A stretch of 64,000 nucleotides of DNA from a virus. Of the stretch, positions 1-64,000 are shown in pieces (the first letter of the stretch is position 1; each line of letters begins with the position of its first letter). Below the pieces are notes generated by a model. That model was not told the origin of the DNA and ran no database searches. It worked only from the letters and a program-made list of their open reading frames with translations. The DNA lies in the IMG/VR virus record IMGVR_UViG_3300032235_000911, positions 1-64,000 of that record, one strand, 5' to 3'. The translations under genes were made by a program, and so were the position numbers.

Positions 1-1891
1 ATAGATTTTTGAGGTCGCTATTGATTTCATGCAACTGTCTTTCATTCTTATCTTTATAAGTAGATTCGTTTAGACTAACTATGTCTTTTATTTGTCCTAC
101 ACCGTAGAGTCCGATACCACCGGCATTACGATCACGGCCAATATCAACCGCGCCAGGTAAAATATCTGCGTGCATTCCCTGTGCCACCTTTGAACCCATG
201 CTGCCCTTCATGGAAGGCTTTTTGCTGCGTTCTTTGAGGTCGTCACGACGCTTTGCTGGTGCGCCGCCTACGCCAGGAATAACTGGTGCTGTTACTTCTG
301 AACTTGGGGCCTCTGGTGTCTCGCCGCCACCCTCTTCGCCACCTTCTGGTAGTTCTGGGCCTAAACCGCCCATATCGGAACTAATATCTCCAAGCGCATC
401 GCCTGCATCGCCTTGTGGTGCCATACCGGTTGTTGCACTTGCTTCAAGTGAGGCTTCAAACTGCTTGTCAAAGTACATTTCGCGTTGGATTTTCTTGTAA
501 TCTTGTTCGCTTAGATTGAAGATTTTTTCTGCAATCCATTGTTTAGAGAAGAAACCTTCTGTTGCCGCTGCTGCAACTGCAAACTTTGTTTTCCAGTGTT
601 CAAGTTCCTGTAGTTCGCTGATTTTTGAAGGATTATTTAGTGCAAGTGAGAAGTTTAGTAAATCTTCATTGCGATATCCAAGCGTGAAAAGGTGGATCAT
701 GCCGATCTTTTCAAGTTCGCTTACAACTGCACGCTGTAGGCGTTGTATAGTACGCGCAAAACGGATATCTTTTTGTGCCAAGGTGGCCTTATCTTCGTCT
801 CCGCCCTTTGCGCGAGATAGATATGATGCTGGGATCTTGATTGCTGAGAATAGTTTATCGCGTAGGTACTCGACATCCTCAATATCGCCTACGAAGTTAC
901 CGCCTTGCAGCGTATCGATTGTTGTTTTGCTGTCGCCGCGAACAGGGATATAATAATCTTCGTCAATACTCATTGGGTTATAGCGAAGATCGACGCGACC
1001 TGTTTGTGGATCAACAATCATATTGCGCTTCATTTGATTTTGTATGCGTAACATGAACTGCTCGACATCGTCTGGATTGATGTTACCGACATCGATCTTG
1101 AATACGCGGCGATCCGGTGCGCGAACGATGCGGTACGCCATCATTGCGTCTTCTAAAAGCGTTAGTTGACGCCAAATACGGCGTGCTGGTTCCAGCACGC
1201 TTGTACCATATGGTGCATACTTATCTTGTCCAAGGATACGGAAATGTGCGATTTGCCAGTTTTCAAATGTTAAACCACCGCTGTTCCATTGATATTGGAC
1301 ATATGCAGGATTTGTTTTATCAAGACCTTCAAGGCGTTCAACTTCTGGCGTTGGTAGGCCAAGTACACTCTTGACACCCATTTCGGGGTCGATATCAAGA
1401 TATAGGAACATATCTCCCATCTTGACCATTGTGCGGCACCAGCCATAAAGGTTGAACTCAACATTGAGAACATCATAATATAATGCTTCAAGTATACCGC
1501 GGATTTCTTGATTTGGACTCTTGACTGCAAGCATTTTTGTAATGCTGCTATGTGTTGTCATTTCGTCTGCATAAATATCAAGCGCACTTGCAATCTCGGG
1601 CGTAAATTCCATAGCGTCAAAGTCACTGTAGCGTTCTGCACGCGTTTGGTTTGCTAAAATATTTGCTTGGATTGAGTCGAATGGGTTGTAACTTGTTTTT
1701 TGAAACTGCTTACCGCTTGCGCTTGTAAACTTAAACTTATTTAGATCACGACGGCGAAAGCGTTGTTGCGCCTGCTGACGGAAGTTAACAAGTGGACCAG
1801 AGAAAAGTTTTGTTAGGCTCTTAAATAACGGCGTTTCGTCGTTTTTTACATTTCTACGGTGGTCTACTGTTCTACGATTACGATCTGCCAT
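1..1891 (-). CDS. Portal protein, T4 gp20-like (3' end cut by window edge)
   Basis: Starts with ATG at 1891, with AAGGA upstream, 3 nt after the large terminase stop, and stays open to base 1 (about 630 codons visible), so the C-terminus is missing. The translation has the T4 gp20 layout: a basic N-terminus, an early stretch ending PEIASALDIYADE, then GNINPDDVEQFM, a segment DPQTGRVDLRYNPMSIDEDY, and a stem-like region with PASYLSRAKGGDEDKATLAQ. A low-complexity Gly/Glu/Pro linker follows near residues 500-550 and then a basic stretch. Portals form the dodecameric ring at the capsid vertex through which DNA is pumped by the terminase, and the terminase gene next door fits that role. The identification is from recalled family resemblance. 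Confidence 0.88.
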   Translation of the reverse strand, partial: MADRNRRTVDHRRNVKNDETPLFKSLTKLFSGPLVNFRQQAQQRFRRRDLNKFKFTSASGKQFQKTSYNPFDSIQANILANQTRAERYSDFDAMEFTPEIASALDIYADEMTTHSSITKMLAVKSPNQEIRGILEALYYDVLNVEFNLYGWCRTMVKMGDMFLYLDIDPEMGVKSVLGLPTPEVERLEGLDKTNPAYVQYQWNSGGLTFENWQIAHFRILGQDKYAPYGTSVLEPARRIWRQLTLLEDAMMAYRIVRAPDRRVFKIDVGNINPDDVEQFMLRIQNQMKRNMIVDPQTGRVDLRYNPMSIDEDYYIPVRGDSKTTIDTLQGGNFVGDIEDVEYLRDKLFSAIKIPASYLSRAKGGDEDKATLAQKDIRFARTIQRLQRAVVSELEKIGMIHLFTLGYRNEDLLNFSLALNNPSKISELQELEHWKTKFAVAAAATEGFFSKQWIAEKIFNLSEQDYKKIQREMYFDKQFEASLEASATTGMAPQGDAGDALGDISSDMGGLGPELPEGGEEGGGETPEAPSSEVTAPVIPGVGGAPAKRRDDLKERSKKPSMKGSMGSKVAQGMHADILPGAVDIGRDRNAGGIGLYGVGQIKDIVSLNESTYKDKNERQLHEINSDLKNL

Positions 1892-1894
1892 TTG

Positions 1895-3469
1895 TTATCC
1901 TTTTATAAGCCAGTTATATTCGCGGTACACATTCATAGCATTTGCTTTTTCTATTTCGCGATACGAGGCCATACCTTTTATCGAGGTATTGAGAGTTGCG
2001 TTGCTTTTAGTTATTGCTCCGAGTAATGCACGAGTATATTGTACGTCTTTTTGGCTACTTATTAAAGTTGTTTCACGTATCCAGCAGGCGATTGCAAGAG
2101 AAAGTACAAGGTCATCGTTGTACCCTTTTTGTGCTTCCGGCTTGCCGTTGTGCCAAATAAAGCGCTCAAGTTCTCGCAATGTACGATTTGAGTTTATCTT
2201 GACTGCGTCATTGCGTATCATTTCTTCCAGTTTAGCAATAATAAGTGGACGAGTCTTTACTGACGTTACGAATCCCGGCATTGCGCTGCTGTTGCCGATT
2301 GCCATGTTTGGATCAAGATATTCATGCGTACTTTTTTGTGAATAATAAATATTTGGATAGTTCATTTCTACAAGTTTATTTGCAACCGAGTATCCAATGT
2401 TATTTGTTTCAACAACAAGCATTGCGTTGCCATATTCACGGCCTACATCGTATAATAGGTGGCAATATTGGTCTGGCTCTACCTTGCCTTGATATTCTGC
2501 AACCTGCTCCATTGTACTGACGTTTATTACATGGAAAACAGAATAATCAAGGCCATCGCCGCGTGCAACGTCAGCACTTAGGAGATACTTACCTTGGTGA
2601 TTATAAGGTTTCCAGATATGGTATCCGCGGTCTATCCATGCTTTATTTTTTGGTTCAGACAAACCTTTGCGTATTCGTTCCAAATACTCTGGGTCGATAA
2701 CTGTTTCGCCTGAAGCGTTGAACGAAACAAGATATTCTTGTGCGATTTCGCGCTTGCTTAAGTTTTTAGTTTCATTTTCAAACCACTCTTGATCATGATC
2801 AGGGTGAACATCCCAAGGTAGGCTTGTTGGCACGAAAAGATTGCGTGACGCTTCTGCGTCGTCAAATGTACGATGGAACCAGTTACCAATACCATTTGGT
2901 GAACTTAGGGCTATACAGCCACCGCCTGTTGATAGGGTAGGATATAGACCAGCCCAGATGCTATCCATATGCTCAATATGCGCTGCTTCGTCGAGTACAA
3001 GCAAGGATACGGCCTCTGAACGACCAGCGTCTTCGCTTGTTGGAATCGCCTTAACCATCGAACCGTTGCTCAGTTCAAAACTGTTTTTGTTATCGATTGT
3101 AACCGTTGCTATCTTTAGCCAGTCTGGTATATTTTTTACCATGAACTTGACTTTTTTAACCATATTGCTGGCTGTGCTATATTTCGTTGCCATAACAAGG
3201 ACGTTCTTGTCACGATAAAACAATAATAACCACGCAATATAGCCCGCGCAGATGGTAGAAATACCAAGCTGGCGGGCTTTTGCTATTACATTAAATCGGT
3301 GATCACGGAACTTCTCCAACATGTCGTCTTGGAAGTCATATGTCTTGAATGGTATTGTACCTTTCTCTGGATGGGTGATGCGTGCGTAGTTTTTTAGGAA
3401 GTAGGAGGGGTCTTTTCCACAACGGATAACTTCGCGCTTTATTTCCTCCAAAGTAAGTTGTACAGCCAT
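1895..3469 (-). CDS. Terminase large subunit, T4 gp17-like DNA packaging ATPase/nuclease
   Basis: The 524-residue protein has both halves of a large terminase. The ATPase part shows a Walker A-like loop KARQLGIST at residues 64-72, a Walker B LLVLDEAAH near 156-163, and the coupling motif ALSSPNGIGNWFH near 187-199. The RNase H-like nuclease part shows LSADVARGDGLDYS (Asp300), MLVVETNN near 353 and GYNDDLVLSLA near 465, matching the acidic triad of gp17. It powers DNA packaging through the portal and cuts concatemers. One oddity: the usual Lys before Ser/Thr in Walker A is Ile (GIST), with a Lys earlier in the loop; comparable deviant P-loops are known in other terminases. Start ATG at 3469; the Shine-Dalgarno is weak. 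Confidence 0.93.
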   Translation of the reverse strand: MAVQLTLEEIKREVIRCGKDPSYFLKNYARITHPEKGTIPFKTYDFQDDMLEKFRDHRFNVIAKARQLGISTICAGYIAWLLLFYRDKNVLVMATKYSTASNMVKKVKFMVKNIPDWLKIATVTIDNKNSFELSNGSMVKAIPTSEDAGRSEAVSLLVLDEAAHIEHMDSIWAGLYPTLSTGGGCIALSSPNGIGNWFHRTFDDAEASRNLFVPTSLPWDVHPDHDQEWFENETKNLSKREIAQEYLVSFNASGETVIDPEYLERIRKGLSEPKNKAWIDRGYHIWKPYNHQGKYLLSADVARGDGLDYSVFHVINVSTMEQVAEYQGKVEPDQYCHLLYDVGREYGNAMLVVETNNIGYSVANKLVEMNYPNIYYSQKSTHEYLDPNMAIGNSSAMPGFVTSVKTRPLIIAKLEEMIRNDAVKINSNRTLRELERFIWHNGKPEAQKGYNDDLVLSLAIACWIRETTLISSQKDVQYTRALLGAITKSNATLNTSIKGMASYREIEKANAMNVYREYNWLIKG

Positions 3470-3482
3470 GATATCACCATCT

Positions 3483-4022
3483 TTATTTGTCTTTACGAGT
3501 TACGTTCTTGGGCTTCACTTTGCCCTTCATCATCTTCTTGTTTGCATCCTTGATTGCGTCAAGGCGCTCTTGGGAACTGGTGCTGCCAACTGCGTCAACG
3601 TGGCCTTTTATATTTAGGACTTCAAATGCTCGCTGTGCCTTGACCATAACCTTAACACGATTGCCGGTTTCAACAAGTACCTTGACTTCGCCCATTTCTT
3701 TTAGGCGTAGTGCGCTGCCGGTAAGACGATCAAACTCTTTTTGTAGGTGGCGCTTGACATCATCAATGCGGGCTTCAACTTGCTTCTCAAACTTTTTTTG
3801 ATGCAATCCGGCAACTGGCTCAATGCTATGGTATTTGATCATTAATGTGTTGCCGTGCATTGCAATACCGTAACCATCCATAACCTGCTTGTCGTTTAGC
3901 GGTTGGTCTTCTCTTTTTAGCCCAATTTCAACTGGTTTGCCATTTTCATCAATAGCGCCATCGTGTTTATTTGACGCCGCTTCATATATTGCCTTTACTA
4001 CTTCGTATACGGTAAGTGCCAT
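3483..4022 (-). CDS. Conserved-looking hypothetical protein next to terminase
   Basis: A 179-residue soluble protein with no membrane segment or signal peptide. It has a mixed N-terminal part (VYEVVKAIYEAASNKHDGA), a predicted beta-rich middle (MHGNTLMIKYHS, GEVKVLVETGNRVKVMVKAQ) and a very basic C-terminal tail rich in Lys. I do not recognise a named domain. It sits 13 nt upstream of the large terminase and 6 nt downstream of the next gene, in the same operon. A role in packaging or prohead assembly is possible from position alone. It does not resemble T4 gp16, so I do not call it the small terminase. Confidence 0.72.
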   Translation of the reverse strand: MALTVYEVVKAIYEAASNKHDGAIDENGKPVEIGLKREDQPLNDKQVMDGYGIAMHGNTLMIKYHSIEPVAGLHQKKFEKQVEARIDDVKRHLQKEFDRLTGSALRLKEMGEVKVLVETGNRVKVMVKAQRAFEVLNIKGHVDAVGSTSSQERLDAIKDANKKMMKGKVKPKNVTRKDK

Positions 4023-4028
4023 ATTATA

Positions 4029-5030
4029 TTATCCTTTTAGTACGAACTGATTACCGCGTTTTGTAAAAAGTTTATTTTCGTGTATAACTGTATTTGGTGC
4101 AAGATACTTATGACCACCAGTTGTTTCATCTTCTTCCGCAAACCATTTTTTTAATGCATCTGCAAGCGCTTGTTTTTCAGGGTCATCTAATGGAGTTGTC
4201 CCTGCGGTTGCTGGTATGCTATTTATAACAGTTAAAATATTTAACGATACTGGTGCTGCTGCTTCTGATAGATCTGCTGGTTTTGCTTTTAGAATTTTTT
4301 CAATAACCGATGTTGCTATTCCTAAAGCCTGCACCCTTTTTGATGGATCTATTTGTGGTGCCGGCGGTGTCGGTCCAAGACCGCCGAGGCTGGCAGGAAC
4401 TGTAAATAGAGCTTTGTATATTGGACTTCTGCTAAGCGATGATCTAATTTCACGAATATCTGGTGTTTTATTTTGTGGCTCTTGTTGCGTTGCGCCTGTT
4501 TGAGCTTGGGCATTTCCCATACCTGGTGCTTGCGGAACCATCATCTGCGCAAACTGTGGCTGATTTAGTTGTGTTTGCTGACCTTGTTGTTGACCGTTTT
4601 GCGACTGCTGGCCTGTTTTTGCGCCTCTCTCTTTTCTTGTACTATTTGCAGCGCCCGCAAAGGCTAAGGCTACCTGCTTGGAATCTCCCACAAACCCTGT
4701 GCTTTGTATGAACGGAGTTAGCTCGGTCATTATTTTTTTAATGTCACCCTTATGCTTTTTTGCAAGCAAATCGGCTTGTTTTTGTATCGCATTTGCATGC
4801 GCTTCTGGAATGCGTTGGTCGATAGCAAATTTTTTGGCAGCCTCGCGTTTTTTAAGCGCGCCACCTACGCCTGCATCTCCCGCAAAAAAATCCCAAATCT
4901 TGCCAAGTAATCCTCTTTTTGCAGGACGAGGTGTTCCGGTTGGAACAGCAGTTTCACCGCCTGATGGCGTAGTTGCCGGTGGCACTGGCCCTGCTTCTGA
5001 CAACTTTGTTTCTTTAACAACTAGTTTCAT
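4029..5030 (-). CDS. Hypothetical protein with Pro/Gln-rich linker and MKLVVKE N-terminus
   Basis: A 333-residue protein of unknown function. The N-terminus MKLVVKET is followed by a Pro/Thr/Gly-rich segment to about residue 36, then a globular or helical part (KIWDFFAG, AHANAIQKQADLLAKKHKG) to about 130. Next comes a low-complexity Gln/Asn/Pro/Met-rich linker at roughly 140-190 and a C-terminal domain ending in TKRGNQFVLKG. The first seven residues closely match both the N-terminus and the near-C-terminus of the 70-residue protein at 9456-9668. No catalytic motif is visible. It is co-oriented with the terminase operon and starts at ATG 5030. The architecture, two folded parts joined by a disordered linker, would suit a structural or scaffold-associated role, but that is inference. 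Confidence 0.7.
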   Translation of the reverse strand: MKLVVKETKLSEAGPVPPATTPSGGETAVPTGTPRPAKRGLLGKIWDFFAGDAGVGGALKKREAAKKFAIDQRIPEAHANAIQKQADLLAKKHKGDIKKIMTELTPFIQSTGFVGDSKQVALAFAGAANSTRKERGAKTGQQSQNGQQQGQQTQLNQPQFAQMMVPQAPGMGNAQAQTGATQQEPQNKTPDIREIRSSLSRSPIYKALFTVPASLGGLGPTPPAPQIDPSKRVQALGIATSVIEKILKAKPADLSEAAAPVSLNILTVINSIPATAGTTPLDDPEKQALADALKKWFAEEDETTGGHKYLAPNTVIHENKLFTKRGNQFVLKG

Positions 5031-5034
5031 TTTA

Positions 5035-5367
5035 TTATCTTCCTTCTAAATGTAGAATATAGCATTTAAAACAGGACTGGAATTTTGTAAGGTATATATC
5101 GTCGTTTCTTCTAAACGATAGCGTATTACAATACTTACAACTCCGGTCAATAACTTTATTAATTAGTTTCTTATCTACTAAAACCCCATCTATTTCACGT
5201 TTCTCTCGTTCCGAAACTTCTTTTAGATAGGCTTTTTTAACTTCCTCTATATATTCAGCTTCTTTTTCTGGATTCCAAGTGCCTTTTGGATTGGTTATTG
5301 CCTGCTCGCCATACTTTTCACGGATTGCTTTCTCAAGCGCAGCGACTTCATCTAACTTCCACTTCAT
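5035..5367 (-). CDS. Small zinc-ribbon-like protein
   Basis: A 110-residue protein whose N-terminal two thirds are charged and helical (KEAEYIEEVKKAYLKEVSE). Its C-terminal third carries two CxxC knuckles, CKYC near residues 78-81 and CFKC near 99-102, spaced as in a zinc ribbon. Such domains bind nucleic acid or protein partners. The family is not identified. It lies between the spanin-like gene and the 333-residue gene with 4 and 6 nt gaps, so it is almost certainly co-transcribed with them. Confidence 0.68.
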   Translation of the reverse strand: MKWKLDEVAALEKAIREKYGEQAITNPKGTWNPEKEAEYIEEVKKAYLKEVSEREKREIDGVLVDKKLINKVIDRSCKYCNTLSFRRNDDIYLTKFQSCFKCYILHLEGR

Positions 5368-5373
5368 CTGGGC

Positions 5374-5832
5374 CTACTTTGCTATTGTTAGTGTTAACTT
5401 TATTGTGCTGGCTATTACTAATCCACCAACTACTATACCTGCTATAAAACTTCCAGAAGTTAGCCAACTATTGAACTCGGCTTCCTTACTTAATCTATTT
5501 ATTTCTGTTTTATTTAGTTTTAAAAGATCTTCGTACTTTACTTTATTTATATTAAGTTCTGCTTCTTTTTTCTTTACTTCTGTTTCTAATTCTAACTTGA
5601 GTTTCTTTTGTTCGGTTTCAGCAAAAAGCCTCAGTTCTTCTTTTTCTCTATCTTGTCTTGCAATCAAATCAGCCAAACTATCAGTATGGAAAAGATAACC
5701 TTCAAACGGTGCCTCTTCACCGGCAGATAACTCAACAAAATCACCAGCCTCCTCATTTTCTTGAGCATAAAGTGGCATGCCAAACAGATAAACTGTCAGC
5801 ACAAAGAGACTGGTGATTTTTTTAAATGACAT
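5374..5832 (-). CDS. Exported coiled-coil protein with C-terminal membrane helix (possible spanin-type lysis protein)
   Basis: A 152-residue protein with three visible parts. The N-terminus is a signal peptide (KK, then a hydrophobic stretch to about residue 22, with a likely cut after LYA). Residues about 55-115 form a Glu/Lys-rich coiled coil. A C-terminal hydrophobic helix (SFIAGIVVGGLVIAS) is followed by a short basic tail. This topology, exported and then anchored at the C-terminus, resembles unimolecular spanins of phage lysis, but there is no lipobox cysteine at the signal cleavage site, so outer-membrane attachment is not shown. Its start ATG overlaps the stop of the neighbouring TM-coiled-coil gene by one base, which supports a functional pair. 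No endolysin or holin is evident beside it. Confidence 0.7.
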   Translation of the reverse strand: MSFKKITSLFVLTVYLFGMPLYAQENEEAGDFVELSAGEEAPFEGYLFHTDSLADLIARQDREKEELRLFAETEQKKLKLELETEVKKKEAELNINKVKYEDLLKLNKTEINRLSKEAEFNSWLTSGSFIAGIVVGGLVIASTIKLTLTIAK

Positions 5833-6215
5833 TACTTGCGGCGACCTTTTGCTTTTTCTTTGACGCCAAGTTTCTTTTCGATCTTTTTCTTGAAGGCCGG
5901 CTTGTCTTCCTTGGCCAGTTTCTTTAGACTCTTTGCTTCTTCTGCTGCTTTCTCTTGCGCCTTTTGGAGGGCCGCAGCCTTCTTGGCTTCAAGTGCCTCT
6001 AAATCTGCTACTTTTTGGGCCTCTAGTTCAGCATTTTTGGCCGCTAATTGCTCTTCTGCTGCCTTGCGAATAAGTTCCTCTTGACGAGCAAGAGCCTCCT
6101 GTTCTGCCTCTCCTGTTACATGCTTACGGAATGCAACAAGGGCACCAATCGTTGCCGTTACAATAAGAAGAACAGTTAGTTTTGTCTTCATAAATAGATC
6201 CTTTAGTTTTTCCAT
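5832..6215 (-). CDS. Inner-membrane-anchored coiled-coil protein (Rz/i-spanin-like candidate)
   Basis: A 127-residue protein with a short N-terminal stretch, one membrane helix (residues about 12-28, KLTVLLIVTATIGALVAF), then an Ala/Glu/Lys/Gln-rich coiled coil through about residue 95 and a strongly basic C-terminal tail ending KGRRK. Type II topology with a long periplasmic coiled coil is the hallmark of inner-membrane spanins such as lambda Rz. The next gene, overlapping by one base, is the other exported coiled-coil protein. An alternative is a generic membrane tether. A Met at residue 9 is a second possible start. Confidence 0.66.
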   Translation of the reverse strand: MEKLKDLFMKTKLTVLLIVTATIGALVAFRKHVTGEAEQEALARQEELIRKAAEEQLAAKNAELEAQKVADLEALEAKKAAALQKAQEKAAEEAKSLKKLAKEDKPAFKKKIEKKLGVKEKAKGRRK

Positions 6216-6258
6216 TTTATTTTCCTATCTGCCGTCTTGTGCGGCAACTGTTTGTATA

Positions 6259-9200
6259 CTATACCTGAATGCTGGCGAAGTTTTCACGCTTCTCAATATT
6301 GATCTGCATGTCCACAGCATCTTTTAATATATCTAGATGCGAGATTAAAAAAACAACCTTAAAATATCCTTTGATAATATCAAGAATGCGGATAAACCCT
6401 GCAAGATTATCGGCATCAAGCGAAGTTCCAGGCTCGTCCATGATGAAAAAGTCGCTTCTTGGGAGACTGGACACGGTTAGTAGTGCTAATCTGATCGCGA
6501 TTGAGGCAAGGCTCTTCTCGCTGCCGCTGCCCATTTCAAGTGGGCGTGGATCGTATTTGGGGTGTTTGATCATAATATCAAGTTTGTCGTCGTCATTCAC
6601 CAAAAATACTTGAAAGTCAACGATATTTGTTAATATTTTGTTTATTTCGCTGTTGATAACAGGAAGTTTATTTTTGATAACCTGATACGAGATACCGTTT
6701 GGATGCATTGCCTTCAAGTAGAGATCATATGCGGCAAATTGACGGCGTTTTTCAAGAAGTTCTAACTTCTGTTCTTCAAGAGTTTCAAGACGACTGGTCT
6801 GATAGCCGCTGTCGCGGTAAACCGTTGTGATTTCTTGGTTTAATGAGTTTAGTTTCATTTCAAGATTGTGAGTCTTAACCTTATAGCCTGCTTCCCTGAT
6901 GATTAGATCTTCAAGTTCGGCGCTTTCTTCCTTGCGCTTGTTCATTTCGTCAACTTGCGCTTGATATTTTGCGATTTCTTGCTTGTTGTCGGCAAGTTTT
7001 ACATTGTGCTTTTCGATTGTAAGTTGAATATTTTTTTCTTCAAGAGCAATCTTTTGTAGTAGTGATTGTGCGCTGTTCCACTTGGCAATACGGTCTTCGA
7101 GATTGAGTGCCCGTAATGGCGCTATTTCGGCCTCTAAACCCTCTACCTTGACTCCCAACTTGGCCCACTTGATCTCGTGTTCTGGGCGTTCTGCTGACGC
7201 TTCGTGGGCGTCCTTGATAAACTTACAGCTGGTGTATTGATTGCCGCAAGGTACGCCTTCAAGAAGACCAATGCGCTTCTCGATAGCGGCAGACTTCTGG
7301 CTATCAAGCCGGTATTGCGCTTCAAGTTCAGAAAGACTCTTTGTTAGTGAGTCAAGTTTATTTTTTTGTTCAAGCAATGACGCAATATCCTCAGTTACTT
7401 CAACATTCTTGCGCTTTTCGTCTAACTGATTTAGTTTGGTATTGCCTTCACGGATCCATTGCTCGTATGTAGACTTTGACGCTTGTAGTGAAGAAAGGCG
7501 GATTACTGAATCCGACATGTCTGGCCGGTTTACTTGGATAGCATAAATCTTTGACTGTGTTTGCAGTAGATCATTGCGCGCTTCTTGTAATTCGCCGTTT
7601 AGGTCTGTTATTTGTTCTTTTGATTGACGGATTGCAACTTCGGCAGTCTTGATAGTTTCTTTTGTTTTTTCGATTTCCGCGTCAAAATCAGTATCGTCAT
7701 GTTTTTTTAGATACGCTTTTACTTCGGCAGCATCACTCTTTGCGAGTTTAAACTTACTTTCAAAAATATCAAGATCAAGGAACTTAGCAAGAATGGTCTT
7801 GCGGTTCGTGCTGCCTTCGTTGATAAATGCAAGGCTATCGAGTTGGCTTGCCATGCTGGTTAGAAGGAAGTCGTCAACAGAACCCACATATCTACGGATA
7901 ATCTTGTCAGTATCGCTACGGTCCAAACCAGTAAGAAGTTCTTCATTTTCGGTGGTGAATTCAACATCAGTCTTGGCCTCAACGGTTTCTACACCCTTGC
8001 TTTTTTTGGTATACTTTGCGGAGTTTCGCTCAACTACATATTCATTGCCGTCAATATCAATAGTGAGTTTTCCACGACCCTTCTCACGATTTTGATTAAT
8101 AATATTTAGGTTCTTACGATTGTTCTTTGAAGTTGTGTTGAATACTGTATAGAGCAGTGAATCAAGAAAACTGGTCTTGCCTTCACCGTTCTTGCCAAGG
8201 ATACCAACAACGCCGCGAAGTTTAGAAAAGTCTACACGGTTACCTTCGCCGTAGTTAAATAGGTTATCCCACTCAAAGTCTTTAACTGACCATGTCACAT
8301 TGCGGGCAACATCTTCGCTCTGCTCAACCTCAACAGAATATTTTTTATTCATGTTGTAGATTTTTTCAAGAGTTTCGTTGTCGGGATTGTAATCCTTTAG
8401 GAACTCGCGAATCATTTCCTCTTGGACATCGGTCGTGCGTAAGTTGAGTGTCTTTGAGAGATTTGAAACTTCTTCAAGTGTTTCTTTGTTTGTAATGCTC
8501 TTGTTGACATAGGTAACGCTCTCTGGCTTGTAGCGAGCCTTTACCGCGTCAATAGCAGACTTTACTTTATCAATAGATAGGCTGAAATCTGAGATAAGTC
8601 GGATTCTTGCGCCCTTTGGTAGCACAGGTTCGCTTGCAAGAGAGCCGTCGATCCACAGTGGAATACTGGCGAATGGTTTTGGGTTTGGGATTTTGACGCT
8701 ATCAACATGGAACTTTTCTTTGTCTTCGATATGCCAGATAAGAAAACCCTTGTCATCGGTTTCACCAAAGTTTTGTTGGATTGTGCTACCGGCGTAGCGC
8801 ATACGCCCTTCGTCGTCTACTTTTTGGTTTGTAAGGTGGATATCGCCAAGCAGGGCATAGTCGTGACCTTCAAAGATCTCAACGCTATCGTCGCCGTGTT
8901 CAATAACATAGCCGGTATCAGTCATTACCCCACGAATAGAGCCGTGATATAATGCAATATTTATTTTATTTGCGTCACTTGGCGCACACCAGTTTTCTTT
9001 ATCAAAGATACTCAATACATTTAGTACAGTATTGTTTCCAATATCGTATTGGCCGCTTTTGTAAAGATAGTGAATGCGTTTGCTCTCAATAGCCTCAACG
9101 ATTGGGCTAATGGAATCAAGGCGGCGGTTGTTGCGTAGGTTAGTATCGTGATTACCGGCAATAATATATGTTGGAGCAATATCGCCAAGGTTTTTTAAAA

Positions 9201-9390
9201 AATCAACAGCAAGGCTTACTGCTTCCGGCGTTAGTTGTAACTTGCTATGAAATAGATCGCCTGTATGGACAATGTAATCTACCCCTTCTTCCTTGCAGCG
9301 TTCATATATCTTACTAAATACTTCTCTGTATTCGTCGTGACGCTTAGTGAGCAAAATGTGGGTGTCGCTTATGTGTGCAATCTTGGGCAT
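6259..9390 (-). CDS. Fused SbcD-SbcC (T4 gp47-gp46 / Mre11-Rad50-like) recombination nuclease-ATPase
   Basis: A single 1043-residue protein carries both subunits of a complex that T4 encodes as two genes. Residues 1 to about 330 are a calcineurin-like metallophosphoesterase with IAHISDTH, VHTGDLFHS, IAGNHD and ALYHGS. From about residue 370 follows an SMC-type ATPase: Walker A GILGKNGEGKTSFLD near 395, two long coiled coils around a cysteine hook (VPCGNQYTSCKF near 717), the signature MGSGSEKS near 950, Walker B FFIMDEPGTSLD near 985 and a His loop LISHLD. The hook spacing is C-x6-C rather than the classic CxxC. The expected role is DNA end resection for recombination-dependent replication and host DNA breakdown. 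The start at 9390 has GGAGG 4 nt upstream. Confidence 0.92.
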   Translation of the reverse strand: MPKIAHISDTHILLTKRHDEYREVFSKIYERCKEEGVDYIVHTGDLFHSKLQLTPEAVSLAVDFLKNLGDIAPTYIIAGNHDTNLRNNRRLDSISPIVEAIESKRIHYLYKSGQYDIGNNTVLNVLSIFDKENWCAPSDANKINIALYHGSIRGVMTDTGYVIEHGDDSVEIFEGHDYALLGDIHLTNQKVDDEGRMRYAGSTIQQNFGETDDKGFLIWHIEDKEKFHVDSVKIPNPKPFASIPLWIDGSLASEPVLPKGARIRLISDFSLSIDKVKSAIDAVKARYKPESVTYVNKSITNKETLEEVSNLSKTLNLRTTDVQEEMIREFLKDYNPDNETLEKIYNMNKKYSVEVEQSEDVARNVTWSVKDFEWDNLFNYGEGNRVDFSKLRGVVGILGKNGEGKTSFLDSLLYTVFNTTSKNNRKNLNIINQNREKGRGKLTIDIDGNEYVVERNSAKYTKKSKGVETVEAKTDVEFTTENEELLTGLDRSDTDKIIRRYVGSVDDFLLTSMASQLDSLAFINEGSTNRKTILAKFLDLDIFESKFKLAKSDAAEVKAYLKKHDDTDFDAEIEKTKETIKTAEVAIRQSKEQITDLNGELQEARNDLLQTQSKIYAIQVNRPDMSDSVIRLSSLQASKSTYEQWIREGNTKLNQLDEKRKNVEVTEDIASLLEQKNKLDSLTKSLSELEAQYRLDSQKSAAIEKRIGLLEGVPCGNQYTSCKFIKDAHEASAERPEHEIKWAKLGVKVEGLEAEIAPLRALNLEDRIAKWNSAQSLLQKIALEEKNIQLTIEKHNVKLADNKQEIAKYQAQVDEMNKRKEESAELEDLIIREAGYKVKTHNLEMKLNSLNQEITTVYRDSGYQTSRLETLEEQKLELLEKRRQFAAYDLYLKAMHPNGISYQVIKNKLPVINSEINKILTNIVDFQVFLVNDDDKLDIMIKHPKYDPRPLEMGSGSEKSLASIAIRLALLTVSSLPRSDFFIMDEPGTSLDADNLAGFIRILDIIKGYFKVVFLISHLDILKDAVDMQINIEKRENFASIQV

Positions 9391-9402
9391 GTGCCCTCCA
9401 AA

Positions 9403-9429
9403 TGAAAATGGCTCTGCCGAAACAGAGCC
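9403..9429 (-). terminator. Rho-independent-type terminator hairpin upstream of the SbcD-SbcC gene
   Basis: A 7-bp stem, GGCTCTG with CAGAGCC, encloses a 6-nt loop at 9410-9429. On the minus strand it is followed by ATTTTCATTT, a moderate T-rich tail. It lies after the 70-residue gene and before the SbcD-SbcC start, so it may end the RuvC-primase transcript. Confidence 0.6.
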
Positions 9430-9455
9430 AAGTATACATTAGGAAGTTGTTAGAT

Positions 9456-9668
9456 TCAAGCGTTTTTTCGCTCTTTCACGACAAGTTTGAGGTGGTTTTT
9501 TGGTTTGTCTTGGATTGTGTCAAGTGAAGGGTTGGCTTCAAAACCGGCTGGCGTCTCTTCGTCCCATGCACCAGCATCTATTTGTGGTTCTGTCTCTGGT
9601 TCTTCGCCTTTGCCGCCTGGTACGAGTGTTAGACTGCCCTTGCTTACTTCTTTTACGATTAGTTTCAT
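9456..9668 (-). CDS. Small acidic protein bounded by two MKLxVKE-like motifs
   Basis: A 70-residue, mostly disordered protein. It opens with MKLIVKE, passes through a Gly/Pro/Glu-rich acidic centre, and ends with LKLVVKERKNA. The same heptapeptide begins the 333-residue protein at 4029-5030. It begins 2 nt after the primase stop and lies before the hairpin at 9403-9429. No function is recognised. The terminal motifs could be beta-strand or targeting peptides that dock to a common partner; this is inference from repetition only. Confidence 0.6.
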   Translation of the reverse strand: MKLIVKEVSKGSLTLVPGGKGEEPETEPQIDAGAWDEETPAGFEANPSLDTIQDKPKNHLKLVVKERKNA

Positions 9669-9670
9669 GG

Positions 9671-10609
9671 TTAGATACTCATTATTTTGTTAATAAGCAA
9701 GTGGTCTGTATTCTTGATTGGTTGTGCTGCTAACTTGCGCTTCAAGAATTCTTCTTTGCTCATTTCACCAACATCTTTATATGGCTTGATTTCTACTTTA
9801 TAGATTTCGATTCCATATTTAAGTAGTGACTCGATTAGGATATTTGCTTTTTTTTCTGCGTCTGGGTCAAGTGCTATGTAAATGGCTGGGTCATGGCGGA
9901 TAATCTGCTTGAACAGTTTGCTATCTTCACGAAGCGTCGATCCAAGCAGTGGAATACTATTCTCCACCTTGATTGCGTCAAAAACCCCCTCAACAAGGAC
10001 AATATCACTTTCCCAATCAACCATTAGTTCATTAAATACAATATCCTTGCTCTCTGGTGGGTTCGTATACTTCTTCCAGTTGCCGGTAAATGTACGAGCA
10101 ACAAAATAGTTGCACTCACCGGCTGAACTAAACGATGGAGCAATGATACGACCCTCGTATTCACCACTTCCGGCATAACCAAGTTTCCAGCGAAGGATGT
10201 CTTGCCTGTCAATACCCCGTTTACTTAGGTAGTTTAGTGCTGCGTTGGCTGTTAGGCTAAACTCTCGATTGCAAAGTGAGACAAACTCTGCTGGGAGTTC
10301 TACAACTTGCTCTTTTTCTTCTACAACAGTGTTGTCAGATAACAGGATTTTTTCAAAATCGCTTACTTCAACCTGACCAGTAAGTTCTTTCCAGGTATGT
10401 TGCTGAAGAAATGTACCAAAACGCTTTACAAGCCGGGAAACAGGGCCAGCAGCGTCACAAATCCAGCATTTATACTTGTCCTTGACAAGATTTACGCTAA
10501 GTTTCTTTTTGTGGTGGCTACACCATTTGCAAAAAAACAAATATTCATTTCCGCTGCGTTGACAACTGCCTAAGATTTCTGCTACGATGTCGAGTTTTGA
10601 TTTTGACAC
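9671..10609 (-). CDS. DNA primase (DnaG-type, Toprim; T4 gp61-like role)
   Basis: The 312-residue protein begins with a zinc-binding domain: FCKWCSHH near residues 26-33 and CWICDAAG near 48-55. A short linker and a catalytic half follow. EYEGRIIAPSF and NYFVARTFTGNWKKYTNP are typical of the DnaG RNA-polymerase fold, IVLVEGVFDAIKV is the Toprim glutamate motif near 203, and YIALDPDAEKKA near 250 supplies the DxD aspartates. It would synthesise RNA primers for lagging-strand replication. It is short compared with bacterial DnaG and lacks a helicase domain. The start appears to be GTG at 10609, overlapping the RuvC-like gene by 28 nt. Confidence 0.88.
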   Translation of the reverse strand: MSKSKLDIVAEILGSCQRSGNEYLFFCKWCSHHKKKLSVNLVKDKYKCWICDAAGPVSRLVKRFGTFLQQHTWKELTGQVEVSDFEKILLSDNTVVEEKEQVVELPAEFVSLCNREFSLTANAALNYLSKRGIDRQDILRWKLGYAGSGEYEGRIIAPSFSSAGECNYFVARTFTGNWKKYTNPPESKDIVFNELMVDWESDIVLVEGVFDAIKVENSIPLLGSTLREDSKLFKQIIRHDPAIYIALDPDAEKKANILIESLLKYGIEIYKVEIKPYKDVGEMSKEEFLKRKLAAQPIKNTDHLLINKIMSI

Positions 10610-11115
10610 AGTAAGTACCCTGCTTTCGCGATAGTTAGGCTATCGGCACGGTCGAAGGAACCCTGAACTGGGTTATCGAACTTGGTGTACTGTACCGTAA
10701 ACTGTGGCTCGTTGTCAAGCCAGTGCTTTAGAGTTATTTCTTTTGCATCCCCACCCTTTGGAACATTTATTCCGACCATTTTTCGTGCTTGACGGCAGGC
10801 TATATACTGTGGTCTAATAGAGAAGATTTCGTAGCACATCCAGGAAAGTATACCATTAAACCGGTTGAGGGTCATAATCGTATGCGCACTACTCTTGCCT
10901 TTGCTCATTACATTAAGGGTTTCTTCTATGAATATCTTAGTTATACTGTATTTGTTTTTTATAGTACTTAGTAGTTCTTTGGCTGCTACGCTCTTATCAA
11001 GAAAGTCTGTGTATTTATCTTTGCGGAGATCAAGCATTCCGCATTCTACTATTGTAGTGCCATCAAGAATGGTGTATCCTGTTATGGAAGTACTGATATC
11101 AAGTCCTAAAATCAT
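10582..11115 (-). CDS. RuvC-like Holliday junction resolvase
   Basis: A 177-residue protein of RuvC size with the RNase H-fold acidic motifs in order: LGLDISTSITGY at the N-terminus (Asp5), IFIEETLN near 63-70, and FDRADSLTIAKAG near 152-164. The enzyme would resolve branched DNA made during recombination-dependent replication before packaging, the job that T4 endonuclease VII does with another fold. It overlaps the upstream fibre gene by 4 nt (ATGA) and the primase by 28 nt, making a compact RuvC-primase pair. Confidence 0.85.
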   Translation of the reverse strand: MILGLDISTSITGYTILDGTTIVECGMLDLRKDKYTDFLDKSVAAKELLSTIKNKYSITKIFIEETLNVMSKGKSSAHTIMTLNRFNGILSWMCYEIFSIRPQYIACRQARKMVGINVPKGGDAKEITLKHWLDNEPQFTVQYTKFDNPVQGSFDRADSLTIAKAGYLLCQNQNSTS

Positions 11116-11789
11116 ATTACATAATCTTCTGGGTTGGCATTCACAGCCACTACCTTATATTGATTGGTATTATTTAAGGCTGGTGCGTCAAGTGTAACAC
11201 ATAAAACACCAGATATTTCAGTTAAATGGCTATGCATTATGTCTTTTACCCAATAGTTATTTTCTCTAATAGATACATCATACATAATATAGTCAAGCGA
11301 AGCCACTGGAAAGGCATCCCCTCCCAGTTGTGTCAATGGAAGAAATATAGTTGCCTGTCCACCAGCATCAAAGGAACCAGTTTGTATGTATTTTAGGCGG
11401 TTTACTGCATTTTTAGTTGCTTCTACGGCACCAGCAAGATCAAGAGGACTTGGGACCCAGTAGCCGTCACGAAACTTTAGATAATCGTCATTTACGGCAT
11501 TACTGGCCGAAACGTCAAGGAGGGCGTTGATTGATGCGCTAATGCTTGTATCGTAAATAACACTTGTGTTAACTTCTGTAACATTAAACTGTCTGGCGGT
11601 AACTGCGCCGCTAACTTCAAGATCGCCACCAATATATGTATTACTGGCACTCAGTGGTACGCCAATCGTTACCGAGCCAGAGGCAATGCTTCCGCTAACT
11701 TCAAATAGTTTATTGCCTTGCGCGTCTTCTTTGCTTATATTTTTCTTAAAAAGCGCGTCACTTAGAAATTTTACTGGTTTATTTGCCAT
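11112..11789 (-). CDS. Fibre-associated structural protein, C-terminal domain shared with the 492-residue fibre protein
   Basis: A 225-residue protein with an N-terminal segment containing NKPVKFLSDALF and the fibre-like GGDLEVSGAVTARQF, and a C-terminal domain of about 90 residues (KYIQTGSFDAGGQATIFL to the end). That C-terminal domain aligns by eye with the end of the protein at 12334-13812: both have QTG/QKTG, GxAxIxL, SLDYI/SIDYI, a DVxx strand, a His-rich strand and a closing YKVVAVN/YRLLAVN strand. It is likely a virion fibre, whisker or decoration component. It starts after GAAGGA at 11789. Confidence 0.65.
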   Translation of the reverse strand: MANKPVKFLSDALFKKNISKEDAQGNKLFEVSGSIASGSVTIGVPLSASNTYIGGDLEVSGAVTARQFNVTEVNTSVIYDTSISASINALLDVSASNAVNDDYLKFRDGYWVPSPLDLAGAVEATKNAVNRLKYIQTGSFDAGGQATIFLPLTQLGGDAFPVASLDYIMYDVSIRENNYWVKDIMHSHLTEISGVLCVTLDAPALNNTNQYKVVAVNANPEDYVI

Positions 11790-11825
11790 CTATGGTCCTT
11801 CTTTGCAATATAAATAGTCAATAGA

Positions 11826-12119
11826 CTACTTAAACCACTCAACAACATTTAAATATTCATACCAGTTACGATCTTCGCGCTTTTGTTTGCTTTTTATTTT
11901 ACGAGCCTCGGTTACAAACTCTTTGCTGATACCTTTTAGCTTGACTTTTCTATCTAAAACAAGTAAAGTTATGTCAATAAGACGAATTATTTTTTGTAAA
12001 TGGGCTTTTTTTTCAAAATTTGACATTTTTTCTACATTTTCTTGATATTTTTTAGAATCCTGCAGTGTAATGTAAAATAAGTTAGCAATCCTGTTTAAAC
12101 TGAGCGCGTTTTTTAACAT
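11826..12119 (-). CDS. Small Lys-rich helical hypothetical protein
   Basis: A 97-residue, mainly helical, basic protein (KIIRLIDITLLVLDRKVKLKG, ARKIKSKQKREDRNW) with no recognised domain. It lies between two fibre genes that are paralogues at their C-termini and overlaps a 52-codon upstream ORF by 7 nt. The pair interrupts the run of fibre genes and may be a small accessory insertion. A chaperone or regulatory role cannot be shown. Confidence 0.55.
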   Translation of the reverse strand: MLKNALSLNRIANLFYITLQDSKKYQENVEKMSNFEKKAHLQKIIRLIDITLLVLDRKVKLKGISKEFVTEARKIKSKQKREDRNWYEYLNVVEWFK

Positions 12120-12271
12120 TTTTGAATCTCTTCTGTTATAAATTCTTTAAATTTGATAAGTTTTTGTTTTGTAACTTCTCGCGCTTTGATAATATCTGCT
12201 TTTTCTTTATTATTTGTAATAAAGACATATTGTTGTATCATTTCTTCAAGCATTTGTATGTATATTTGCAT
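12113..12271 (-). CDS. 52-residue helical small protein
   Basis: An ORF from ATG 12271 to TAA at 12113-12115. It is predicted fully helical and charged (MQIYIQMLEEMIQQYVF at the start; EFITEEIQKC at the end). It overlaps the next gene by 7 nt, implying translational coupling. Its Lys/Glu/Ile-rich composition resembles the neighbouring small gene. No clear Shine-Dalgarno is visible. Function unknown. Confidence 0.45.
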   Translation of the reverse strand: MQIYIQMLEEMIQQYVFITNNKEKADIIKAREVTKQKLIKFKEFITEEIQKC

Positions 12272-12277
12272 AATATA

Positions 12278-12309
12278 AATAGAAAGGGCCAGGGATTTCT
12301 CCCCAGCCC
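12278..12309 (-). terminator. Terminator-like GC hairpin after the 492-residue fibre gene
   Basis: On the minus strand GGGC-T-GGG pairs with CCC-TG-GCCC around a GAGAAAT loop (12286-12309), followed by TTTCTATTTAT. The stem has a small internal mismatch. It stands out as GC-rich in an AT-rich intergenic stretch, directly after the stop at 12334. Confidence 0.5.
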
Positions 12310-12333
12310 AGTCTACTAAACTTTTAGTTTATA

Positions 12334-13812
12334 TTACCAGCTGAACTTGCCAGCCTTCTCATTTACTGCGAGTAGGCGGTAGTGGGTTGCTTCGGTGAGC
12401 GCATCAATTTGAACCTTGACTGCTTGACCGTCGACAAACATATGAACGGCAACTAGGTCGTTCATCCATTCGCCGCTTGCATCTTTGACCATAACATCAA
12501 GTGCGATGTAGTCGATGGAACCGATATCGAACATACCTTCTGCACCCTCAGCGGTTAGGCTGATGATTGCTTGACCTGATGCAAATGCACCGGTCTTTTG
12601 AACGCGGAGGTCTTCGTATGCAGCAATAACGGCAGTCTTGTTATCACCAACGTTGGTGTCAAGGAGTTTGATTGCCTTGGCAACATCGTAGTAACCTGCA
12701 CTCTCTGCACCGGTGATAACGACGAGTGAACCAGAAGCAGCAACTTTAAGTAGTGCGTCTGCTTCAACGTTAGCCGCAAAGCTTGCAGCACCTGCAACAT
12801 CTAGAGTGCTATCGAGGCCAACTGCACCAACAACATCAAGGGTGCTGTCAAGTGCAACTGCACCAGCAACATCTAGTGTTGAAGAGGCGGTAACTGCACC
12901 GGTTAGGGTTGAAGCGCCATCAACAGTTAGGGTGCCACCAATTTCTGCATAACCATCGGCTGAGAGGTTGCCACCGGCTGAGATATCAGAAGTTGCTGAA
13001 ACGCCACCGGTGATTGTTGCACCACCACCTGAGATGGTGAGGCCGGTGTCGGTTAGGGTTAGACCACCAGCGATTGATGCTGCTGCGCTAACGCTAAGTC
13101 CTGCTGTTGCGGTTACTGCGCCGTCAAAGTTTGCTGCGCCGTCGATTTGTAGTTCATCTTCGCCGGTGATCTTGCCAGCAACGCCGAGGGTGCTTGATAG
13201 TGAAGCTGCATCCATCACTGATAATTCACCAGTGATGCTCATGTCGCCTGCAACTGAACCGCTGCCTGCAACCGCTAAGTCGTGAGCAAGATTTACTTTC
13301 TTGTTCATATTCCAGCTGTCGTCAAGGGCTAAATACTCAAGTTTTGCATCTGCACCTTCAAGTTTGAAACCACCTTCGTCTGCTGCCGCTGCATTTGCTG
13401 CACCCTTTGCTGCAATGATAAGGGTATCGGTAACTTGGAGGTCTGAGCGGCTGATTGCATCAATTTGGCCGAGGACTTCGAGGTTGCCTTGGACGGTTAG
13501 TTTGCCACCGACATATGCGTCGTTAGCAACTGATAGTGCGCTTGCTGAAACTTGGACTGCTGAGGCGTCAAGGGCTGCGCCGGTGATGGTCATGCCGCTT
13601 TCTGCTGCAACTGCTGCTTCGAATGTTGCTGCGCCTCCGACATCAAGAGTACCTTGTAGATCTGCTGCACCAACGAGTGTTGATGCTCCGCCAACTGATA
13701 GTGCGTCGGCAATTGCTACGTCATGTTCAACTGATAGACCGGCTGAACCTGAGATAATTGCGCCTTGTTTTGCTTGTAGTTCAACTAGAACTTTTAATGG
13801 ATTAGCTGCCAT
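12334..13812 (-). CDS. Ala/Gly-rich repetitive fibre protein
   Basis: A 492-residue protein built largely of short repeats of the type GGxLxVxGxxxxxGAVTAxxxLDVAGA, with beta-strand periodicity as in beta-helical phage fibres. A non-repetitive module near residues 110-170 (SDLQVTDTLIIAAKGA) resembles modules in the fibres at 18251 and 19697. The last 90 residues match the C-terminal domain of the protein at 11112-11789. The N-terminus AANPLKVLVEL matches that of the protein at 13860. The gene is visibly richer in GC and Ala codons than its neighbours and has a strong GGAG-type leader, which suggests abundant product. It is likely a virion fibre or decoration protein. Confidence 0.72.
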   Translation of the reverse strand: MAANPLKVLVELQAKQGAIISGSAGLSVEHDVAIADALSVGGASTLVGAADLQGTLDVGGAATFEAAVAAESGMTITGAALDASAVQVSASALSVANDAYVGGKLTVQGNLEVLGQIDAISRSDLQVTDTLIIAAKGAANAAAADEGGFKLEGADAKLEYLALDDSWNMNKKVNLAHDLAVAGSGSVAGDMSITGELSVMDAASLSSTLGVAGKITGEDELQIDGAANFDGAVTATAGLSVSAAASIAGGLTLTDTGLTISGGGATITGGVSATSDISAGGNLSADGYAEIGGTLTVDGASTLTGAVTASSTLDVAGAVALDSTLDVVGAVGLDSTLDVAGAASFAANVEADALLKVAASGSLVVITGAESAGYYDVAKAIKLLDTNVGDNKTAVIAAYEDLRVQKTGAFASGQAIISLTAEGAEGMFDIGSIDYIALDVMVKDASGEWMNDLVAVHMFVDGQAVKVQIDALTEATHYRLLAVNEKAGKFSW

Positions 13813-13859
13813 TCCTTACTTTCTCCTTGCCCTCGCGAGGCGTGTGTTATAAAATACTA

Positions 13860-14456
13860 CTAAAATTCAATTACTTCGCGTAAACGGATAAGATAATCAT
13901 CTACGCTGTTCATACTTTTTGCGACATCTACTGCCATAGTACCAGATGGAATCGTTGGATCAACCGAGTGTAGGTCGACCACTGAACTTGACAAAAATGC
14001 AACAACTGAACCGCTTACTAACTCTGGTGATATAAATAGTTTGCCAGAATTATAAACATACGAAATACTTGCGCTATTTTGCCCGCCCTCTTTTGCAGTA
14101 AAGAACTGCGGTGTACCGATATAGAAATTATTTTGGATGTTTGCTGTATCAAGTACAACATTATCGGCGTACAATGTGCCATCGACGGATAGTTGACCTA
14201 TGACATCAACATTCCCGCTTAGATATGAGTTACCTGCAACATCAAGGATGCCATCAACCTGCAATGCACCGGCTTGTGCATAACCGGCGTTTTGCATCAC
14301 TCCACCTACTTCAAGATCGCCTTCAACTATTGCATCGCGTTTAACATGCAGACCTGTGCTTCCGCTTATGGAGCCGGAAACCATTAGGCCTTTTTTCATC
14401 GTAACCTTTTCGTTTATGAAAAGGTCACTAAGTACTTTCAATGGATTGAATGCCAT
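13860..14456 (-). CDS. Fibre-like structural protein, paralogue of the upstream-type NPLKVL proteins
   Basis: A 198-residue protein. I chose ATG 14456 (MAFNPLKVLSDL) because AAGGAAA lies 9 nt upstream and because the residues align with the N-termini of the proteins at 12334 and 11112; a start 24 nt further upstream is possible but less well placed. The middle repeats GGVMQ, GILDVAGNSYLSGNVDVIGQLSVDG, the same type of beta repeat as in the 492-residue protein. The C-terminal part (FISPELVSGSVVAFL, VDVAKSMNSVDDYLIRLREV) is different. It is likely a short fibre or adaptor. Confidence 0.62.
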   Translation of the reverse strand: MAFNPLKVLSDLFINEKVTMKKGLMVSGSISGSTGLHVKRDAIVEGDLEVGGVMQNAGYAQAGALQVDGILDVAGNSYLSGNVDVIGQLSVDGTLYADNVVLDTANIQNNFYIGTPQFFTAKEGGQNSASISYVYNSGKLFISPELVSGSVVAFLSSSVVDLHSVDPTIPSGTMAVDVAKSMNSVDDYLIRLREVIEF

Positions 14457-14531
14457 TAAAAAATTTTCCTTGCCATACAAGGCCGCAATTCTACTCTTAT
14501 ATAATAATTAGTTTCTTGAAATATATTTTTA

Positions 14532-14801
14532 TTAAATATCTGACCACGCTGCAAACTCAGGTAGAGATTTTAGGTACGTATAGACTTCTACCCAAGAAAC
14601 ACCACCAGCATTTTCTATAAAATATTGCTTTTGCTGAACTGGCTCGCCTTGTGTCTCTCTTACTGATCGTGTCGCATAAAAATTTACAATTGCGTCAGTG
14701 TCATATTTTGTTGATGTCCCCACCATTATACGCGCATAGCATTGTGGATAAATTTCTTCAATCCCGTCTTTTTGTATTGTTAGGTTGCCTGTAAGTGCCA
14801 T
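14532..14801 (-). CDS. Small protein between fibre genes
   Basis: An 89-residue protein starting at ATG 14801, with AAGGAG 6 nt upstream; a start 30 nt further upstream has no such signal. It has a beta-rich first half (LTGNLTIQKDGIEEIYPQCYARIMVG) and a C-terminal helix (WVEVYTYLKSLPEF). No domain recognised. Its place directly after the large autotransporter-like adhesin gene suggests a small virion component or an assembly factor for that fibre. Confidence 0.58.
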   Translation of the reverse strand: MALTGNLTIQKDGIEEIYPQCYARIMVGTSTKYDTDAIVNFYATRSVRETQGEPVQQKQYFIENAGGVSWVEVYTYLKSLPEFAAWSDI

Positions 14802-14820
14802 TGTATTCTCCTTGTTCGTA

Positions 14821-17800
14821 TTATGCACCAATAATTAGTCGAGCAGAGCCACCAGTTGTTGTAAAAGAGCTAACTGATGCAATTTTTGTTGGATCTGTTG
14901 TTTTATCTGTGCATTGTAAAGATCCTGCCAACGATACTGCGCCGGTTCCAAGACCTGTTTTCTTAGATATAACTAATTTGCCGCCCGATATTGTATTTGG
15001 ACCAGTATGAGTATTCGCCGATGACAGTGTCCAAGTGCCAGTACCTTGTTTTGTGAGGCCAACTCCTGTGCCACCAATGGTCGTGGATATTACACCAGTC
15101 GACGTACCGGTAAGACCTACAGCAGAACCAGAAGATGAACTTATTATTCCATTGCAAGTTAAAGTTCCTGTACCTGATGCATCAAGAAAACCTAGAACTG
15201 TAAAGTCTCTATTTGTTGAAGCAGTTGGGCCTGTATATTTTAATGTTGTACCACTATAAAATGGCGAACCACCAGGAGCCGTTCCTAAAGCAGAAGGAAC
15301 TCCAATATTTGCAATATTATTTATTTCTAAAGTTCCGTCATAAAAATTAATCCCACGGTCATATGTACTAAGTCCTGTTAGTACAAGTGTGCCTGCTCCT
15401 GTTTTTCTAAAGTTTTCATATGATACGCCACCGACACCTTGATTTGTTATTGTACCAGAGAATGTAACTCGCGTATTTGCAGCAACATCAAAAATAGTTG
15501 GAGCGCCAGTAAAAGTATAAACATTTCTTGAAGTAGTTAAACCGTTTGCCCCAGCTGTAAAGAGTACGCGAATATCACCATAGGTAAAATCACTAGTTAG
15601 ATTAATTTGGCTTGTTCCACCAAGAGCATTTGCATTTGTTACATAAAGAAATATTGAGCGAATTTCTGTGCCAACATATTGGCGTGTCTGCCTAACATTT
15701 ATGGTGCCATGGGTTCCCGCTACTCCTAGAAATACGCTATATGGATCTGTTCTAGCAGCGTCAAATGTAGAATCCGTTATATTTAGGTTTCCATTATTTG
15801 TAATAGTGCCAGAACCAGTAATAGTTTGGCTTCCTCTGCTGCTTGGATTTAATATAGAAAGCGAAGCAACTGTAACAGCACCATTGACTGTCGCGGTTGA
15901 TGTATTTTGAGCGGTACTGAATGTAACATTGTCGCCATTATAGAAGCCAGTTCCACCACCAGAAAATGTAAAACCACTGTTTTGGTTATCATACCATAGG
16001 CCGCTTACTCCACCATTCCATGTAAGATTTGCAAGAGTTGCCTGTGGTGTTATATAAATAGCCGTAGATGTACTTCTAACTGTACCACTACCAATACGAG
16101 GATTAGCACTATCGGTCCAAGCCAACGCAAGAAACACGCTTGGGGGTGTAGATGTTGCAAATGTAGCGATTGCGTACTCAACGCCAGCCTTCCAGCCAGT
16201 ACCAGTACACCTAACCCCGAAACTGCCGAGAGCAGAGAATGTACCGGTTATAGCTATCTTGGAAGCTATATTTGTGTTCGGGTCAGCACCAGCTGAGATG
16301 ATTGATATCCCTGCGGCAGCTGTTACACTGCCGGAAATGGCAAGTGTTTGTCCTCCGCTGCCATTTCCAGAAATAAAATTACCGCCCTCGCCAAAGCCTA
16401 TATTGCCAATAATGGTTCCCGTACCATCCAAATAAGTAGGAGATGTTGAGATGCCACTTACGTCTAATTTGCCTAAAACAACTAAACCACTTACTGTGTC
16501 TAGATACGTTGGCGGAGTATTAAACTTAACACTACCGGCTCCTGTAATATATAACATTTGGCCGTTTAATCTTAAATCATAAATATTTAAAGTAGAGTTA
16601 ACGTCAGCTGTGAGATACGCGCCTCGCGTTAATGTTATTCTACCACCGAACGCAGGGGTTGTTGCTATATTTGGTACTGTCAATGAACGTAATGTGCCTC
16701 CTAAGCTCATTGGACCTGTTGTAATCGTCGATATATTTCCGTATAAACGTAATTGGGCACCATCACTAATAGTAGTTGTTAGTGTTGCCGTTGTTGTAGA
16801 TAGTGGATTATTGGTTGTGTAGGTTAGCGAGCCACCTTGAATGTTTATCGGAGAAGAAGTTTTATTTCCTCCCGGCCCTGCAAACGTTTGATTGTTTGAA
16901 CCAATTTTATTTATTGTAATTGTTCCGGTACCGTTTTGTATACCGCTATGGTATCCATCGTTTGCATAATCGCTGCCAATATAAGTTGTACCTTGAAGAG
17001 TAAGAGGACTGCCGCCGGTAATTGCGCCAATACGTACATCTCCTGACAGGGTTACACCAACTTGGTAATCGGTATCAAATGTAGCATTTTGTAAAGTGTA
17101 ATCGGATATGGTTGTCGTACCAGCGATGAAACGAAAGATACCAGCGAATTGGGAAGCATTAAGGGTATTGTAATTAAGCCCTAGAGCACCAGCTCCTTCT
17201 CTGCGAAATATTGCCGTTTTAGGACCAGTGATTACGCCGTTTAACGAATGTGATTTATTAACAGAAATGGTAACTTCGCCTGCATTTGGTATATTGAATT
17301 CGCCACTAAACGTTATCGGAGGAGCAGAGCTACCAGCAAAGCCTAAATTAACAGAGGACTTTATTATAAATTTATTTGGAACAACATATACGTTGGTACT
17401 AGCGCCAGTTGTAATTCCAAATGAACTATTTCCAGTTAAATTTTGAAATGTAATTGGACCCGTACCTAGAGTATCTCCATCAAAAACGGGACTTATCCAG
17501 CCACCGTTAACATCGATGCCTCCAGAAAAAGTATTAACTTGACCAGATACTCCGCCAAGACCGAGCATTCCAAGACCGGTTTTTACAATCTTACCAGTAC
17601 CAGTTATAGTTGGTGTTGAAATTCTAAAAGCTCTTGTTGTATATGTTGTTGGTGAAATTTCACAATAAATTGTCGTAGTTCCATCGATTGGAATTTGATA
17701 ACCACCTGCAATTGTCCATGGAAAAAATGTACTTGTAGTATCGAATGCATTAATGTTTCGAGGAAATTGAGTTAGGCTTAAGTTATTTTGTAAAGTTAAA

Positions 17801-17946
17801 GTTGCTTCTGCTGAAAGATTAAAATTATTTAAATTTAATGTATCCGTAGAAGAAGGCAAAATAGCTGTCGATGCACCATCTCTGAGCCATCCGCTAGTTG
17901 CGTTCCAGTTTCCACCTGCTGCACTTGTACGTGTATATACGGCCAT
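14821..17946 (-). CDS. Large beta-helical adhesin with autotransporter-type (PATR) repeats
   Basis: A 1041-residue protein rich in Gly, Thr, Ser and Asn with no cysteines in the repeat units. Repeats of the autotransporter-associated beta-strand type are visible, e.g. KTGAGTLVLTGLSTYDRGI and KQGTGTWTLSSANTHTGPN, each ending in an isGGxL-like turn, with further copies throughout (KTGLGMLGLGG, ITGSGTITNNGNLNI). In bacteria these repeats build the beta-helical passenger of secreted adhesins. No C-terminal autotransporter barrel or signal peptide is seen, and the gene lies among fibre genes, so a virion fibre or receptor-binding role is inferred. It starts at 17946 after GGAG. Confidence 0.68.
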   Translation of the reverse strand: MAVYTRTSAAGGNWNATSGWLRDGASTAILPSSTDTLNLNNFNLSAEATLTLQNNLSLTQFPRNINAFDTTSTFFPWTIAGGYQIPIDGTTTIYCEISPTTYTTRAFRISTPTITGTGKIVKTGLGMLGLGGVSGQVNTFSGGIDVNGGWISPVFDGDTLGTGPITFQNLTGNSSFGITTGASTNVYVVPNKFIIKSSVNLGFAGSSAPPITFSGEFNIPNAGEVTISVNKSHSLNGVITGPKTAIFRREGAGALGLNYNTLNASQFAGIFRFIAGTTTISDYTLQNATFDTDYQVGVTLSGDVRIGAITGGSPLTLQGTTYIGSDYANDGYHSGIQNGTGTITINKIGSNNQTFAGPGGNKTSSPINIQGGSLTYTTNNPLSTTTATLTTTISDGAQLRLYGNISTITTGPMSLGGTLRSLTVPNIATTPAFGGRITLTRGAYLTADVNSTLNIYDLRLNGQMLYITGAGSVKFNTPPTYLDTVSGLVVLGKLDVSGISTSPTYLDGTGTIIGNIGFGEGGNFISGNGSGGQTLAISGSVTAAAGISIISAGADPNTNIASKIAITGTFSALGSFGVRCTGTGWKAGVEYAIATFATSTPPSVFLALAWTDSANPRIGSGTVRSTSTAIYITPQATLANLTWNGGVSGLWYDNQNSGFTFSGGGTGFYNGDNVTFSTAQNTSTATVNGAVTVASLSILNPSSRGSQTITGSGTITNNGNLNITDSTFDAARTDPYSVFLGVAGTHGTINVRQTRQYVGTEIRSIFLYVTNANALGGTSQINLTSDFTYGDIRVLFTAGANGLTTSRNVYTFTGAPTIFDVAANTRVTFSGTITNQGVGGVSYENFRKTGAGTLVLTGLSTYDRGINFYDGTLEINNIANIGVPSALGTAPGGSPFYSGTTLKYTGPTASTNRDFTVLGFLDASGTGTLTCNGIISSSSGSAVGLTGTSTGVISTTIGGTGVGLTKQGTGTWTLSSANTHTGPNTISGGKLVISKKTGLGTGAVSLAGSLQCTDKTTDPTKIASVSSFTTTGGSARLIIGA

Positions 17947-17960
17947 TATAGTTTACTCCA

Positions 17961-18230
17961 TTAACTTAATAAGATTTTAAAAGCACTGCCCTCTTGATAT
18001 ACAGCGCCAGCAGTAAAGCTCGTGTTGTTTGCTATTGTTATATTTGTTGCACTGCCTGTTAGCGAACCTGTCCAAGTTATTAGAGTCCACACGCCAGCAG
18101 CATTAAATACGCTCGTATTTAATTCTATCACAAGACCACTGTTTATGTTTATGTTTCCGGTAACTTCAAGTGTGCCGCCAATTTGTATCGGTGGACCTAA
18201 TATTTTTTTAATAACTTTAACTAATGGCAT
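17961..18230 (-). CDS. Small beta-rich fibre-related protein
   Basis: An 89-residue protein starting at ATG 18230 with AAGGAAAG upstream. The N-terminus PLVKVIKKILGPP recalls the PLKVL start of other fibre proteins here, followed by IGGTLEVTGNININSG as in the beta repeats. The C-terminal half (VWTLITWTGSLTGSATNITIANN) resembles the closing strand unit of autotransporter-repeat proteins, like parts of the adjacent adhesin. It may be a cap or a mini-fibre attached to that adhesin. Confidence 0.55.
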   Translation of the reverse strand: MPLVKVIKKILGPPIQIGGTLEVTGNININSGLVIELNTSVFNAAGVWTLITWTGSLTGSATNITIANNTSFTAGAVYQEGSAFKILLS

Positions 18231-18250
18231 TTTTGCTTTCCTTGTTTATT

Positions 18251-19594
18251 TTATAATACACCTTTAATAGTAAAGTATGCCTTGCTGCCGGTTGTTGTTG
18301 AAATTACTGTTACAAGATCATTTGCGGATACCGACGTTGGGAAGCTTGACGACACACTATTTTTCATAACATATGCACTTGCTGCGCCGCTACCTGTATA
18401 TTGTGAGAAAGCTTGCATTGTAAAGGCTCTTGGGCTAAGATAGTTTAATAATTCGCTGCCGCTTGTGATACTACCAGTAACTTCACCGGCAATATCATAT
18501 GGAGTACCGGTAATATTAGCGCCGTCACCAACAAATGATCCACGGAATTCTGCCGATCTTGCAGCAGGATATATTTCCATTTCGTCATTTACAGCGTCAT
18601 AGATAATACGTGCGTCTTCGCTTGGTACACTTCCAAATTGGATACCTGCTCCGTTTAGTACGGTTGCGTCTGTTGCACCGCTTGCAATAAGGATATATTT
18701 ATCTGTTATTTCAAGGTTGGTGCTATTGACACTTGTTGTTGTACCGTTGACGGTCATGTTACCGGCCACCGTTAGGTTACCATTAACTGCTGTAGTTCTT
18801 CCCGAAGCACCAATATTAACAGCGTTTGTATTTGTTGTACCAATATTAACGCTGCCGCTTGCAGTTCCGCCTGTACCGCCTCTTATTGTAACCGATCCGC
18901 CTGTTCCCTGTAGTGAGTTAGCGGCACCCCCCGCAAGTGTAATGCCGCCAGCAGTGTAGGAACCAGAAGTATTTGCCGTTCCTCCAATTATAGAATATGA
19001 AAAGCCGCTACCAGAATTAAATCCTACTGGCTGTAAAGTTGTGGAGAATGAAGGATTTGTTGTTATAATTGTCGAAGTAGTACCATTTATACGAGTAAGT
19101 AATGAAATGGATGTCGTCCATATATCACCATTTACGGGTGAAGTTGGATTAGATCCTGTGGGAATATTTAATGGTGCGCTTGCGGTGGTGGAAGCACGAA
19201 GTGTTTGTTTTGCCGTAAATGTATTACTGCCTGTTGTCGCATATGGTGTCAAGTCTTGCTGAATACCGGTAAGGCCGCTGCCGTCGCCAACAAATGTTCC
19301 GCTAAAGGAAGCCGTTACGCTATTAAGACTAATATTGTCCTTTAGGATAATTGGATCAAGCGAAGTTCCGCTGCCAGTTATATTACCAGAAGAAGAAACA
19401 GACGAGATGCCAGCAGAAGCACCAGGAATATATTTATCCTGTGCTGCGTTATATACAAGCGTCTCGCCGTCTGTGGGCAGGGTTGTTGAAATAGGAATAT
19501 TTTGAATGCCAACTACGATTGGGGCCATAAAAGACCCGCTTAGGTCTCCATTATAAGCAGACGCGCCTCTAATACCGTTTATTGTTACACTCAT
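18251..19594 (-). CDS. Tail-fibre-like protein with VGDGSGLTGI and SGAT modules
   Basis: A 447-residue Ser/Gly/Thr-rich protein. It contains the common fibre motif SFSGTFVGDGSGLTGI near residue 105 and GSFVGDGANITG near 355. An NLEITDKYILIASGATDAT module with GAGIQFGS sits near 290-320, and a C-terminal domain beginning TPYDIAGEVTGSITSG ends in AYFTIKGVL. The same SGAT module and YDIA domain occur in the next protein (19697-21655), so the two are mosaic paralogues. It is likely a receptor-binding fibre or a fibre segment. The start lies behind the alternative hairpins at 19602-19622. Confidence 0.68.
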   Translation of the reverse strand: MSVTINGIRGASAYNGDLSGSFMAPIVVGIQNIPISTTLPTDGETLVYNAAQDKYIPGASAGISSVSSSGNITGSGTSLDPIILKDNISLNSVTASFSGTFVGDGSGLTGIQQDLTPYATTGSNTFTAKQTLRASTTASAPLNIPTGSNPTSPVNGDIWTTSISLLTRINGTTSTIITTNPSFSTTLQPVGFNSGSGFSYSIIGGTANTSGSYTAGGITLAGGAANSLQGTGGSVTIRGGTGGTASGSVNIGTTNTNAVNIGASGRTTAVNGNLTVAGNMTVNGTTTSVNSTNLEITDKYILIASGATDATVLNGAGIQFGSVPSEDARIIYDAVNDEMEIYPAARSAEFRGSFVGDGANITGTPYDIAGEVTGSITSGSELLNYLSPRAFTMQAFSQYTGSGAASAYVMKNSVSSSFPTSVSANDLVTVISTTTGSKAYFTIKGVL

Positions 19595-19601
19595 CTAAAA
19601 T

Positions 19602-19622
19602 GGTTCCTTGAACCAATGGTTC
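19602..19622 (-). promoter_or_regulatory. Mutually exclusive hairpins over the ribosome-binding site of the 447-residue fibre gene
   Basis: On the minus strand the leader reads GAACC-ATT-GGTTC-AAG-GAACC. The middle arm GGTTC can pair with either flanking GAACC. Pairing with the second closes over AAGGA, the apparent Shine-Dalgarno 9 nt before the ATG at 19594; pairing with the first frees it. A translational switch is inferred; the sequence shows only the three arms. Confidence 0.35.
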
Positions 19623-19630
19623 GAATAAAT

Positions 19631-19670
19631 ATAAAGGCATGAATAGTCACACTACGCATGCCGCCTTTAT
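19631..19670 (-). terminator. Possible weak terminator or leader stem between fibre genes
   Basis: ATAAAGGC-ATG at 19631-19641 pairs with CATGCC-GCC-TTTAT at 19657-19670 with a three-base bulge. On the minus strand it is followed by ATTTATTC, a poor T-tract. It sits in the 102-nt gap after the gene at 19697, so it could attenuate read-through into the next fibre gene. Confidence 0.35.
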
Positions 19671-19696
19671 ATAATTAGTTTCTAAAATAAGTTTTT

Positions 19697-21655
19697 TTAT
19701 CTCAAACTTCCAAGAATTGTAAAATATTCATTTGCTGATGCACTTGTTGCGTAGACCGACAAAACATCCCCAGCGCTCGCTGTGCGAGCTGAGGAGGGAA
19801 CGAACACAACATTGTTTATTCTATATTGAAAGTTTGGTGTAGATTCTGAGGCTGAAGTAAACGTCATATTTCTTGGAATTTTAAAGGTCAACACAGAACT
19901 GCCGCTTGTGTAGGAACCAGAAATCTCTGCAGCGATATCGTATGGCTGGCTATAGGACTGCCAGCGGTTGGTCGAAGAATTCCAAGCAATAAGCTGAAAA
20001 TCTGTACCAGTAAAAGGAGCTAAAGACCCAGTGCCGCTTGCAATATAGAGAGCGCCGCTTGTAAAAGAAGATAGCCCTGTTCCGCCGTGTTCTATCGGTA
20101 TTGTTCCTATTATGTTGTCGGCCTTAATGCCTATTATTTCATTACCATTGCCGTGAAAATAGGAAGCAGATACATAAGAAGCAGTTACGCGTGAAGCCGT
20201 TACATAAGAGGCAGTGACATCGCCTAATAAAGTAATAGAATCTTTTAAGACGAATGGATCAACGGCAGTCCCACTGCCAGTTAAATTGCCGCTTACAAAA
20301 GTTTGTATACCAGATAATTGACTGCCATCGCCATAGTATATTGAGGCCGAGACGTGCGATGAGGCTGTTAATGTGGATACAGAAGCGTCTGCATTAAGTG
20401 AGGCAGTGCCGTTTTGTACAGTAATGCTACCGCTACCGGTAATACTATTATGTATATATTCCTGCAAACTTGTTATTTGGCTTGCGGTTATAAATAACCC
20501 TTCCCCGCTGCCGGAGAAAGAGGAAGCGCTTACGCTTGAAGATACATATAGTGTTCCGCTTACAACCTGGTCGGTTGTAAATGTATTTACCGCACCAGTA
20601 AGAGCGTATTTTGTACCGTCTTCTACAGATGCCGCAATAACTCCACTTAAGTGGCTACCATCACCATAGTATGAACCGCTAAAATAGGCTGATTCGACAT
20701 AACCACCGCTTATATGTGAGGAGGTAATATGCTCTGTTGTTAGCCTTGGAAATACCTCCAACGAGTTAGAACTACTTATAAAACGAATATGCGCGTGTGA
20801 TCCTAAATCATCATATGTGTCAGGACCAGTGCTGCCACTTCCCCACTGTATACCAGAACCATCAAGCGAGGCGTGATCTGTTGCTCCACTTAATATAACA
20901 AGATATTTATCACCAAAGTTTACTTGAGTTCCACTAACATAGTTTAGCACACCGATACTTGCTGTACCTTGGACATAAATATTGGAGGCGGTTACACTTG
21001 TTACAGAAATATTACTTGCCAAGCTCATTGTTGGGTACTGCGAAGTACCTGTTTTGACAAGATTTGTGCTTGCAGATATATCTAATACTGCTGCTGGTAC
21101 GGATGCAGCGATTGTTACCGAACCAGAGCTATTTGTTATACTTATATTAGCGCCCGCAGTTAGGCGATTTGCAATAAACTTGCTACCACTTGATATTAAT
21201 AGTTGCCCCTCAAGCGTTGGTTCAACGTCAATACCGCCCTTGCCCATTATATAGGAGTTTGATCCGGTATCCCATATAACTGCATAGTTGGGCGTGCTAT
21301 TGCTGCCGCTTAATACGCGAAAAGAATTGGTTGTGTCAGCGATAAGTAAGGTGCCGGGGGTCAAGGAGCCTGTACCGATACCGCCGCTAACAACAGGTAT
21401 GATCGATCCAATCCGTATATTTGGCCTTAACGGGTCAGCCGAGCTGTTTGTTAGCGGTGTATCTACCGTTACATTGTGTATAAGGCTTGAGGTTAGATCA
21501 GAGAGAATATATAGTTCATAACTACCGTTGCCTTGCGAAACTAATACACTACCAGATAGATCAAGCGAGGACGATGCTTTTGTTATAAGCTCAAAAAGAG
21601 TTTGACCTTTTGTGTTATCTGTTATAATTCCTGGTACTTGAAATGTTAGTTTCAT
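19697..21655 (-). CDS. Tail-fibre-like mosaic protein
   Basis: A 652-residue protein with a distinct N-terminal head (MKLTFQVPGIITDNTKGQTLFELI) and then Ser/Gly/Thr-rich fibre sequence. It has repeated YYGDGSxLSGV/I motifs (near residues 330 and 450) and a DKYLVILSGATDHASLDGSGIQWGS module near 250-275 like that of the 447-residue fibre. The C-terminal domain (PYDIAAEISGSYTSG to YFTILGSLR) also aligns with the C-terminus of that neighbour. The N-terminal head probably fixes it to the particle while the C-terminal part may contact the host; this assignment follows usual fibre polarity and is inference. Confidence 0.68.
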   Translation of the reverse strand: MKLTFQVPGIITDNTKGQTLFELITKASSSLDLSGSVLVSQGNGSYELYILSDLTSSLIHNVTVDTPLTNSSADPLRPNIRIGSIIPVVSGGIGTGSLTPGTLLIADTTNSFRVLSGSNSTPNYAVIWDTGSNSYIMGKGGIDVEPTLEGQLLISSGSKFIANRLTAGANISITNSSGSVTIAASVPAAVLDISASTNLVKTGTSQYPTMSLASNISVTSVTASNIYVQGTASIGVLNYVSGTQVNFGDKYLVILSGATDHASLDGSGIQWGSGSTGPDTYDDLGSHAHIRFISSSNSLEVFPRLTTEHITSSHISGGYVESAYFSGSYYGDGSHLSGVIAASVEDGTKYALTGAVNTFTTDQVVSGTLYVSSSVSASSFSGSGEGLFITASQITSLQEYIHNSITGSGSITVQNGTASLNADASVSTLTASSHVSASIYYGDGSQLSGIQTFVSGNLTGSGTAVDPFVLKDSITLLGDVTASYVTASRVTASYVSASYFHGNGNEIIGIKADNIIGTIPIEHGGTGLSSFTSGALYIASGTGSLAPFTGTDFQLIAWNSSTNRWQSYSQPYDIAAEISGSYTSGSSVLTFKIPRNMTFTSASESTPNFQYRINNVVFVPSSARTASAGDVLSVYATSASANEYFTILGSLR

Positions 21656-21666
21656 TTAGCTACTCT

Positions 21667-22977
21667 TTATACCGAGCCGGTTGTTATTAGTAAGTCTGCA
21701 AATAGCACTCTGCCATTACCATAGGCAAATAAATCGGTTCCGTGTGCGATAAATTCGTATCTGCCTGCTGGGCAGCTCGACGTTTCCATTATAAATGTTT
21801 GCGGTTCTGTGTTCGTTATAGAGGCAGATGCAGCTATAAATGAGCCGCTTTCAAGAGTTAACGTTAACTCTTCGCCAGCGACTGAGATTCTTGCTTGGCC
21901 AACTATAACCATTTTATCATAGACAGCTGGGCTTGTTCCTTGTGGAGCATATGTCCATTCGTTTAATACAACTTTACTATTCTGGAAGTTATATGCATTT
22001 ACAGCAAGGCTCTTGATCGTATTTGGATAGATAAGATTTGGCAGCGAAACATCTGAACGAAGTGCGCTATTGTAGGTTAGCATAGCAGATACTTCGCCAT
22101 ACATACCACTTGTTAATATATCCTCGGAGCCAGTTACATATATAACATGACGCATACTTGCTATTTGAGCCTCAGAGTTGTATATAACGCCTGGTGGCAG
22201 TTTTATTGTGTAATCTGTATGTGAAACGCTTGCTTCTGGTAAATGGCTTATTTTAATATAGCAATCTTTGTTTGTGCTATTCTGTATAAGCACATCGACG
22301 CAGGCGCGAAGGTATTGTTCGTTATAGTTTAAGTCTGGTATTAGGTTTGTTTGTGCTAAGTCAAGACCTTGGAGTTCGCTACCACTAAATATACTTGAAC
22401 TAACGTGTGTTGCGCGGCAATAGGCATTTATTTCTTTAAGATAGTTAGTACTTTGGCTAATACTGCTTGTTATTTGTTCAAGCGCAGCGGTTAAATAGTT
22501 ATATGTACGATCTGCACTTTGGCTTAGAGCAACGAGCGTTACATTAGAAGCAGTAAGTTGGTCGTGTGAGGCGGTGAGAGTATTGTAGATAACAACCTCA
22601 CTGCTTGATATATCAGTTAATAAATCATTTGAAGAGCTTATAGAGCTGCTAATACTTGATAGGTATCCGCTGGAAGCGGTTAAGTGATCATAACTGGCGG
22701 TTGCGTAGTTATATGAAGCGGTAAGTTGGCTATATATTTGCTCTAATGAGCTGGATATGTCGGTACTTGACGAAATATTCGCTAAACTGCTACTGATATC
22801 ATTTATGCTGCTTGTGAGATAACCAAAATCATTTATTGTCACAGATGAAGATACAAGCTCCGCAAGAGAATATGGCAATACACGTTCGTCGCTACCACTT
22901 CCGCGTTTTACAACCAATAGACTTTGACTAACTTGCGCATCATCTATTACAAAAAATGGATCTCTATTTTCTGCCAT
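21667..22977 (-). CDS. Ser-rich coiled-coil structural protein with shared C-terminal beta domain
   Basis: A 436-residue protein. Residues 45-180 are a Ser-rich, heptad-like region (repeated TASYNY, TASYDHLTASSGYL, ISSSISSS) suggesting a trimeric shaft. From about residue 210 a globular beta domain begins: VLIQNSTNKDCYIKISHLPE, then IKLPPGVIYNSEA and MRHVIYVTG. The same order of motifs occurs in the protein at 28612-29412 (IQNNTNGYLYIRLS, then EAKDTNSRMRHTC), so both share a domain. It is likely a short tail fibre or adaptor. A TATAAATA on the minus strand overlaps the start codon but is too close to be its promoter. Confidence 0.62.
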   Translation of the reverse strand: MAENRDPFFVIDDAQVSQSLLVVKRGSGSDERVLPYSLAELVSSSVTINDFGYLTSSINDISSSLANISSSTDISSSLEQIYSQLTASYNYATASYDHLTASSGYLSSISSSISSSNDLLTDISSSEVVIYNTLTASHDQLTASNVTLVALSQSADRTYNYLTAALEQITSSISQSTNYLKEINAYCRATHVSSSIFSGSELQGLDLAQTNLIPDLNYNEQYLRACVDVLIQNSTNKDCYIKISHLPEASVSHTDYTIKLPPGVIYNSEAQIASMRHVIYVTGSEDILTSGMYGEVSAMLTYNSALRSDVSLPNLIYPNTIKSLAVNAYNFQNSKVVLNEWTYAPQGTSPAVYDKMVIVGQARISVAGEELTLTLESGSFIAASASITNTEPQTFIMETSSCPAGRYEFIAHGTDLFAYGNGRVLFADLLITTGSV

Positions 22978-22991
22978 ATTTATATCTCACT

Positions 22992-23459
22992 TTATATTTC
23001 TTCGTATACGCTACCTACTGATTCAACTGTATTTAATAATATCGTATTTTGGTCTACTTGGTTAGTACTTGGAGTACCAGGAGATCTCCAATATATATAT
23101 TTATTATTAGCTGTGTTTCTTGCTCTCATTAACCAAACAATGGTACTTAGTTTATCAGGATAAAACTTTCCCATTCTCTGTAGGTAGACAAGATCTGCGC
23201 TAGCTCCACCTTGAGACAATGCCGTAGCTGGCATTCTCTGTAGGTAGACAAGATCTGCGCTAGCTCCGCCTTGTGCCAATGCTTCTGACGGCATTCTTTG
23301 TAAATAAATCGCATCAAGGTTCGCCGCCAGCATAGCAACACTAGAAGACTCCTCTTGGATACTGCCCGTTACATACTGAAATGACGCACTATCATACAAT
23401 ATAAGTGCATTATCTGGCCAGAGAGAAGTACTGCCCGAAGCTAAATAATATTCTGACAT
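22992..23459 (-). CDS. Small fibre-related protein with a 20-residue tandem repeat
   Basis: A 155-residue protein in which a 20-residue unit, LVYLQRMPATALSQGGASAD in its middle copy, occurs twice nearly exactly, with a partial third copy (YLQRMPSEALAQGGAS) and a final YLQRM. The underlying DNA repeats with a 60-bp period. The flanking N-terminal part (EYYLASGSTSLWPDNALILYD) and C-terminal part (WLMRARNTANNKYIYWRSPG) are unique. It is placed in the fibre cluster with only 6 nt to the previous gene. The function is unknown; copy number could vary by slippage and change length. Confidence 0.58.
   Translation of the reverse strand: MSEYYLASGSTSLWPDNALILYDSASFQYVTGSIQEESSSVAMLAANLDAIYLQRMPSEALAQGGASADLVYLQRMPATALSQGGASADLVYLQRMGKFYPDKLSTIVWLMRARNTANNKYIYWRSPGTPSTNQVDQNTILLNTVESVGSVYEEI
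23172..23311. repeat. 60-bp tandem repeat inside the 155-residue fibre gene
   Basis: Units begin at 23172 and 23232 and share almost every base across about 45 nt (starting cattctctgtaggtagacaa). A more diverged third unit starts at 23292. The period of 60 bp keeps the reading frame. Confidence 0.8.
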
Positions 23460-23465
23460 ATTTTA

Positions 23466-24998
23466 TTATAGATCTGGAGGCGCATCGGAATTAAATGGGA
23501 ACCAGATACCTCCTAATAATATTCTATCGTAATATAAGCCTGTTCTGCCCATCGAACCATTAAAGCCACCTGCAGGGCCTAACTTAACATCCGCAATTCG
23601 ACCTGCGTATCTAATTTTTGTACCAGCAGAAACATCTAATAGCGGTAATGGATATTCTAAATAAGTACCATCAAGCGTAGTGGTAGCGTTTGTAGATGTA
23701 AGAGAAAGAACACCAACTGCATTTAATTGACTATCAAAATTGCTATCTTTAAAATATACTGGTATTGTTGAGAACAAACCGGATTCGGTTTTTAAACCAG
23801 CGTCTTCATTTATTTTAAAGTACGCAAGTGGTTGATAATAACAATCGTTAAACCACGCAAAGTCAGTACCATTGTGCCAAGGCGCTATTCCACCTGGACC
23901 TTCGATATCATTTTCTCTATCTATCGTAAATAAATCCGTTGGTTGAGTTCCTATAAAATTAAGACTATTTCTTGCAACGGTGCTATATGCCATAAAAAAA
24001 ACATTTCCAACGTTGTATTTTGTTGTTGGTAGAGAAGAGGAGAGAGAGTCGGCTATTTTATCTATGCCTAAAATAAATGTTGGCGATCCATTTTCTGTGA
24101 TATATGTATAGCTGCCGCCATATTCATCATTATAGACTGTGTTTATGTTAATGGTCGCTGGAGTATTTGGTGCAATTAATACATTTCCGCTATTGCAAAG
24201 ACGTCTGTATGTCGCAGTGCTAAACGTTGAATATTTTTCAAATGATAACTCGTCAGATCTATATGGTCTAACAAATTCACTTGTTACTGTATTTTGCGGT
24301 TCGCCATAGAAAAATGTTATTCCGACTGAATGACCAAAAAGACTTCTCTTTGATTGTCCATTTACAGCCCCATCCACAGTTACGATAGAAGATGTAGCTG
24401 TGTTTGCAGAGTATGAAGGAACTGCAGACGCGTAATCTAATACTATATATAAATCTTCTCCGCCTGGATGTTGCTTGAGTTCTTCTCTTGTGTTTTTTAA
24501 TAAAATCCAAGAGCGTCCCACGCTGGAGGAGATAAGATGGTTTTGGTTTCCTCCAATGCTAGAAGTTGTATTGTGATTACATGGATATATAAGGCGGTGC
24601 ATCTCGTTAACAGGAATTTTGTTATCGATAAAATAAGCATCAGTAAAATATGTCGCACTCTGAGTAATCCACATATCAGAGCCAGTTACGGCAAATTTGG
24701 TTTGTAAAGAAGGATTTGTTCTATTATTTTGTCCATAACTGGCTGTTTGATTTGGGTAATACCCAGTGTCAGGAAATAAAGCAGAGCCGGTGGCGTCAGT
24801 GCGATATGAGCAACTAACAAATTCCCATCCGGCACCAAGTAGAGATTCTTTTATATAATAAAGAGTTGGTGCAGTTTTTAATACGGTATATGGTTCTCTT
24901 GCATACCCAGGTGCGATACTAAAAGTTAGTGAATCAATTTTATCTGTTGCATAATTTAACCAATTCCAATATCTCTCATTTTTGCCATTGCCAGCCAT
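23466..24998 (-). CDS. Virion protein of unknown fold in the fibre cluster
   Basis: A 510-residue protein starting at ATG 24998 after AAGGAG. It is rich in Tyr, Asn, Thr and Ser and looks like an all-beta globular protein (ERYWNWLNYATDKI at the start, GGIWFPFNSDAPPDL at the end). It lacks the low-complexity Ser-Gly repeats of its neighbours and has no signal peptide or membrane helix. I recognise no named domain. Position between fibre genes and right after a strong terminator suggests a separately expressed structural or receptor-binding protein. Confidence 0.6.
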   Translation of the reverse strand: MAGNGKNERYWNWLNYATDKIDSLTFSIAPGYAREPYTVLKTAPTLYYIKESLLGAGWEFVSCSYRTDATGSALFPDTGYYPNQTASYGQNNRTNPSLQTKFAVTGSDMWITQSATYFTDAYFIDNKIPVNEMHRLIYPCNHNTTSSIGGNQNHLISSSVGRSWILLKNTREELKQHPGGEDLYIVLDYASAVPSYSANTATSSIVTVDGAVNGQSKRSLFGHSVGITFFYGEPQNTVTSEFVRPYRSDELSFEKYSTFSTATYRRLCNSGNVLIAPNTPATININTVYNDEYGGSYTYITENGSPTFILGIDKIADSLSSSLPTTKYNVGNVFFMAYSTVARNSLNFIGTQPTDLFTIDRENDIEGPGGIAPWHNGTDFAWFNDCYYQPLAYFKINEDAGLKTESGLFSTIPVYFKDSNFDSQLNAVGVLSLTSTNATTTLDGTYLEYPLPLLDVSAGTKIRYAGRIADVKLGPAGGFNGSMGRTGLYYDRILLGGIWFPFNSDAPPDL

Positions 24999-25044
24999 TT
25001 ATAAACTCCTTAATGTATATTCTCTACAAATATATAGTCGATAA

Positions 25045-25082
25045 ATATAAAAAAGGCGGCTGTTTATCAACAAACAGCCGCC
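25045..25082 (-). terminator. Strong Rho-independent terminator downstream of the 1162-residue fibre gene
   Basis: A perfect 11-bp stem, GGCGGCTGTTT with AAACAGCCGCC, and a 6-nt loop occupy 25055-25082. On the minus strand it runs straight into TTTTTTATATTTAT. It ends the transcript of the gene at 25107-28595 and separates it from the next gene. Confidence 0.88.
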
Positions 25083-25106
25083 TCTTTGTTTTATTAAAAT
25101 ATTGTA

Positions 25107-28100
25107 TTATATCTTTGTCATTACAACTTTTAGATTATGACCAAAGACACCGTCTGGTCCGCCTACGTTTTCCCAAGAGCCAGTTATTGAAGTTCCACCT
25201 ATTACTGTTGCATAAAAATCAATTTTTTTTGCTATAGTATCCACATCAACCAATTGTGTACGAGTTACTATATACGATCTATCCGCTGGTACGGCGTTAA
25301 TTTCTGAAGATATATAAATTGCATCTACAACGTTTCCACCATATCTTGTCTCTATTTTTAATGCTGTTGGGGCATCTACCGATACAGCCGTAACGGCTAA
25401 ACGACCAGTGATTGAAACAAGATATCTGCCTTTCTCGGCGAAAGTAAATGACCCGCCAGATACAGAGATGCTTGAAGATAGTTCCTGAGAAAAATCACTA
25501 ACTATCGCACCAGCTGATGAATAAATTTGGCTACCGGATATTGTAAATTGTCCATATGGCTTTAAAGCCCAAACACCGTCTGCTCTTAAGAAATAACTAT
25601 TGCCGACGTTACTCGATCCAGGAACAACACCTCTTCCACCGTTTGTCGTTGAGAACAGACTTAAGTTTGCCGCACTTCCGCTAAACGAACCAGTTACGCC
25701 AGATGATGCGCTCAGATCACCAGATATAAATATACTCTGTGTTAGTGGATTGACATACGAGGCTGTTGCAGAACTTCCTGCGTTTATTGCATAACTTGCA
25801 GTTGCTGGATTTCCATCCACCCACTTAGAACCATCGTATACAAGAGCCTCTCCAATCGCTGGAGATCCAATCTGTACATCGGTTAGACTTGATAGATTGG
25901 TCGCACCACCAGTTGTGCCACCACCGCCACCTATTCCACCACGGAATAATCCTGCTTGATATATTCTTGTATTATTGGTATTTGTAAAATTCGCTGCATC
26001 GCCTTTTAAAACGACATAGCCGACCAATATTGCAGATGTTCTTGTGTTATCACCTTCTACGAAATTTTCTGTTGAAATACCAGCAATGGCATCATCAAGT
26101 GTGTCATATCTTGTTTGACCATAGTATGCAAAAAGTGCATTATTTACTGCTCTTGGAAACCAAAATATTCTTTGGACCGTAAACTTACCTGCTGTTACGT
26201 TTTGTAATATTCCATTCTCATCTTGGTATTTTGATTCGTCGAGTTCTGCATACCCAGAACCAGCGACTCCAGTATCAATAATTGGCGTACTTCCGCTCAT
26301 ATATTGGCGATATATTTTCGTTACTGTTACCGGTAAATCATTAGCGGCAAGAACAATATTTGGAATATTTGGATTTAATGAATAATTACGCCCCTCTACA
26401 TATGAATCACCACTTGTTTTGGTCAATGCAAGAGTTGTAGAGCCGCTGGCAGCAAGAAAATGTCCATTCATCTTAAGTGGACCAATAGCTCTAACGAAAT
26501 CTGCTACGTTTGAATTGACGCCATATGCAGTTGGAGGAGTATTTATCGTTCCATTTGTTACAGAACCGCTTTGGTGTAGAACTCTTCCAATGACGATAGA
26601 GCTTTTAAAGTCGCTAAATGTTGGTGGAGTCGTCTTTTGTACAACATGCCCATTGCTATCCAACGAAATATATGTAATCTGCGCGGAAGCAGAATATTGT
26701 AGTGGTATATTTGAAGAACCAGTAAAGTTGACAAAATTAACTGTTGGGTATGGATCGCTTGAAGTCAATGCATTAAACGAAACAATCAAACCAGAACCAG
26801 AAGTAATACCAAAAGTATTTGTACCGTTTGTTGTAGAGATGACCCCGCCGTGTAATAGGCCAGTATTTAAAGCACCTTCTAACCAGCGTAGACGAGTGGT
26901 GTTTGTATACGGAGGAGCATATTGCGTAAAATACAGGTCGTTTGTGGAGCCTGATGTATAGATATAGGAAGATGATTGATCTGTTGGAATAGATACGTTA
27001 CCAACTGATAATAGTCTTAAATAATCACTTACTTGGACTTGGTTTAAGTTTGCCGCACTTCCACTAAACGAACCAGTTATACCAGATGATGCACTTAACT
27101 TGCCTTGAATGTATACGCTTTGGGTTAGTGGGTTGACATATGAGGCAGTTGCAGCCGAAGAGGCATATGAAGCAGTACCAAACAGGGAAGAAGTTACACT
27201 TGCAGCTACTATTGTGCCGTGTGTTTCTGTTAGTGGATATAATGTAACCGTAGATGCTGCTATAGGTAGAACAGAGTTTAGTGAACTATAAAAAATAGGA
27301 ATTGCTAAGCTTGAACCGCTAAGTTTTGAGTTGCTATAGGTACTATTTGTTGTAAAAAGCATATTCCATAGCGTTAATGGTTTTGCTGTATATAGAAGTG
27401 CTGGCGAGCTTGCACCGGTCGAACCTACGGCGCAGTTTGTAAACGCAGATGCAGATGTCGCAGATCGTAGGTCGATAGCATAATCGTTTGTTGGAATATC
27501 AAAAAGACAACGATCAGCAGCAAGATATGTGTCGCCGGTAGTAACGATAGCACTGCCAGAGCTGATGGGACCAGAACTATAGTAAAACTTACAAGTATCC
27601 AGTTCTGCATCTCCTCCATTGATAGATAGAAGATCCGGTCCCATAGCTTGGCCAAGGAATGTAGTATTACGTAGAACCAACTTGTTATTAGCAAATGTTA
27701 ATGTATTATTAAGTTTAAGACATTCAGCACTGCCGCTTGACGCAATATAACAATCATCAAAATAGGTTAAACCCTTACCGCTGCCTGATATTTCTACAAC
27801 TGGAACGCTGTTTGGACCGCCACTTGTGTTAAAAAAGATACCTTCAAAACCTATAATATCATTATATTTTTGTGCGCCATTTGTATTGATTACGATTGGA
27901 CCATTTACTATCGCTGCACGCTGGCGATCTCTTCCAAACTCACTTTTAAAATATGTATCGTGACGGGTGACTGTAAACGAATCATATGTACCTGGCAATA
28001 GGTTGACCAAAACTGGGTCATCTGCGCTTATCTGAGTTCCAATATATGTAAGCGCCTCTGCGACCGTCTGGAATGGATGCTTTAGCGTGCCGTCTGCACC

Positions 28101-28595
28101 AACGTCAGTTGAATGAGAGGAGACATAGACAACGTGACTTTCTGAAATAGTTGGCAATATATTTGTTAAACCGGCTCCGTCGCCAGTAAAGGATCCGCTA
28201 AATGACCCAGTAATACCATTTGAACTAGAAGCGTCAATGGTTCCAAGAAGATATGTAGCTGATAGATTATTACCAATATATATTCCTACGTCACGTTCGT
28301 CGGCACCGGTATTTCCAAGATATATCGTTTGATCGTTACTAGCATTTAGATACAAATCAGAGCCGCTAGCCTCCAACTCTATATTACCACTAGTAGAAGT
28401 TAACCTTAAAACACTATCAACACTTACATTGTTCCAATCTTGGTTACTTAAATTTACATAACTTGCTGTGCCAGTTAAATCTCCAAGAAATGATCCGGTT
28501 GCGCTGCCACTCAGGTTAATAACCTGTGGATTTGGATAGCTACCACTTAAATCTCCGCCTGCTGGCCCGCGTGGGCGACTACTATATATTGGCAT
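25107..28595 (-). CDS. Large tail fibre with pectate-lyase-like beta-helix segment
   Basis: A 1162-residue protein. The N-terminus (RPRGPAGGDLSGSYPNPQV) is a motif common at the start of phage fibres. FTGDGAGLTNI follows near residue 140. Residues about 155-400 read like a right-handed beta-helix (SHVVYVSSHSTDVGADGTLKHP with FQTVAEALTYIG, then ladder-like strands), as in polysaccharide-binding or -cleaving tailspikes. Two copies of a module starting TASYVNPLTQS and ending SGSFSGSAAN lie about 461 residues apart, and a C-terminal TNF/C1q-like beta domain may begin near 1050 (TISGSQIYSSAGAIVSDF). No catalytic residues can be assigned. It is probably the main receptor-binding fibre or tailspike. 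Confidence 0.7.
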   Translation of the reverse strand: MPIYSSRPRGPAGGDLSGSYPNPQVINLSGSATGSFLGDLTGTASYVNLSNQDWNNVSVDSVLRLTSTSGNIELEASGSDLYLNASNDQTIYLGNTGADERDVGIYIGNNLSATYLLGTIDASSSNGITGSFSGSFTGDGAGLTNILPTISESHVVYVSSHSTDVGADGTLKHPFQTVAEALTYIGTQISADDPVLVNLLPGTYDSFTVTRHDTYFKSEFGRDRQRAAIVNGPIVINTNGAQKYNDIIGFEGIFFNTSGGPNSVPVVEISGSGKGLTYFDDCYIASSGSAECLKLNNTLTFANNKLVLRNTTFLGQAMGPDLLSINGGDAELDTCKFYYSSGPISSGSAIVTTGDTYLAADRCLFDIPTNDYAIDLRSATSASAFTNCAVGSTGASSPALLYTAKPLTLWNMLFTTNSTYSNSKLSGSSLAIPIFYSSLNSVLPIAASTVTLYPLTETHGTIVAASVTSSLFGTASYASSAATASYVNPLTQSVYIQGKLSASSGITGSFSGSAANLNQVQVSDYLRLLSVGNVSIPTDQSSSYIYTSGSTNDLYFTQYAPPYTNTTRLRWLEGALNTGLLHGGVISTTNGTNTFGITSGSGLIVSFNALTSSDPYPTVNFVNFTGSSNIPLQYSASAQITYISLDSNGHVVQKTTPPTFSDFKSSIVIGRVLHQSGSVTNGTINTPPTAYGVNSNVADFVRAIGPLKMNGHFLAASGSTTLALTKTSGDSYVEGRNYSLNPNIPNIVLAANDLPVTVTKIYRQYMSGSTPIIDTGVAGSGYAELDESKYQDENGILQNVTAGKFTVQRIFWFPRAVNNALFAYYGQTRYDTLDDAIAGISTENFVEGDNTRTSAILVGYVVLKGDAANFTNTNNTRIYQAGLFRGGIGGGGGTTGGATNLSSLTDVQIGSPAIGEALVYDGSKWVDGNPATASYAINAGSSATASYVNPLTQSIFISGDLSASSGVTGSFSGSAANLSLFSTTNGGRGVVPGSSNVGNSYFLRADGVWALKPYGQFTISGSQIYSSAGAIVSDFSQELSSSISVSGGSFTFAEKGRYLVSITGRLAVTAVSVDAPTALKIETRYGGNVVDAIYISSEINAVPADRSYIVTRTQLVDVDTIAKKIDFYATVIGGTSITGSWENVGGPDGVFGHNLKVVMTKI
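25661..25770. repeat. Copy 1 of a direct repeat inside the large fibre gene
   Basis: About 110 bp, starting ttaagtttgccgcacttcc, matches 27044-27153 at most positions, most strongly in the first 55 bp. The offset of 1383 bp is a multiple of three, so the protein module is repeated in frame. Confidence 0.75.
27044..27153. repeat. Copy 2 of a direct repeat inside the large fibre gene
   Basis: The partner of 25661-25770 in the same orientation. It encodes the PLTQS to GSFSGSAAN module upstream in the same protein. Recombination between the copies would delete 461 codons in frame. Confidence 0.75.
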
Positions 28596-28611
28596 AATTA
28601 ATTTCCTAATA

Positions 28612-29412
28612 TTAATGTGTTGTAAACAAAGTTACAGAACCAGAAGTAGTATTTGGATTTAATAAACAAGTATGTCTCATCCTTGAATTTGTATCCTTTG
28701 CTTCATAAGTTGAATAATGGTCAAGTCTTATATTATAACTGCTGGTTGTCACAGGGATAGCGCTGACCCCATATTGTGATAGTCTAATATAAAGATACCC
28801 ATTTGTATTATTTTGAATAGTTAAAGATAAACCTTCTGCGTCTTCAAAATAATATTCTCCTTCTGTTATAAAATCATCATATTCATAATATGCGTCTGTA
28901 CCTGTTTCAAAAGCAAACTTACCTACAGAAGAGACAGAGCCAGACTGAACAACAACAACAGGCTGTGTATACGAGGAAGTGACAACGTAAGAATTAGGCC
29001 AGTTTGAGATACTTGCAGTTAGACTGCCGGTATTTACAAGATTAACAGAAGCCGTTGTTAATGTGTGTACCTTTAATCCATCGGAACCGGAAAGCGCAGT
29101 TAGTTTAGTGATTTCCGCTGTTGTTAGATCTATAGCGCCGGTAATTGCATTAACATCCCCAGCAACTATATCAACGCTCATAGAGACAGGACCACCAGTT
29201 AGAGCTTGATAAAGTTGTTCGTTAAACAAGCCTATTGCACTGGAAACTTCGCTCATACTTGCCGTGATAGCAGACAAGTCTTCTGTGTGCATAACAGTAT
29301 TAACCGCTCCGCTTACGGCATGATATGGGACAAGACCAGCGCTACTACTATTTACACGTAACTCTTGCGTACTACCATCGCCATCTTTTATTTGTAATTT
29401 ATAATCTGACAT
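28612..29412 (-). CDS. Structural protein with the IQNxTN/MRH beta domain
   Basis: A 266-residue protein. The N-terminus (MSDYKLQIKDGDGSTQELRV) leads into a Thr/Ser/Ala-rich middle with short coiled-coil character. Its C-terminal half (SLTIQNNTNGYLYIRLSQYG to the end) matches in motif order the C-terminal part of the protein at 21667-22977. It is preceded by AAGGAAT and, 19 nt before the start, the near-palindrome at 29431-29440. It is likely a fibre or fibre-adaptor and opens the fibre cluster after the tail-terminator gene. Confidence 0.62.
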   Translation of the reverse strand: MSDYKLQIKDGDGSTQELRVNSSSAGLVPYHAVSGAVNTVMHTEDLSAITASMSEVSSAIGLFNEQLYQALTGGPVSMSVDIVAGDVNAITGAIDLTTAEITKLTALSGSDGLKVHTLTTASVNLVNTGSLTASISNWPNSYVVTSSYTQPVVVVQSGSVSSVGKFAFETGTDAYYEYDDFITEGEYYFEDAEGLSLTIQNNTNGYLYIRLSQYGVSAIPVTTSSYNIRLDHYSTYEAKDTNSRMRHTCLLNPNTTSGSVTLFTTH

Positions 29413-29430
29413 ATTTTTATTCCTTTAATA

Positions 29431-29440
29431 CTATAAATAG
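29431..29440 (-). promoter_or_regulatory. CTATAAATAG near-palindrome upstream of the 266-residue gene
   Basis: The plus strand reads CTATAAATAG, the minus strand CTATTTATAG. The same 10-mer lies at 33714-33723, about 25 nt before another start, and shortened forms (TATAAATAG) lie at 11809 and 12274 in other gaps. It resembles the T4 late promoter core TATAAATA, but in antisense orientation, so its role is unclear. Confidence 0.3.
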
Positions 29441-29446
29441 TGCTTT

Positions 29447-30529
29447 TTATGTTATCGTAACAATATAAGTTTCGCCATATGTCAAATCTTGAATATCTAT
29501 ATAATTTTCATAATAGTCTATAACTACTGCCACTGGCGCTGTATCTTCTGGACTTGTTATAATTTCCTCAATTCTGGCATGGACATTTACATTGTTTAGG
29601 TAATGGTTCAAGCGTGTTACATTATCTGTAGTATTATCGGCTGTTGGAGTTATGATATATTCTATTTTACGCACTTCGTTTCCTCCAACGAAGAAAGATT
29701 GTCCGCCTATCTGACCTCCTGCCGTTGTTGTACTTGTAGTGGTTGGAAGTACAGAAGAATTACGACTTAGATTAATTTGCGCTATACTTTCGCCGGTTGT
29801 CGTGTATTTATTTTCTTCGTTTAGATAGTCAGATGCAATATTTCCAAGTACTTTTATTGTTAGTTTTGATATAAATTTACGTTCTTCGCCTTCTAAATTT
29901 GTTGTGTTGTTTTGTGTCTCAATGTTAGTATCGTAGAAACATTCATATTGTCGATTATTACGATATATTGGAAAATATTTAAGACTACCTGTTCTTGTTA
30001 TAAAAGGTTGTATTATTTCATTCATTTGCTGTTGATAATTCGTGATGATTGTTATCGCATATGTAATATTAACATACACAGGCAACAGCATATTTCTATA
30101 TTCATATATTGGTTTTTCTGCTTTTTTTATTGCACCAACGAATTTTATTGCTCTTAGTGTTTTTTTGCGATTATTGCTGCTATATTGTGAACTTTTTTCT
30201 TGATTTATTTGTCGTGATACAGTATAGCGATTGTTTTTTGGTGGTATGTTTGCATAAAATACACCATTTTGCTTTGGATCTTTTACAATGGAAGTTCGCT
30301 CTATTGAGATAAGTGGATATTTTAATGTTCCACCTATATCATAAAAGCCTTTATTGTTTTTTATCTGATATGCACGCTCTGGCGTTGTCCACAAAACAGG
30401 TACTTTGCTGAACCCTTCTTTTGTATTGCAGAAAATATTCATACTTTTGTCTAACCAATCGTACATAGCATAATCTATGTCCTCTAATACTGGCTTTGCA
30501 AAGTTTGGAGCTGTAAATATATTTTCCAT
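29447..30529 (-). CDS. Tail terminator / sheath-stabiliser, T4 gp15-like
   Basis: A 360-residue protein whose first 200 residues follow the recalled T4 gp15 layout: an N-terminal helix with MYDWLDKSMNIF, then KVPVLWTTPERAYQIKNNKG, a strand TLKYPLISIERTSI, and later PVYVNITYAITIITNYQQQMNEIIQPFI. In gp15 the matching pieces are the RVPITYA, LPRINL, YELSIFTRYEDDMFQIVEQILPYF series. Gp15 caps the tail tube and sheath and binds the head. The C-terminal 100 residues are specific to this phage. Only 1 nt separates it from the previous gene. The call is from motif order, not an alignment, so a different tail-completion family is possible. Confidence 0.5.
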   Translation of the reverse strand: MENIFTAPNFAKPVLEDIDYAMYDWLDKSMNIFCNTKEGFSKVPVLWTTPERAYQIKNNKGFYDIGGTLKYPLISIERTSIVKDPKQNGVFYANIPPKNNRYTVSRQINQEKSSQYSSNNRKKTLRAIKFVGAIKKAEKPIYEYRNMLLPVYVNITYAITIITNYQQQMNEIIQPFITRTGSLKYFPIYRNNRQYECFYDTNIETQNNTTNLEGEERKFISKLTIKVLGNIASDYLNEENKYTTTGESIAQINLSRNSSVLPTTTSTTTAGGQIGGQSFFVGGNEVRKIEYIITPTADNTTDNVTRLNHYLNNVNVHARIEEIITSPEDTAPVAVVIDYYENYIDIQDLTYGETYIVTIT

Positions 30530-30530
30530 A

Positions 30531-31502
30531 TTATAAATCTAGTTTTAGTTTAAATAAGAATTCACGTTTTTCTGTCTTTCTTATTGGATTTGCTAGGCTT
30601 GCGACTGCAATAAGTTGTTTATCTTCGTCATAAAGACCTATTTTTGTTATATATGTATCTTTTTGTAGTGGCGCTTGAGCGCCGATAAATGGTATTTTTA
30701 GTGTATTTTTTATTTCTAATGCTCTAGTCTCGCTACCCAGACTGTCGATGTTTTCTATGAATGATTTATCTGTTATTGTAGCTTTATAACTTCCCTCTTT
30801 TAAGTAAGTTGGATTGTTTGAGTGGTTAACTTCACCTTTATCAGCATATACGAATGTAAAACTTGTTGGCGTTAGCGCGATCGTCGAAAAAAGCGGCTCA
30901 AACACGATTCCAGAAGGAACGCCGGTTGTTTGACTAACTGTTCTTACACCGAAATGATACCACTTGATAGTATCTGTTCCCTCTGTTGTATTTTCATGAT
31001 TTACTAATCTCACGGGACGGTCCATAATTGTAAAAACATCGATGTCGCTAAGCAGTATTATTATTCCCTCTTTATATAATACAAAGCCTACCTCGTTATC
31101 ATTTATGTCATATAGCACGCCATCTTCTCGATGATCAGTTGCTTGACCTAATAAATCACCATTATAGCTAATACGTAAATCAATGCTACCTTTTTGTAGC
31201 CCATTGCCTAAGTTTTGCGAAGGCACGTTTAATAATGCCATTGGCTGATCTATCATTGCATCAAAGTTAAATCTTGGATGCTCGCCAAAGTAGTAGTTTA
31301 TTGTATTTTTTAAGCTATGTAATACTGCTTTATATTCTGCGTTTGAAGAGTTCGCTGTAAAGTATGGTTTTACGACGAAATGTCTTGGGATAGGTGTATA
31401 TTCTGTAAACGCATGCCCATAATCAGCTGCATCGTATGCTGATTTGCTGATGTTTTTTGGTTTAAAACCAGAGCTGTCTTTATAAAATATGTATTTATCC
31501 AT
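30531..31502 (-). CDS. Tail/baseplate structural protein, paralogue of the 315-residue protein
   Basis: A 323-residue protein. Its C-terminal 80 residues (VNHSNNPTYLKEGSY, then TYITKIGLYDEDKQLIAVASL and ANPIRKTEKREFLFKLKLDL) align by eye with the C-terminus of the protein at 31769-32716. The N-terminal halves differ, apart from a shared AADYG near the start. No enzymatic motif is seen. Placed between the gp15-like gene and baseplate genes, it is probably a virion component of the tail. Confidence 0.65.
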   Translation of the reverse strand: MDKYIFYKDSSGFKPKNISKSAYDAADYGHAFTEYTPIPRHFVVKPYFTANSSNAEYKAVLHSLKNTINYYFGEHPRFNFDAMIDQPMALLNVPSQNLGNGLQKGSIDLRISYNGDLLGQATDHREDGVLYDINDNEVGFVLYKEGIIILLSDIDVFTIMDRPVRLVNHENTTEGTDTIKWYHFGVRTVSQTTGVPSGIVFEPLFSTIALTPTSFTFVYADKGEVNHSNNPTYLKEGSYKATITDKSFIENIDSLGSETRALEIKNTLKIPFIGAQAPLQKDTYITKIGLYDEDKQLIAVASLANPIRKTEKREFLFKLKLDL

Positions 31503-31504
31503 TT

Positions 31505-31699
31505 TTAAATAACTGGTATGTACATGCTATTGTCTGGGCACGAGAAATCTAGTTGTATTTGACATGCGTCCTCTGGATATTGCGGTTCCGTATATACGTT
31601 ACCGTCAAACACGCCGTCAACAATAGATATTTTTATCCTATTTCTTGATTTTGCTGCGTTATTTGTAAAATCGTTACTGCCTAGCTGTATTGTGGCCAT
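31505..31699 (-). CDS. Small protein, 64 residues
   Basis: A short acidic protein (MATIQLGSNDFTNNAAKSRN, then VDGVFDGNVYTEPQYPEDACQ) with two cysteines. It starts just after the terminator at 31705-31744, 2 nt upstream of the 323-residue gene. No domain recognised. It may be the first gene of a separate transcript. Confidence 0.55.
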   Translation of the reverse strand: MATIQLGSNDFTNNAAKSRNRIKISIVDGVFDGNVYTEPQYPEDACQIQLDFSCPDNSMYIPVI

Positions 31700-31704
31700 G
31701 TTTA

Positions 31705-31744
31705 TAAAAAATTATCCCGTTAACTTATATAGTTAGCGGGATAA
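31705..31744 (-). terminator. Rho-independent terminator after the 315-residue structural gene
   Basis: A 13-bp stem with a single G-T pair, TTATCCCGTTAAC with GTTAGCGGGATAA, and a 7-nt loop lie at 31712-31744. On the minus strand it is followed by TTTTTTATAAAC. It closes the long baseplate transcript. Confidence 0.82.
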
Positions 31745-31768
31745 AATAATGTTATAGTGAAATAACTA

Positions 31769-32716
31769 TTAGAAGTCTAATCTGACACGCATGATTAGTT
31801 CCGTGCTTGGAGTCTTTTTGATGGGTTCTGACAATTTCGCAACTGCTAATAGTTGATTTGAACTATCATATAACCCAACTGTTGTTATATATGCTGCTGA
31901 TTCTTTCGTTGGATCGCTTTCTTTTACACGAATCATGCTATCTTCAAGATAGGTTGGGTTTGCACTATAGTTGAATTCATTGTTGTATGCGCGACAGAAG
32001 TATATAGCAGAGTTCAATTCGGTTACCGCATTAAAACTAATAGCGGTTACGCCATTATTGCTTGCGGCTTTAGCCGTTAATACATTTAATGTATTAGCAG
32101 ATGGTGTGCCGGGATAGCCGACCAAGGTATTAGATGCCTTTAGTACAACAATGCCTGCTTCATAAAAAACTGCCCCAACGATAGTACTGCCTATTTTAAG
32201 CTTTAATAATCTTGCTTCTCCGGTTTGGACTTCGTATGAAGTACCATATTCCTCACACTCATTTGTCCCATTAATAGTTATCTCAAAACTGCCAGATGCA
32301 ATTTTATCTTTAATAGAGTTTCTTGGAATTGATAAATATATATACCCACCGTCAGGCATATTTGTTCCACCAAATACGTCACTAAACTTTTTTAAATCCC
32401 CATTTGCTTTATAGCCTAACAGCAAATGCCTAAACTGAGTGTCGACTCTCTGTGCGATAGTTTGGGCAGCTGGTAGAGTTGTTATAGTGGCAATAGAACT
32501 ATAGCCAGCAGTTATACCAAATGAAATACCTAAGTTTTCGACATCTGGATCTGCATTTACGCCATATACATAAAAACTGCTATTGCTCGCGTCAGACCCG
32601 CCATATCTGATTTGATAGCCATAATCAGCTGCGCGCGTTAAACTTTTAGCTTCTACAAGTTCCGTTGAGCTTGTCACTCTATCGTTATCTGTTAGTTGTT
32701 TAAATGATTGAGCCAT
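31769..32716 (-). CDS. Tail/baseplate structural protein, paralogue of the 323-residue protein
   Basis: A 315-residue protein with a beta-rich body (YGYQIRYGGSDASNSSFYV, YIYLSIPRNSIKDKI) and a C-terminal domain (NYSANPTYLEDSMIRV, then AYITTVGLYDSSNQLLAVAKL and SEPIKKTPSTELIMRVRLDF) shared with its downstream neighbour. The similarity suggests an old duplication giving two related parts of the tail or baseplate. It is the last gene before a strong terminator. Function otherwise unknown. Confidence 0.65.
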   Translation of the reverse strand: MAQSFKQLTDNDRVTSSTELVEAKSLTRAADYGYQIRYGGSDASNSSFYVYGVNADPDVENLGISFGITAGYSSIATITTLPAAQTIAQRVDTQFRHLLLGYKANGDLKKFSDVFGGTNMPDGGYIYLSIPRNSIKDKIASGSFEITINGTNECEEYGTSYEVQTGEARLLKLKIGSTIVGAVFYEAGIVVLKASNTLVGYPGTPSANTLNVLTAKAASNNGVTAISFNAVTELNSAIYFCRAYNNEFNYSANPTYLEDSMIRVKESDPTKESAAYITTVGLYDSSNQLLAVAKLSEPIKKTPSTELIMRVRLDF

Positions 32717-32738
32717 TTTTTTACCTTATTTATTGTAG

Positions 32739-33689
32739 TTATGGTACATATTTGACGAACGCAACAGGAATATCAATAGAATAACCGGTTGTTGCACCAA
32801 CTACCTTGACATGTGTTGGTATATAAACATAGCTTCTGGACGCCCAGCTTGTCACGCTTTTGCCATATTTATCAAAATGCGTAGAGTTGTTTACAAGATC
32901 CATTTTAGCCTTGATGCTAAACTCTAGTTTTGTACCCCTTGAGCCTTGGATAACCGAATCTGGGTTTTCGTTGAGGCTTGTGTCTGAGTTGTAGACCTTC
33001 ATTTGTTTAACAAAATCTCCTGTGCCATCAAGAGTAAACTTATACATTGCGATTTGGTCATCGTCAATAACTGGATCAACTGGCGCTGGTGTTCCATCTG
33101 GAAGCGTTAGTGCTCCAAAGCGGTTGTCGATAAACACATTATATTCGCGTTCATAAAGATCTGGCATTGAAGCAAGCGAAACGGTTCGATCTGACTTTGA
33201 GCTATCTAGCCCTTGGTCTACGCGGACATAGTTTTGACCACTAGTTAAAATACCACTTGTTTTATTACCAAGAGAAACTGTAAGCGCTGCTGTTGTGTTT
33301 AGATCAGAACGATTGACGGGCACAGCGAAACCGGTAAAAGCACTACCAAAGAATGCAGCAGTGTCATTTGGGCGATCCCCACCGGAAGCTGCGTTTAGCT
33401 TTAAAATAGGCAGGAAAAGCAAATTCTTTGAAGCTATTGTCAAAAGTTTGCTCTTTAGAGACGCAGCATTATTAGTAAAAGCCTCTAGGATAGGCGTAGC
33501 CATGATAAGTTCATCTTTGCGGGCACTTTCTACGCCCTCTTGATATAAACTATAGTCAATTTCGTCGTCACCAAGCGCAAACTTTACGATATTAAATGAA
33601 CCATCGCCACGCGCAAGCAACAATCTACCGTAATCTGTAAGTACTGCATCTAGTACGATGTCGCTGTTGTTATTTAAAAAAGTTGACAT
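32739..33689 (-). CDS. Baseplate/tail structural protein with FLNNNSDIVLDAVLTDYGR-type N-terminus
   Basis: A 316-residue protein. The N-terminal stretch (NNNSDIVLDAVLTDYGRLLL, then GDGSFNIVKFALGDDEIDY) resembles a domain seen at the start of many structural proteins of large T4-like phages, and it matches in layout the first 60 residues of the protein at 38189-39040 (FLDKKQDVIAFELTNHGKKC). The C-terminal half is beta-rich (LEFSIKAKMDL, SYVYIPTHVKVVG). It starts at 33689 after AGGAAT, about 25 nt past the stem-loop at 33711-33726. Confidence 0.62.
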   Translation of the reverse strand: MSTFLNNNSDIVLDAVLTDYGRLLLARGDGSFNIVKFALGDDEIDYSLYQEGVESARKDELIMATPILEAFTNNAASLKSKLLTIASKNLLFLPILKLNAASGGDRPNDTAAFFGSAFTGFAVPVNRSDLNTTAALTVSLGNKTSGILTSGQNYVRVDQGLDSSKSDRTVSLASMPDLYEREYNVFIDNRFGALTLPDGTPAPVDPVIDDDQIAMYKFTLDGTGDFVKQMKVYNSDTSLNENPDSVIQGSRGTKLEFSIKAKMDLVNNSTHFDKYGKSVTSWASRSYVYIPTHVKVVGATTGYSIDIPVAFVKYVP

Positions 33690-33710
33690 ATTTTTATTCC
33701 TGTATAAGTT

Positions 33711-33726
33711 CTTCTATAAATAGAAG
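33711..33726. promoter_or_regulatory. Inverted repeat CTTCTATAAATAGAAG in a leader
   Basis: A 7-bp stem, CTTCTAT with ATAGAAG, has a two-base centre and contains the CTATAAATAG 10-mer found at 29431. It sits between the 715-residue gene and the start at 33689. It could be a protein-binding operator or an RNA processing hairpin. Confidence 0.35.
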
Positions 33727-33732
33727 GGTATT

Positions 33733-35880
33733 TTATATTTTCTTGTTTAATTTTGCTTTTACCGTATAGCGCAGGATGCGGTTACTTTTTTTAGATCTAA
33801 TCTGTAATACAAAGCCTCTATTCCATACCTTTTCGCTATCTGGACCTAATTCTACGTCACTTATGCTTTCTGGTTGTTCTGTTCTAGGTATAAGCTGAAT
33901 TTGGCTTGGTTTTATTAGTAAATATCTACGGAAGTTTTTATTTTTAATTTTTTCCATAGTTTTTTTGATATTTATTTCATTTTTTATTAGATATCTATAT
34001 CCGTCATCGTCTCTAAGTTCTACTTCGTATATTTTTGATGGGTTTGAAGCAATATCGTGCGCGTTTAGGTATCTAAACATAAAATAGTATTTCTTATTAG
34101 GCACGATCATATCAAGTATGTCACGCTGATCGCTTGTTAATTCTAACGTTTTATATTTTTTTCCCTGAAAGGAGATGTAGCTTGTTGGACGATCTACTGT
34201 TTTATATATTTCTAACTTTACCATTCCATCTAATATTTTTGAATGTATATTTTCCGGTATAATATTCTCTTGTGACTTACGGATTAATTCTAGCTGTTCA
34301 AGATCGCCTAACTCAACAGGTTCAAATACTTCATTTTCTTCTAGTGCAGATTGTTTGCGATGAATATAAAACTTGCCACTTTCATAAGCAAAGTCTATTT
34401 CTGGTTTTGTGGCTGGCGTATCGAGTACGGCACCATTAAAACGCGATACTGTAACCTCTAGTACTCTATAATCTATCGAGTTAGACACTGTAAACTTATA
34501 ATATCCACTATCTATATCTCGCAACATCTCAAGGTCTTCATTTTCGTAATACGTATCATATGTATATTTATTGCCGTATACAAGAACATATGTTTTTAAC
34601 GTATAAAAATATTCTGTACCGTATTTGATCTGTGAATCATAAAAACTAATCAGGTTATCGCTGGTCACATCGAACCAAAATGTTTGTAATATTTTTGATT
34701 CGTGGTTAAAAAGTCTTTTTTCAATCTTATAGATTAAGACTTCATTATTGGCTTTTTTATTAGTAAATTCTTGGTAGTTTCGTTTATTTTTAGAAATATC
34801 TTTTTTCAGTTTCTCAAGTATTCGTGAAAATTCCAACGCATCCGCGGGTGACGCATTATTATAAGTCTCCAGCGACAGCCAATCGCGTAACGAGTAGGAA
34901 TTTATTTCATATTGACTAGCCCTGCTATCGGCAACAATATATTTTTTTATTTCCGCGTTTTCAGAGTTCTTTAAATGATCGGTTAGATTATTATATATTA
35001 GATTTTTATTTTTAAAGGTATGTACAATATTATCTTTTGAGTTTGCAAAATTTGAAAAAGTTAACTTCATATAGAATGGAAATGGTGATGCGTATTTTTC
35101 GAAAGACTTAATAATGTTTGTATATTCTATACGATTATTTATATTTTGCGATGTTGCTTTTATCTCACTTAATACGATATTAGCATCTGTATTTTTTACC
35201 GCTTTAGCGTATGTTGTGTAGTATTTTTTAAATGCCTCAACGGTATTTTCAAGCCTGCATAGCCCATCAACGACAGATTCTGGTATGAGACCACCAAGGC
35301 GAAGCGTTAAGTTCTCTAGCTCATCTCTTGCACTTAAGTCTTTATTTTTTAAAATATTATATACTGTTGGCAGAACAGAGACGCTAAACATTGGATCAGC
35401 CAGCATCGCTTCGTATTCCGGCGCATGAAAGTTATATATAAATTCACGATTTATTACACTATTTGAATCTGGCTTGATAAGTGACTGTTCCGTTATTCTG
35501 TTTAATGTCTTTATATCGGTTGAGTGATCGTAGAAATTTTGATTTCTAACAGAATCAATCAAGTTTGTTGCATAATCTTTCCATGCAGATGAATCATACT
35601 CACGAGTCAACAAGCCATTCTGTAGGTAAGTTTCATTAAACCTATCGCGATCAACGCGCAGCCTATATACATCACCATTTATATGGTCAATATTAAAAAG
35701 CGGTGTCATTTTTGGTCTATCTAGTCGGTTTCCATCAAATACAAAAAAATCACCAGAATAATATCTTATAAAATCAGACATTTGGGCAGTGTCTGATTTA
35801 AAATTTATATTTTCTAAATCTAGTTCTGCAACAAACGAATCTGCGTCGAGCATATTTATAGTATTTTTTAAGTTTTTCAT
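33733..35880 (-). CDS. Large structural protein of the baseplate operon (715 residues)
   Basis: A mixed, Lys/Asn/Tyr-rich protein without membrane helices or enzymatic motifs. The middle (residues about 370-480) reads as a fibronectin-like region (KIEKRLFNHESKILQTFWFD, GTEYFYTLKTYVLVYGNKY), and a similar strand pattern recurs before the end (KKYYFMFRYLNAHDIASNPS). The end, RSKKSNRILRYTVKAKLNKK, resembles the KLKLDL-type endings of other tail proteins here. Its ATG overlaps the previous stop (TAATG). It is likely a virion protein of the tail or baseplate periphery. Confidence 0.6.
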   Translation of the reverse strand: MKNLKNTINMLDADSFVAELDLENINFKSDTAQMSDFIRYYSGDFFVFDGNRLDRPKMTPLFNIDHINGDVYRLRVDRDRFNETYLQNGLLTREYDSSAWKDYATNLIDSVRNQNFYDHSTDIKTLNRITEQSLIKPDSNSVINREFIYNFHAPEYEAMLADPMFSVSVLPTVYNILKNKDLSARDELENLTLRLGGLIPESVVDGLCRLENTVEAFKKYYTTYAKAVKNTDANIVLSEIKATSQNINNRIEYTNIIKSFEKYASPFPFYMKLTFSNFANSKDNIVHTFKNKNLIYNNLTDHLKNSENAEIKKYIVADSRASQYEINSYSLRDWLSLETYNNASPADALEFSRILEKLKKDISKNKRNYQEFTNKKANNEVLIYKIEKRLFNHESKILQTFWFDVTSDNLISFYDSQIKYGTEYFYTLKTYVLVYGNKYTYDTYYENEDLEMLRDIDSGYYKFTVSNSIDYRVLEVTVSRFNGAVLDTPATKPEIDFAYESGKFYIHRKQSALEENEVFEPVELGDLEQLELIRKSQENIIPENIHSKILDGMVKLEIYKTVDRPTSYISFQGKKYKTLELTSDQRDILDMIVPNKKYYFMFRYLNAHDIASNPSKIYEVELRDDDGYRYLIKNEINIKKTMEKIKNKNFRRYLLIKPSQIQLIPRTEQPESISDVELGPDSEKVWNRGFVLQIRSKKSNRILRYTVKAKLNKKI

Positions 35881-38189
35881 TAGATGTCATCTACCGTTAT
35901 AGTATAATCTGCGTCTGAATCTATATTTTGTATAGCCCCTGGTATTACATTATATAACATATCATCAACAACACCAAGTATCGACGTTTGTACATCCTTA
36001 CGGCCAGCCTCCTCTTGATATTTTACTATGTAATACTGATTCAGATGTCGTAGGCCGTCAAAAAGCTTACTAACATTTAATTTTTCCATTGAGTAAAGGG
36101 AATAATTACTGCCTTTATATTTTTCTTCTTCTGTGAAGATACTATTATAGTAAAATATTGATCTTGATTTAAGTTTTGGATCGTCTTTTGTCAAGGAATC
36201 AATAAGAGCTTTTGGGTTCTGTTGTTTGGAGGTATCATATGCGGCGTTGTACTGGATTACGGTATCACTAGTAGGTTTCTCTGGTGCTATAAATACAACT
36301 TGGTCTGCGGCGAGATACAGCGCAGTTACACCAGACCCAGCTATCATTGCTTCGGAAGCTGGTGTGGAGTCCCCATTTATATCAAAAAGTATATTTTTAA
36401 AATACTTATCGGCTGAGGTATTGTTTTTTTGTAATAGCGTATCGACTGTTATGCCGTCATCAAGAAACTGAAATACCGATGATGCATATTTATCATAATA
36501 TTTCATATACTCAAAGTCTTTTTTTACATTCTTACTGCTAATAACTTCACTTTGATATTCTCTTGCTTTTATATATATTTCGTTCAGCGCATCGATCTGG
36601 TTTTTATCAAGCAAGTCATTTATTAAATAAGAATTGCTTGGTAAATCTACTGTAAATATCGAAAAGGTACTAACGCGATTTCTTGTTGTAAGCGATGGAT
36701 TAGCATAATATTTACTGCTTTCTAAGTATTTTCTAACTTCGCGCTCTTCTGGTTGCAGAACTCTTGCGCCACTATTGACGTAGTCTAGCCTTGCAGTTAA
36801 GTTGTCAGTAACGGCAACCTCATAGCCAGTAGCAAAATCGTATGTATAATCTATTGCATTTTTAAATATTTTTGTATATCTAGTGCTGCTATCTTCCTTA
36901 CGCGAAGAGCCAACTGTTTTACTATACTTAACATTTTTCGAAAACTGCGCGCACACTTGATATAAATCTGTGATATGCTTCAATAGTTGTTCTAAGATAT
37001 TTGTATTTGTTGTAAGTGGATGGCAGCATGAAACATAATTTGCAAGAAGTTGCTCTACCGGTATGTCTGTAAAGACAAATGTTGCCTCTGCGACCTCAAT
37101 TAAAATATCCGATAGGATTGCAAAAAATTCTATTTCGATCTCACCGCCATTACGATTTATATATTTTTCTTTTTGGTCAAAATCATTCTGAAAGAAATAC
37201 CTGCCCGCATCCTCAATTAGTTCATGAGTCTGATAATAATGTAATTTATTGCGATATTTGGCTATCTTCTCCTCAGCCAACAGTAATCTTGGTAGGATAT
37301 ATTCATCAAAAAATACTTCTGACGCATCAAAGATATCTAGATCAAGTTTTATATCATAAATAAAGCTATTGTTATTTTCATTTATTTCCGTAAAAGAAAC
37401 AAGAAACTCGCAGGAGTTATCATTTAATCTATATGAATTAAAGATAGCAGGGGTTATTTTATAATCTTCTTTGCTATCTGATATTTTTTTATATAATCTA
37501 CAACCGTCTATTTTTATATAAGAATTGCTTGAGATATAATCAAAAAAAGATTTATAGTTTTGTAAGATATTGTAATTTTTAGAATTATTTGTTAAATATT
37601 TTCCAAGATCGATCTTTATAGTGCAGTTTGCGCTCTTATCAACAGTATAGCCAACATATAAGTCCTCTGAATAGTTTTTATTTAGCGTTGGAGTGAAACT
37701 ACTGCCGCGTTTAAATTGTGGATTTAGTAAGCCAAAATCTTTTATTTTATTTAAATATTGTAGTCCCTGGAATTCGATTCGCTGTTCACTTAAAACCTCT
37801 TCTGCTACCTTTGATCCAACGATGTAATCATTTCCGCAGTAGGCTATTACGTTAGAAATTTTTTCTTCGCCTCTCTCAAATACAACATAATTTTCATACT
37901 TTAAAGATTTACCGTCAACAAAAGAATTTAAGCTTTTAACTTTTGTTTGTTCTTTTGATCCGCTGTATGTTAGTTGCACTGTAAAATTATTTATAACATC
38001 GCTATTGGCCGACCAACGTGGCTGACCTGTATTTACGTCAACCTCGTCAAGCAGATAGAAATAAACTTTTACTTCTTTTTTATTTTTTGATAACTCTATT
38101 GATGAAATATAGACATCTGGCGCGAGATAATTATATCTACGATCGCCATCTATTCCGCTTAAATCTTGAACATCTAACACATCCAACAT
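35880..38189 (-). CDS. Large structural protein of the baseplate operon (769 residues)
   Basis: I place the start at ATG 38189, which overlaps the previous stop as TGATG and has AAGGATG 10 nt upstream; a TTG two codons earlier is less likely. The protein begins MLDVLDVQDLSGIDGDRRY and is acidic and Tyr/Asn-rich, with a helical middle. It includes the only conspicuous Cys pair near a helix (NYVSCCHPLTTN). No catalytic motif is visible. Its genomic pairing with the 715-residue gene through overlapping codons suggests the two assemble together. Function unknown beyond a probable virion role. Confidence 0.6.
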   Translation of the reverse strand: MLDVLDVQDLSGIDGDRRYNYLAPDVYISSIELSKNKKEVKVYFYLLDEVDVNTGQPRWSANSDVINNFTVQLTYSGSKEQTKVKSLNSFVDGKSLKYENYVVFERGEEKISNVIAYCGNDYIVGSKVAEEVLSEQRIEFQGLQYLNKIKDFGLLNPQFKRGSSFTPTLNKNYSEDLYVGYTVDKSANCTIKIDLGKYLTNNSKNYNILQNYKSFFDYISSNSYIKIDGCRLYKKISDSKEDYKITPAIFNSYRLNDNSCEFLVSFTEINENNNSFIYDIKLDLDIFDASEVFFDEYILPRLLLAEEKIAKYRNKLHYYQTHELIEDAGRYFFQNDFDQKEKYINRNGGEIEIEFFAILSDILIEVAEATFVFTDIPVEQLLANYVSCCHPLTTNTNILEQLLKHITDLYQVCAQFSKNVKYSKTVGSSRKEDSSTRYTKIFKNAIDYTYDFATGYEVAVTDNLTARLDYVNSGARVLQPEEREVRKYLESSKYYANPSLTTRNRVSTFSIFTVDLPSNSYLINDLLDKNQIDALNEIYIKAREYQSEVISSKNVKKDFEYMKYYDKYASSVFQFLDDGITVDTLLQKNNTSADKYFKNILFDINGDSTPASEAMIAGSGVTALYLAADQVVFIAPEKPTSDTVIQYNAAYDTSKQQNPKALIDSLTKDDPKLKSRSIFYYNSIFTEEEKYKGSNYSLYSMEKLNVSKLFDGLRHLNQYYIVKYQEEAGRKDVQTSILGVVDDMLYNVIPGAIQNIDSDADYTITVDDI

Positions 38190-39040
38190 CAGCAATCATC
38201 CTTAACAGGCCCATCGAAATTTGTTGAGTAGGTGCCTTGCATAACTGGCTTTTGCGTTTTCTGTAGGCTCTTTATTAACTCAATATCTATTTCATCATCG
38301 GCTTCTATTTCTAAAAAATATTGTACTTCGCCGCTTGTTTGTTTTGTATCTCTATAAACTGTTGGCATTTCGTTTTGACTATAAAGTATCCCATCTATTA
38401 TGTTTGATTGTTTTTGATCAAATATCAATTGATTTAACATATGTTCACCGGCATTTATATCTTCGATGTACACCTCAAGCTCAAAATTTTCAGCGTCATC
38501 TTCGCAGTTCATCTCTTTTAGATCAATGAGGATATAATCTTCGTGTATTGTCAGCGTTTTATCGTTATCAAAGTCAAAAGTAGATACATCTTTACCGTCT
38601 AAAGTTAGTTTATCTGTGTCTACTAGCTGTGCCTCGACATTAATATCGGTTAAATCAAACTGCTTTAGCGCATAGCTGGACTGTACTGTAATGAACTTAT
38701 GTTTTTCGTGACTATACTGTAAGGTCTGTTCTTGGTAGTTCGCAGTTCCATTTAAAATGTTTATATCCCAAGCTGGTGCATACTCTGCCGCCATGGACGA
38801 CTTGCCCATCGGGAACATCAATGCTTTACTGTTTCGAGTTAGCGAGCCAAACGTTATTGTGTCAAACAGTCTAGCTTGTATGCTATTTTGGTCTTCGTCT
38901 GCTCCGTTTTCATAAATTATACCATCGTCAAAAAAGCTTACAAAATGCGGTTGTAATTTGCCTTTACTTAGACATTTCTTGCCGTGATTTGTAAGTTCAA
39001 ATGCGATAACATCCTGTTTTTTATCTAAAAAATTAGGCAT
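38189..39040 (-). CDS. Structural protein with FLDKKQDV-type N-terminal domain (283 residues)
   Basis: The N-terminus (PNFLDKKQDVIAFELTNHGK, then CLSKGKLQPHFVSFFDDGII) belongs to the same type of domain as the protein at 32739-33689: a DxxLT-x-xG turn, a KG turn and an acidic strand. The remainder is acidic (NCEDDAENFELEVYIEDI), ending in NFDGPVKDDC. TAATG and TGATG overlaps tie it to both neighbours. In other large phages this domain is found on virion proteins; I infer a baseplate or tail role. Confidence 0.62.
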   Translation of the reverse strand: MPNFLDKKQDVIAFELTNHGKKCLSKGKLQPHFVSFFDDGIIYENGADEDQNSIQARLFDTITFGSLTRNSKALMFPMGKSSMAAEYAPAWDINILNGTANYQEQTLQYSHEKHKFITVQSSYALKQFDLTDINVEAQLVDTDKLTLDGKDVSTFDFDNDKTLTIHEDYILIDLKEMNCEDDAENFELEVYIEDINAGEHMLNQLIFDQKQSNIIDGILYSQNEMPTVYRDTKQTSGEVQYFLEIEADDEIDIELIKSLQKTQKPVMQGTYSTNFDGPVKDDC

Positions 39041-42000
39041 TAGCTTTTGTTACCTTTAAAAACATCTGGTATTTTTATTTCTCTATTTTTAATCTGCTCT
39101 ATCTCATCGCTTAGTACTCTAAACTGTATATCTGTATTTACTAATGTAGGCTCGGTTGATAGTGTATCTGATGTATAACCTTCGCCGGCCTGTATATTAA
39201 GTAGCTCAACAAGAGAAAAGTGGTCGTAAGGCCAGTTAAATGTGTTCCATGGTATATCTGTATATCTTGTATCTTCATTTTTCTTTATTATTGAATTATA
39301 TTCACGATTTGCCTTTCTTTTTACCTTAAAAACAATACCGTCAAGACTATCGTTTGTTAAATATTGTCTTACTTCTTCGGATAGCACCTCAAGTGGACTA
39401 AATTTATGTCTTATTTCTAATGTTTGTTCTTCCGGTGTAAAGCCAATCTTTGGAAGAGTACCTTGCCAAATTTTTGCTAGGTCGTCTTTGTCTAGTTCGT
39501 GTGTAAATTCCGCAACATAAAACACAAAAGGCTCAAGATTATTGCTGTTGTCTAGCCAGTTTAGATATGGAGGTATATTATACTCAAGCATATTTTTTAT
39601 TAATTTAACGATGCTGTTGTTATAATTTAGATTTTTATTCCTAAAAAAGATATATTCTATCTCTTTTATTGTTTTCGTACGGTAGTCGAATCCCAAAATG
39701 GTTTTAATTGTCTCGGGATCTATTTTTATTAGATATTTGTCTTTTAGATATCCGCTTTGAACTTTTTTGAAAAGTGAATTATTTTCTGCGTTAACGGAAG
39801 TTGAGTATGGCAGTAATAACATTCCTTCGCTGATTATCTTTTTATCAGCAATAGTTCCAATTGATTTAGATTCTTTTTTAAAGCCGACAAGATCCATTAA
39901 GGAACCGGTTTCTTCTGCGTTTACTCCGTCTGTATCTTCTAGAGTTAACTGGACGCTGTTGTTATCGCTTGGTACTGCGCCTAATCGGTTCCATATCCCG
40001 TTAATTTGAGAGCTAGTAACCTGAAGTGTTATTGGAATAGCGTTTGAGGCATAAAAATTATTAGGCAGAACGTTGTTATATTCATTTACGTATTCTGCAA
40101 GAACAGCACCATCTAAAACTATTTCTTTTGCTATGCTTGGTTCCTTTTTTTCATTTATGTAGTTAATAAGAGGCGATTCAAATTTTGTTTGAATTACCCA
40201 TTTTCTGTTAGGCGTTGAAGTGGTAGTTTGTGAAATTTCTTGTCCTGTTATCGCATCAGTTGTAACTAAGGGCGATTCAACTAAGTCAAGAAGCCTACAA
40301 CAACTATCTAAGTTCATAGCATGATAATATGTTATATTGAGTGGATTCTCAGTGGAGTGATCCGAACCCCACTGAATTCTATTTATTGATATTCTGTTGA
40401 TTTGATCTGCGGTAAATTTTTCCCCATTCCCGGTGTATTCAAATTTTATATACGTATCCTTTCCGCCATCTCTAAGATATGGAGGTGCATATGGTAGATA
40501 TATTTCATCGCTAACTGTCCCAGTATGATCCTTGCCAGAATAGTATGCCTGGCATGGTGGACCAAAAAGCGACGTAACAGGTACATCGTTAGAAGCACTG
40601 TTGAACATACTAAAATTTTGTGATTTGCTTATCCTTAAATTCATAACATATTTTTTACCATTTTCTGATAGCTTGAAGTTTTTTTCTCCAAGAGATTCAA
40701 AATATGTTAGTTCGTTATTTTTTAAGAAGAAGTTGGGAACTTCTGAAATAAAATTATTTATAGCATATCGGTATAAAGTATTTTGACCATTTTCAATGCT
40801 ATCTATATCAATAGAAGGATATAGAAGCTCTGGCTTGATCTCTTCAAGTTCCGAAATCGTATTAGAAAAAAATGATATGTATCTTGTTGGATCTAGATAG
40901 TATAAATTTCTTCCTAGAAGAGACTTTAGTGACGACTTTGGATCTAAGATTGCTTCGAATGGCAGTATATTTGTTATTTTTTTAACTGCGATAGAGCTAT
41001 CTATTTTAAATTCTACAGTGCAATCAACACTATTGCAATTCGGATTATTAAGTGGATATGGCGTATTTACACTACTGTCTGTATAAATTCTTTTTAACAC
41101 AGAACTATAGATCTCTTCACTTCCAAGTAAAGTGTTGGACGCTAGCACAGGGTAACTAACTGCCAAACCAGATTTAATTGAGTTAAATAATATTCCTGGA
41201 GCAAAAAATGGTTGTATCAAAGTTTGCGCACCATGCTTTGAAGAGCCGTTCGTAACCTTTAGATTGTTGAAATCATATTCTTCCTGAAAATATCTCGCAA
41301 TTTGTTTCGTGCGTTCCGCTGGGTAGAATCCCGCATATGGTAACATTTTTTTGATACCACTAAGTCTTATTACAAATTCATTTGTTTTTTTATCAATAAA
41401 TTTATTGATATTTATTTTAAATTTATAGATTTCGCTGTCGCTTAGTTGTACGTTGTCGTTGTATCCGCGCAAATTCAGACTAAGATCCAGGCTTTCACTC
41501 GAACCTGTTATGTCTCCTAAGATATTTGACATTACATATTCTGGTATTATTGAATAATTTTTAGAAATATGTTTTAAGTTTTCATAAAAACTTGCATACG
41601 AGTTATATGAGGCAGTTATCCTGCTGTCAACTGCGCCTTGGTATGAATCATTTAGCAAAATTCTTGCTGTCACTGGATTCATATATGGCGCGCTGGCATA
41701 GCTAAGACCTGATATTTCTCCTAGATCGGTTATCGTTATAAAGTTATTAAAGATAAACTGTGGTTTTGGTTGTATTCTTTGTACAAATAGATTATTGTTT
41801 ATAGGATTTTTTGTGTTTATTTTTCCTCTTGTAAATGGAAACAACTCCTGATGTCCAAAAGGTCCTATATCACCATATGTTGAATCATCTAGAAAGTCAA
41901 TTTCTAGTTTATCAAAACTATTTTTAAAAATATTTGTATTGTTGTTTGCATCAAGTGCATAAATTGAAGTAAAGTATCTTAATTTTATCTTGGTTTCTAG

Positions 42001-45000
42001 TGGTATAAAGTATTGCGCTATGCTTCTATGTGGATTTTGTGGATTGTCTATGTCGTAAATATATGTTTTTGTTCCAATATGAGTTCCTTTTGATGGTACA
42101 TCACTAGGTATCGTACTTGTGCTTACAATACTACTGCGCAAAATATATTCTTCCGGCGCAGAAATATTATTTGGATAATTTAAACAGTTTATCGCCCCAG
42201 CTGGCATAGTAGGAACTCTATCTAGTCTTTTCCTCTTCTCCAGGTCAGAGTTCCAGAAACTACGTATTAGCCCTGAGTTTCTATTATAGCTGTTGTCGCC
42301 CCAGACATATAAAAAGGCCATCCCAAAAGGTATTGTTATTAAATCAATCCCCTGCTCATAATTTGATTTATTTCTTATATCATATAAGCCATGATATTCT
42401 TTGCGCGGATAAACAGTATCAAGCCGCGTAGAACTATTAACAAGAAGAGAAGAAGTTAATACATTTTCAATTTTTTTAATAAATGTATCATTTACATCTA
42501 TTTTATTTGCACCAAAAAGCTTACTTTCAAGATCGTCATTTGCAAATCTTTTAAATTTTGAAGAATATGAAGACAGAACACTTAGATCCTCCAATGCATT
42601 TGCAACGCGAATATTATGCTCAGCTGGCGGGATCCATTCAACTGGCGGTTCCCGGTAGGATTGATTGCTTGAATATATATTGTTTCCCGAGCGTTGCTTG
42701 ACAATATTTAAGCTTGGTATAATATTATAGTTATTATATCCATATGCAGAAAAGTTGTTGTTTGAGTATGGAATTGCGCGCTGTATGAAATTATTATCTG
42801 CCTGTTCTATTCCTTGTGTTTCGCTTATTGTTTGTGTGCCAAGCGGCTCTGACTCTGCTATGTTTAAATCTTTTCGCATATCAAGCGATTTATTTAAAAG
42901 CGAACTATAAATAGAATATTCTTCTGTGTCAGAGAGGTCAGTTAAGCCGTCAGCGGAAGAGAATTTATTACGAAATACTGTTTTATTTTCTTTATCCCCA
43001 CGATTATTTAAGGTTTTACCAGCTGTATTTAATACTTCGTAATTCTTCTGAAAGTTTTTGTTTAGGATATTTTTAATTGTTGTGTTTGTTTTTCTACCGT
43101 CCTCTTCGTGTTCGCCTATGCGAGCTTCCCCGAGAGCATCAATACCTGCGCTGGCTGAGATAAGTGAATCCGTTACGGCAGTAGAGACTAGATTGACATC
43201 AAAATTCTTCTTTGTGTCAATCATAAGCGGAAGCGCATATTGATACTTGTTGCGCTCAAGCATATGGTTTTCAATACTGATTTTAAGACCGGAGTGCGTA
43301 TTTGCATTCTCTGGTTTTATTTGATCAATAAGATATCCAAGCGATGAATCGAGCCACTTATAAAACTCTAAATATCGTTCAATATCTGGTGTATTTACGA
43401 CCTTTGAGAAGAAGTAGTTTTTTATTTTTTTAAGATTTACATATTCATTTGCATATGCATTTGAATGTTCGGAAAATGCAAAAATATAATCTCCAATATT
43501 TGAAAACATATTAATCATTTCTTCTGAAATGATCTGATACATACTGTTTTCTATAAACAGTGCTACTTTTTCTGGTTTTTTATTTAACGAGCGGGCAAAG
43601 TGATCATCTTCGTCAAGAGTTTGAATTGTTTCAAGCGATTCAATCGTATCAAAGTTTAACTTTTTGTATGTTTTTACGTATTCCTTTTTGACAAAAGATA
43701 AATCGCCTTCCGTGAAACCATAGCCGATGCCGCTATTGTTATTAAAAATGTCGTACACTATTATCTGGCCATAACCATCTGGTGCGGTATTTTTTTCAAA
43801 ATCCCAATAAAAAACACCCTTATCTGGTATTGTTTGTGGGTCTGGTATACCGTAGTTTGTTATATCTTTTGCGTGTTCAAGTAGTGTTTCATCAGCGAGA
43901 ACGAAGTTCCACAGTGCAACATCTGTTGCTCTAATATCCGTCGAAACAGCGTTTGAGGATCCGATGGTTACATCCGTAATGTCATCTGTGAGGTTTAGAA
44001 ATGCGTTAAAAGATTCGTAGTACTCACCAGTTGTATATTTTGTTGCAGTTAGATAATATTTTGTATCATCACTACGCAATGATATATTCCATGGTAATTG
44101 GTTATCTAATACCTTGAAACTATCTGTTTCGATAGATTCGGAAGATGAAGATAGCTCAAAAGCCATTCCACCATCTGCTACGGATTTTAAAAATACACTA
44201 ACAGCATTCGTAGAAAGCAGCGAAATCTTGGATTCTGTACTTACTGGCAGGAATGCTTGCAACTCAAGAGTACCAGTTACTAGTCCAAGGCCGTTTATTG
44301 TTATATATTGATCATTTTTTAGAGAAACTGTTTTCTTGCGGATAATTTTTTCTGCCGTTTTTGTTTCTACAGCGTTAAACACGCTTTTATCGGCATATAG
44401 ATTTATTTTTACAAGATTTTCATCTACGCCATAGCTGTGAAGCAAGCTCTTGATAGACTTTTCAGTACCTTTACTTTTTAATATATATGCAAGATTGTTA
44501 TATATATTTTGGTATATTTTGTTTTTAACTTTATAGATCTTGTCTTCAAAGATATATGTATCATTTCTGGAAGAGAGGTTCTCTATTCCATCTACTCCGC
44601 TGAAAAGATCAGTTACATCAAATCCTGTACTTGATATGATTTTATCATAAAATGGATAGATACTATCAAGATCTGCTGTGTGTTTCTGATGTTTTAAGCT
44701 TGATATTTCTTTTATTTTATTATAAAGATCGTCAAAATACACTGACATTAACTGAACTAGTTTTTTAAAGTTTTGTGTTCCAAGATCACCTTCTTCATCA
44801 TATATCCACGATGGGAATTTTTTCCATAATGCATGTTTATTATTTTCATCATACTCGGTAGCTGCCTCTATTTTTTGCTCAAAATAAGTTTGTAAAGCAG
44901 GCGAAAATAAATTAAAATTTAAGTTTTTATCTAACCAAATAGTATCAGACTTTTCTTTTGTTTTAACAAGCCCGCTTTCATCGATTGCGGAAGTGTCTAA

Positions 45001-45138
45001 ACGAGAATCTGCACTATAATAGTTAAATACACCATCAAGACCACGCCCAGAGTAATCAACTACGTATTGAGAATTGCTTGTTGTCCAGCCTTCGTTATAT
45101 TTAAAATAAAATAATAAACTAGTTTTTTCACTTGACAT
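39040..45138 (-). CDS. Giant baseplate/tail structural protein with LamG-like domain (2032 residues)
   Basis: Among the largest genes here. The N-terminus (SLLFYFKYNEGWTTSNSQYV) leads to a helical segment. A jelly-roll domain of LamG/concanavalin type spans about residues 280-430 (QYITINGLGLVTGTLELQAF, PWNISLRSDDTKYYLTAT, TDVTIGSSNA, ATDVALWNFVLADETLLEHA). Long Asn/Ser/Tyr-rich stretches follow with no known domain. The C-terminus (HKFSPLEVLSEEVRQYLTND, VKRKANREYNSII) is charged. There are no membrane helices, which argues against a tape measure. It lies between baseplate genes with TAATG coupling on both sides. It is likely a large peripheral baseplate or collar component that may also bind glycans. 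Confidence 0.66.
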   Translation of the reverse strand: MSSEKTSLLFYFKYNEGWTTSNSQYVVDYSGRGLDGVFNYYSADSRLDTSAIDESGLVKTKEKSDTIWLDKNLNFNLFSPALQTYFEQKIEAATEYDENNKHALWKKFPSWIYDEEGDLGTQNFKKLVQLMSVYFDDLYNKIKEISSLKHQKHTADLDSIYPFYDKIISSTGFDVTDLFSGVDGIENLSSRNDTYIFEDKIYKVKNKIYQNIYNNLAYILKSKGTEKSIKSLLHSYGVDENLVKINLYADKSVFNAVETKTAEKIIRKKTVSLKNDQYITINGLGLVTGTLELQAFLPVSTESKISLLSTNAVSVFLKSVADGGMAFELSSSSESIETDSFKVLDNQLPWNISLRSDDTKYYLTATKYTTGEYYESFNAFLNLTDDITDVTIGSSNAVSTDIRATDVALWNFVLADETLLEHAKDITNYGIPDPQTIPDKGVFYWDFEKNTAPDGYGQIIVYDIFNNNSGIGYGFTEGDLSFVKKEYVKTYKKLNFDTIESLETIQTLDEDDHFARSLNKKPEKVALFIENSMYQIISEEMINMFSNIGDYIFAFSEHSNAYANEYVNLKKIKNYFFSKVVNTPDIERYLEFYKWLDSSLGYLIDQIKPENANTHSGLKISIENHMLERNKYQYALPLMIDTKKNFDVNLVSTAVTDSLISASAGIDALGEARIGEHEEDGRKTNTTIKNILNKNFQKNYEVLNTAGKTLNNRGDKENKTVFRNKFSSADGLTDLSDTEEYSIYSSLLNKSLDMRKDLNIAESEPLGTQTISETQGIEQADNNFIQRAIPYSNNNFSAYGYNNYNIIPSLNIVKQRSGNNIYSSNQSYREPPVEWIPPAEHNIRVANALEDLSVLSSYSSKFKRFANDDLESKLFGANKIDVNDTFIKKIENVLTSSLLVNSSTRLDTVYPRKEYHGLYDIRNKSNYEQGIDLITIPFGMAFLYVWGDNSYNRNSGLIRSFWNSDLEKRKRLDRVPTMPAGAINCLNYPNNISAPEEYILRSSIVSTSTIPSDVPSKGTHIGTKTYIYDIDNPQNPHRSIAQYFIPLETKIKLRYFTSIYALDANNNTNIFKNSFDKLEIDFLDDSTYGDIGPFGHQELFPFTRGKINTKNPINNNLFVQRIQPKPQFIFNNFITITDLGEISGLSYASAPYMNPVTARILLNDSYQGAVDSRITASYNSYASFYENLKHISKNYSIIPEYVMSNILGDITGSSESLDLSLNLRGYNDNVQLSDSEIYKFKININKFIDKKTNEFVIRLSGIKKMLPYAGFYPAERTKQIARYFQEEYDFNNLKVTNGSSKHGAQTLIQPFFAPGILFNSIKSGLAVSYPVLASNTLLGSEEIYSSVLKRIYTDSSVNTPYPLNNPNCNSVDCTVEFKIDSSIAVKKITNILPFEAILDPKSSLKSLLGRNLYYLDPTRYISFFSNTISELEEIKPELLYPSIDIDSIENGQNTLYRYAINNFISEVPNFFLKNNELTYFESLGEKNFKLSENGKKYVMNLRISKSQNFSMFNSASNDVPVTSLFGPPCQAYYSGKDHTGTVSDEIYLPYAPPYLRDGGKDTYIKFEYTGNGEKFTADQINRISINRIQWGSDHSTENPLNITYYHAMNLDSCCRLLDLVESPLVTTDAITGQEISQTTTSTPNRKWVIQTKFESPLINYINEKKEPSIAKEIVLDGAVLAEYVNEYNNVLPNNFYASNAIPITLQVTSSQINGIWNRLGAVPSDNNSVQLTLEDTDGVNAEETGSLMDLVGFKKESKSIGTIADKKIISEGMLLLPYSTSVNAENNSLFKKVQSGYLKDKYLIKIDPETIKTILGFDYRTKTIKEIEYIFFRNKNLNYNNSIVKLIKNMLEYNIPPYLNWLDNSNNLEPFVFYVAEFTHELDKDDLAKIWQGTLPKIGFTPEEQTLEIRHKFSPLEVLSEEVRQYLTNDSLDGIVFKVKRKANREYNSIIKKNEDTRYTDIPWNTFNWPYDHFSLVELLNIQAGEGYTSDTLSTEPTLVNTDIQFRVLSDEIEQIKNREIKIPDVFKGNKS

Positions 45139-46112
45139 TATATTATACCTTGGTTTGTGTCATTTCCGTCTACTTGTGTAAACCAAAATCTTCCTATTTT
45201 TTCTATACTTCTAAAGCCATTCCATAATCGTGTTTCGTCTAAATAAATTAAATTATTACCACCAAGGGTAAAAATAGGAGTATTCCCGAAGCTAGATGGT
45301 AGTTCTATGTTTTTATTTAATTTTAAAATACTCAATCCGAATGGAAAAATAACAGATTTCTTTTTATATAAATTAATCTCTAAATTGCTTAGCTGAACTT
45401 TTAATTCGCCATCTATAAAGAAATTTATTTTGTCTGTTGATATATTAAATGCATAGTGGTGCCATTTGTCTAGTTCTATTGGGCAGTCAAGCTCGTAATC
45501 ATTTGGAGTTGCATCAAGTACGTGCATCTTATTGTTTTCAAAATATATCTTCAATAAATCAATTACAAATGGATCATTATTATTGTCTTCTGTTATTGCT
45601 TTTATTGTTAAAATATCCGTTAGGTTTAGGTCATCTGCTTTTGCCCAAGTCTCAAACGTGATACCTTCTTCGAAATCTATAAAAGTATTATAGAGATTCA
45701 TATCTCCGAGAAGATATGATTTTTTTGCTTCAGCGTTAAGATCTTTGATGGTTGAATAAACTTGAATATTTTGATCGGCTGCAATCTTTACCGATCCCAC
45801 CGATCGCGGTATCTCATTTTGGAATAAATAAAACTCAAAATCAGTTAAAGAATTAATCCATTTTAACTTATCGGTTGAACTTCCATCATATGGAAAATAT
45901 TGTACAATTTTTTGCACAGCGTCAGCATAATATTGAACTGCACTACCAAATTTTGCAAAAGACGAAATCTTTGAGAAATCTACGCCAGAAAGAAACTTTC
46001 TTTGTTGTTCTGCCAGTTGGGGTATTTCTGTATCGTTGTTTAGAAAACCTTTTTCGTTAGCAAGTTGGTCAGGTACAAGCGCGCCGCCATTAAAAATATC
46101 TCGCGTATTCAT
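45138..46112 (-). CDS. Structural protein with LamG-like (concanavalin-type) C-terminal domain
   Basis: A 324-residue protein. The first 130 residues are helical (SFAKFGSAVQYYADAVQKIV, WINSLTDFEFYLFQNEIPR). From about residue 140 a LamG-type jelly roll is recognisable: FEEGITFETWAKADD, a core strand, KWHHYAFNISTDKINFFIDG (the classic WHHYAxxxxxxxxxxFxDG signature), and LIYLDETRLWNGFRSIEKI at the end. Such domains bind sugars or proteins. It lies directly after the 469-residue gene with a TAATG overlap and probably decorates the baseplate near the 2032-residue protein. Confidence 0.72.
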   Translation of the reverse strand: MNTRDIFNGGALVPDQLANEKGFLNNDTEIPQLAEQQRKFLSGVDFSKISSFAKFGSAVQYYADAVQKIVQYFPYDGSSTDKLKWINSLTDFEFYLFQNEIPRSVGSVKIAADQNIQVYSTIKDLNAEAKKSYLLGDMNLYNTFIDFEEGITFETWAKADDLNLTDILTIKAITEDNNNDPFVIDLLKIYFENNKMHVLDATPNDYELDCPIELDKWHHYAFNISTDKINFFIDGELKVQLSNLEINLYKKKSVIFPFGLSILKLNKNIELPSSFGNTPIFTLGGNNLIYLDETRLWNGFRSIEKIGRFWFTQVDGNDTNQGII

Positions 46113-47521
46113 TATTCCATCCTAAATCTAAATACTTCTGGGTATTCCGTCTTTTTTACGCCATCGATAATCATAAATTTAATTCCGTATGAATATCCGG
46201 TCTCAAGCATTGACATATCTAGCATGAAATAATTGCCACTTGCGTCATAAGAGCATAGTGTCGACGGTTGTGGATAAACTCCATAATCTATTATAGTATA
46301 ATTATCATTTATTCTAAAGAGTTTATAATAGAGATTTTTGTGTATTGTGCCCTCTATCTCTTTACTTGCAACCGTATATATATTTGGTGACCAATTTTTT
46401 TCTCTGCTGTAGATTTTAAATTTAATAAGTTCGTCTTGGGTATATGAACTTTTTAGGTTTGTTATATTAAGCACGTAAGTTGGGCTATCGATCTCGTCAA
46501 AAGTTCTAACTTTTGCGTCTATTTCGCCCTTATAAAACACAGTGGAACCGCTGACCCAGTAATCATTTATAGTTGAATCTTGCGATCCTGTTAGAATTAC
46601 AGAGCAACGATATACCCCTGTTGATATTTTTTGTGAAACTGCTGATCCTATATTTGTGTTTGTTTCATTTTTAAAAACAACGTTTGGTACAACACCAGAA
46701 GGCAAATCTTTCAGTGTGCCATTTATTTTATTATAAAAATATAAATCTTGTGTATTATCTTCAGTTTCTGCGTTTGGAGAATAGAAGTAAAAATCTGGTC
46801 TATCGTCCGTAAATTCCGTACCCCAGCGGGCTTCTATACATGGACGCTTAAAGAAATATTCTGAGCTTCTTGACGAAAACCTTTTTGTATAAAAGCTTTT
46901 ATTATATTCCGGCTGCTCAAACGCACCAGACAATGCTATAATAAAGCCATAATTAGGAATAGTGGATGCTAGTTGCTCCTCTACGCTGTCGGTTACATCA
47001 ACTTCTAAATCCTCTAGACCTGTTTCAAAATAAAAACTTTTTGCTTTATCTGGGTAATAATCGCCGCCCGCGGTTGACCAGCCACGCGATGAACTAGCAT
47101 AAGTCCAGTTTGCGCCTTCTCCGTTTGTACCATTGTATCCAAGGTCCGCATAGCCTTCGAGGTCGAATCCATAGCCTTCCTGCCAATCAGAGCCAGAAAT
47201 TGGAGCAACGATAACAGAAAATTTCTCAGGAACCTCAAACGCATGTTTAATATTACTTAACTTTAAATAAAATGATACACTGCCTGAGTTTGGTAGCTTG
47301 CCTTCTTCTCGTAAATTATTTATTTTTTCTAATGGAAACTTTATAAGTAAACGACTTAATTGTGGTTCTTCGGCCCCTTCTTGTGTTTTGTAATATACAG
47401 AAAAAACTTCTAACGCATCAGAGTTGCCTGTGTTTGAGTATATCGCTCTTGTTAGCGAATCTGCGCGAAATGCGTTTACTATTGTTGTGTCTGCCGACGC
47501 AGACAGTCTGAGTATTGACAT
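46112..47521 (-). CDS. Baseplate-operon structural protein with DNRLRE-like N-terminal domain
   Basis: A 469-residue protein starting MSILRLSASADTTIVNAFRA. The N-terminal 235 residues run like a DNRLRE-type beta domain: RLLIKFPLEKINNLREEGKL, then GSVSFYLKLSNIKHA, a Trp/Gly-rich strand with SDWQEGYGF, LEVDVTDSVEEQL, and YGFIIALSGAFE. DNRLRE domains are usually carbohydrate-associated modules on bacterial surface proteins. The C-terminal part (YNKINGTLKDLPSGVVPNVV onward) resembles Ig-like strands. It is coupled to the gp6/J-like wedge gene through TAATG. It is probably a tail or baseplate attachment protein. Confidence 0.6.
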   Translation of the reverse strand: MSILRLSASADTTIVNAFRADSLTRAIYSNTGNSDALEVFSVYYKTQEGAEEPQLSRLLIKFPLEKINNLREEGKLPNSGSVSFYLKLSNIKHAFEVPEKFSVIVAPISGSDWQEGYGFDLEGYADLGYNGTNGEGANWTYASSSRGWSTAGGDYYPDKAKSFYFETGLEDLEVDVTDSVEEQLASTIPNYGFIIALSGAFEQPEYNKSFYTKRFSSRSSEYFFKRPCIEARWGTEFTDDRPDFYFYSPNAETEDNTQDLYFYNKINGTLKDLPSGVVPNVVFKNETNTNIGSAVSQKISTGVYRCSVILTGSQDSTINDYWVSGSTVFYKGEIDAKVRTFDEIDSPTYVLNITNLKSSYTQDELIKFKIYSREKNWSPNIYTVASKEIEGTIHKNLYYKLFRINDNYTIIDYGVYPQPSTLCSYDASGNYFMLDMSMLETGYSYGIKFMIIDGVKKTEYPEVFRFRME

Positions 47522-49326
47522 TATATCGTTTTTCCTATTATATCTTGACCTATTCTAGCATTTTTTATTTCCCATATAGCATTTTTTGGCATTATTATGT
47601 AATTTCCGTCTGCGCTCCTGTTTCTTTCAATATCTAGAGATACAGAAGAATAGCCAAGAGAAGTTAGATTATTTACTTTTATTCTATCTTTTATATCAAG
47701 TACCCCATTTATTTTTCTAATCTCTCTATAGACATCCAAGATGTTAAATGGTTCTCCTATTTGTGCAGGAATTCGATATCTAAACTCAAGTTGTCTTGAC
47801 ACGGCATCTAGAACATTTGCTTTATCAAAATTTGGATCAACCATTATAGTAAAACTTAAACCAAGGTTAACAACCTTGGCATCTAAAATATCAACGGTGT
47901 CTGTCAACATTTTATAGCCGGATAGCCAAAATTTTAAATTTTCCTTTATACGCGTATTTGATTGTATCATATGACCGGCGGTATCTTTGCAGGCAATATA
48001 TAAATTTATATTATTCTTTGGGCTATTTGCATCTCTAACGGCTTTTGCTCTACCTATTGTCCCATATTTTGATGGTAGCATATATGCTAATGTTTCATAG
48101 TCTTTTGCTGTAACAGCACGATTTTGAGTTTGAAATATAGAACCTGCCAGATCTTTTATTTCTTCTATGTCTATATCAAGACTATCTCCAATAATAGGTT
48201 CCTCGTTTATAATCTGTATGCTGTTTATTATTGTATTTATTGTATCGTTTGTAACGCTAGTGTTATTAAAAACATAATTTAAGCTTTTAACAACAACAAC
48301 TTCACCTACTTCTGCATTGTTATTATAGCTTTTATTTTTTCTATATGTTATAGTTAGCTTTGTATTGTCTGGCCCTATACCGAATCTGTCTCCGTTTATG
48401 AGCCGATTTGGCTCAAAGACCTCTTCTGTTGTATAGTCCGTATTGTATCTTTCAAGAACGAATTTGCTTGGTTCTGTTACGACATCAACCGTTAAGTCAT
48501 CATCTTGTTTGTATTGTTTTCCACCAAACATAATATATGGCAATGTACCATCGAAGCCAAAAACAAATCTTCTCTGTGCGCTTACTGTTCTCAATAGAGA
48601 TTTAAGTTCTGATGTTGGCTCCGTTAGCGGTATTGATTGATATACAACGTTTTGTGAGAGGTTTGGGACTTCATAATATTCATTCCCGTCACTATCCAGA
48701 ACAGAAGCTATCTCGACAATTGATAGATCTGGTAAATAAACTTTATTAAACGGAATGAAGCTGCCTATTTGTTTTTCAAACGTAGAGATCTCACCGGAAA
48801 TAACCGGGACGCTTAATTTTACTGCATAATACGTAGGGTTTTTTACTTCATTTGTTCGTGCGATAACATATTGTTTACCGGTTTGATTTTCATCAATGAT
48901 GATATCTTCTGTTGTCAAAAAAGTCTTTGTACCGTCCGCAGAACTAAAGCTGGTGCCTCGCTTTATCACTGGTGCTTGGCTAAAATCTGGCTTTCCATCG
49001 CTACCGGCAGGCATTAGCATATAAATTGAAACGATCCCAGTTGTAGATGTTGTATTTGATCTCTTATATCCCAATTCAGTCGCAAGAGCTAATATGTTTT
49101 TTCTCTCCATAGCAGTTGCTAAAAAAGATTCATTGGACTGGTAATCGATAAAATATGACAGTGAGTCGCCAACGTAGGCCATCGAATCGATTATAAAAGA
49201 CGTTATACTGGCCTCTGACGCATCGGATAGCGTGTCTGGATAGAATCTTGCTGCGTAATCTTTTAATTCTTTTTTAATAGTACTAAAATCTTTCGCAAGG
49301 TAGTTTATTTTAAAGTTTTTATTCAT
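47521..49326 (-). CDS. Baseplate wedge protein, gp6/J-like
   Basis: A 601-residue protein. I chose ATG 49326 (MNKNFKINYLAKDF), one base after the gp25-like stop and 7 nt after GGAAG, over a TTG 12 nt upstream. The opening (DFSTIKKELKDYAARFYPDT, SDASEASITSFIIDSMAYVG, LSYFIDYQSNESFLATAMER, KNILALATELGYK) is the typical start of T4 gp6 and baseplate J-type proteins. FRYRIPAQIGEPFNILDVYR and NGVLDIKDRIKVNN near the end are also typical. Gp6-type subunits form the inner ring of the wedge that rearranges during sheath contraction. The adjacent gp25-like gene strengthens the call. Confidence 0.88.
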   Translation of the reverse strand: MNKNFKINYLAKDFSTIKKELKDYAARFYPDTLSDASEASITSFIIDSMAYVGDSLSYFIDYQSNESFLATAMERKNILALATELGYKRSNTTSTTGIVSIYMLMPAGSDGKPDFSQAPVIKRGTSFSSADGTKTFLTTEDIIIDENQTGKQYVIARTNEVKNPTYYAVKLSVPVISGEISTFEKQIGSFIPFNKVYLPDLSIVEIASVLDSDGNEYYEVPNLSQNVVYQSIPLTEPTSELKSLLRTVSAQRRFVFGFDGTLPYIMFGGKQYKQDDDLTVDVVTEPSKFVLERYNTDYTTEEVFEPNRLINGDRFGIGPDNTKLTITYRKNKSYNNNAEVGEVVVVKSLNYVFNNTSVTNDTINTIINSIQIINEEPIIGDSLDIDIEEIKDLAGSIFQTQNRAVTAKDYETLAYMLPSKYGTIGRAKAVRDANSPKNNINLYIACKDTAGHMIQSNTRIKENLKFWLSGYKMLTDTVDILDAKVVNLGLSFTIMVDPNFDKANVLDAVSRQLEFRYRIPAQIGEPFNILDVYREIRKINGVLDIKDRIKVNNLTSLGYSSVSLDIERNRSADGNYIIMPKNAIWEIKNARIGQDIIGKTI

Positions 49327-49327
49327 T

Positions 49328-49705
49328 TTAGCTTCCAAGACTCATATTAAATGTATCAGTATAATAATTTTTGTATCTAAAATCTATACTTATCGACAGG
49401 GAGTTTTGCTCAGGGATAATATTAACATTTGTTACTTCTACTTCTGGTATAAACATCGAGATTTGGTTTGCTATCGTTCTATAAATATCTATCTTATAGT
49501 TATTTCCTGTCATATTTTGATTTTCAAACAGTAATCTTCTTATTCCAACCCCAAAATTTGGATTCATAAGCTTTTCGCCTGGGTTTGTCAGTAACAACGT
49601 TTTTATTTTTTGCTTAATGTTATCTATAAAAACAGTTAAATAGACAAATTTATTGTCTCCATCTAGTTGAAAGGGTATCTTTGGAGCGTATTTTTTCTCT
49701 GCCAT
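49328..49705 (-). CDS. Baseplate wedge protein, gp25 / GPW_gp25 family
   Basis: A 125-residue protein of the usual size for the lysozyme-like but non-catalytic gp25 family. Diagnostic features are IKQKIKTLLLTNPGEKLMNP, NFGVGIRRLLFE, an amphipathic helix IDIYRTIANQISMFIPEVEV, and the closing strand SLSISIDFRYKN. The EKLMNPNFG segment is the family's most recognisable part. In T4 gp25 sits at the inner baseplate next to gp6 and gp53 and helps trigger sheath contraction. It directly precedes the gp6/J-like gene (1 nt gap), a conserved order in contractile systems. Confidence 0.92.
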   Translation of the reverse strand: MAEKKYAPKIPFQLDGDNKFVYLTVFIDNIKQKIKTLLLTNPGEKLMNPNFGVGIRRLLFENQNMTGNNYKIDIYRTIANQISMFIPEVEVTNVNIIPEQNSLSISIDFRYKNYYTDTFNMSLGS

Positions 49706-49732
49706 GTCAATAATAAATAGCGCCTATGATAA

Positions 49733-52700
49733 TTATTTACTTTCTTCTGGCTCAAACTTATCTATATCTTTTACTGCCTCTTTTTGAAGATCTGGTGTGC
49801 AAACTGGTGAAGTCTGTGCCTTGGCTTCTGCTTCTTGAGCAGGTAAACAAGGATCACCGCCAGGCTCTAGAGCCTTCAGTTTTCTTATTTCTTCCAGTGA
49901 ATCTGCGTAATATTTGTATTCCTGTATAGAATCTAACGCTAGATAAGTCCAGCCAACAGGTGTAGGTGTCAAAGCACCAAATGAACCACCAGTTATTCCA
50001 AGCGAAGTAACAAGGTCTGGCAAGACTGATTTGCCATCATCTAGGCGCTTATAGAATAATAGATCTGCGTATGTATTTGAGTTCTTTATTATGTCTTTTC
50101 TGTCTTGTGGATCTATAATTGACCATCCAAGTACGCCGCCTAGTGTTACAAGCTCGTTTATTTTTCTAGTTAATCCAATATTAATATCATTATTTTGCGC
50201 TTGGTTTAGCGTCATCATTCTTGCCGTATCTACCATTGCATTTATAAAAAACTTTATGTACTTTGTATATTGAGGATTTAATCCGATCATAGCATAAGGC
50301 ACAGGAGATAGTGCAACTTTGCTTAAAAATTGCTCAATTTGGTTCTGGTCTGGTGGTATTGTATTATATCCTACTTCGCTACTCCCGGTTGATGCGACTG
50401 TGTAGCGCCCTAGTATTTCTAGTAGACGAGATTTGGCACCGGAATATATATGCTCTGTTTGAACATCGATATTAGTTGACATAAGAAAGTATATAAGAAG
50501 ATGCGATCTTTCGTCCTCTATTATTTTTCTTGTCTCAGTTAGAGGATATGTGTAGGGAATTTCCTTACCGTCGCCATATCTAACATGAACCTTTAGGCTA
50601 TCAGCTTGCGTATCGACTATAAATGATTGCTTACGTGTAGGGCGCGACTTTTTTGTCTTGGAACTAAAAATACGATTTAGTGTTTCTGCGACAAACTTCA
50701 CACCAGTATACGTTGTTGTAAGATCTGCCGTAAAATCGATTGCCTTTTGTAAATCAGACTTTGTCTCTGCTTCGAATGCCTCTGGCTGTGCAATCATTTT
50801 ATCCCAAAAGCTTGTATCCGTGAAACTAATTGTATCATTTGCTAATGAGAAATCTACAAATCGTTTTATTTCTCTACGAATGTAATATTGTAGCGCCTCT
50901 TCGTTTTTGTTCGTCTTTGGGAATACAAGATCTTTAAATATTGCAGTTTGATATTCTACATAGATTTTTCCACCTACCTCCAGTAATTTATTAAAAAGAG
51001 GATTTGTGTTATCATTTTGATCAACATTTTCGTTTGAGCTATATTTTCGTGTATCTAATTTTAAAAACTCAACAAATATATCAATAAAAATATTATTTTT
51101 ATGTACTTCCTTTATCTCATCTCGCGTATAAGAAGCCCAGAATGGTATTGTTTTTACCATGTAATCTGTGACGAAAGATCTTACTATTAAATTAAATAAG
51201 ATTCTTTCCATTGATTTTGTTGGATCTGCGCCTTTTTCACAAATATCTATTTTAAAATTATTTAATTCTCTAATCTTAAAATAATCATAGTTTAGGTAGT
51301 TTGGATTAATATTGCAATTTTTATATTTTGGATTTACCAGTAGATGGTACTTCTTTAATCTTGAATATAGGCGCAGATACGAGTTGGTTGATATATCAAC
51401 ATTTTTTGTAACAGAATAGTCCGAGTCTTGCATTTTTTCTATTGCAGTTTCTTCTCCATCTATCCAATCGATAAATTTATCTATAAGGCCGTCTTCTGTC
51501 TTATAATAAATAAAATCTTTTGTTAAATCATAATCGGTTTTAAAATATTCTGAGCCTGCAAAATTATTTAATACTATCTCTTGAAGTATTGCATATTCAC
51601 TTGGCGGTAGTGTATTTGAAACTTTTTGTGTTTTTATATTAAAAAGTCTATTAACTGCAACAACATTATCTTTATTTGAAGTTGTTATGTTTAACGTTCT
51701 AGATATATCACTAGATATTTTTGTATCCAATGAAAATATACCTGATTGTCTAAACTTTCTTACGTTTGAGACAATTTTTTCGTAATTTTTTATTTTGCTT
51801 ATTAGCGGTTTAAACTTTTCAAGATAAATCTGCTGTAACAAATTTTTAGTATCAAGGTCTAGTTTCGCAAACTTGCTTTCCAGAACAGGTACAACCGTTG
51901 AAGAGTAAAGTAAATCATACGCGCTGGTTTGCGAATATATAGCAGCTCCTAATACCTCAGATTTTTTTTGGCTTATATCTTTTGCTAATTTAAAACCTTT
52001 TAAGATTACGAATCTGGCGTTTTCTTTATCCACGTATATAAATTTAACTTCTACTTCGTTACTGTTTATTATATTTGAGTTAATTGTTATTGCAATAAAA
52101 TAATCTAGCGTTTTAAGGTGTGCGCCAAGTCTAGAGCCATTTGACCATAGATCATGTAAACTACTACTACTCCCATTATCATCAAACGCTCGATTTGCCT
52201 CTATGCTCTCTAGCCAGATTCTTGTTTTATCTTTATTTTCGTCTAAAAATGCTTTAAATTCGCTATTATAGACAAACTCGCTTGCAGTACAAACAATATT
52301 AGCTTCCTGCAATTGATCATTTGCTCCCAAGAAAGAATTCGACAACTCTTTTGAGGTTGTATCGTTTTGTGAATATGGATAATAAATAAGACGATGTTTG
52401 TCTATTTCGTTTCCTGGTCTTATAGTTACCGGATAGTCTACATTCAAGCCAAGATCTTCGTTGTACAATGTATATTCAACTGATCCTATCGTTTCTCCGG
52501 AGCTTTTTTGCCTTATAAGAGTTTTGTTTTTTGCAAATGATTCGATTAAGTTATCAGACTCGTCGTTAAAGGTCGTTAAGATGTCACTAAAAGTTGCATC
52601 TAAAGAATTGGCGTAATTTTGAACAAGATAATCTGTTGCCTCGTTGTTTCCATCCGAGTCTCCACAGAATGGTGATACATCTATTGGTCCATAACCATTT

Positions 52701-55315
52701 TGTAATTTCTCAAAAAGTGTTTTTGCCTTAGAGACTTTTTTCTTTAATTGACTGTCTAGCGTTCCAAGATTTCTTGGGACTTTACCTTCGTGTAACTCTT
52801 TTCTCGCTAATAGCTCTTCGTTTGAACAAATATTTGTTGGCGTGATTGGATTATTTACAATCGTAGTTATTTTTACTAAAATATCTGGATCTACTGTTGC
52901 TCCTATTTGTTTAAAAAATAATACTAATTTGTCTGGGTCGGATAACAGAAAACTCAGATCATTCTCGCCAGAATAATATTTTGATTTTATTATATTTTTA
53001 ACAAGTGTTAGTGCAAAACTTGATGGTTCACCTTTTAATAGATCAACTACTTCTGCGGGAGTTAATATGCAATTTATATCATTAAATAGTAAACCTAATA
53101 GATCAACTGTATATTCCTTATCGAAACCATATTCTTTTGGATTATAAAAAAATCCTAATGCTTCCGATCTGTTTGCTTTTAATACCTGTTTGTCTGAGTT
53201 ACTGTTAGCCGTCCCGCCGCCAAGGGCAGTTGGCTTAGATTCAAAAGGATTAGCGTAGTTATTTTCTGGGTTAAACAATCCATCTTCACATGACTGCGTT
53301 AGTGCATCTCGCACTGTATCAAAAACAAGAGTCAATAGACCTTGGTATAAAGATTTTGATAATTGTTTGCTAAAATTTTCATACGGGCTTTGTGTTTTTT
53401 TATTTAAAATAGCATCAAGTTGACCGCCTGGCTTAAATGTAGATTTAATCTTACCGGCAAAATTTAAAGTTTTACTGATTGCAGAAAGTCCGCGTGCTAG
53501 ATATGTAAGCCCTGGGTCATTTATGCAAAATAAGTTATAGTCAAGCTTTAAGCCGTTGTTTAAAGCGCGCAGGTATGCAGCGCCTTTTAGGTTTTTTATT
53601 TGCTGGTAATAATTAACATAGTTTATTATATCTGGGCCAATATTTTGTATGAGTTGCTTTACATCTGGGTCATCAAGCGATGTACCTTTGATTAAACAAA
53701 ATATTCTATTTATTATAAGTTTATTTAAGTTTAATCTATTGCAGATATAAATAACAGTATTTATATTAAAAGATTTTGCAGATTCTCCTAGTTGTTCGGC
53801 GACTCCGACAAGCGCATCAGTTGTAACTTGGGCCACGCCAGTAACGGGCGTTAGCGCCTTTTTTGCTGGCTCAAGAATGTATTTAACGCCCCAACTATTA
53901 TCCGGTGGTTCCCCTTCTAAACAATCTTCCATACTCTCTAATCGATCTAATAAATACTTTTCGTTATCTTTCTTTTTTTCTTCTCCTTCGGAAGATATAA
54001 ATATGTCATATATTGATCCACCAACATCCATAGTATCATTGATAGCTCTTTGTATGCTTGATGGCTTAAGACAATTTTCTTTTGATTCATTAAAAGCTAA
54101 TCTAAATTCTGCAACTTTTTGTGGTGGTAGTTTTTTTCCATTAACATAAACAGGTTCATCGACAAGTGAAATCTCTGGGTATTTTGCATATGTTTTTAAA
54201 TATGTGATTATGTCTAATGCTTTATGGTCCGCTACCATTTGATCGTAGTTTAAGAAATAATTAAATATTCTTTTTGAATTAAATTCTGCTCTTAATCTTA
54301 ATTGTGCTATTTGGTAGTTTTCTAGTTTTTCCGATGTACCATCTTTGTAAATCGTAACGGAGTTTATAGTTAAGTTGTCATCTAGACCGATAACGTACTC
54401 AATCGCAGATTCATCTATAAAAGAATATCCAAATATTGTAAACATCTCGTTTGCCACGGTTAAAAACCGTCGCATTGTAGCGATTTCAAAATCAATAACA
54501 AATCCTTGTATAAATTTATTTGGGTATGTAACTTGCGTTATGTCGTCAGCACGTGAAGTAAAGAGTGATAGAATCTTATTTATTTCAGATCTTATCGTTT
54601 TGTTATTCAATGTTACTTCTTTTGTTACCGCGCCTATTTTAACAGGCTGCGTTGGTGCTTCAATAGAATCAAAATACCTTAATGGCATAGAGACAGTGAA
54701 CGTTAAAGGCTCGCATTTTCTTTGTAAAGTAACATCTAGATCGTTATTTATAAACGCTGGTGTATTGTACGTTGATAGCAACAAGTCTATTGCCGCGTTA
54801 TCAGATTCTCTTCCCATGCTTGCAAGCAAGATCTGTAGGCCTTCGTAGTATACTTCTTTCAATAAAGTGTTAAAAAGATATGTATCTAATGCCTTTTCAT
54901 AATCGGTCTGTATTCTTACGGATAATAGACCGTTTTTTTTATCAATATATGGAGTAAATACCTCTTTTAACCTTGGGTCTACTTCCTGCGCAGATGGATC
55001 TGGCATGTGGTCTTTTGTGTAGCTAATATTAAAATACGACTTACCGTTTATTGAAATTAAGAAATCATTTTTTATGTATATACTTTTGTTATAATATGCA
55101 TATTTTTCCGACCTTGGATCGATAACTTTTATCTCTGTCCACCCGCCCTGATAACCAAGATTCTCTTGTATCGACGCAACTTCATAGCCTTCTAGATCGC
55201 TATAGTCTTTTCTTTTTTCAAAGGAAATATCTTTTGGATAATCCTTTGAGACAATAACGTCAACGCCGGTTATTTGATGAGTTGCTTTTTTAAAATCTGG
55301 GTATAGAAAATCCAT
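49733..55315 (-). CDS. Giant virion protein of the baseplate/hub region (1860 residues)
   Basis: Starts at ATG 55315, overlapping the previous stop as TAATG. The N-terminus is MDFLYPDFKKATHQITGVDV. Several helical blocks follow, among them LSKSLYQGLLTLVFDTVRDA and ITGVAQ-like Ala/Val segments near 500-530. No transmembrane helices are clear. The C-terminal tail is low-complexity and charged (PAQEAEAKAQTSPVCTPDLQ, then DIDKFEPEESK). Asn/Lys/Tyr-rich composition and lack of coiled-coil periodicity make a tape measure unlikely. Its position between spike-like and gp25-like genes suggests a central baseplate or hub-wedge linker. I recognise no named family. Confidence 0.65.
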   Translation of the reverse strand: MDFLYPDFKKATHQITGVDVIVSKDYPKDISFEKRKDYSDLEGYEVASIQENLGYQGGWTEIKVIDPRSEKYAYYNKSIYIKNDFLISINGKSYFNISYTKDHMPDPSAQEVDPRLKEVFTPYIDKKNGLLSVRIQTDYEKALDTYLFNTLLKEVYYEGLQILLASMGRESDNAAIDLLLSTYNTPAFINNDLDVTLQRKCEPLTFTVSMPLRYFDSIEAPTQPVKIGAVTKEVTLNNKTIRSEINKILSLFTSRADDITQVTYPNKFIQGFVIDFEIATMRRFLTVANEMFTIFGYSFIDESAIEYVIGLDDNLTINSVTIYKDGTSEKLENYQIAQLRLRAEFNSKRIFNYFLNYDQMVADHKALDIITYLKTYAKYPEISLVDEPVYVNGKKLPPQKVAEFRLAFNESKENCLKPSSIQRAINDTMDVGGSIYDIFISSEGEEKKKDNEKYLLDRLESMEDCLEGEPPDNSWGVKYILEPAKKALTPVTGVAQVTTDALVGVAEQLGESAKSFNINTVIYICNRLNLNKLIINRIFCLIKGTSLDDPDVKQLIQNIGPDIINYVNYYQQIKNLKGAAYLRALNNGLKLDYNLFCINDPGLTYLARGLSAISKTLNFAGKIKSTFKPGGQLDAILNKKTQSPYENFSKQLSKSLYQGLLTLVFDTVRDALTQSCEDGLFNPENNYANPFESKPTALGGGTANSNSDKQVLKANRSEALGFFYNPKEYGFDKEYTVDLLGLLFNDINCILTPAEVVDLLKGEPSSFALTLVKNIIKSKYYSGENDLSFLLSDPDKLVLFFKQIGATVDPDILVKITTIVNNPITPTNICSNEELLARKELHEGKVPRNLGTLDSQLKKKVSKAKTLFEKLQNGYGPIDVSPFCGDSDGNNEATDYLVQNYANSLDATFSDILTTFNDESDNLIESFAKNKTLIRQKSSGETIGSVEYTLYNEDLGLNVDYPVTIRPGNEIDKHRLIYYPYSQNDTTSKELSNSFLGANDQLQEANIVCTASEFVYNSEFKAFLDENKDKTRIWLESIEANRAFDDNGSSSSLHDLWSNGSRLGAHLKTLDYFIAITINSNIINSNEVEVKFIYVDKENARFVILKGFKLAKDISQKKSEVLGAAIYSQTSAYDLLYSSTVVPVLESKFAKLDLDTKNLLQQIYLEKFKPLISKIKNYEKIVSNVRKFRQSGIFSLDTKISSDISRTLNITTSNKDNVVAVNRLFNIKTQKVSNTLPPSEYAILQEIVLNNFAGSEYFKTDYDLTKDFIYYKTEDGLIDKFIDWIDGEETAIEKMQDSDYSVTKNVDISTNSYLRLYSRLKKYHLLVNPKYKNCNINPNYLNYDYFKIRELNNFKIDICEKGADPTKSMERILFNLIVRSFVTDYMVKTIPFWASYTRDEIKEVHKNNIFIDIFVEFLKLDTRKYSSNENVDQNDNTNPLFNKLLEVGGKIYVEYQTAIFKDLVFPKTNKNEEALQYYIRREIKRFVDFSLANDTISFTDTSFWDKMIAQPEAFEAETKSDLQKAIDFTADLTTTYTGVKFVAETLNRIFSSKTKKSRPTRKQSFIVDTQADSLKVHVRYGDGKEIPYTYPLTETRKIIEDERSHLLIYFLMSTNIDVQTEHIYSGAKSRLLEILGRYTVASTGSSEVGYNTIPPDQNQIEQFLSKVALSPVPYAMIGLNPQYTKYIKFFINAMVDTARMMTLNQAQNNDINIGLTRKINELVTLGGVLGWSIIDPQDRKDIIKNSNTYADLLFYKRLDDGKSVLPDLVTSLGITGGSFGALTPTPVGWTYLALDSIQEYKYYADSLEEIRKLKALEPGGDPCLPAQEAEAKAQTSPVCTPDLQKEAVKDIDKFEPEESK

Positions 55316-56301
55316 TAGTTTACCTTGTTGTATATACTGTTTACATATTTTGGGCTAGAGGCGTCAAAATATTCTTTTATTAGAAGCTGGAACTTCATAT
55401 TATTATTTATAATATCTGGTATTATCTTACTAAATAGCTCTGTTGATATTAATGGGCTATTTTCCTCCATTGGTTTATCACTAATGGCCTTACCAGTGTT
55501 TAGAGCGTGTTTATGACTCGCAAACGTATTATTTAATTTTGTTTGTAGATCTATGAAATTAGACATGGATGACTGGACTTCTTGTATCGTCGATATGATA
55601 TTTTTTAATAATTCCAATAAATTATTGCCTTTAACCATCGGCTGAAGTTCGTTTGAAGGATCAGGATTATCATAACCAGCAATTATATCTATTCCGTTTA
55701 ACATTGGATCTTCGCCAGAAGATAGTTGTGCAAGATGCTGTGTTACAATTTTAACATTTTCTCTGCCTATAAGACGAATACAATCTGCCTTTGCAGCAAA
55801 GGCAGATCGGTTATCTGTATTCTCTAGCTCGTATCCCTCAAAGCCTTCAAGTTTAACTTTTACTTTTGGTAAGTTAAAGTAACTATCTATGTTTCCTCTT
55901 TGCGTTAAGTATATTCTTGCGGAATCTATTTCAAAATTCTTAGAAGAGAAATAAGCTTGACCATTGACCTTATCTATTGGGCGTAAACCCATGTGACCTG
56001 CAACAATATCTATTGCGCTAGCACCTGTTTGCCCTACTCCGCCTTTGCCGCTACCGACACCAGCAAAACGATCATTACCAAGAATTATCATGGAATTATT
56101 TTTTCCACGAATAACCTTTTCAGCTGATGTTTGTTCATAGTTGGTTGTTATCTCATCCCGCGCTGTGTTATTTACACCAGATTGTAAGGTAAAAGCTTGC
56201 GTGGCATCGATAGCAATTTTTCTAATAATATCGACTACTTCTGGGCTCAGGAAGGCGTTTCTTTCTTCCAGCTGCGAGTTTAATTTTTTTTCTTCTGCCA
56301 T
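55315..56301 (-). CDS. Baseplate spike/hub-associated protein
   Basis: A 328-residue protein. I chose ATG 56301, which overlaps the lysozyme gene's stop as TAATG and follows GAAGAGG; a TTG 24 nt upstream is less likely. The central part, SARIYLTQRGNIDSYFNLPK, ADCIRLIGRENVKIVTQHLA and NGIDIIAGYDNPD, reads as repeated short strands like a beta-helical spike. The QPMVKGNNLLELLKNIISTI segment and the FASHKHALNTG motif near residue 270 recall the LVKGdnL and SHxH parts of puncturing-device proteins. It probably forms or caps the central spike with the tail lysozyme. The assignment is from recalled motif pattern. Confidence 0.5.
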   Translation of the reverse strand: MAEEKKLNSQLEERNAFLSPEVVDIIRKIAIDATQAFTLQSGVNNTARDEITTNYEQTSAEKVIRGKNNSMIILGNDRFAGVGSGKGGVGQTGASAIDIVAGHMGLRPIDKVNGQAYFSSKNFEIDSARIYLTQRGNIDSYFNLPKVKVKLEGFEGYELENTDNRSAFAAKADCIRLIGRENVKIVTQHLAQLSSGEDPMLNGIDIIAGYDNPDPSNELQPMVKGNNLLELLKNIISTIQEVQSSMSNFIDLQTKLNNTFASHKHALNTGKAISDKPMEENSPLISTELFSKIIPDIINNNMKFQLLIKEYFDASSPKYVNSIYNKVN

Positions 56302-57881
56302 TAAATAAACCTCTTCCCGTCCCAAAATTTATCGGGTTCATTCCAGACTGAACTTTTATCTCTATCGTAAACAGTCAATAATAACTCTTTATACGAATAA
56401 CCTTTAACTATTTTTATAGGTTTTGTGAAGATATGCCAATTTGCAAGCAGCGGATCGCTATTTTTAAAGAAAAATAGTCGAGGATCTGACGCCACAAAAC
56501 CAAAGTCTTTAAGTATTTGAGTTATATCTATCACGTGACGATCTATTTTAATAATCTCTGGCTTGTCTAGCTTATATGTATTTTTTATTGAGTAAATATC
56601 AATTACCTGTTTAGTTGGTTTATACTTTATCTCGTTTAAATCTATTACTTTCTTACAATTTCCATATATCTTCAAGCCATATCCACCGGGTACGCGCCTC
56701 GTGTAATCTGGTCCGATAAAATAATCGTCTGTTTCGATGTTCGAATCTACCGTTAGCGCCGCATACGGATTTAAATTTATCTGCAAGCCAACGCGCCCAA
56801 GACTTGAGATTTTTTTATTATCTAATCTAGTATCTATAAAATCACACAATAGAGGTATACCGTAGGTATTTAATATTTCTTTTATTTGTATAATATCTTT
56901 GGCTATATCTTCTCTGGCTTTTATATATTGTGCATTAAACTTTCTTGTGCTTTTTATACCCTTTGGATAATCAATCGGCACATCTAATATTTTCATCTTT
57001 GGAAATGTTGATGGAGGACTTTGCGTTACTTTGACCTTTTGAAGTGGCTGTGCAGTAGGAAGATCAAGAACGGCAGGACGGTCAGATACTACCGCTAATC
57101 TAGGATCGCAGTCTGGATCTGTTGCTTCTATAGAAGGTGCAGAATCAAAGTCTACCGTGCCATTATTATTTGTTATGTACCGCCAGTCAGCATATGCATG
57201 ATTTCCATATAAAGTTCTCTTCGGTATCTCCTCTTGAGACTGGGTCGGTCGCTCAAATTTTTGAACAAATATCGTTGCTGCTTTTTTTATGCTTGTCAGA
57301 CTTTTCATCGGCACCAGCGTGTTTGTCTTATAATCAGTTTTTAATTCATGAATTAAAAAAGCAAGTTGCCCTTTTATTGTTCTATAATCTTCCCCGTTAT
57401 CGCTGCACCATTTTTTAAGATTAGTAAACCTACCTCCTCTTGTTTTAAATTGATCAATATGCGTACCTTCTTGCCACGGTTGATTATTTTTTAGTACTGG
57501 TGGTTTATCATTAAACAATATATGGATCAACCAAGCCCGTCTTTCTTCCGCGCTTGTCTGCTCTCCTTTCTGGATCTTTCTTTTATAAGTATCAGAGAGG
57601 GCTTTATTTGCTGGATCGTAATTTGTTTTTTCGATTGGATCAATCCACTGTGCTAAACCATAAGCACCTGTGCCGTTAGCTTTGTCGATATAAGAATAAT
57701 GTGCAGACTCAAGGCGCAGATTGCCAACAATGCCAGCCGCTGCCTGCGGGGTACAGCCAAGCTGTTTAATAAATAAATCTATCATGTATACTTCTAAAGC
57801 TCTATTGTCTACCGATAGACTATCTCCGCTTCTCTTTTTATCTTTAAGTTTTGTCTTTATTTCATCTGTGTTCATGCTCAT
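56301..57881 (-). CDS. Tail-associated lysozyme with C-terminal degenerate peptidase-like domain
   Basis: A 526-residue protein. The N-terminal domain (about residues 30-215) is a phage tail lysozyme of the Phage_lysozyme2 type: MIDLFIKQLGCTPQAAAGIV, GNLRLESAHYS with the likely catalytic Glu58, and GTGAYGLAQWI. It would cut peptidoglycan as the tail penetrates. The C-terminal domain (from about 300) contains a SSLGRVGLQINLNPYAAL segment near 355 and NWHIF near 480 that recall zinc peptidases of family M15, but the usual His and Asp ligands of the first motif appear replaced by Leu and Asn. The domain may be an inactive relic used for binding. ATGA couples it to the SGNH gene upstream. Confidence 0.75.
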   Translation of the reverse strand: MSMNTDEIKTKLKDKKRSGDSLSVDNRALEVYMIDLFIKQLGCTPQAAAGIVGNLRLESAHYSYIDKANGTGAYGLAQWIDPIEKTNYDPANKALSDTYKRKIQKGEQTSAEERRAWLIHILFNDKPPVLKNNQPWQEGTHIDQFKTRGGRFTNLKKWCSDNGEDYRTIKGQLAFLIHELKTDYKTNTLVPMKSLTSIKKAATIFVQKFERPTQSQEEIPKRTLYGNHAYADWRYITNNNGTVDFDSAPSIEATDPDCDPRLAVVSDRPAVLDLPTAQPLQKVKVTQSPPSTFPKMKILDVPIDYPKGIKSTRKFNAQYIKAREDIAKDIIQIKEILNTYGIPLLCDFIDTRLDNKKISSLGRVGLQINLNPYAALTVDSNIETDDYFIGPDYTRRVPGGYGLKIYGNCKKVIDLNEIKYKPTKQVIDIYSIKNTYKLDKPEIIKIDRHVIDITQILKDFGFVASDPRLFFFKNSDPLLANWHIFTKPIKIVKGYSYKELLLTVYDRDKSSVWNEPDKFWDGKRFI

Positions 57882-59371
57882 ACACCCATTGTATTTATGG
57901 TATTAAAGACTAGCATTGCCCATTCATCCGCCAGTTTACCGTATCTATGCAAACCATCTATGCCTCTTGAGCGCTTATCCTGTGTCTGTAAATTTTGGCT
58001 ACTAAATGCTACTATTTTTTTTATATCTGCTTTATCTTTAGCGATCTCTACAAGATTATCTGTTTGAGCGGCTGATATTTTTCGTAAAAAATCATCATAA
58101 GCTGCGTATCTTGTATCTATCGCACTTTTTTCTTTATTTGCATCGTGGCCAACCCATGCTTTTCCTAACTTTGGAGGTGAAACTAGAAAAAAATTTACGC
58201 TATTTGTTTTTGCAACTATCTTTTTTAGATTATCTATATGCTTCTGAACGCTTAAACCAATGTCGTTTGAACCATGGCCTATTATAGCCAAATCAAATGG
58301 ACCATGATATAACAGTTCGGCACTCAGATCAAATCCCTTTGGTCCAAGTTTATTATTTTTAATCGCACCATTCCAGACAGTATTTTTTGCATATGCATTT
58401 GTTCCAAGCCCGCCAACTGATAAATTTAGTACGGCAGCACCTTGTGCATTAAACAAACTGATAAGTTTTTGACCGAATTGACCTACCATATGTGAATCAC
58501 CTAGTAAGAGTATTTTTTTACCAGCATACTTTCCACTACTTGTATCTTTTGGACTCCTCAATACAGCAGGTGGTTCTCCATGAAAATTACCTTGCCTTGT
58601 CGTCTTCGAATCTCCCGCGCCACCTGATGGTGCATCCGATCCGCCGCCAGAGATGTCGGCTCCACCGGTTACGCTTTTCTTGACGCAGTCTGGTTTTTTT
58701 ACATTTTCTGAAGGTGCTCCTTGTGGTTGCGCTGTTGGGATTTCTGTCGGTGTAGCTTGTTTTTGTAGACTCACGCCGCTGTTTTTATCTCCCTCATCTC
58801 CCTTGGATCCCACACCAGTCGGTAGCACCACTCTTTTGTTGCTAAATAAACCTATATATTTATTATCAAATGGATTAGCGAGTTCGGTTGTAAAATAATT
58901 TGGTGGAACTTTAACTCTTATAATATTTCCTGGCGCTGGGTGTTCTGACTCCATCAAGGTTCTAGATTGCGGATAAAATATTTTATGATTAAGATATGCT
59001 CTCTTCGAAGTTACATCTTGACCTAATAAATCTTCATAGTGTTGAACGTTGGAAATATCTTTTGTTGGGACTTCCGCTATAACATACGGTACGCCATTTG
59101 GCGTTTTCTTAACTTGCAACGCTATGCCAAGATATTCATCTTTCTCGAGTGTTGCAGAAGAGTGCTTATTTTGCATATCTTGCGATATAAGCGAACGATA
59201 TGAAGTATTTACTGCGCTGCCTGCCGTTGCTTTTGTTATATCAAATATCTTTGCATTTACTCTAGATAATATTGCAGATACTTGGAGATAGGTTTTACCT
59301 GAGCCGTTAAAAAGCTGCTCAATGAGGTCATCGCCAAGTAAATTTTTAGATAGCTGTTCGTTTGCTGCCAT
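57878..59371 (-). CDS. Virion-associated SGNH/GDSL hydrolase
   Basis: A 497-residue protein in two halves. The first 190 residues look structural (TYLQVSAILSRVNAKIFDIT, IIRVKVPPNYFTTELANPFD) and are followed by a Gly/Ser/Pro-rich linker. The second half is an SGNH hydrolase: block I KILLLGDSHMVG (Ser near 291), block II SVGGLGTN, block III IIGHGSNDIG (Gly and Asn of the oxyanion hole near 366), and block V GIDGLHRYGKLADEWA with catalytic Asp and His near 471. All four blocks are intact, so activity is expected. SGNH enzymes remove acetyl or other acyl groups from sugars or lipids. Placement just before the tail lysozyme suggests it de-esterifies host surface glycan or peptidoglycan during entry. 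Confidence 0.82.
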   Translation of the reverse strand: MAANEQLSKNLLGDDLIEQLFNGSGKTYLQVSAILSRVNAKIFDITKATAGSAVNTSYRSLISQDMQNKHSSATLEKDEYLGIALQVKKTPNGVPYVIAEVPTKDISNVQHYEDLLGQDVTSKRAYLNHKIFYPQSRTLMESEHPAPGNIIRVKVPPNYFTTELANPFDNKYIGLFSNKRVVLPTGVGSKGDEGDKNSGVSLQKQATPTEIPTAQPQGAPSENVKKPDCVKKSVTGGADISGGGSDAPSGGAGDSKTTRQGNFHGEPPAVLRSPKDTSSGKYAGKKILLLGDSHMVGQFGQKLISLFNAQGAAVLNLSVGGLGTNAYAKNTVWNGAIKNNKLGPKGFDLSAELLYHGPFDLAIIGHGSNDIGLSVQKHIDNLKKIVAKTNSVNFFLVSPPKLGKAWVGHDANKEKSAIDTRYAAYDDFLRKISAAQTDNLVEIAKDKADIKKIVAFSSQNLQTQDKRSRGIDGLHRYGKLADEWAMLVFNTINTMGV

Positions 59372-59372
59372 A

Positions 59373-59672
59373 TTATTTCTCTTTTATCATATCAAAGAGA
59401 TTTGATTTTTCCATCTCTGACATTCCACGATCAGTGCTGCCTTCATTTTTTTGAATGATGCCGGCTATCTTAACAAGCTGCTCGTTGCTACGCTGGAGTG
59501 TTTCAAGATACTGTGATGCGATATGTCCGCTTGCAGCGTGAGCGGCATCGCCTGTTTTTTTCATATAAACAACAAGATCGGCCAACAGCATTTCTGCAGT
59601 TGACCGATCATCTTCTATGTTCTTGATGCTTGATTCTATTATATCATTCAGGCTGCGCTTGGTCTTGGACAT
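59373..59672 (-). CDS. Candidate small terminase subunit (T4 gp16-like), uncertain
   Basis: A 99-residue helical protein. ATG 59672 (MSKTKRSLND) is chosen because AAAGG is 9 nt upstream; an ATG 9 nt earlier abuts that signal. The central helices (AEMLLADLVVYMKKTGDAAH, IASQYLETLQRSNEQLVKIA) show the same pattern as the T4 gp16 core, in which a long helix ending in K/A is followed by a His/Ala-rich turn and a second helix with TxxR and LxK. The C-terminus MEKSNLFDMIKEK is short. Gp16 forms a ring that regulates packaging. The gene overlaps the sigma factor by 29 nt. This is pattern likeness only. Confidence 0.4.
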   Translation of the reverse strand: MSKTKRSLNDIIESSIKNIEDDRSTAEMLLADLVVYMKKTGDAAHAASGHIASQYLETLQRSNEQLVKIAGIIQKNEGSTDRGMSEMEKSNLFDMIKEK

Positions 59673-60720
59673 TTTCTTCATCCTTTAAGTGGGTCACGGA
59701 CCCACGATTCCATTTATTGATGAAGTAATTATACCTTGTTTTAAATTTTTTCAGTCCAGATACGATTTGCTTAGTTGTTAATCCAGTTAATTCCCGCAAA
59801 TATAAATAAACAGCCTTTTTATTAAAGATTTGTATGTCATCTTGGTTTTTTAATATTATTTTAATAGCCTCATAGACCTTGCGTTCGTTACCTTTTAGAG
59901 AAAGTTGGTCCCATTCATCCATTTCTTGCCATAAAGCTTTCCAAAATTCTTCTTTTTCACGTTCTTCATCGTAGCCGTTTGTTGTAAATAGATGCTCTTC
60001 TTCAAATTCCTGGGTAATGTCGTCAAGGCTTACCTCTCGTCCGCTGCTGTGTTTCTTAACCTTGTGAATGAACCAGTTTTTTGTGATAACAGAGAAATAG
60101 GAGAATGCCTTGCTGCCCTTACTTGTATCAAACTTATCAAGAATCGTTGTAAGCCAGGTCTTGCATTCGTCTTTTAAATCTTCTATGTTGGGTAGACTTG
60201 TGAACTTATAGGTGTAAACAATCTTATCAACCATTTCATTGAATGCTGGCTGGATAAGTGTTATATAAAGTATGCTTTTTTCATTACGATCCGTGCTGCT
60301 TGCATACTTTACGATTGCTTCTTCGTGCAGTTTGGTGAAATATTGATTCTTTTTTACCTCTTCTTTAGCCGGTAGGGACGACTCTACGATAACGACCGGC
60401 TTCTTGGGAGACTTTTTGACCTTCGGGGAGGCGAATGACGCCTTTGGTGGACGCCCCCTGCGCTTCATCAACGTAACCTTCGGTTTCGCCGTCTTCTTCA
60501 CTATCTTCTTCGCTGTCCGCGTAGCCTTCAAACTGGGCTTTGATTTTACTTTGGACTTGGGCTTTGCCTTGGTAGATACTGTTCGCTTCAAGGCCCGTTT
60601 CGTCTTGGGTTTGGCCTTGACTGCCTTCTTCTTGGATGGTGACGCCTTTCGCAAACTCTTGCGCGGCTTCGATAACGAAATTTGTTTCTTGGATCGCCCT
60701 TTTGATGCTTTCTTCGCCAT
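59644..60720 (-). CDS. Late-transcription sigma factor, T4 gp55-like, with possible H1-like N-terminal extension
   Basis: The C-terminal 240 residues resemble gp55-type sigma factors: a region-2-like part (YFTKLHEEAIVKYASSTDRN, FDTSKGSKAFSYFSVITKNW, FIHKVKKHS) and a C-terminal helical part with LREL-TGLTTKQIVSGLKKF. It would direct host RNA polymerase to late promoters. If translation starts at 60720 (GGAAG is 6 nt upstream), the first 115 residues are Lys/Arg/Pro/Ser-rich like histone H1, with an AT-hook-like KRRGRPPK near 86-93. This part lies entirely within another open frame (60365-60892). A second start at 60468 (MKRRGRPPK), behind AAGG, would shorten it to 274 residues. The sigma part is well supported; the extension is not settled. 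Confidence 0.72.
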   Translation of the reverse strand: MAKKASKGRSKKQISLSKPRKSLRKASPSKKKAVKAKPKTKRALKRTVSTKAKPKSKVKSKPSLKATRTAKKIVKKTAKPKVTLMKRRGRPPKASFASPKVKKSPKKPVVIVESSLPAKEEVKKNQYFTKLHEEAIVKYASSTDRNEKSILYITLIQPAFNEMVDKIVYTYKFTSLPNIEDLKDECKTWLTTILDKFDTSKGSKAFSYFSVITKNWFIHKVKKHSSGREVSLDDITQEFEEEHLFTTNGYDEEREKEEFWKALWQEMDEWDQLSLKGNERKVYEAIKIILKNQDDIQIFNKKAVYLYLRELTGLTTKQIVSGLKKFKTRYNYFINKWNRGSVTHLKDEENVQDQAQPE

Positions 60721-60892
60721 GAAATTCTTCCAATGTATATAAATTTTTGAGTGATTCGCTATACTCTTCTAACATTATAGCGAATTCCTTACGAACTTCA
60801 GCATCATACCAGAAACGCAGAAGTAGTTTACGAATATACCATATAAATAGGATATTTACAGAGAAAGATAAGACTAACAGTAAATAAATCAT
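60365..60892 (-). CDS. Membrane-anchored protein with acidic C-terminal tail, overlapping the sigma gene
   Basis: A 175-residue protein. An N-terminal membrane helix (MIYLLLVLSFSVNILFIWYI) is followed by a helical cytoplasmic part (FAIMLEEYSESLKNLYTLEE) and an acidic, Gln/Gly-rich tail (ADSEEDSEEDGETEGYVDE). The N-terminal 60-70 residues look like a conserved small phage protein. The tail occupies the same 356 nt as the sigma factor's Lys-rich N-terminus in another frame. In this frame Glu is nearly always GAA and Gln mostly CAA, which is ordinary for the genome. The start overlaps the upstream zinc-ribbon gene's stop (ATGA). Confidence 0.66.
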   Translation of the reverse strand: MIYLLLVLSFSVNILFIWYIRKLLLRFWYDAEVRKEFAIMLEEYSESLKNLYTLEEFHGEESIKRAIQETNFVIEAAQEFAKGVTIQEEGSQGQTQDETGLEANSIYQGKAQVQSKIKAQFEGYADSEEDSEEDGETEGYVDEAQGASTKGVIRLPEGQKVSQEAGRYRRVVPTG

Positions 60893-61140
60893 GGGGTATA
60901 GTCCTTTCGACTACTTTGCTTGTCCGCTTCCAATACTTCGCGGCTTTCTTCTATGAACTTTTCTACCCTTTGACCAGCAGAAGTTTCTTTTTTAGTATCT
61001 TCTCGCCAGTTGAGAGTAGGAATAACCTTTGAAACTTCAATGGATTGGCAGCGTGGGCATGGACCGCCCGCTTCCTCTGCGCCATGAAAGGTCTTGTACG
61101 AGCCTTTGCATGGCTTACAGTAATACTCATAGAAAGGCAC
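60889..61140 (-). CDS. FmdB-type zinc-ribbon protein
   Basis: An 83-residue protein opening MPFYEYYCKPCKGSYKTFHG and continuing with CPRCQS, the standard FmdB/CxxC-CxxC zinc ribbon start. A polar helical tail follows (GQRVEKFIEESREVLEADKQ). Such proteins are thought to be nucleic-acid-binding or regulatory adapters; in phages of this type they often lie near late regulators. Here it is coupled to the membrane protein gene and lies just upstream of the sigma factor. Confidence 0.75.
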   Translation of the reverse strand: MPFYEYYCKPCKGSYKTFHGAEEAGGPCPRCQSIEVSKVIPTLNWREDTKKETSAGQRVEKFIEESREVLEADKQSSRKDYTP

Positions 61141-61143
61141 CGG

Positions 61144-61326
61144 TTACTCCGTTACAAACTTTGGTGGCTGCATTGCGATACTGGTTGGTGGATTTGCGAC
61201 ATAGAGATCGTCGCCTTCAACCTTGAAGTCAAATCCCTTGAGGGTTGGTACAATATCGCTCTGTTCCATAAGTGACTTCTGGAGTGCGATCATAATCGCA
61301 CTAAGTGCCTGATTGCTCAATGTCAT
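61144..61326 (-). CDS. Short conserved-type protein [11 protein letters not shown]...
   Basis: A 60-residue protein ([20 protein letters not shown], then [27 protein letters not shown]) with one helix and a beta hairpin. I do not recognise a named domain. Its start overlaps the HNH gene by 26 nt. An 11-codon relic with nearly the same N-terminal peptide lies on the other side of the HNH gene (61934-61969), which indicates that the HNH gene entered at this locus. It lies 3 nt upstream of the FmdB-type gene. Confidence 0.7.
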
Positions 61327-61876
61327 TTGTTTTATCCTTTTTGTATAGTTGTAAAATTTCTTCTGCCCATTCTATTAAATCTTCTACTCTTTGGCCTTTT
61401 GGTTGCTTTGTAGACCATAATTCTAAATTTTCTATTCTGTTATCACTTCTAACACCGTTGATATGATGTACATTTTCATGTGGTAAAAGATATCTTCCAA
61501 TCTTTTTTTCCATAACGAGCCTGTGTTCAGCAACATAACCTTTTTTTTGCTTATATGGATGGTCGTCGACACCGATTAAAATATACCCAGCATGAGTCAT
61601 GTATGCATGCTTTGGGTTCCTCCTCCTCTTACGACAATTTAAACGTCCAGAGCAGGAGTAGCATCTTGTCGACGCTCTTGCTATCTTTTTTCCACACCCT
61701 CCTGCGCAGTCTTTATCTTTTATTCTTGCCGTTTTAACTTTTTGTTCTGCTGGTTTACTTTTTCTTTTACCAGAGCAGTATACACATATTTTTGATTTTC
61801 TTACTATTTTTCTTCCACATCCATCTTCGCAATCTTTATCTTTTTTATTCGCGAATCTTGGCAACTTTCGTTTCAT
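61301..61876 (-). CDS. HNH homing-type endonuclease with duplicated zinc fingers
   Basis: A 191-residue protein from ATG 61876, which has AAAGGAG 7 nt upstream; an earlier start has no such signal. The N-terminus holds two copies of a Cys4 finger: [20 protein letters not shown] with CVYC, then [20 protein letters not shown] with CYSC. The catalytic HNH domain follows: [38 protein letters not shown], then a C-terminal helix. Such enzymes are usually free-standing mobile genes that cut relatives lacking them. The 3' end runs into the first codons of the short gene at 61144. It is probably active, as the His-His and Asn residues of the motif are present. Confidence 0.86.
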
Positions 61877-61933
61877 TTTGTTATCTCCTTTAATTAAATA
61901 GAAAGAGCATAACAAAAAGACTCATTATTTTCA

Positions 61934-61969
61934 CTAAATTGCTGATAGTGCTTGGTCTGATAGTGTCAT
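61934..61969 (-). pseudogene. 11-codon relic of the short gene displaced by the HNH insertion
   Basis: ATG 61969 opens MTLSDQALSAI and then meets TAG at 61934-61936. It differs from the first 11 residues of the intact gene (61144-61326) by one amino acid (D for N), but by most synonymous positions. It keeps a strong AGGAGAA signal inside the methyltransferase 3' end. The simplest reading is that it is the original 5' end, cut off when the HNH gene arrived together with a donor copy of the same start. Confidence 0.65.
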
Positions 61970-61970
61970 T

Positions 61971-62525
61971 TTATTCTCCTTTTTTACATACTATTTTTAG
62001 TATTGCATTTTTTGCTGGGTATGGGTTTCTGTCATCATTGATTCTTGAAATATCACAAAAGCCATTTTTCTCTAAAAGATCTTTTAAGCTACTAAAGTTA
62101 AATCCATTTACGTGTCCCATACCTTTAACTTTGTACTCACTTTGGTTATGAAAACCGCCAAAAACATAAGACATTGCATTTTTCCAAGGATCATCTGTAG
62201 GGTTTAACCAGCCTACATTTGCATGTTGCAACCAATCTCCTTTAATAATTCTCTCTGCAACCCATTGAATATCGGGTACTGTAATTTCTAATACTGCATT
62301 TTTTTTTAAAATGCGCTTGACCTCAGTTAAAACACGATCGAGGTCAAATATATAAATATGTTCTAAGACATCCCCCATATAAGCTTTACTAAAGGTTTCA
62401 CTAACAAAAGGGTAAGGAGTTTCTAATAAATCGTGAACGCAATTCACTCCTTCCCAAGAATTAATATCCATTCTGATATCAGCATCAGATTTTGGAGAAG
62501 GCCCAGAGCCTATATCAATTATCAT
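61971..62525 (-). CDS. SAM-dependent methyltransferase (Methyltransf_11-like)
   Basis: A 184-residue class I methyltransferase. Motif I is MIIDIGSGPSPKSDADIRMD, a later strand is FSKAYMGDVLEHIYIFDLDR (with the DVLEH motif typical of small-molecule or sugar methylases), and RILKKNAVLEITVPDI follows. The C-terminal part (FNFSSLKDLLEKNGFCDISR) is usual for this group. It sits after the GT4 gene, so it probably methylates a glycan or a nucleotide-sugar product. The short N-terminus before motif I is acceptable. SD: AAAGGATG upstream of 62525. Confidence 0.8.
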   Translation of the reverse strand: MIIDIGSGPSPKSDADIRMDINSWEGVNCVHDLLETPYPFVSETFSKAYMGDVLEHIYIFDLDRVLTEVKRILKKNAVLEITVPDIQWVAERIIKGDWLQHANVGWLNPTDDPWKNAMSYVFGGFHNQSEYKVKGMGHVNGFNFSSLKDLLEKNGFCDISRINDDRNPYPAKNAILKIVCKKGE

Positions 62526-62578
62526 TTATTTTCATCCTTTAATTGCTGAATTGTCATAAAATCATTTTTGCTTAACAT
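62522..62578 (-). CDS. 18-codon coupling ORF (weak)
   Basis: ATG 62578 lies inside the last codons of the GT4 gene, and the ORF MLSKNDFMTIQQLKDENK ends with a TGA that overlaps the methyltransferase ATG (ATGA). It may be only a coupling leader that keeps ribosomes moving, or a relic of a gene once present here. Confidence 0.25.
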   Translation of the reverse strand: MLSKNDFMTIQQLKDENK

Positions 62579-63525
62579 ATTAACTCCAATATTTTTTCAA
62601 CAGCAAAGCTTGTAGTATAATAATTTAACACAAACTGTTTGGCCTTTTCAACTTTATCTTCGTCTCTGTCAAAGTGATATATTAGTTTCATTAATTCTTG
62701 TCTTGTTGTATAAGTTTGCCCATAATTTTTCATTTCTTTTGCGCCAGCAATCTCTCTAGAAATCCAGGGAGTCTTATTTAAGACTGCTTCTAATAGAACA
62801 AGACCAAAGCCTTCATGAGTAGAATTCATTATATATAAATCAGCTTCAAAAATAGCATTTAATACCTCTTGACGATCTTCTAATAAAATTGAACGAATTT
62901 TATTTGTATTTTTTGGCATCAAATCAGAATTTTGATATCCCGTTAAAACAAGCGTTGTATCCTTAATAGGTACTCGTAAATATAGTTCACATAATTCTTC
63001 CATACCTTTATGTGGCCAAAAACCACCAGAGCTAAGAAACATTTTAGGAGTATTAATACCGTATTTTTTTTTAAATCCAGATACTCCTACCGATATTTTT
63101 GGATTTATAGATATTGGTATATGTTTAGCTTTATTATATACATTATATTTTTCAACATGTTTCCAGTCTGCTTCAGTACAACATCCAATATATTTAACAT
63201 CATGTAGAGCTTTAATGCAGACATCTGAATCAGAAGGTAGAATTATTAAATATAATATTGGACTTTTTATATTTTTAGCATTTGACAGAACAAAATTTTG
63301 AATAGCTACATCGCCACCATGAACTACGATTAAATCAAAAGATTCTTTTAAAATTGACACATCTGAGGTAACTTTTACACTATTTAAGTTACCATTATGT
63401 AAGCCAGTAAAAACAGTTACATCGTTGCCTTGCGCTACTGTTTCTTCTGCTAAATCTCTAATATGATTTTCGCTACCGCCAGGATAAGGTGCATATCGAT
63501 GCACAACATATAATATTTTCTTCAT
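62572..63525 (-). CDS. Glycosyltransferase family 4
   Basis: A 317-residue GT-B fold protein. The N-terminal domain has MKKILYVVHRYAPYPGGSEN and HIRDLAEETVAQGNDVTVFT, the classic GT4 acceptor-side start. The C-terminal domain has MFLSSGGFWPHKGMEELCEL and ADLYIMNSTHEGFGLVLLEA, the EGFGLVLLEA donor-nucleotide signature with its two Glu residues. It transfers a sugar from a nucleotide donor. Together with the flanking glycosyltransferase-like and methyltransferase genes it suggests modification of the phage's own virion or of host surface sugar. It is somewhat short for GT4 but has both domains. Confidence 0.85.
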   Translation of the reverse strand: MKKILYVVHRYAPYPGGSENHIRDLAEETVAQGNDVTVFTGLHNGNLNSVKVTSDVSILKESFDLIVVHGGDVAIQNFVLSNAKNIKSPILYLIILPSDSDVCIKALHDVKYIGCCTEADWKHVEKYNVYNKAKHIPISINPKISVGVSGFKKKYGINTPKMFLSSGGFWPHKGMEELCELYLRVPIKDTTLVLTGYQNSDLMPKNTNKIRSILLEDRQEVLNAIFEADLYIMNSTHEGFGLVLLEAVLNKTPWISREIAGAKEMKNYGQTYTTRQELMKLIYHFDRDEDKVEKAKQFVLNYYTTSFAVEKILELIC

Positions 63526-63526
63526 A

Positions 63527-64000
63527 TTATTTTTCTAAATTATTTTTTAAAATAGGAACTCTATTATACTGATGAACTATGAAAAATTCATCAGTATTTT
63601 GATTTAAAACTCTATCTGATATTATTTTTGGTTGTGGCTCTAAAATATATTTAGAAAAATTAAATGGCGAAACTTCCATTTTTGTTGGATCTAATGTTGT
63701 ACCGCACTGGCAGCACCAACCTGATGCGAAATCAGCAAAAAAAACCTCTTCTTTATAAGCAGTTTGTATCAAGAAGTTAAATGCAGCCTGATCCGGTGCA
63801 AAATATTTGTGTTCAACGCACATAGAAAAAATGTTCATGCATAAATCTTGTATGCGATTTTTTTCTCCGGCAAACGAACCAGCATTATAGCTTGGTTTAT
63901 CTTTTATAAAGTCAAAAAAATAACCAAAAGATTGTTTAAAATCATTTTCTGCCCATTTTTCATCTTTATATTTTATACATTCACTACCTGCTACTATTTT
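63527..64000 (-). CDS. Glycosyltransferase-like protein, 5' end cut by window edge
   Basis: The frame ending at 63527 stays open to base 64000 (157 codons visible; the first complete codon is at the window edge). The translation includes KPSYNAGSFAGEKNRIQDLC, YFAPDQAAFNFLIQTAY, an SGWCCQCGT stretch, and the end FFIVHQYNRVPILKNNLEK. The NAGxxAG, DQAAFN and HQYxRxP pattern is what I recall from GT-A type sugar transferases. An internal ATG at 63838 would give only 103 residues and lacks this context. It is followed 1 nt later by the GT4 gene. The assignment is tentative. Confidence 0.5.
   Translation of the reverse strand, partial: KIVAGSECIKYKDEKWAENDFKQSFGYFFDFIKDKPSYNAGSFAGEKNRIQDLCMNIFSMCVEHKYFAPDQAAFNFLIQTAYKEEVFFADFASGWCCQCGTTLDPTKMEVSPFNFSKYILEPQPKIISDRVLNQNTDEFFIVHQYNRVPILKNNLEK

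Follow-up and report, generated by a model that had tools for sequence, protein, structure and literature searches.

The window, the whole stretch of 64,000 nucleotides that was analysed, is part of a 95.6-kb virus record, and by its translations it looks like a T4-like phage, a reading that outside the locus described here relies mostly on translations and not on family searches. In the ORF list and the translations, a gene for a small membrane protein and a gene for a gp55-like sigma factor run together on the minus strand through a shared stretch of 356 nt, with the sigma frame lying +1 relative to the membrane-protein frame (Table 1). The overlap of two open frames on one strand is present as an earlier note on this DNA had described it. 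So is the local rise in GC content that it had remarked on, with values of 0.49-0.52 in the shared stretch versus 0.29-0.41 in 59700-60299 and 0.32-0.36 in 60700-60999. The GC content rises because C replaces T at the wobble positions of the membrane frame, which are the second positions of the sigma codons. A search of the stretch for tandem repeats found none. A 112-aa open frame also crosses the overlap on the opposite strand (60404-60742, +); the closest relative, L002, is likewise open there, and this frame is probably a by-product of the coding strand, which is purine-rich and has few stops. Two Erwinia phages match a short piece of the Glu-rich part over 33 nt.

Table 1. Features of the membrane protein-sigma factor locus (positions in the window).
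Feature	Position	Strand	Basis or remark
FmdB-like zinc-ribbon protein, GTG start	60889..61140	-	Precedes the membrane gene; same arrangement in many relatives
One-helix membrane protein, 175 aa, acidic Gln/Gly-rich C-terminal tail	60892..60365	-	ORF; homologue next to sigma in relatives
GGAAGAATTTC-ATG, ribosome site and predicted sigma start	60718..60732	-	Moderate site; overlies the membrane-protein codons for L-E-E-F-H-G, a context shared by L002
Gp55-like late sigma factor, 358 aa	60720..59644	-	phrog_234 match
Putative dual-coding stretch	60365..60720	-	356 nt; ORF coordinates and recoding tests
Basic N-terminal arm of sigma, residues 1-123	60352..60720	-	Composition and structure prediction; predicted disordered
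Internal Met85 codon, possible second start	60466..60468	-	Not conserved in L002
AT-hook-like KRRGRPPK	60436..60465	-	Below Pfam cut-off, not conserved
C-terminal motif IRLxEGxxVSQxAxxYxRVV of the membrane protein	60377..60436	-	Common to L002
Helical sigma core, conserved, residues 123-358	59644..60354	-	Alignment and predicted structure

The upstream gene encodes a protein with a single helix near its N terminus, Arg and Lys residues right behind the helix, a conserved motif around Y-Y/F-G-D/E and, usually in the family, an acidic tail; the proposal of an acidic, Gln/Gly-rich tail on a membrane protein is borne out. The Arg and Lys residues directly after the helix indicate that the C-terminal tail is likely cytoplasmic. 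Near its C terminus, the window protein shares a motif of 20 residues with that of L002. When an anti-sigma domain was sought in the protein, no Pfam match was obtained, and the only PHROG match, to a family without a function, was insignificant.

The core of the downstream protein matches phrog_234, the late sigma factor family (E value of 0.00024), as do 32 of 35 relatives (best E value of 1.7e-7), which bears out its identification as gp55-like. The AlphaFold2 model comprises a confident helical core that starts at about residue 130 and, ahead of it, residues 1-122 without structure (pLDDT of about 50). In a Foldseek comparison with the PDB, sigma factors dominate the top rows, weakly (E values of 0.03 or worse), and 7D7C and 7D7D, structures of T4 gp55, are not among the matches listed; Pfam Sigma70_r2 is detected in 3 of 34 members (best E value of 0.0037), and a PDB sequence search with the family profile gave no match. 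The arm (residues 1-123) contains 31% K, 13% S, 11% A and 10% P, for a net charge of +44. It is rich in Lys and in Ser, Ala, Pro and Thr, has no hydrophobic core and is disordered in the model, all of which are traits of histone H1-like basic tails; the resemblance is one of composition, not of homology. Composition and model thus support the H1-like disordered arm that had been proposed, and the AT-hook proposed with it stands only in part: KRRGRPPK is present, but it scores 14.4 bits against AT-hook family PF02178, below the Pfam cut-off of 17.4, and the motif is absent from L002; a conserved AT-hook is not supported.

A total of 115 unique relatives, a count that includes the window, was collected from IMG/VR. 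All share the sigma core, and the N terminus that precedes it is basic (median 13 residues). The membrane gene lies directly upstream of sigma at 91 of the 91 loci with enough sequence to be tested, including L110, whose protein falls just under the hydropathy cut-off and is clearly homologous; the pair also occurs in two contigs from bacterial genomes. Overlaps longer than 4 nt, found at 73 loci, are all in one phase, while at ten loci the two genes touch by a single nucleotide and at eight they abut or leave a gap. The overlap has a median of 36.5 nt, and the longest measure 356 nt (window), 239 nt (L002), 122, 116 and 107 nt. Overlap of the membrane and sigma genes is a rule of this family, and that of the window is its longest case found. 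Further arms as long as that of L002, whose sigma core is 77% identical to that of the window, were sought with the membrane protein, the L002 sigma, the C-terminal half of sigma and a DNA pattern of the start context, and in bacterial genomes; none was found. The long arm is common to the window phage and this one close relative, and conservation does not extend to its individual residues. Stops in the sigma frame upstream of 60468, named beforehand as an observation that would speak against the arm, do occur in distant relatives, which have a short basic N terminus, but not in L002; judged by these sequences, the long arm is lineage-specific and not spurious.

The opposite charges of the two proteins extend beyond the overlaps. 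Where the arms of the family lie outside overlaps, K/R make up 49% of their residues and D/E 2%. Loci that lack a long overlap keep both the acidic tail (160 of 360 residues are D/E) and the basic start, so that charge in the family is not a mere by-product of overlap. Among distant cultured phages, Flavobacterium phage immuto and Microcystis phage Mel-JY01, whose sigma factors are only about 30% identical, also carry a one-helix protein, which overlaps sigma by 20 and 29 nt, respectively. In an Ochrobactrum T4-like phage, the late sigma gene sits behind that of the UvsW helicase, not behind a membrane gene.

Codon usage provides the evidence on whether both frames are constrained. The second position of each sigma codon is the wobble position of a membrane codon, and constraint on the membrane protein alone predicts wobble bases that follow the usage of the genome. 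The membrane frame was recoded synonymously with genome codon usage, and the sigma frame was then scored; it stays open in 0.28% of recodings of the window and 0.58% of those of L002. K, R, S, T, P, A and G account for 94 residues of the sigma frame, compared with 57.3 expected (z = 9.1), a number never reached in the recodings, and the same test gives z = 7.7 for L002. Hydrophobic residues number 20 where 34 are expected. Lys and Arg show a modest excess (45 observed, 38.6 expected), since GAA and CAA codons read one base on yield most of these residues mechanically. The suspicion that the Lys-rich reading is simply a shifted reading of CAA/GAA-rich codons is therefore right for the charge but wrong for the rest: the absence of stops, the loss of hydrophobic residues and the filling with S, T, P and A are not explained by those codons.

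Several controls accompany this test. The 52 codons that immediately precede the sigma ATG give z = -0.6, and those before the ATG of L002 give 0.6. In 231 segments of 116 codons drawn from the other genes of the window, the +1 frame is never open; over the other genes of the window and of L002, z has a mean of about 0.15, a standard deviation of 1.4-1.6 and maxima of 5.3 and 4.4, respectively. In the reverse test, with the sigma arm held fixed, no recoding leaves the membrane frame open (0/20000), and the real tail is far more acidic than expected. Across the family, T occupies 0.14 of the wobble positions of membrane codons inside overlaps versus 0.34 (67 loci, a comparison uncorrected for shared ancestry); the bias is present inside overlaps and absent from the rest of the same genes. 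No relative with the same wobble bias and yet with stops in the sigma frame was found. The likelihood breakpoint of wobble use in the membrane gene is fuzzy, falling at codon 34 in the window and codon 104 in L002, compared with an ATG at codon 58. A position-by-position comparison of divergence in each frame between the window and L002 was dropped, as the two have diverged and changed in length so far that too few codons can be aligned. Forward and reverse recoding, together with the internal and genome-wide controls, support the two coding frames of the earlier note; the tests favour selection on both frames, and hence an overlap that codon usage marks as truly dual-coding.

These data also bear on a reading in which both frames were opened by chance, through a GC-biased or repeat-driven local expansion that left the sigma frame unselected. 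It would fit the local GC rise and the different lengths of the shared tail in the two long-arm phages. Against it, the stretch lacks tandem repeats, the bias extends over membrane codons 59-95, which are ancestral (z = 5.9 in the window and 4.3 in L002), and spares those ahead of the ATG, and in the wider family it is confined to overlaps; chance opening is judged extremely unlikely.

The position at which sigma translation starts is a separate matter. The ribosome sites that had been called plausible are indeed present, GGAAG ahead of 60720 (-3.3 kcal/mol) and AAGG ahead of 60468 (-3.5 kcal/mol), but both are only moderate, and 15-18% of random ATGs have sites as good as these. Shine-Dalgarno strength was accordingly rejected as proof of a start. 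Should sigma instead begin at Met85 (60468), the arm before it would not be made and its reading would be a shifted version of the Glu/Gln-rich tail. Such a start has an equally good ribosome site, the shifted frame would obtain most of its Lys and Arg free of cost, and most relatives have stops in this frame. However, the segment from the ATG to Met85 gives z = 8.0 for the wobble bases of the H1-like reading and has no stops where 3.2 are expected. L002, which has the same start as the window sigma, has neither an equivalent of Met85 nor any further ATG in frame ahead of the core, and the segment upstream of its GTG63 gives z = 5.2. Because the bias is strong upstream of Met85 and missing before the ATG, the arm upstream of Met85 is counted as coding, and a start solely at Met85 is considered very unlikely. 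A related reading holds that both forms are made at a regulated ratio, a long one from 60720 and a shorter, still basic one from Met85. The moderate sites at both starts are compatible with it, as are the bias of the segment after Met85 (z = 4.8) and a GTG at codon 63 of L002 with a fair site (-4.7), yet the internal starts of the two phages do not coincide in position and derive from different membrane-protein codons, and production of two forms is regarded as unlikely.

The relatives suggest how the long arm, read from the start at 60720, may have arisen. The codons for [YH]-G in the conserved membrane motif contain the sigma ATG, and a latent ATG occupies this position in 69 of 87 relatives, with an open frame behind it in 0 of the 69; across the 87, the sigma frame behind the position of the latent start contains a median of 3 stops. 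As the latent ATG is widespread and the frame behind it closed in every case, the sigma start probably moved upstream in an ancestor of the window phage and L002. Most relatives lack the DNA that follows about membrane codon 95 or have a short version of it, and the window and L002 differ by 39 codons in its length. In the family at large, a small membrane gene is directly followed by a gp55-like sigma gene, and the end of the former, which usually codes for an acidic tail, commonly overlaps the start of the latter, with its short basic patch, by tens of bases. In the lineage of the window phage and L002, initiation of sigma would have shifted upstream by about 110 nt, onto an ATG and a weak ribosome site already latent in the E-E-F-Y/H-G codons, so that the ancestral membrane codons 59-95 would have been overprinted by the sigma frame. 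In-frame length changes in the newer DNA beyond about codon 95 would then have extended the acidic tail and, with it, the basic arm. The alignments make a start shift followed by joint growth the probable history.

As to function, the arm would act as a disordered polycation that adds non-specific grip on DNA to sigma or to the sigma-RNA polymerase complex, and the short KKRRR patches of the relatives would grip DNA likewise. Judged by its composition and modelled disorder, the arm most likely raises the non-specific DNA affinity of sigma or the holoenzyme, and its translation is predicted as likely to be coupled to that of the membrane protein. Taken as a whole, the explanation by a dual-coding overlap, an upstream start shift and a polycation arm appears reasonably probable from the sequence comparisons.

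The opposite charges also allow a reading in which the tails bind to one another, with the membrane protein tethering or restraining the late sigma and the overlap keeping the pair matched. The membrane gene adjoins sigma at every testable locus, the arrangement that a membrane anti-sigma factor encoded beside its sigma would have, and a similar one-helix protein lies upstream even where sigma is highly diverged; the tail should be cytoplasmic, and both charges persist where no long overlap exists. There are precedents for overlapping genes whose products interact, XL-alpha-s/Alex (PMC2329644) and the Rz/Rz1 spanins (PMC6139136). On the other hand, acidic and basic charge outside the overlap are uncorrelated (rho = -0.05), the Ochrobactrum phage has a late sigma without this neighbour, and the membrane protein has no known domain of anti-sigma type in Pfam or PHROG. 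Tail-tail binding seems rather unlikely; if it did occur, late transcription would be placed at the membrane, or sigma would be held inactive until needed, consequences as doubtful as the binding itself.

The DNA-gripping arm preferred here can be compared with known sigma factors. The N-terminal region of T4 gp55 is poorly conserved and has no clear density (PMC7892883; structures 7D7C/7D7D). Like T4 gp55, the window sigma combines a helical, sigma-like core of phrog_234 type with a variable N terminus, but unlike that of gp55, its arm is long, highly charged and encoded inside another gene. In the primary sigma factor SigA of Mycobacterium tuberculosis, a long disordered N-terminal arm matters (PMC10011835). 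It shares with the window sigma the position of a long disordered extension before structured sigma domains; however, its origin is unrelated, its critical residues, 132-179, are acidic, and no overlapping gene is present there. Long unidirectional overlaps are mostly of phase 1, with 5' extension of the downstream gene as one described route (PMC3887535), and the overlap of the window has the same strand relation and phase. By contrast with viral overlaps in general, 84% of which are shorter than 50 nt (PMC7017920), it is much longer, and its overlapping codons carry a strong selection signal in both frames. In XL-alpha-s/Alex and Rz/Rz1, the second protein is likewise encoded +1 to the first; there the products interact, whereas interaction is conjectured here and the second frame encodes an N-terminal arm, not a whole protein. 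What is new is an unusually long case of known kinds, a long phase-1 overlap and a gp55-like sigma.

It is uncommon for large phages to have long same-strand overlaps with both genes under constraint, such overlaps are seldom demonstrated to be genuine, and this family would provide plausible steps towards one, from a short ancestral overlap through a latent start codon and an upstream shift to joint growth. The charges mirror each other because Glu codons read one base on are Lys codons, so that an acidic tail can supply a basic arm almost free. The unbroken pairing of membrane protein and late sigma suggests an extra layer of late-gene control, of which no description was found in the literature.

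The FmdB-like gene belongs to a conserved gene block. A 60-aa ORF (61144-61326, -) precedes it and has a counterpart in L002. Upstream of the block, 61301-61915 (-) encodes an HNH-endonuclease-like protein with Cys-rich, zinc-finger-like repeats by translation; none was seen in the matching stretch of L002. A 102-aa ORF (59373-59681, -), also found in L002, shares 38 nt with the 3' end of sigma, or 29 nt if read from the better-placed ATG at 59672, and with the membrane gene at its 5' end, sigma is thus overlapped at both ends. Downstream of this ORF, 57878-59371 and 56301-57881 (-) look like baseplate or tail-hub proteins with different enzymatic inserts. A weak match to GDSL/SGNH hydrolases is found there (Pfam E value of 0.0059, below cut-off), and the protein of L002 at 4974-6911 reads like one that carries an M23-type peptidase, which suggests that lytic domains have been swapped between close relatives.
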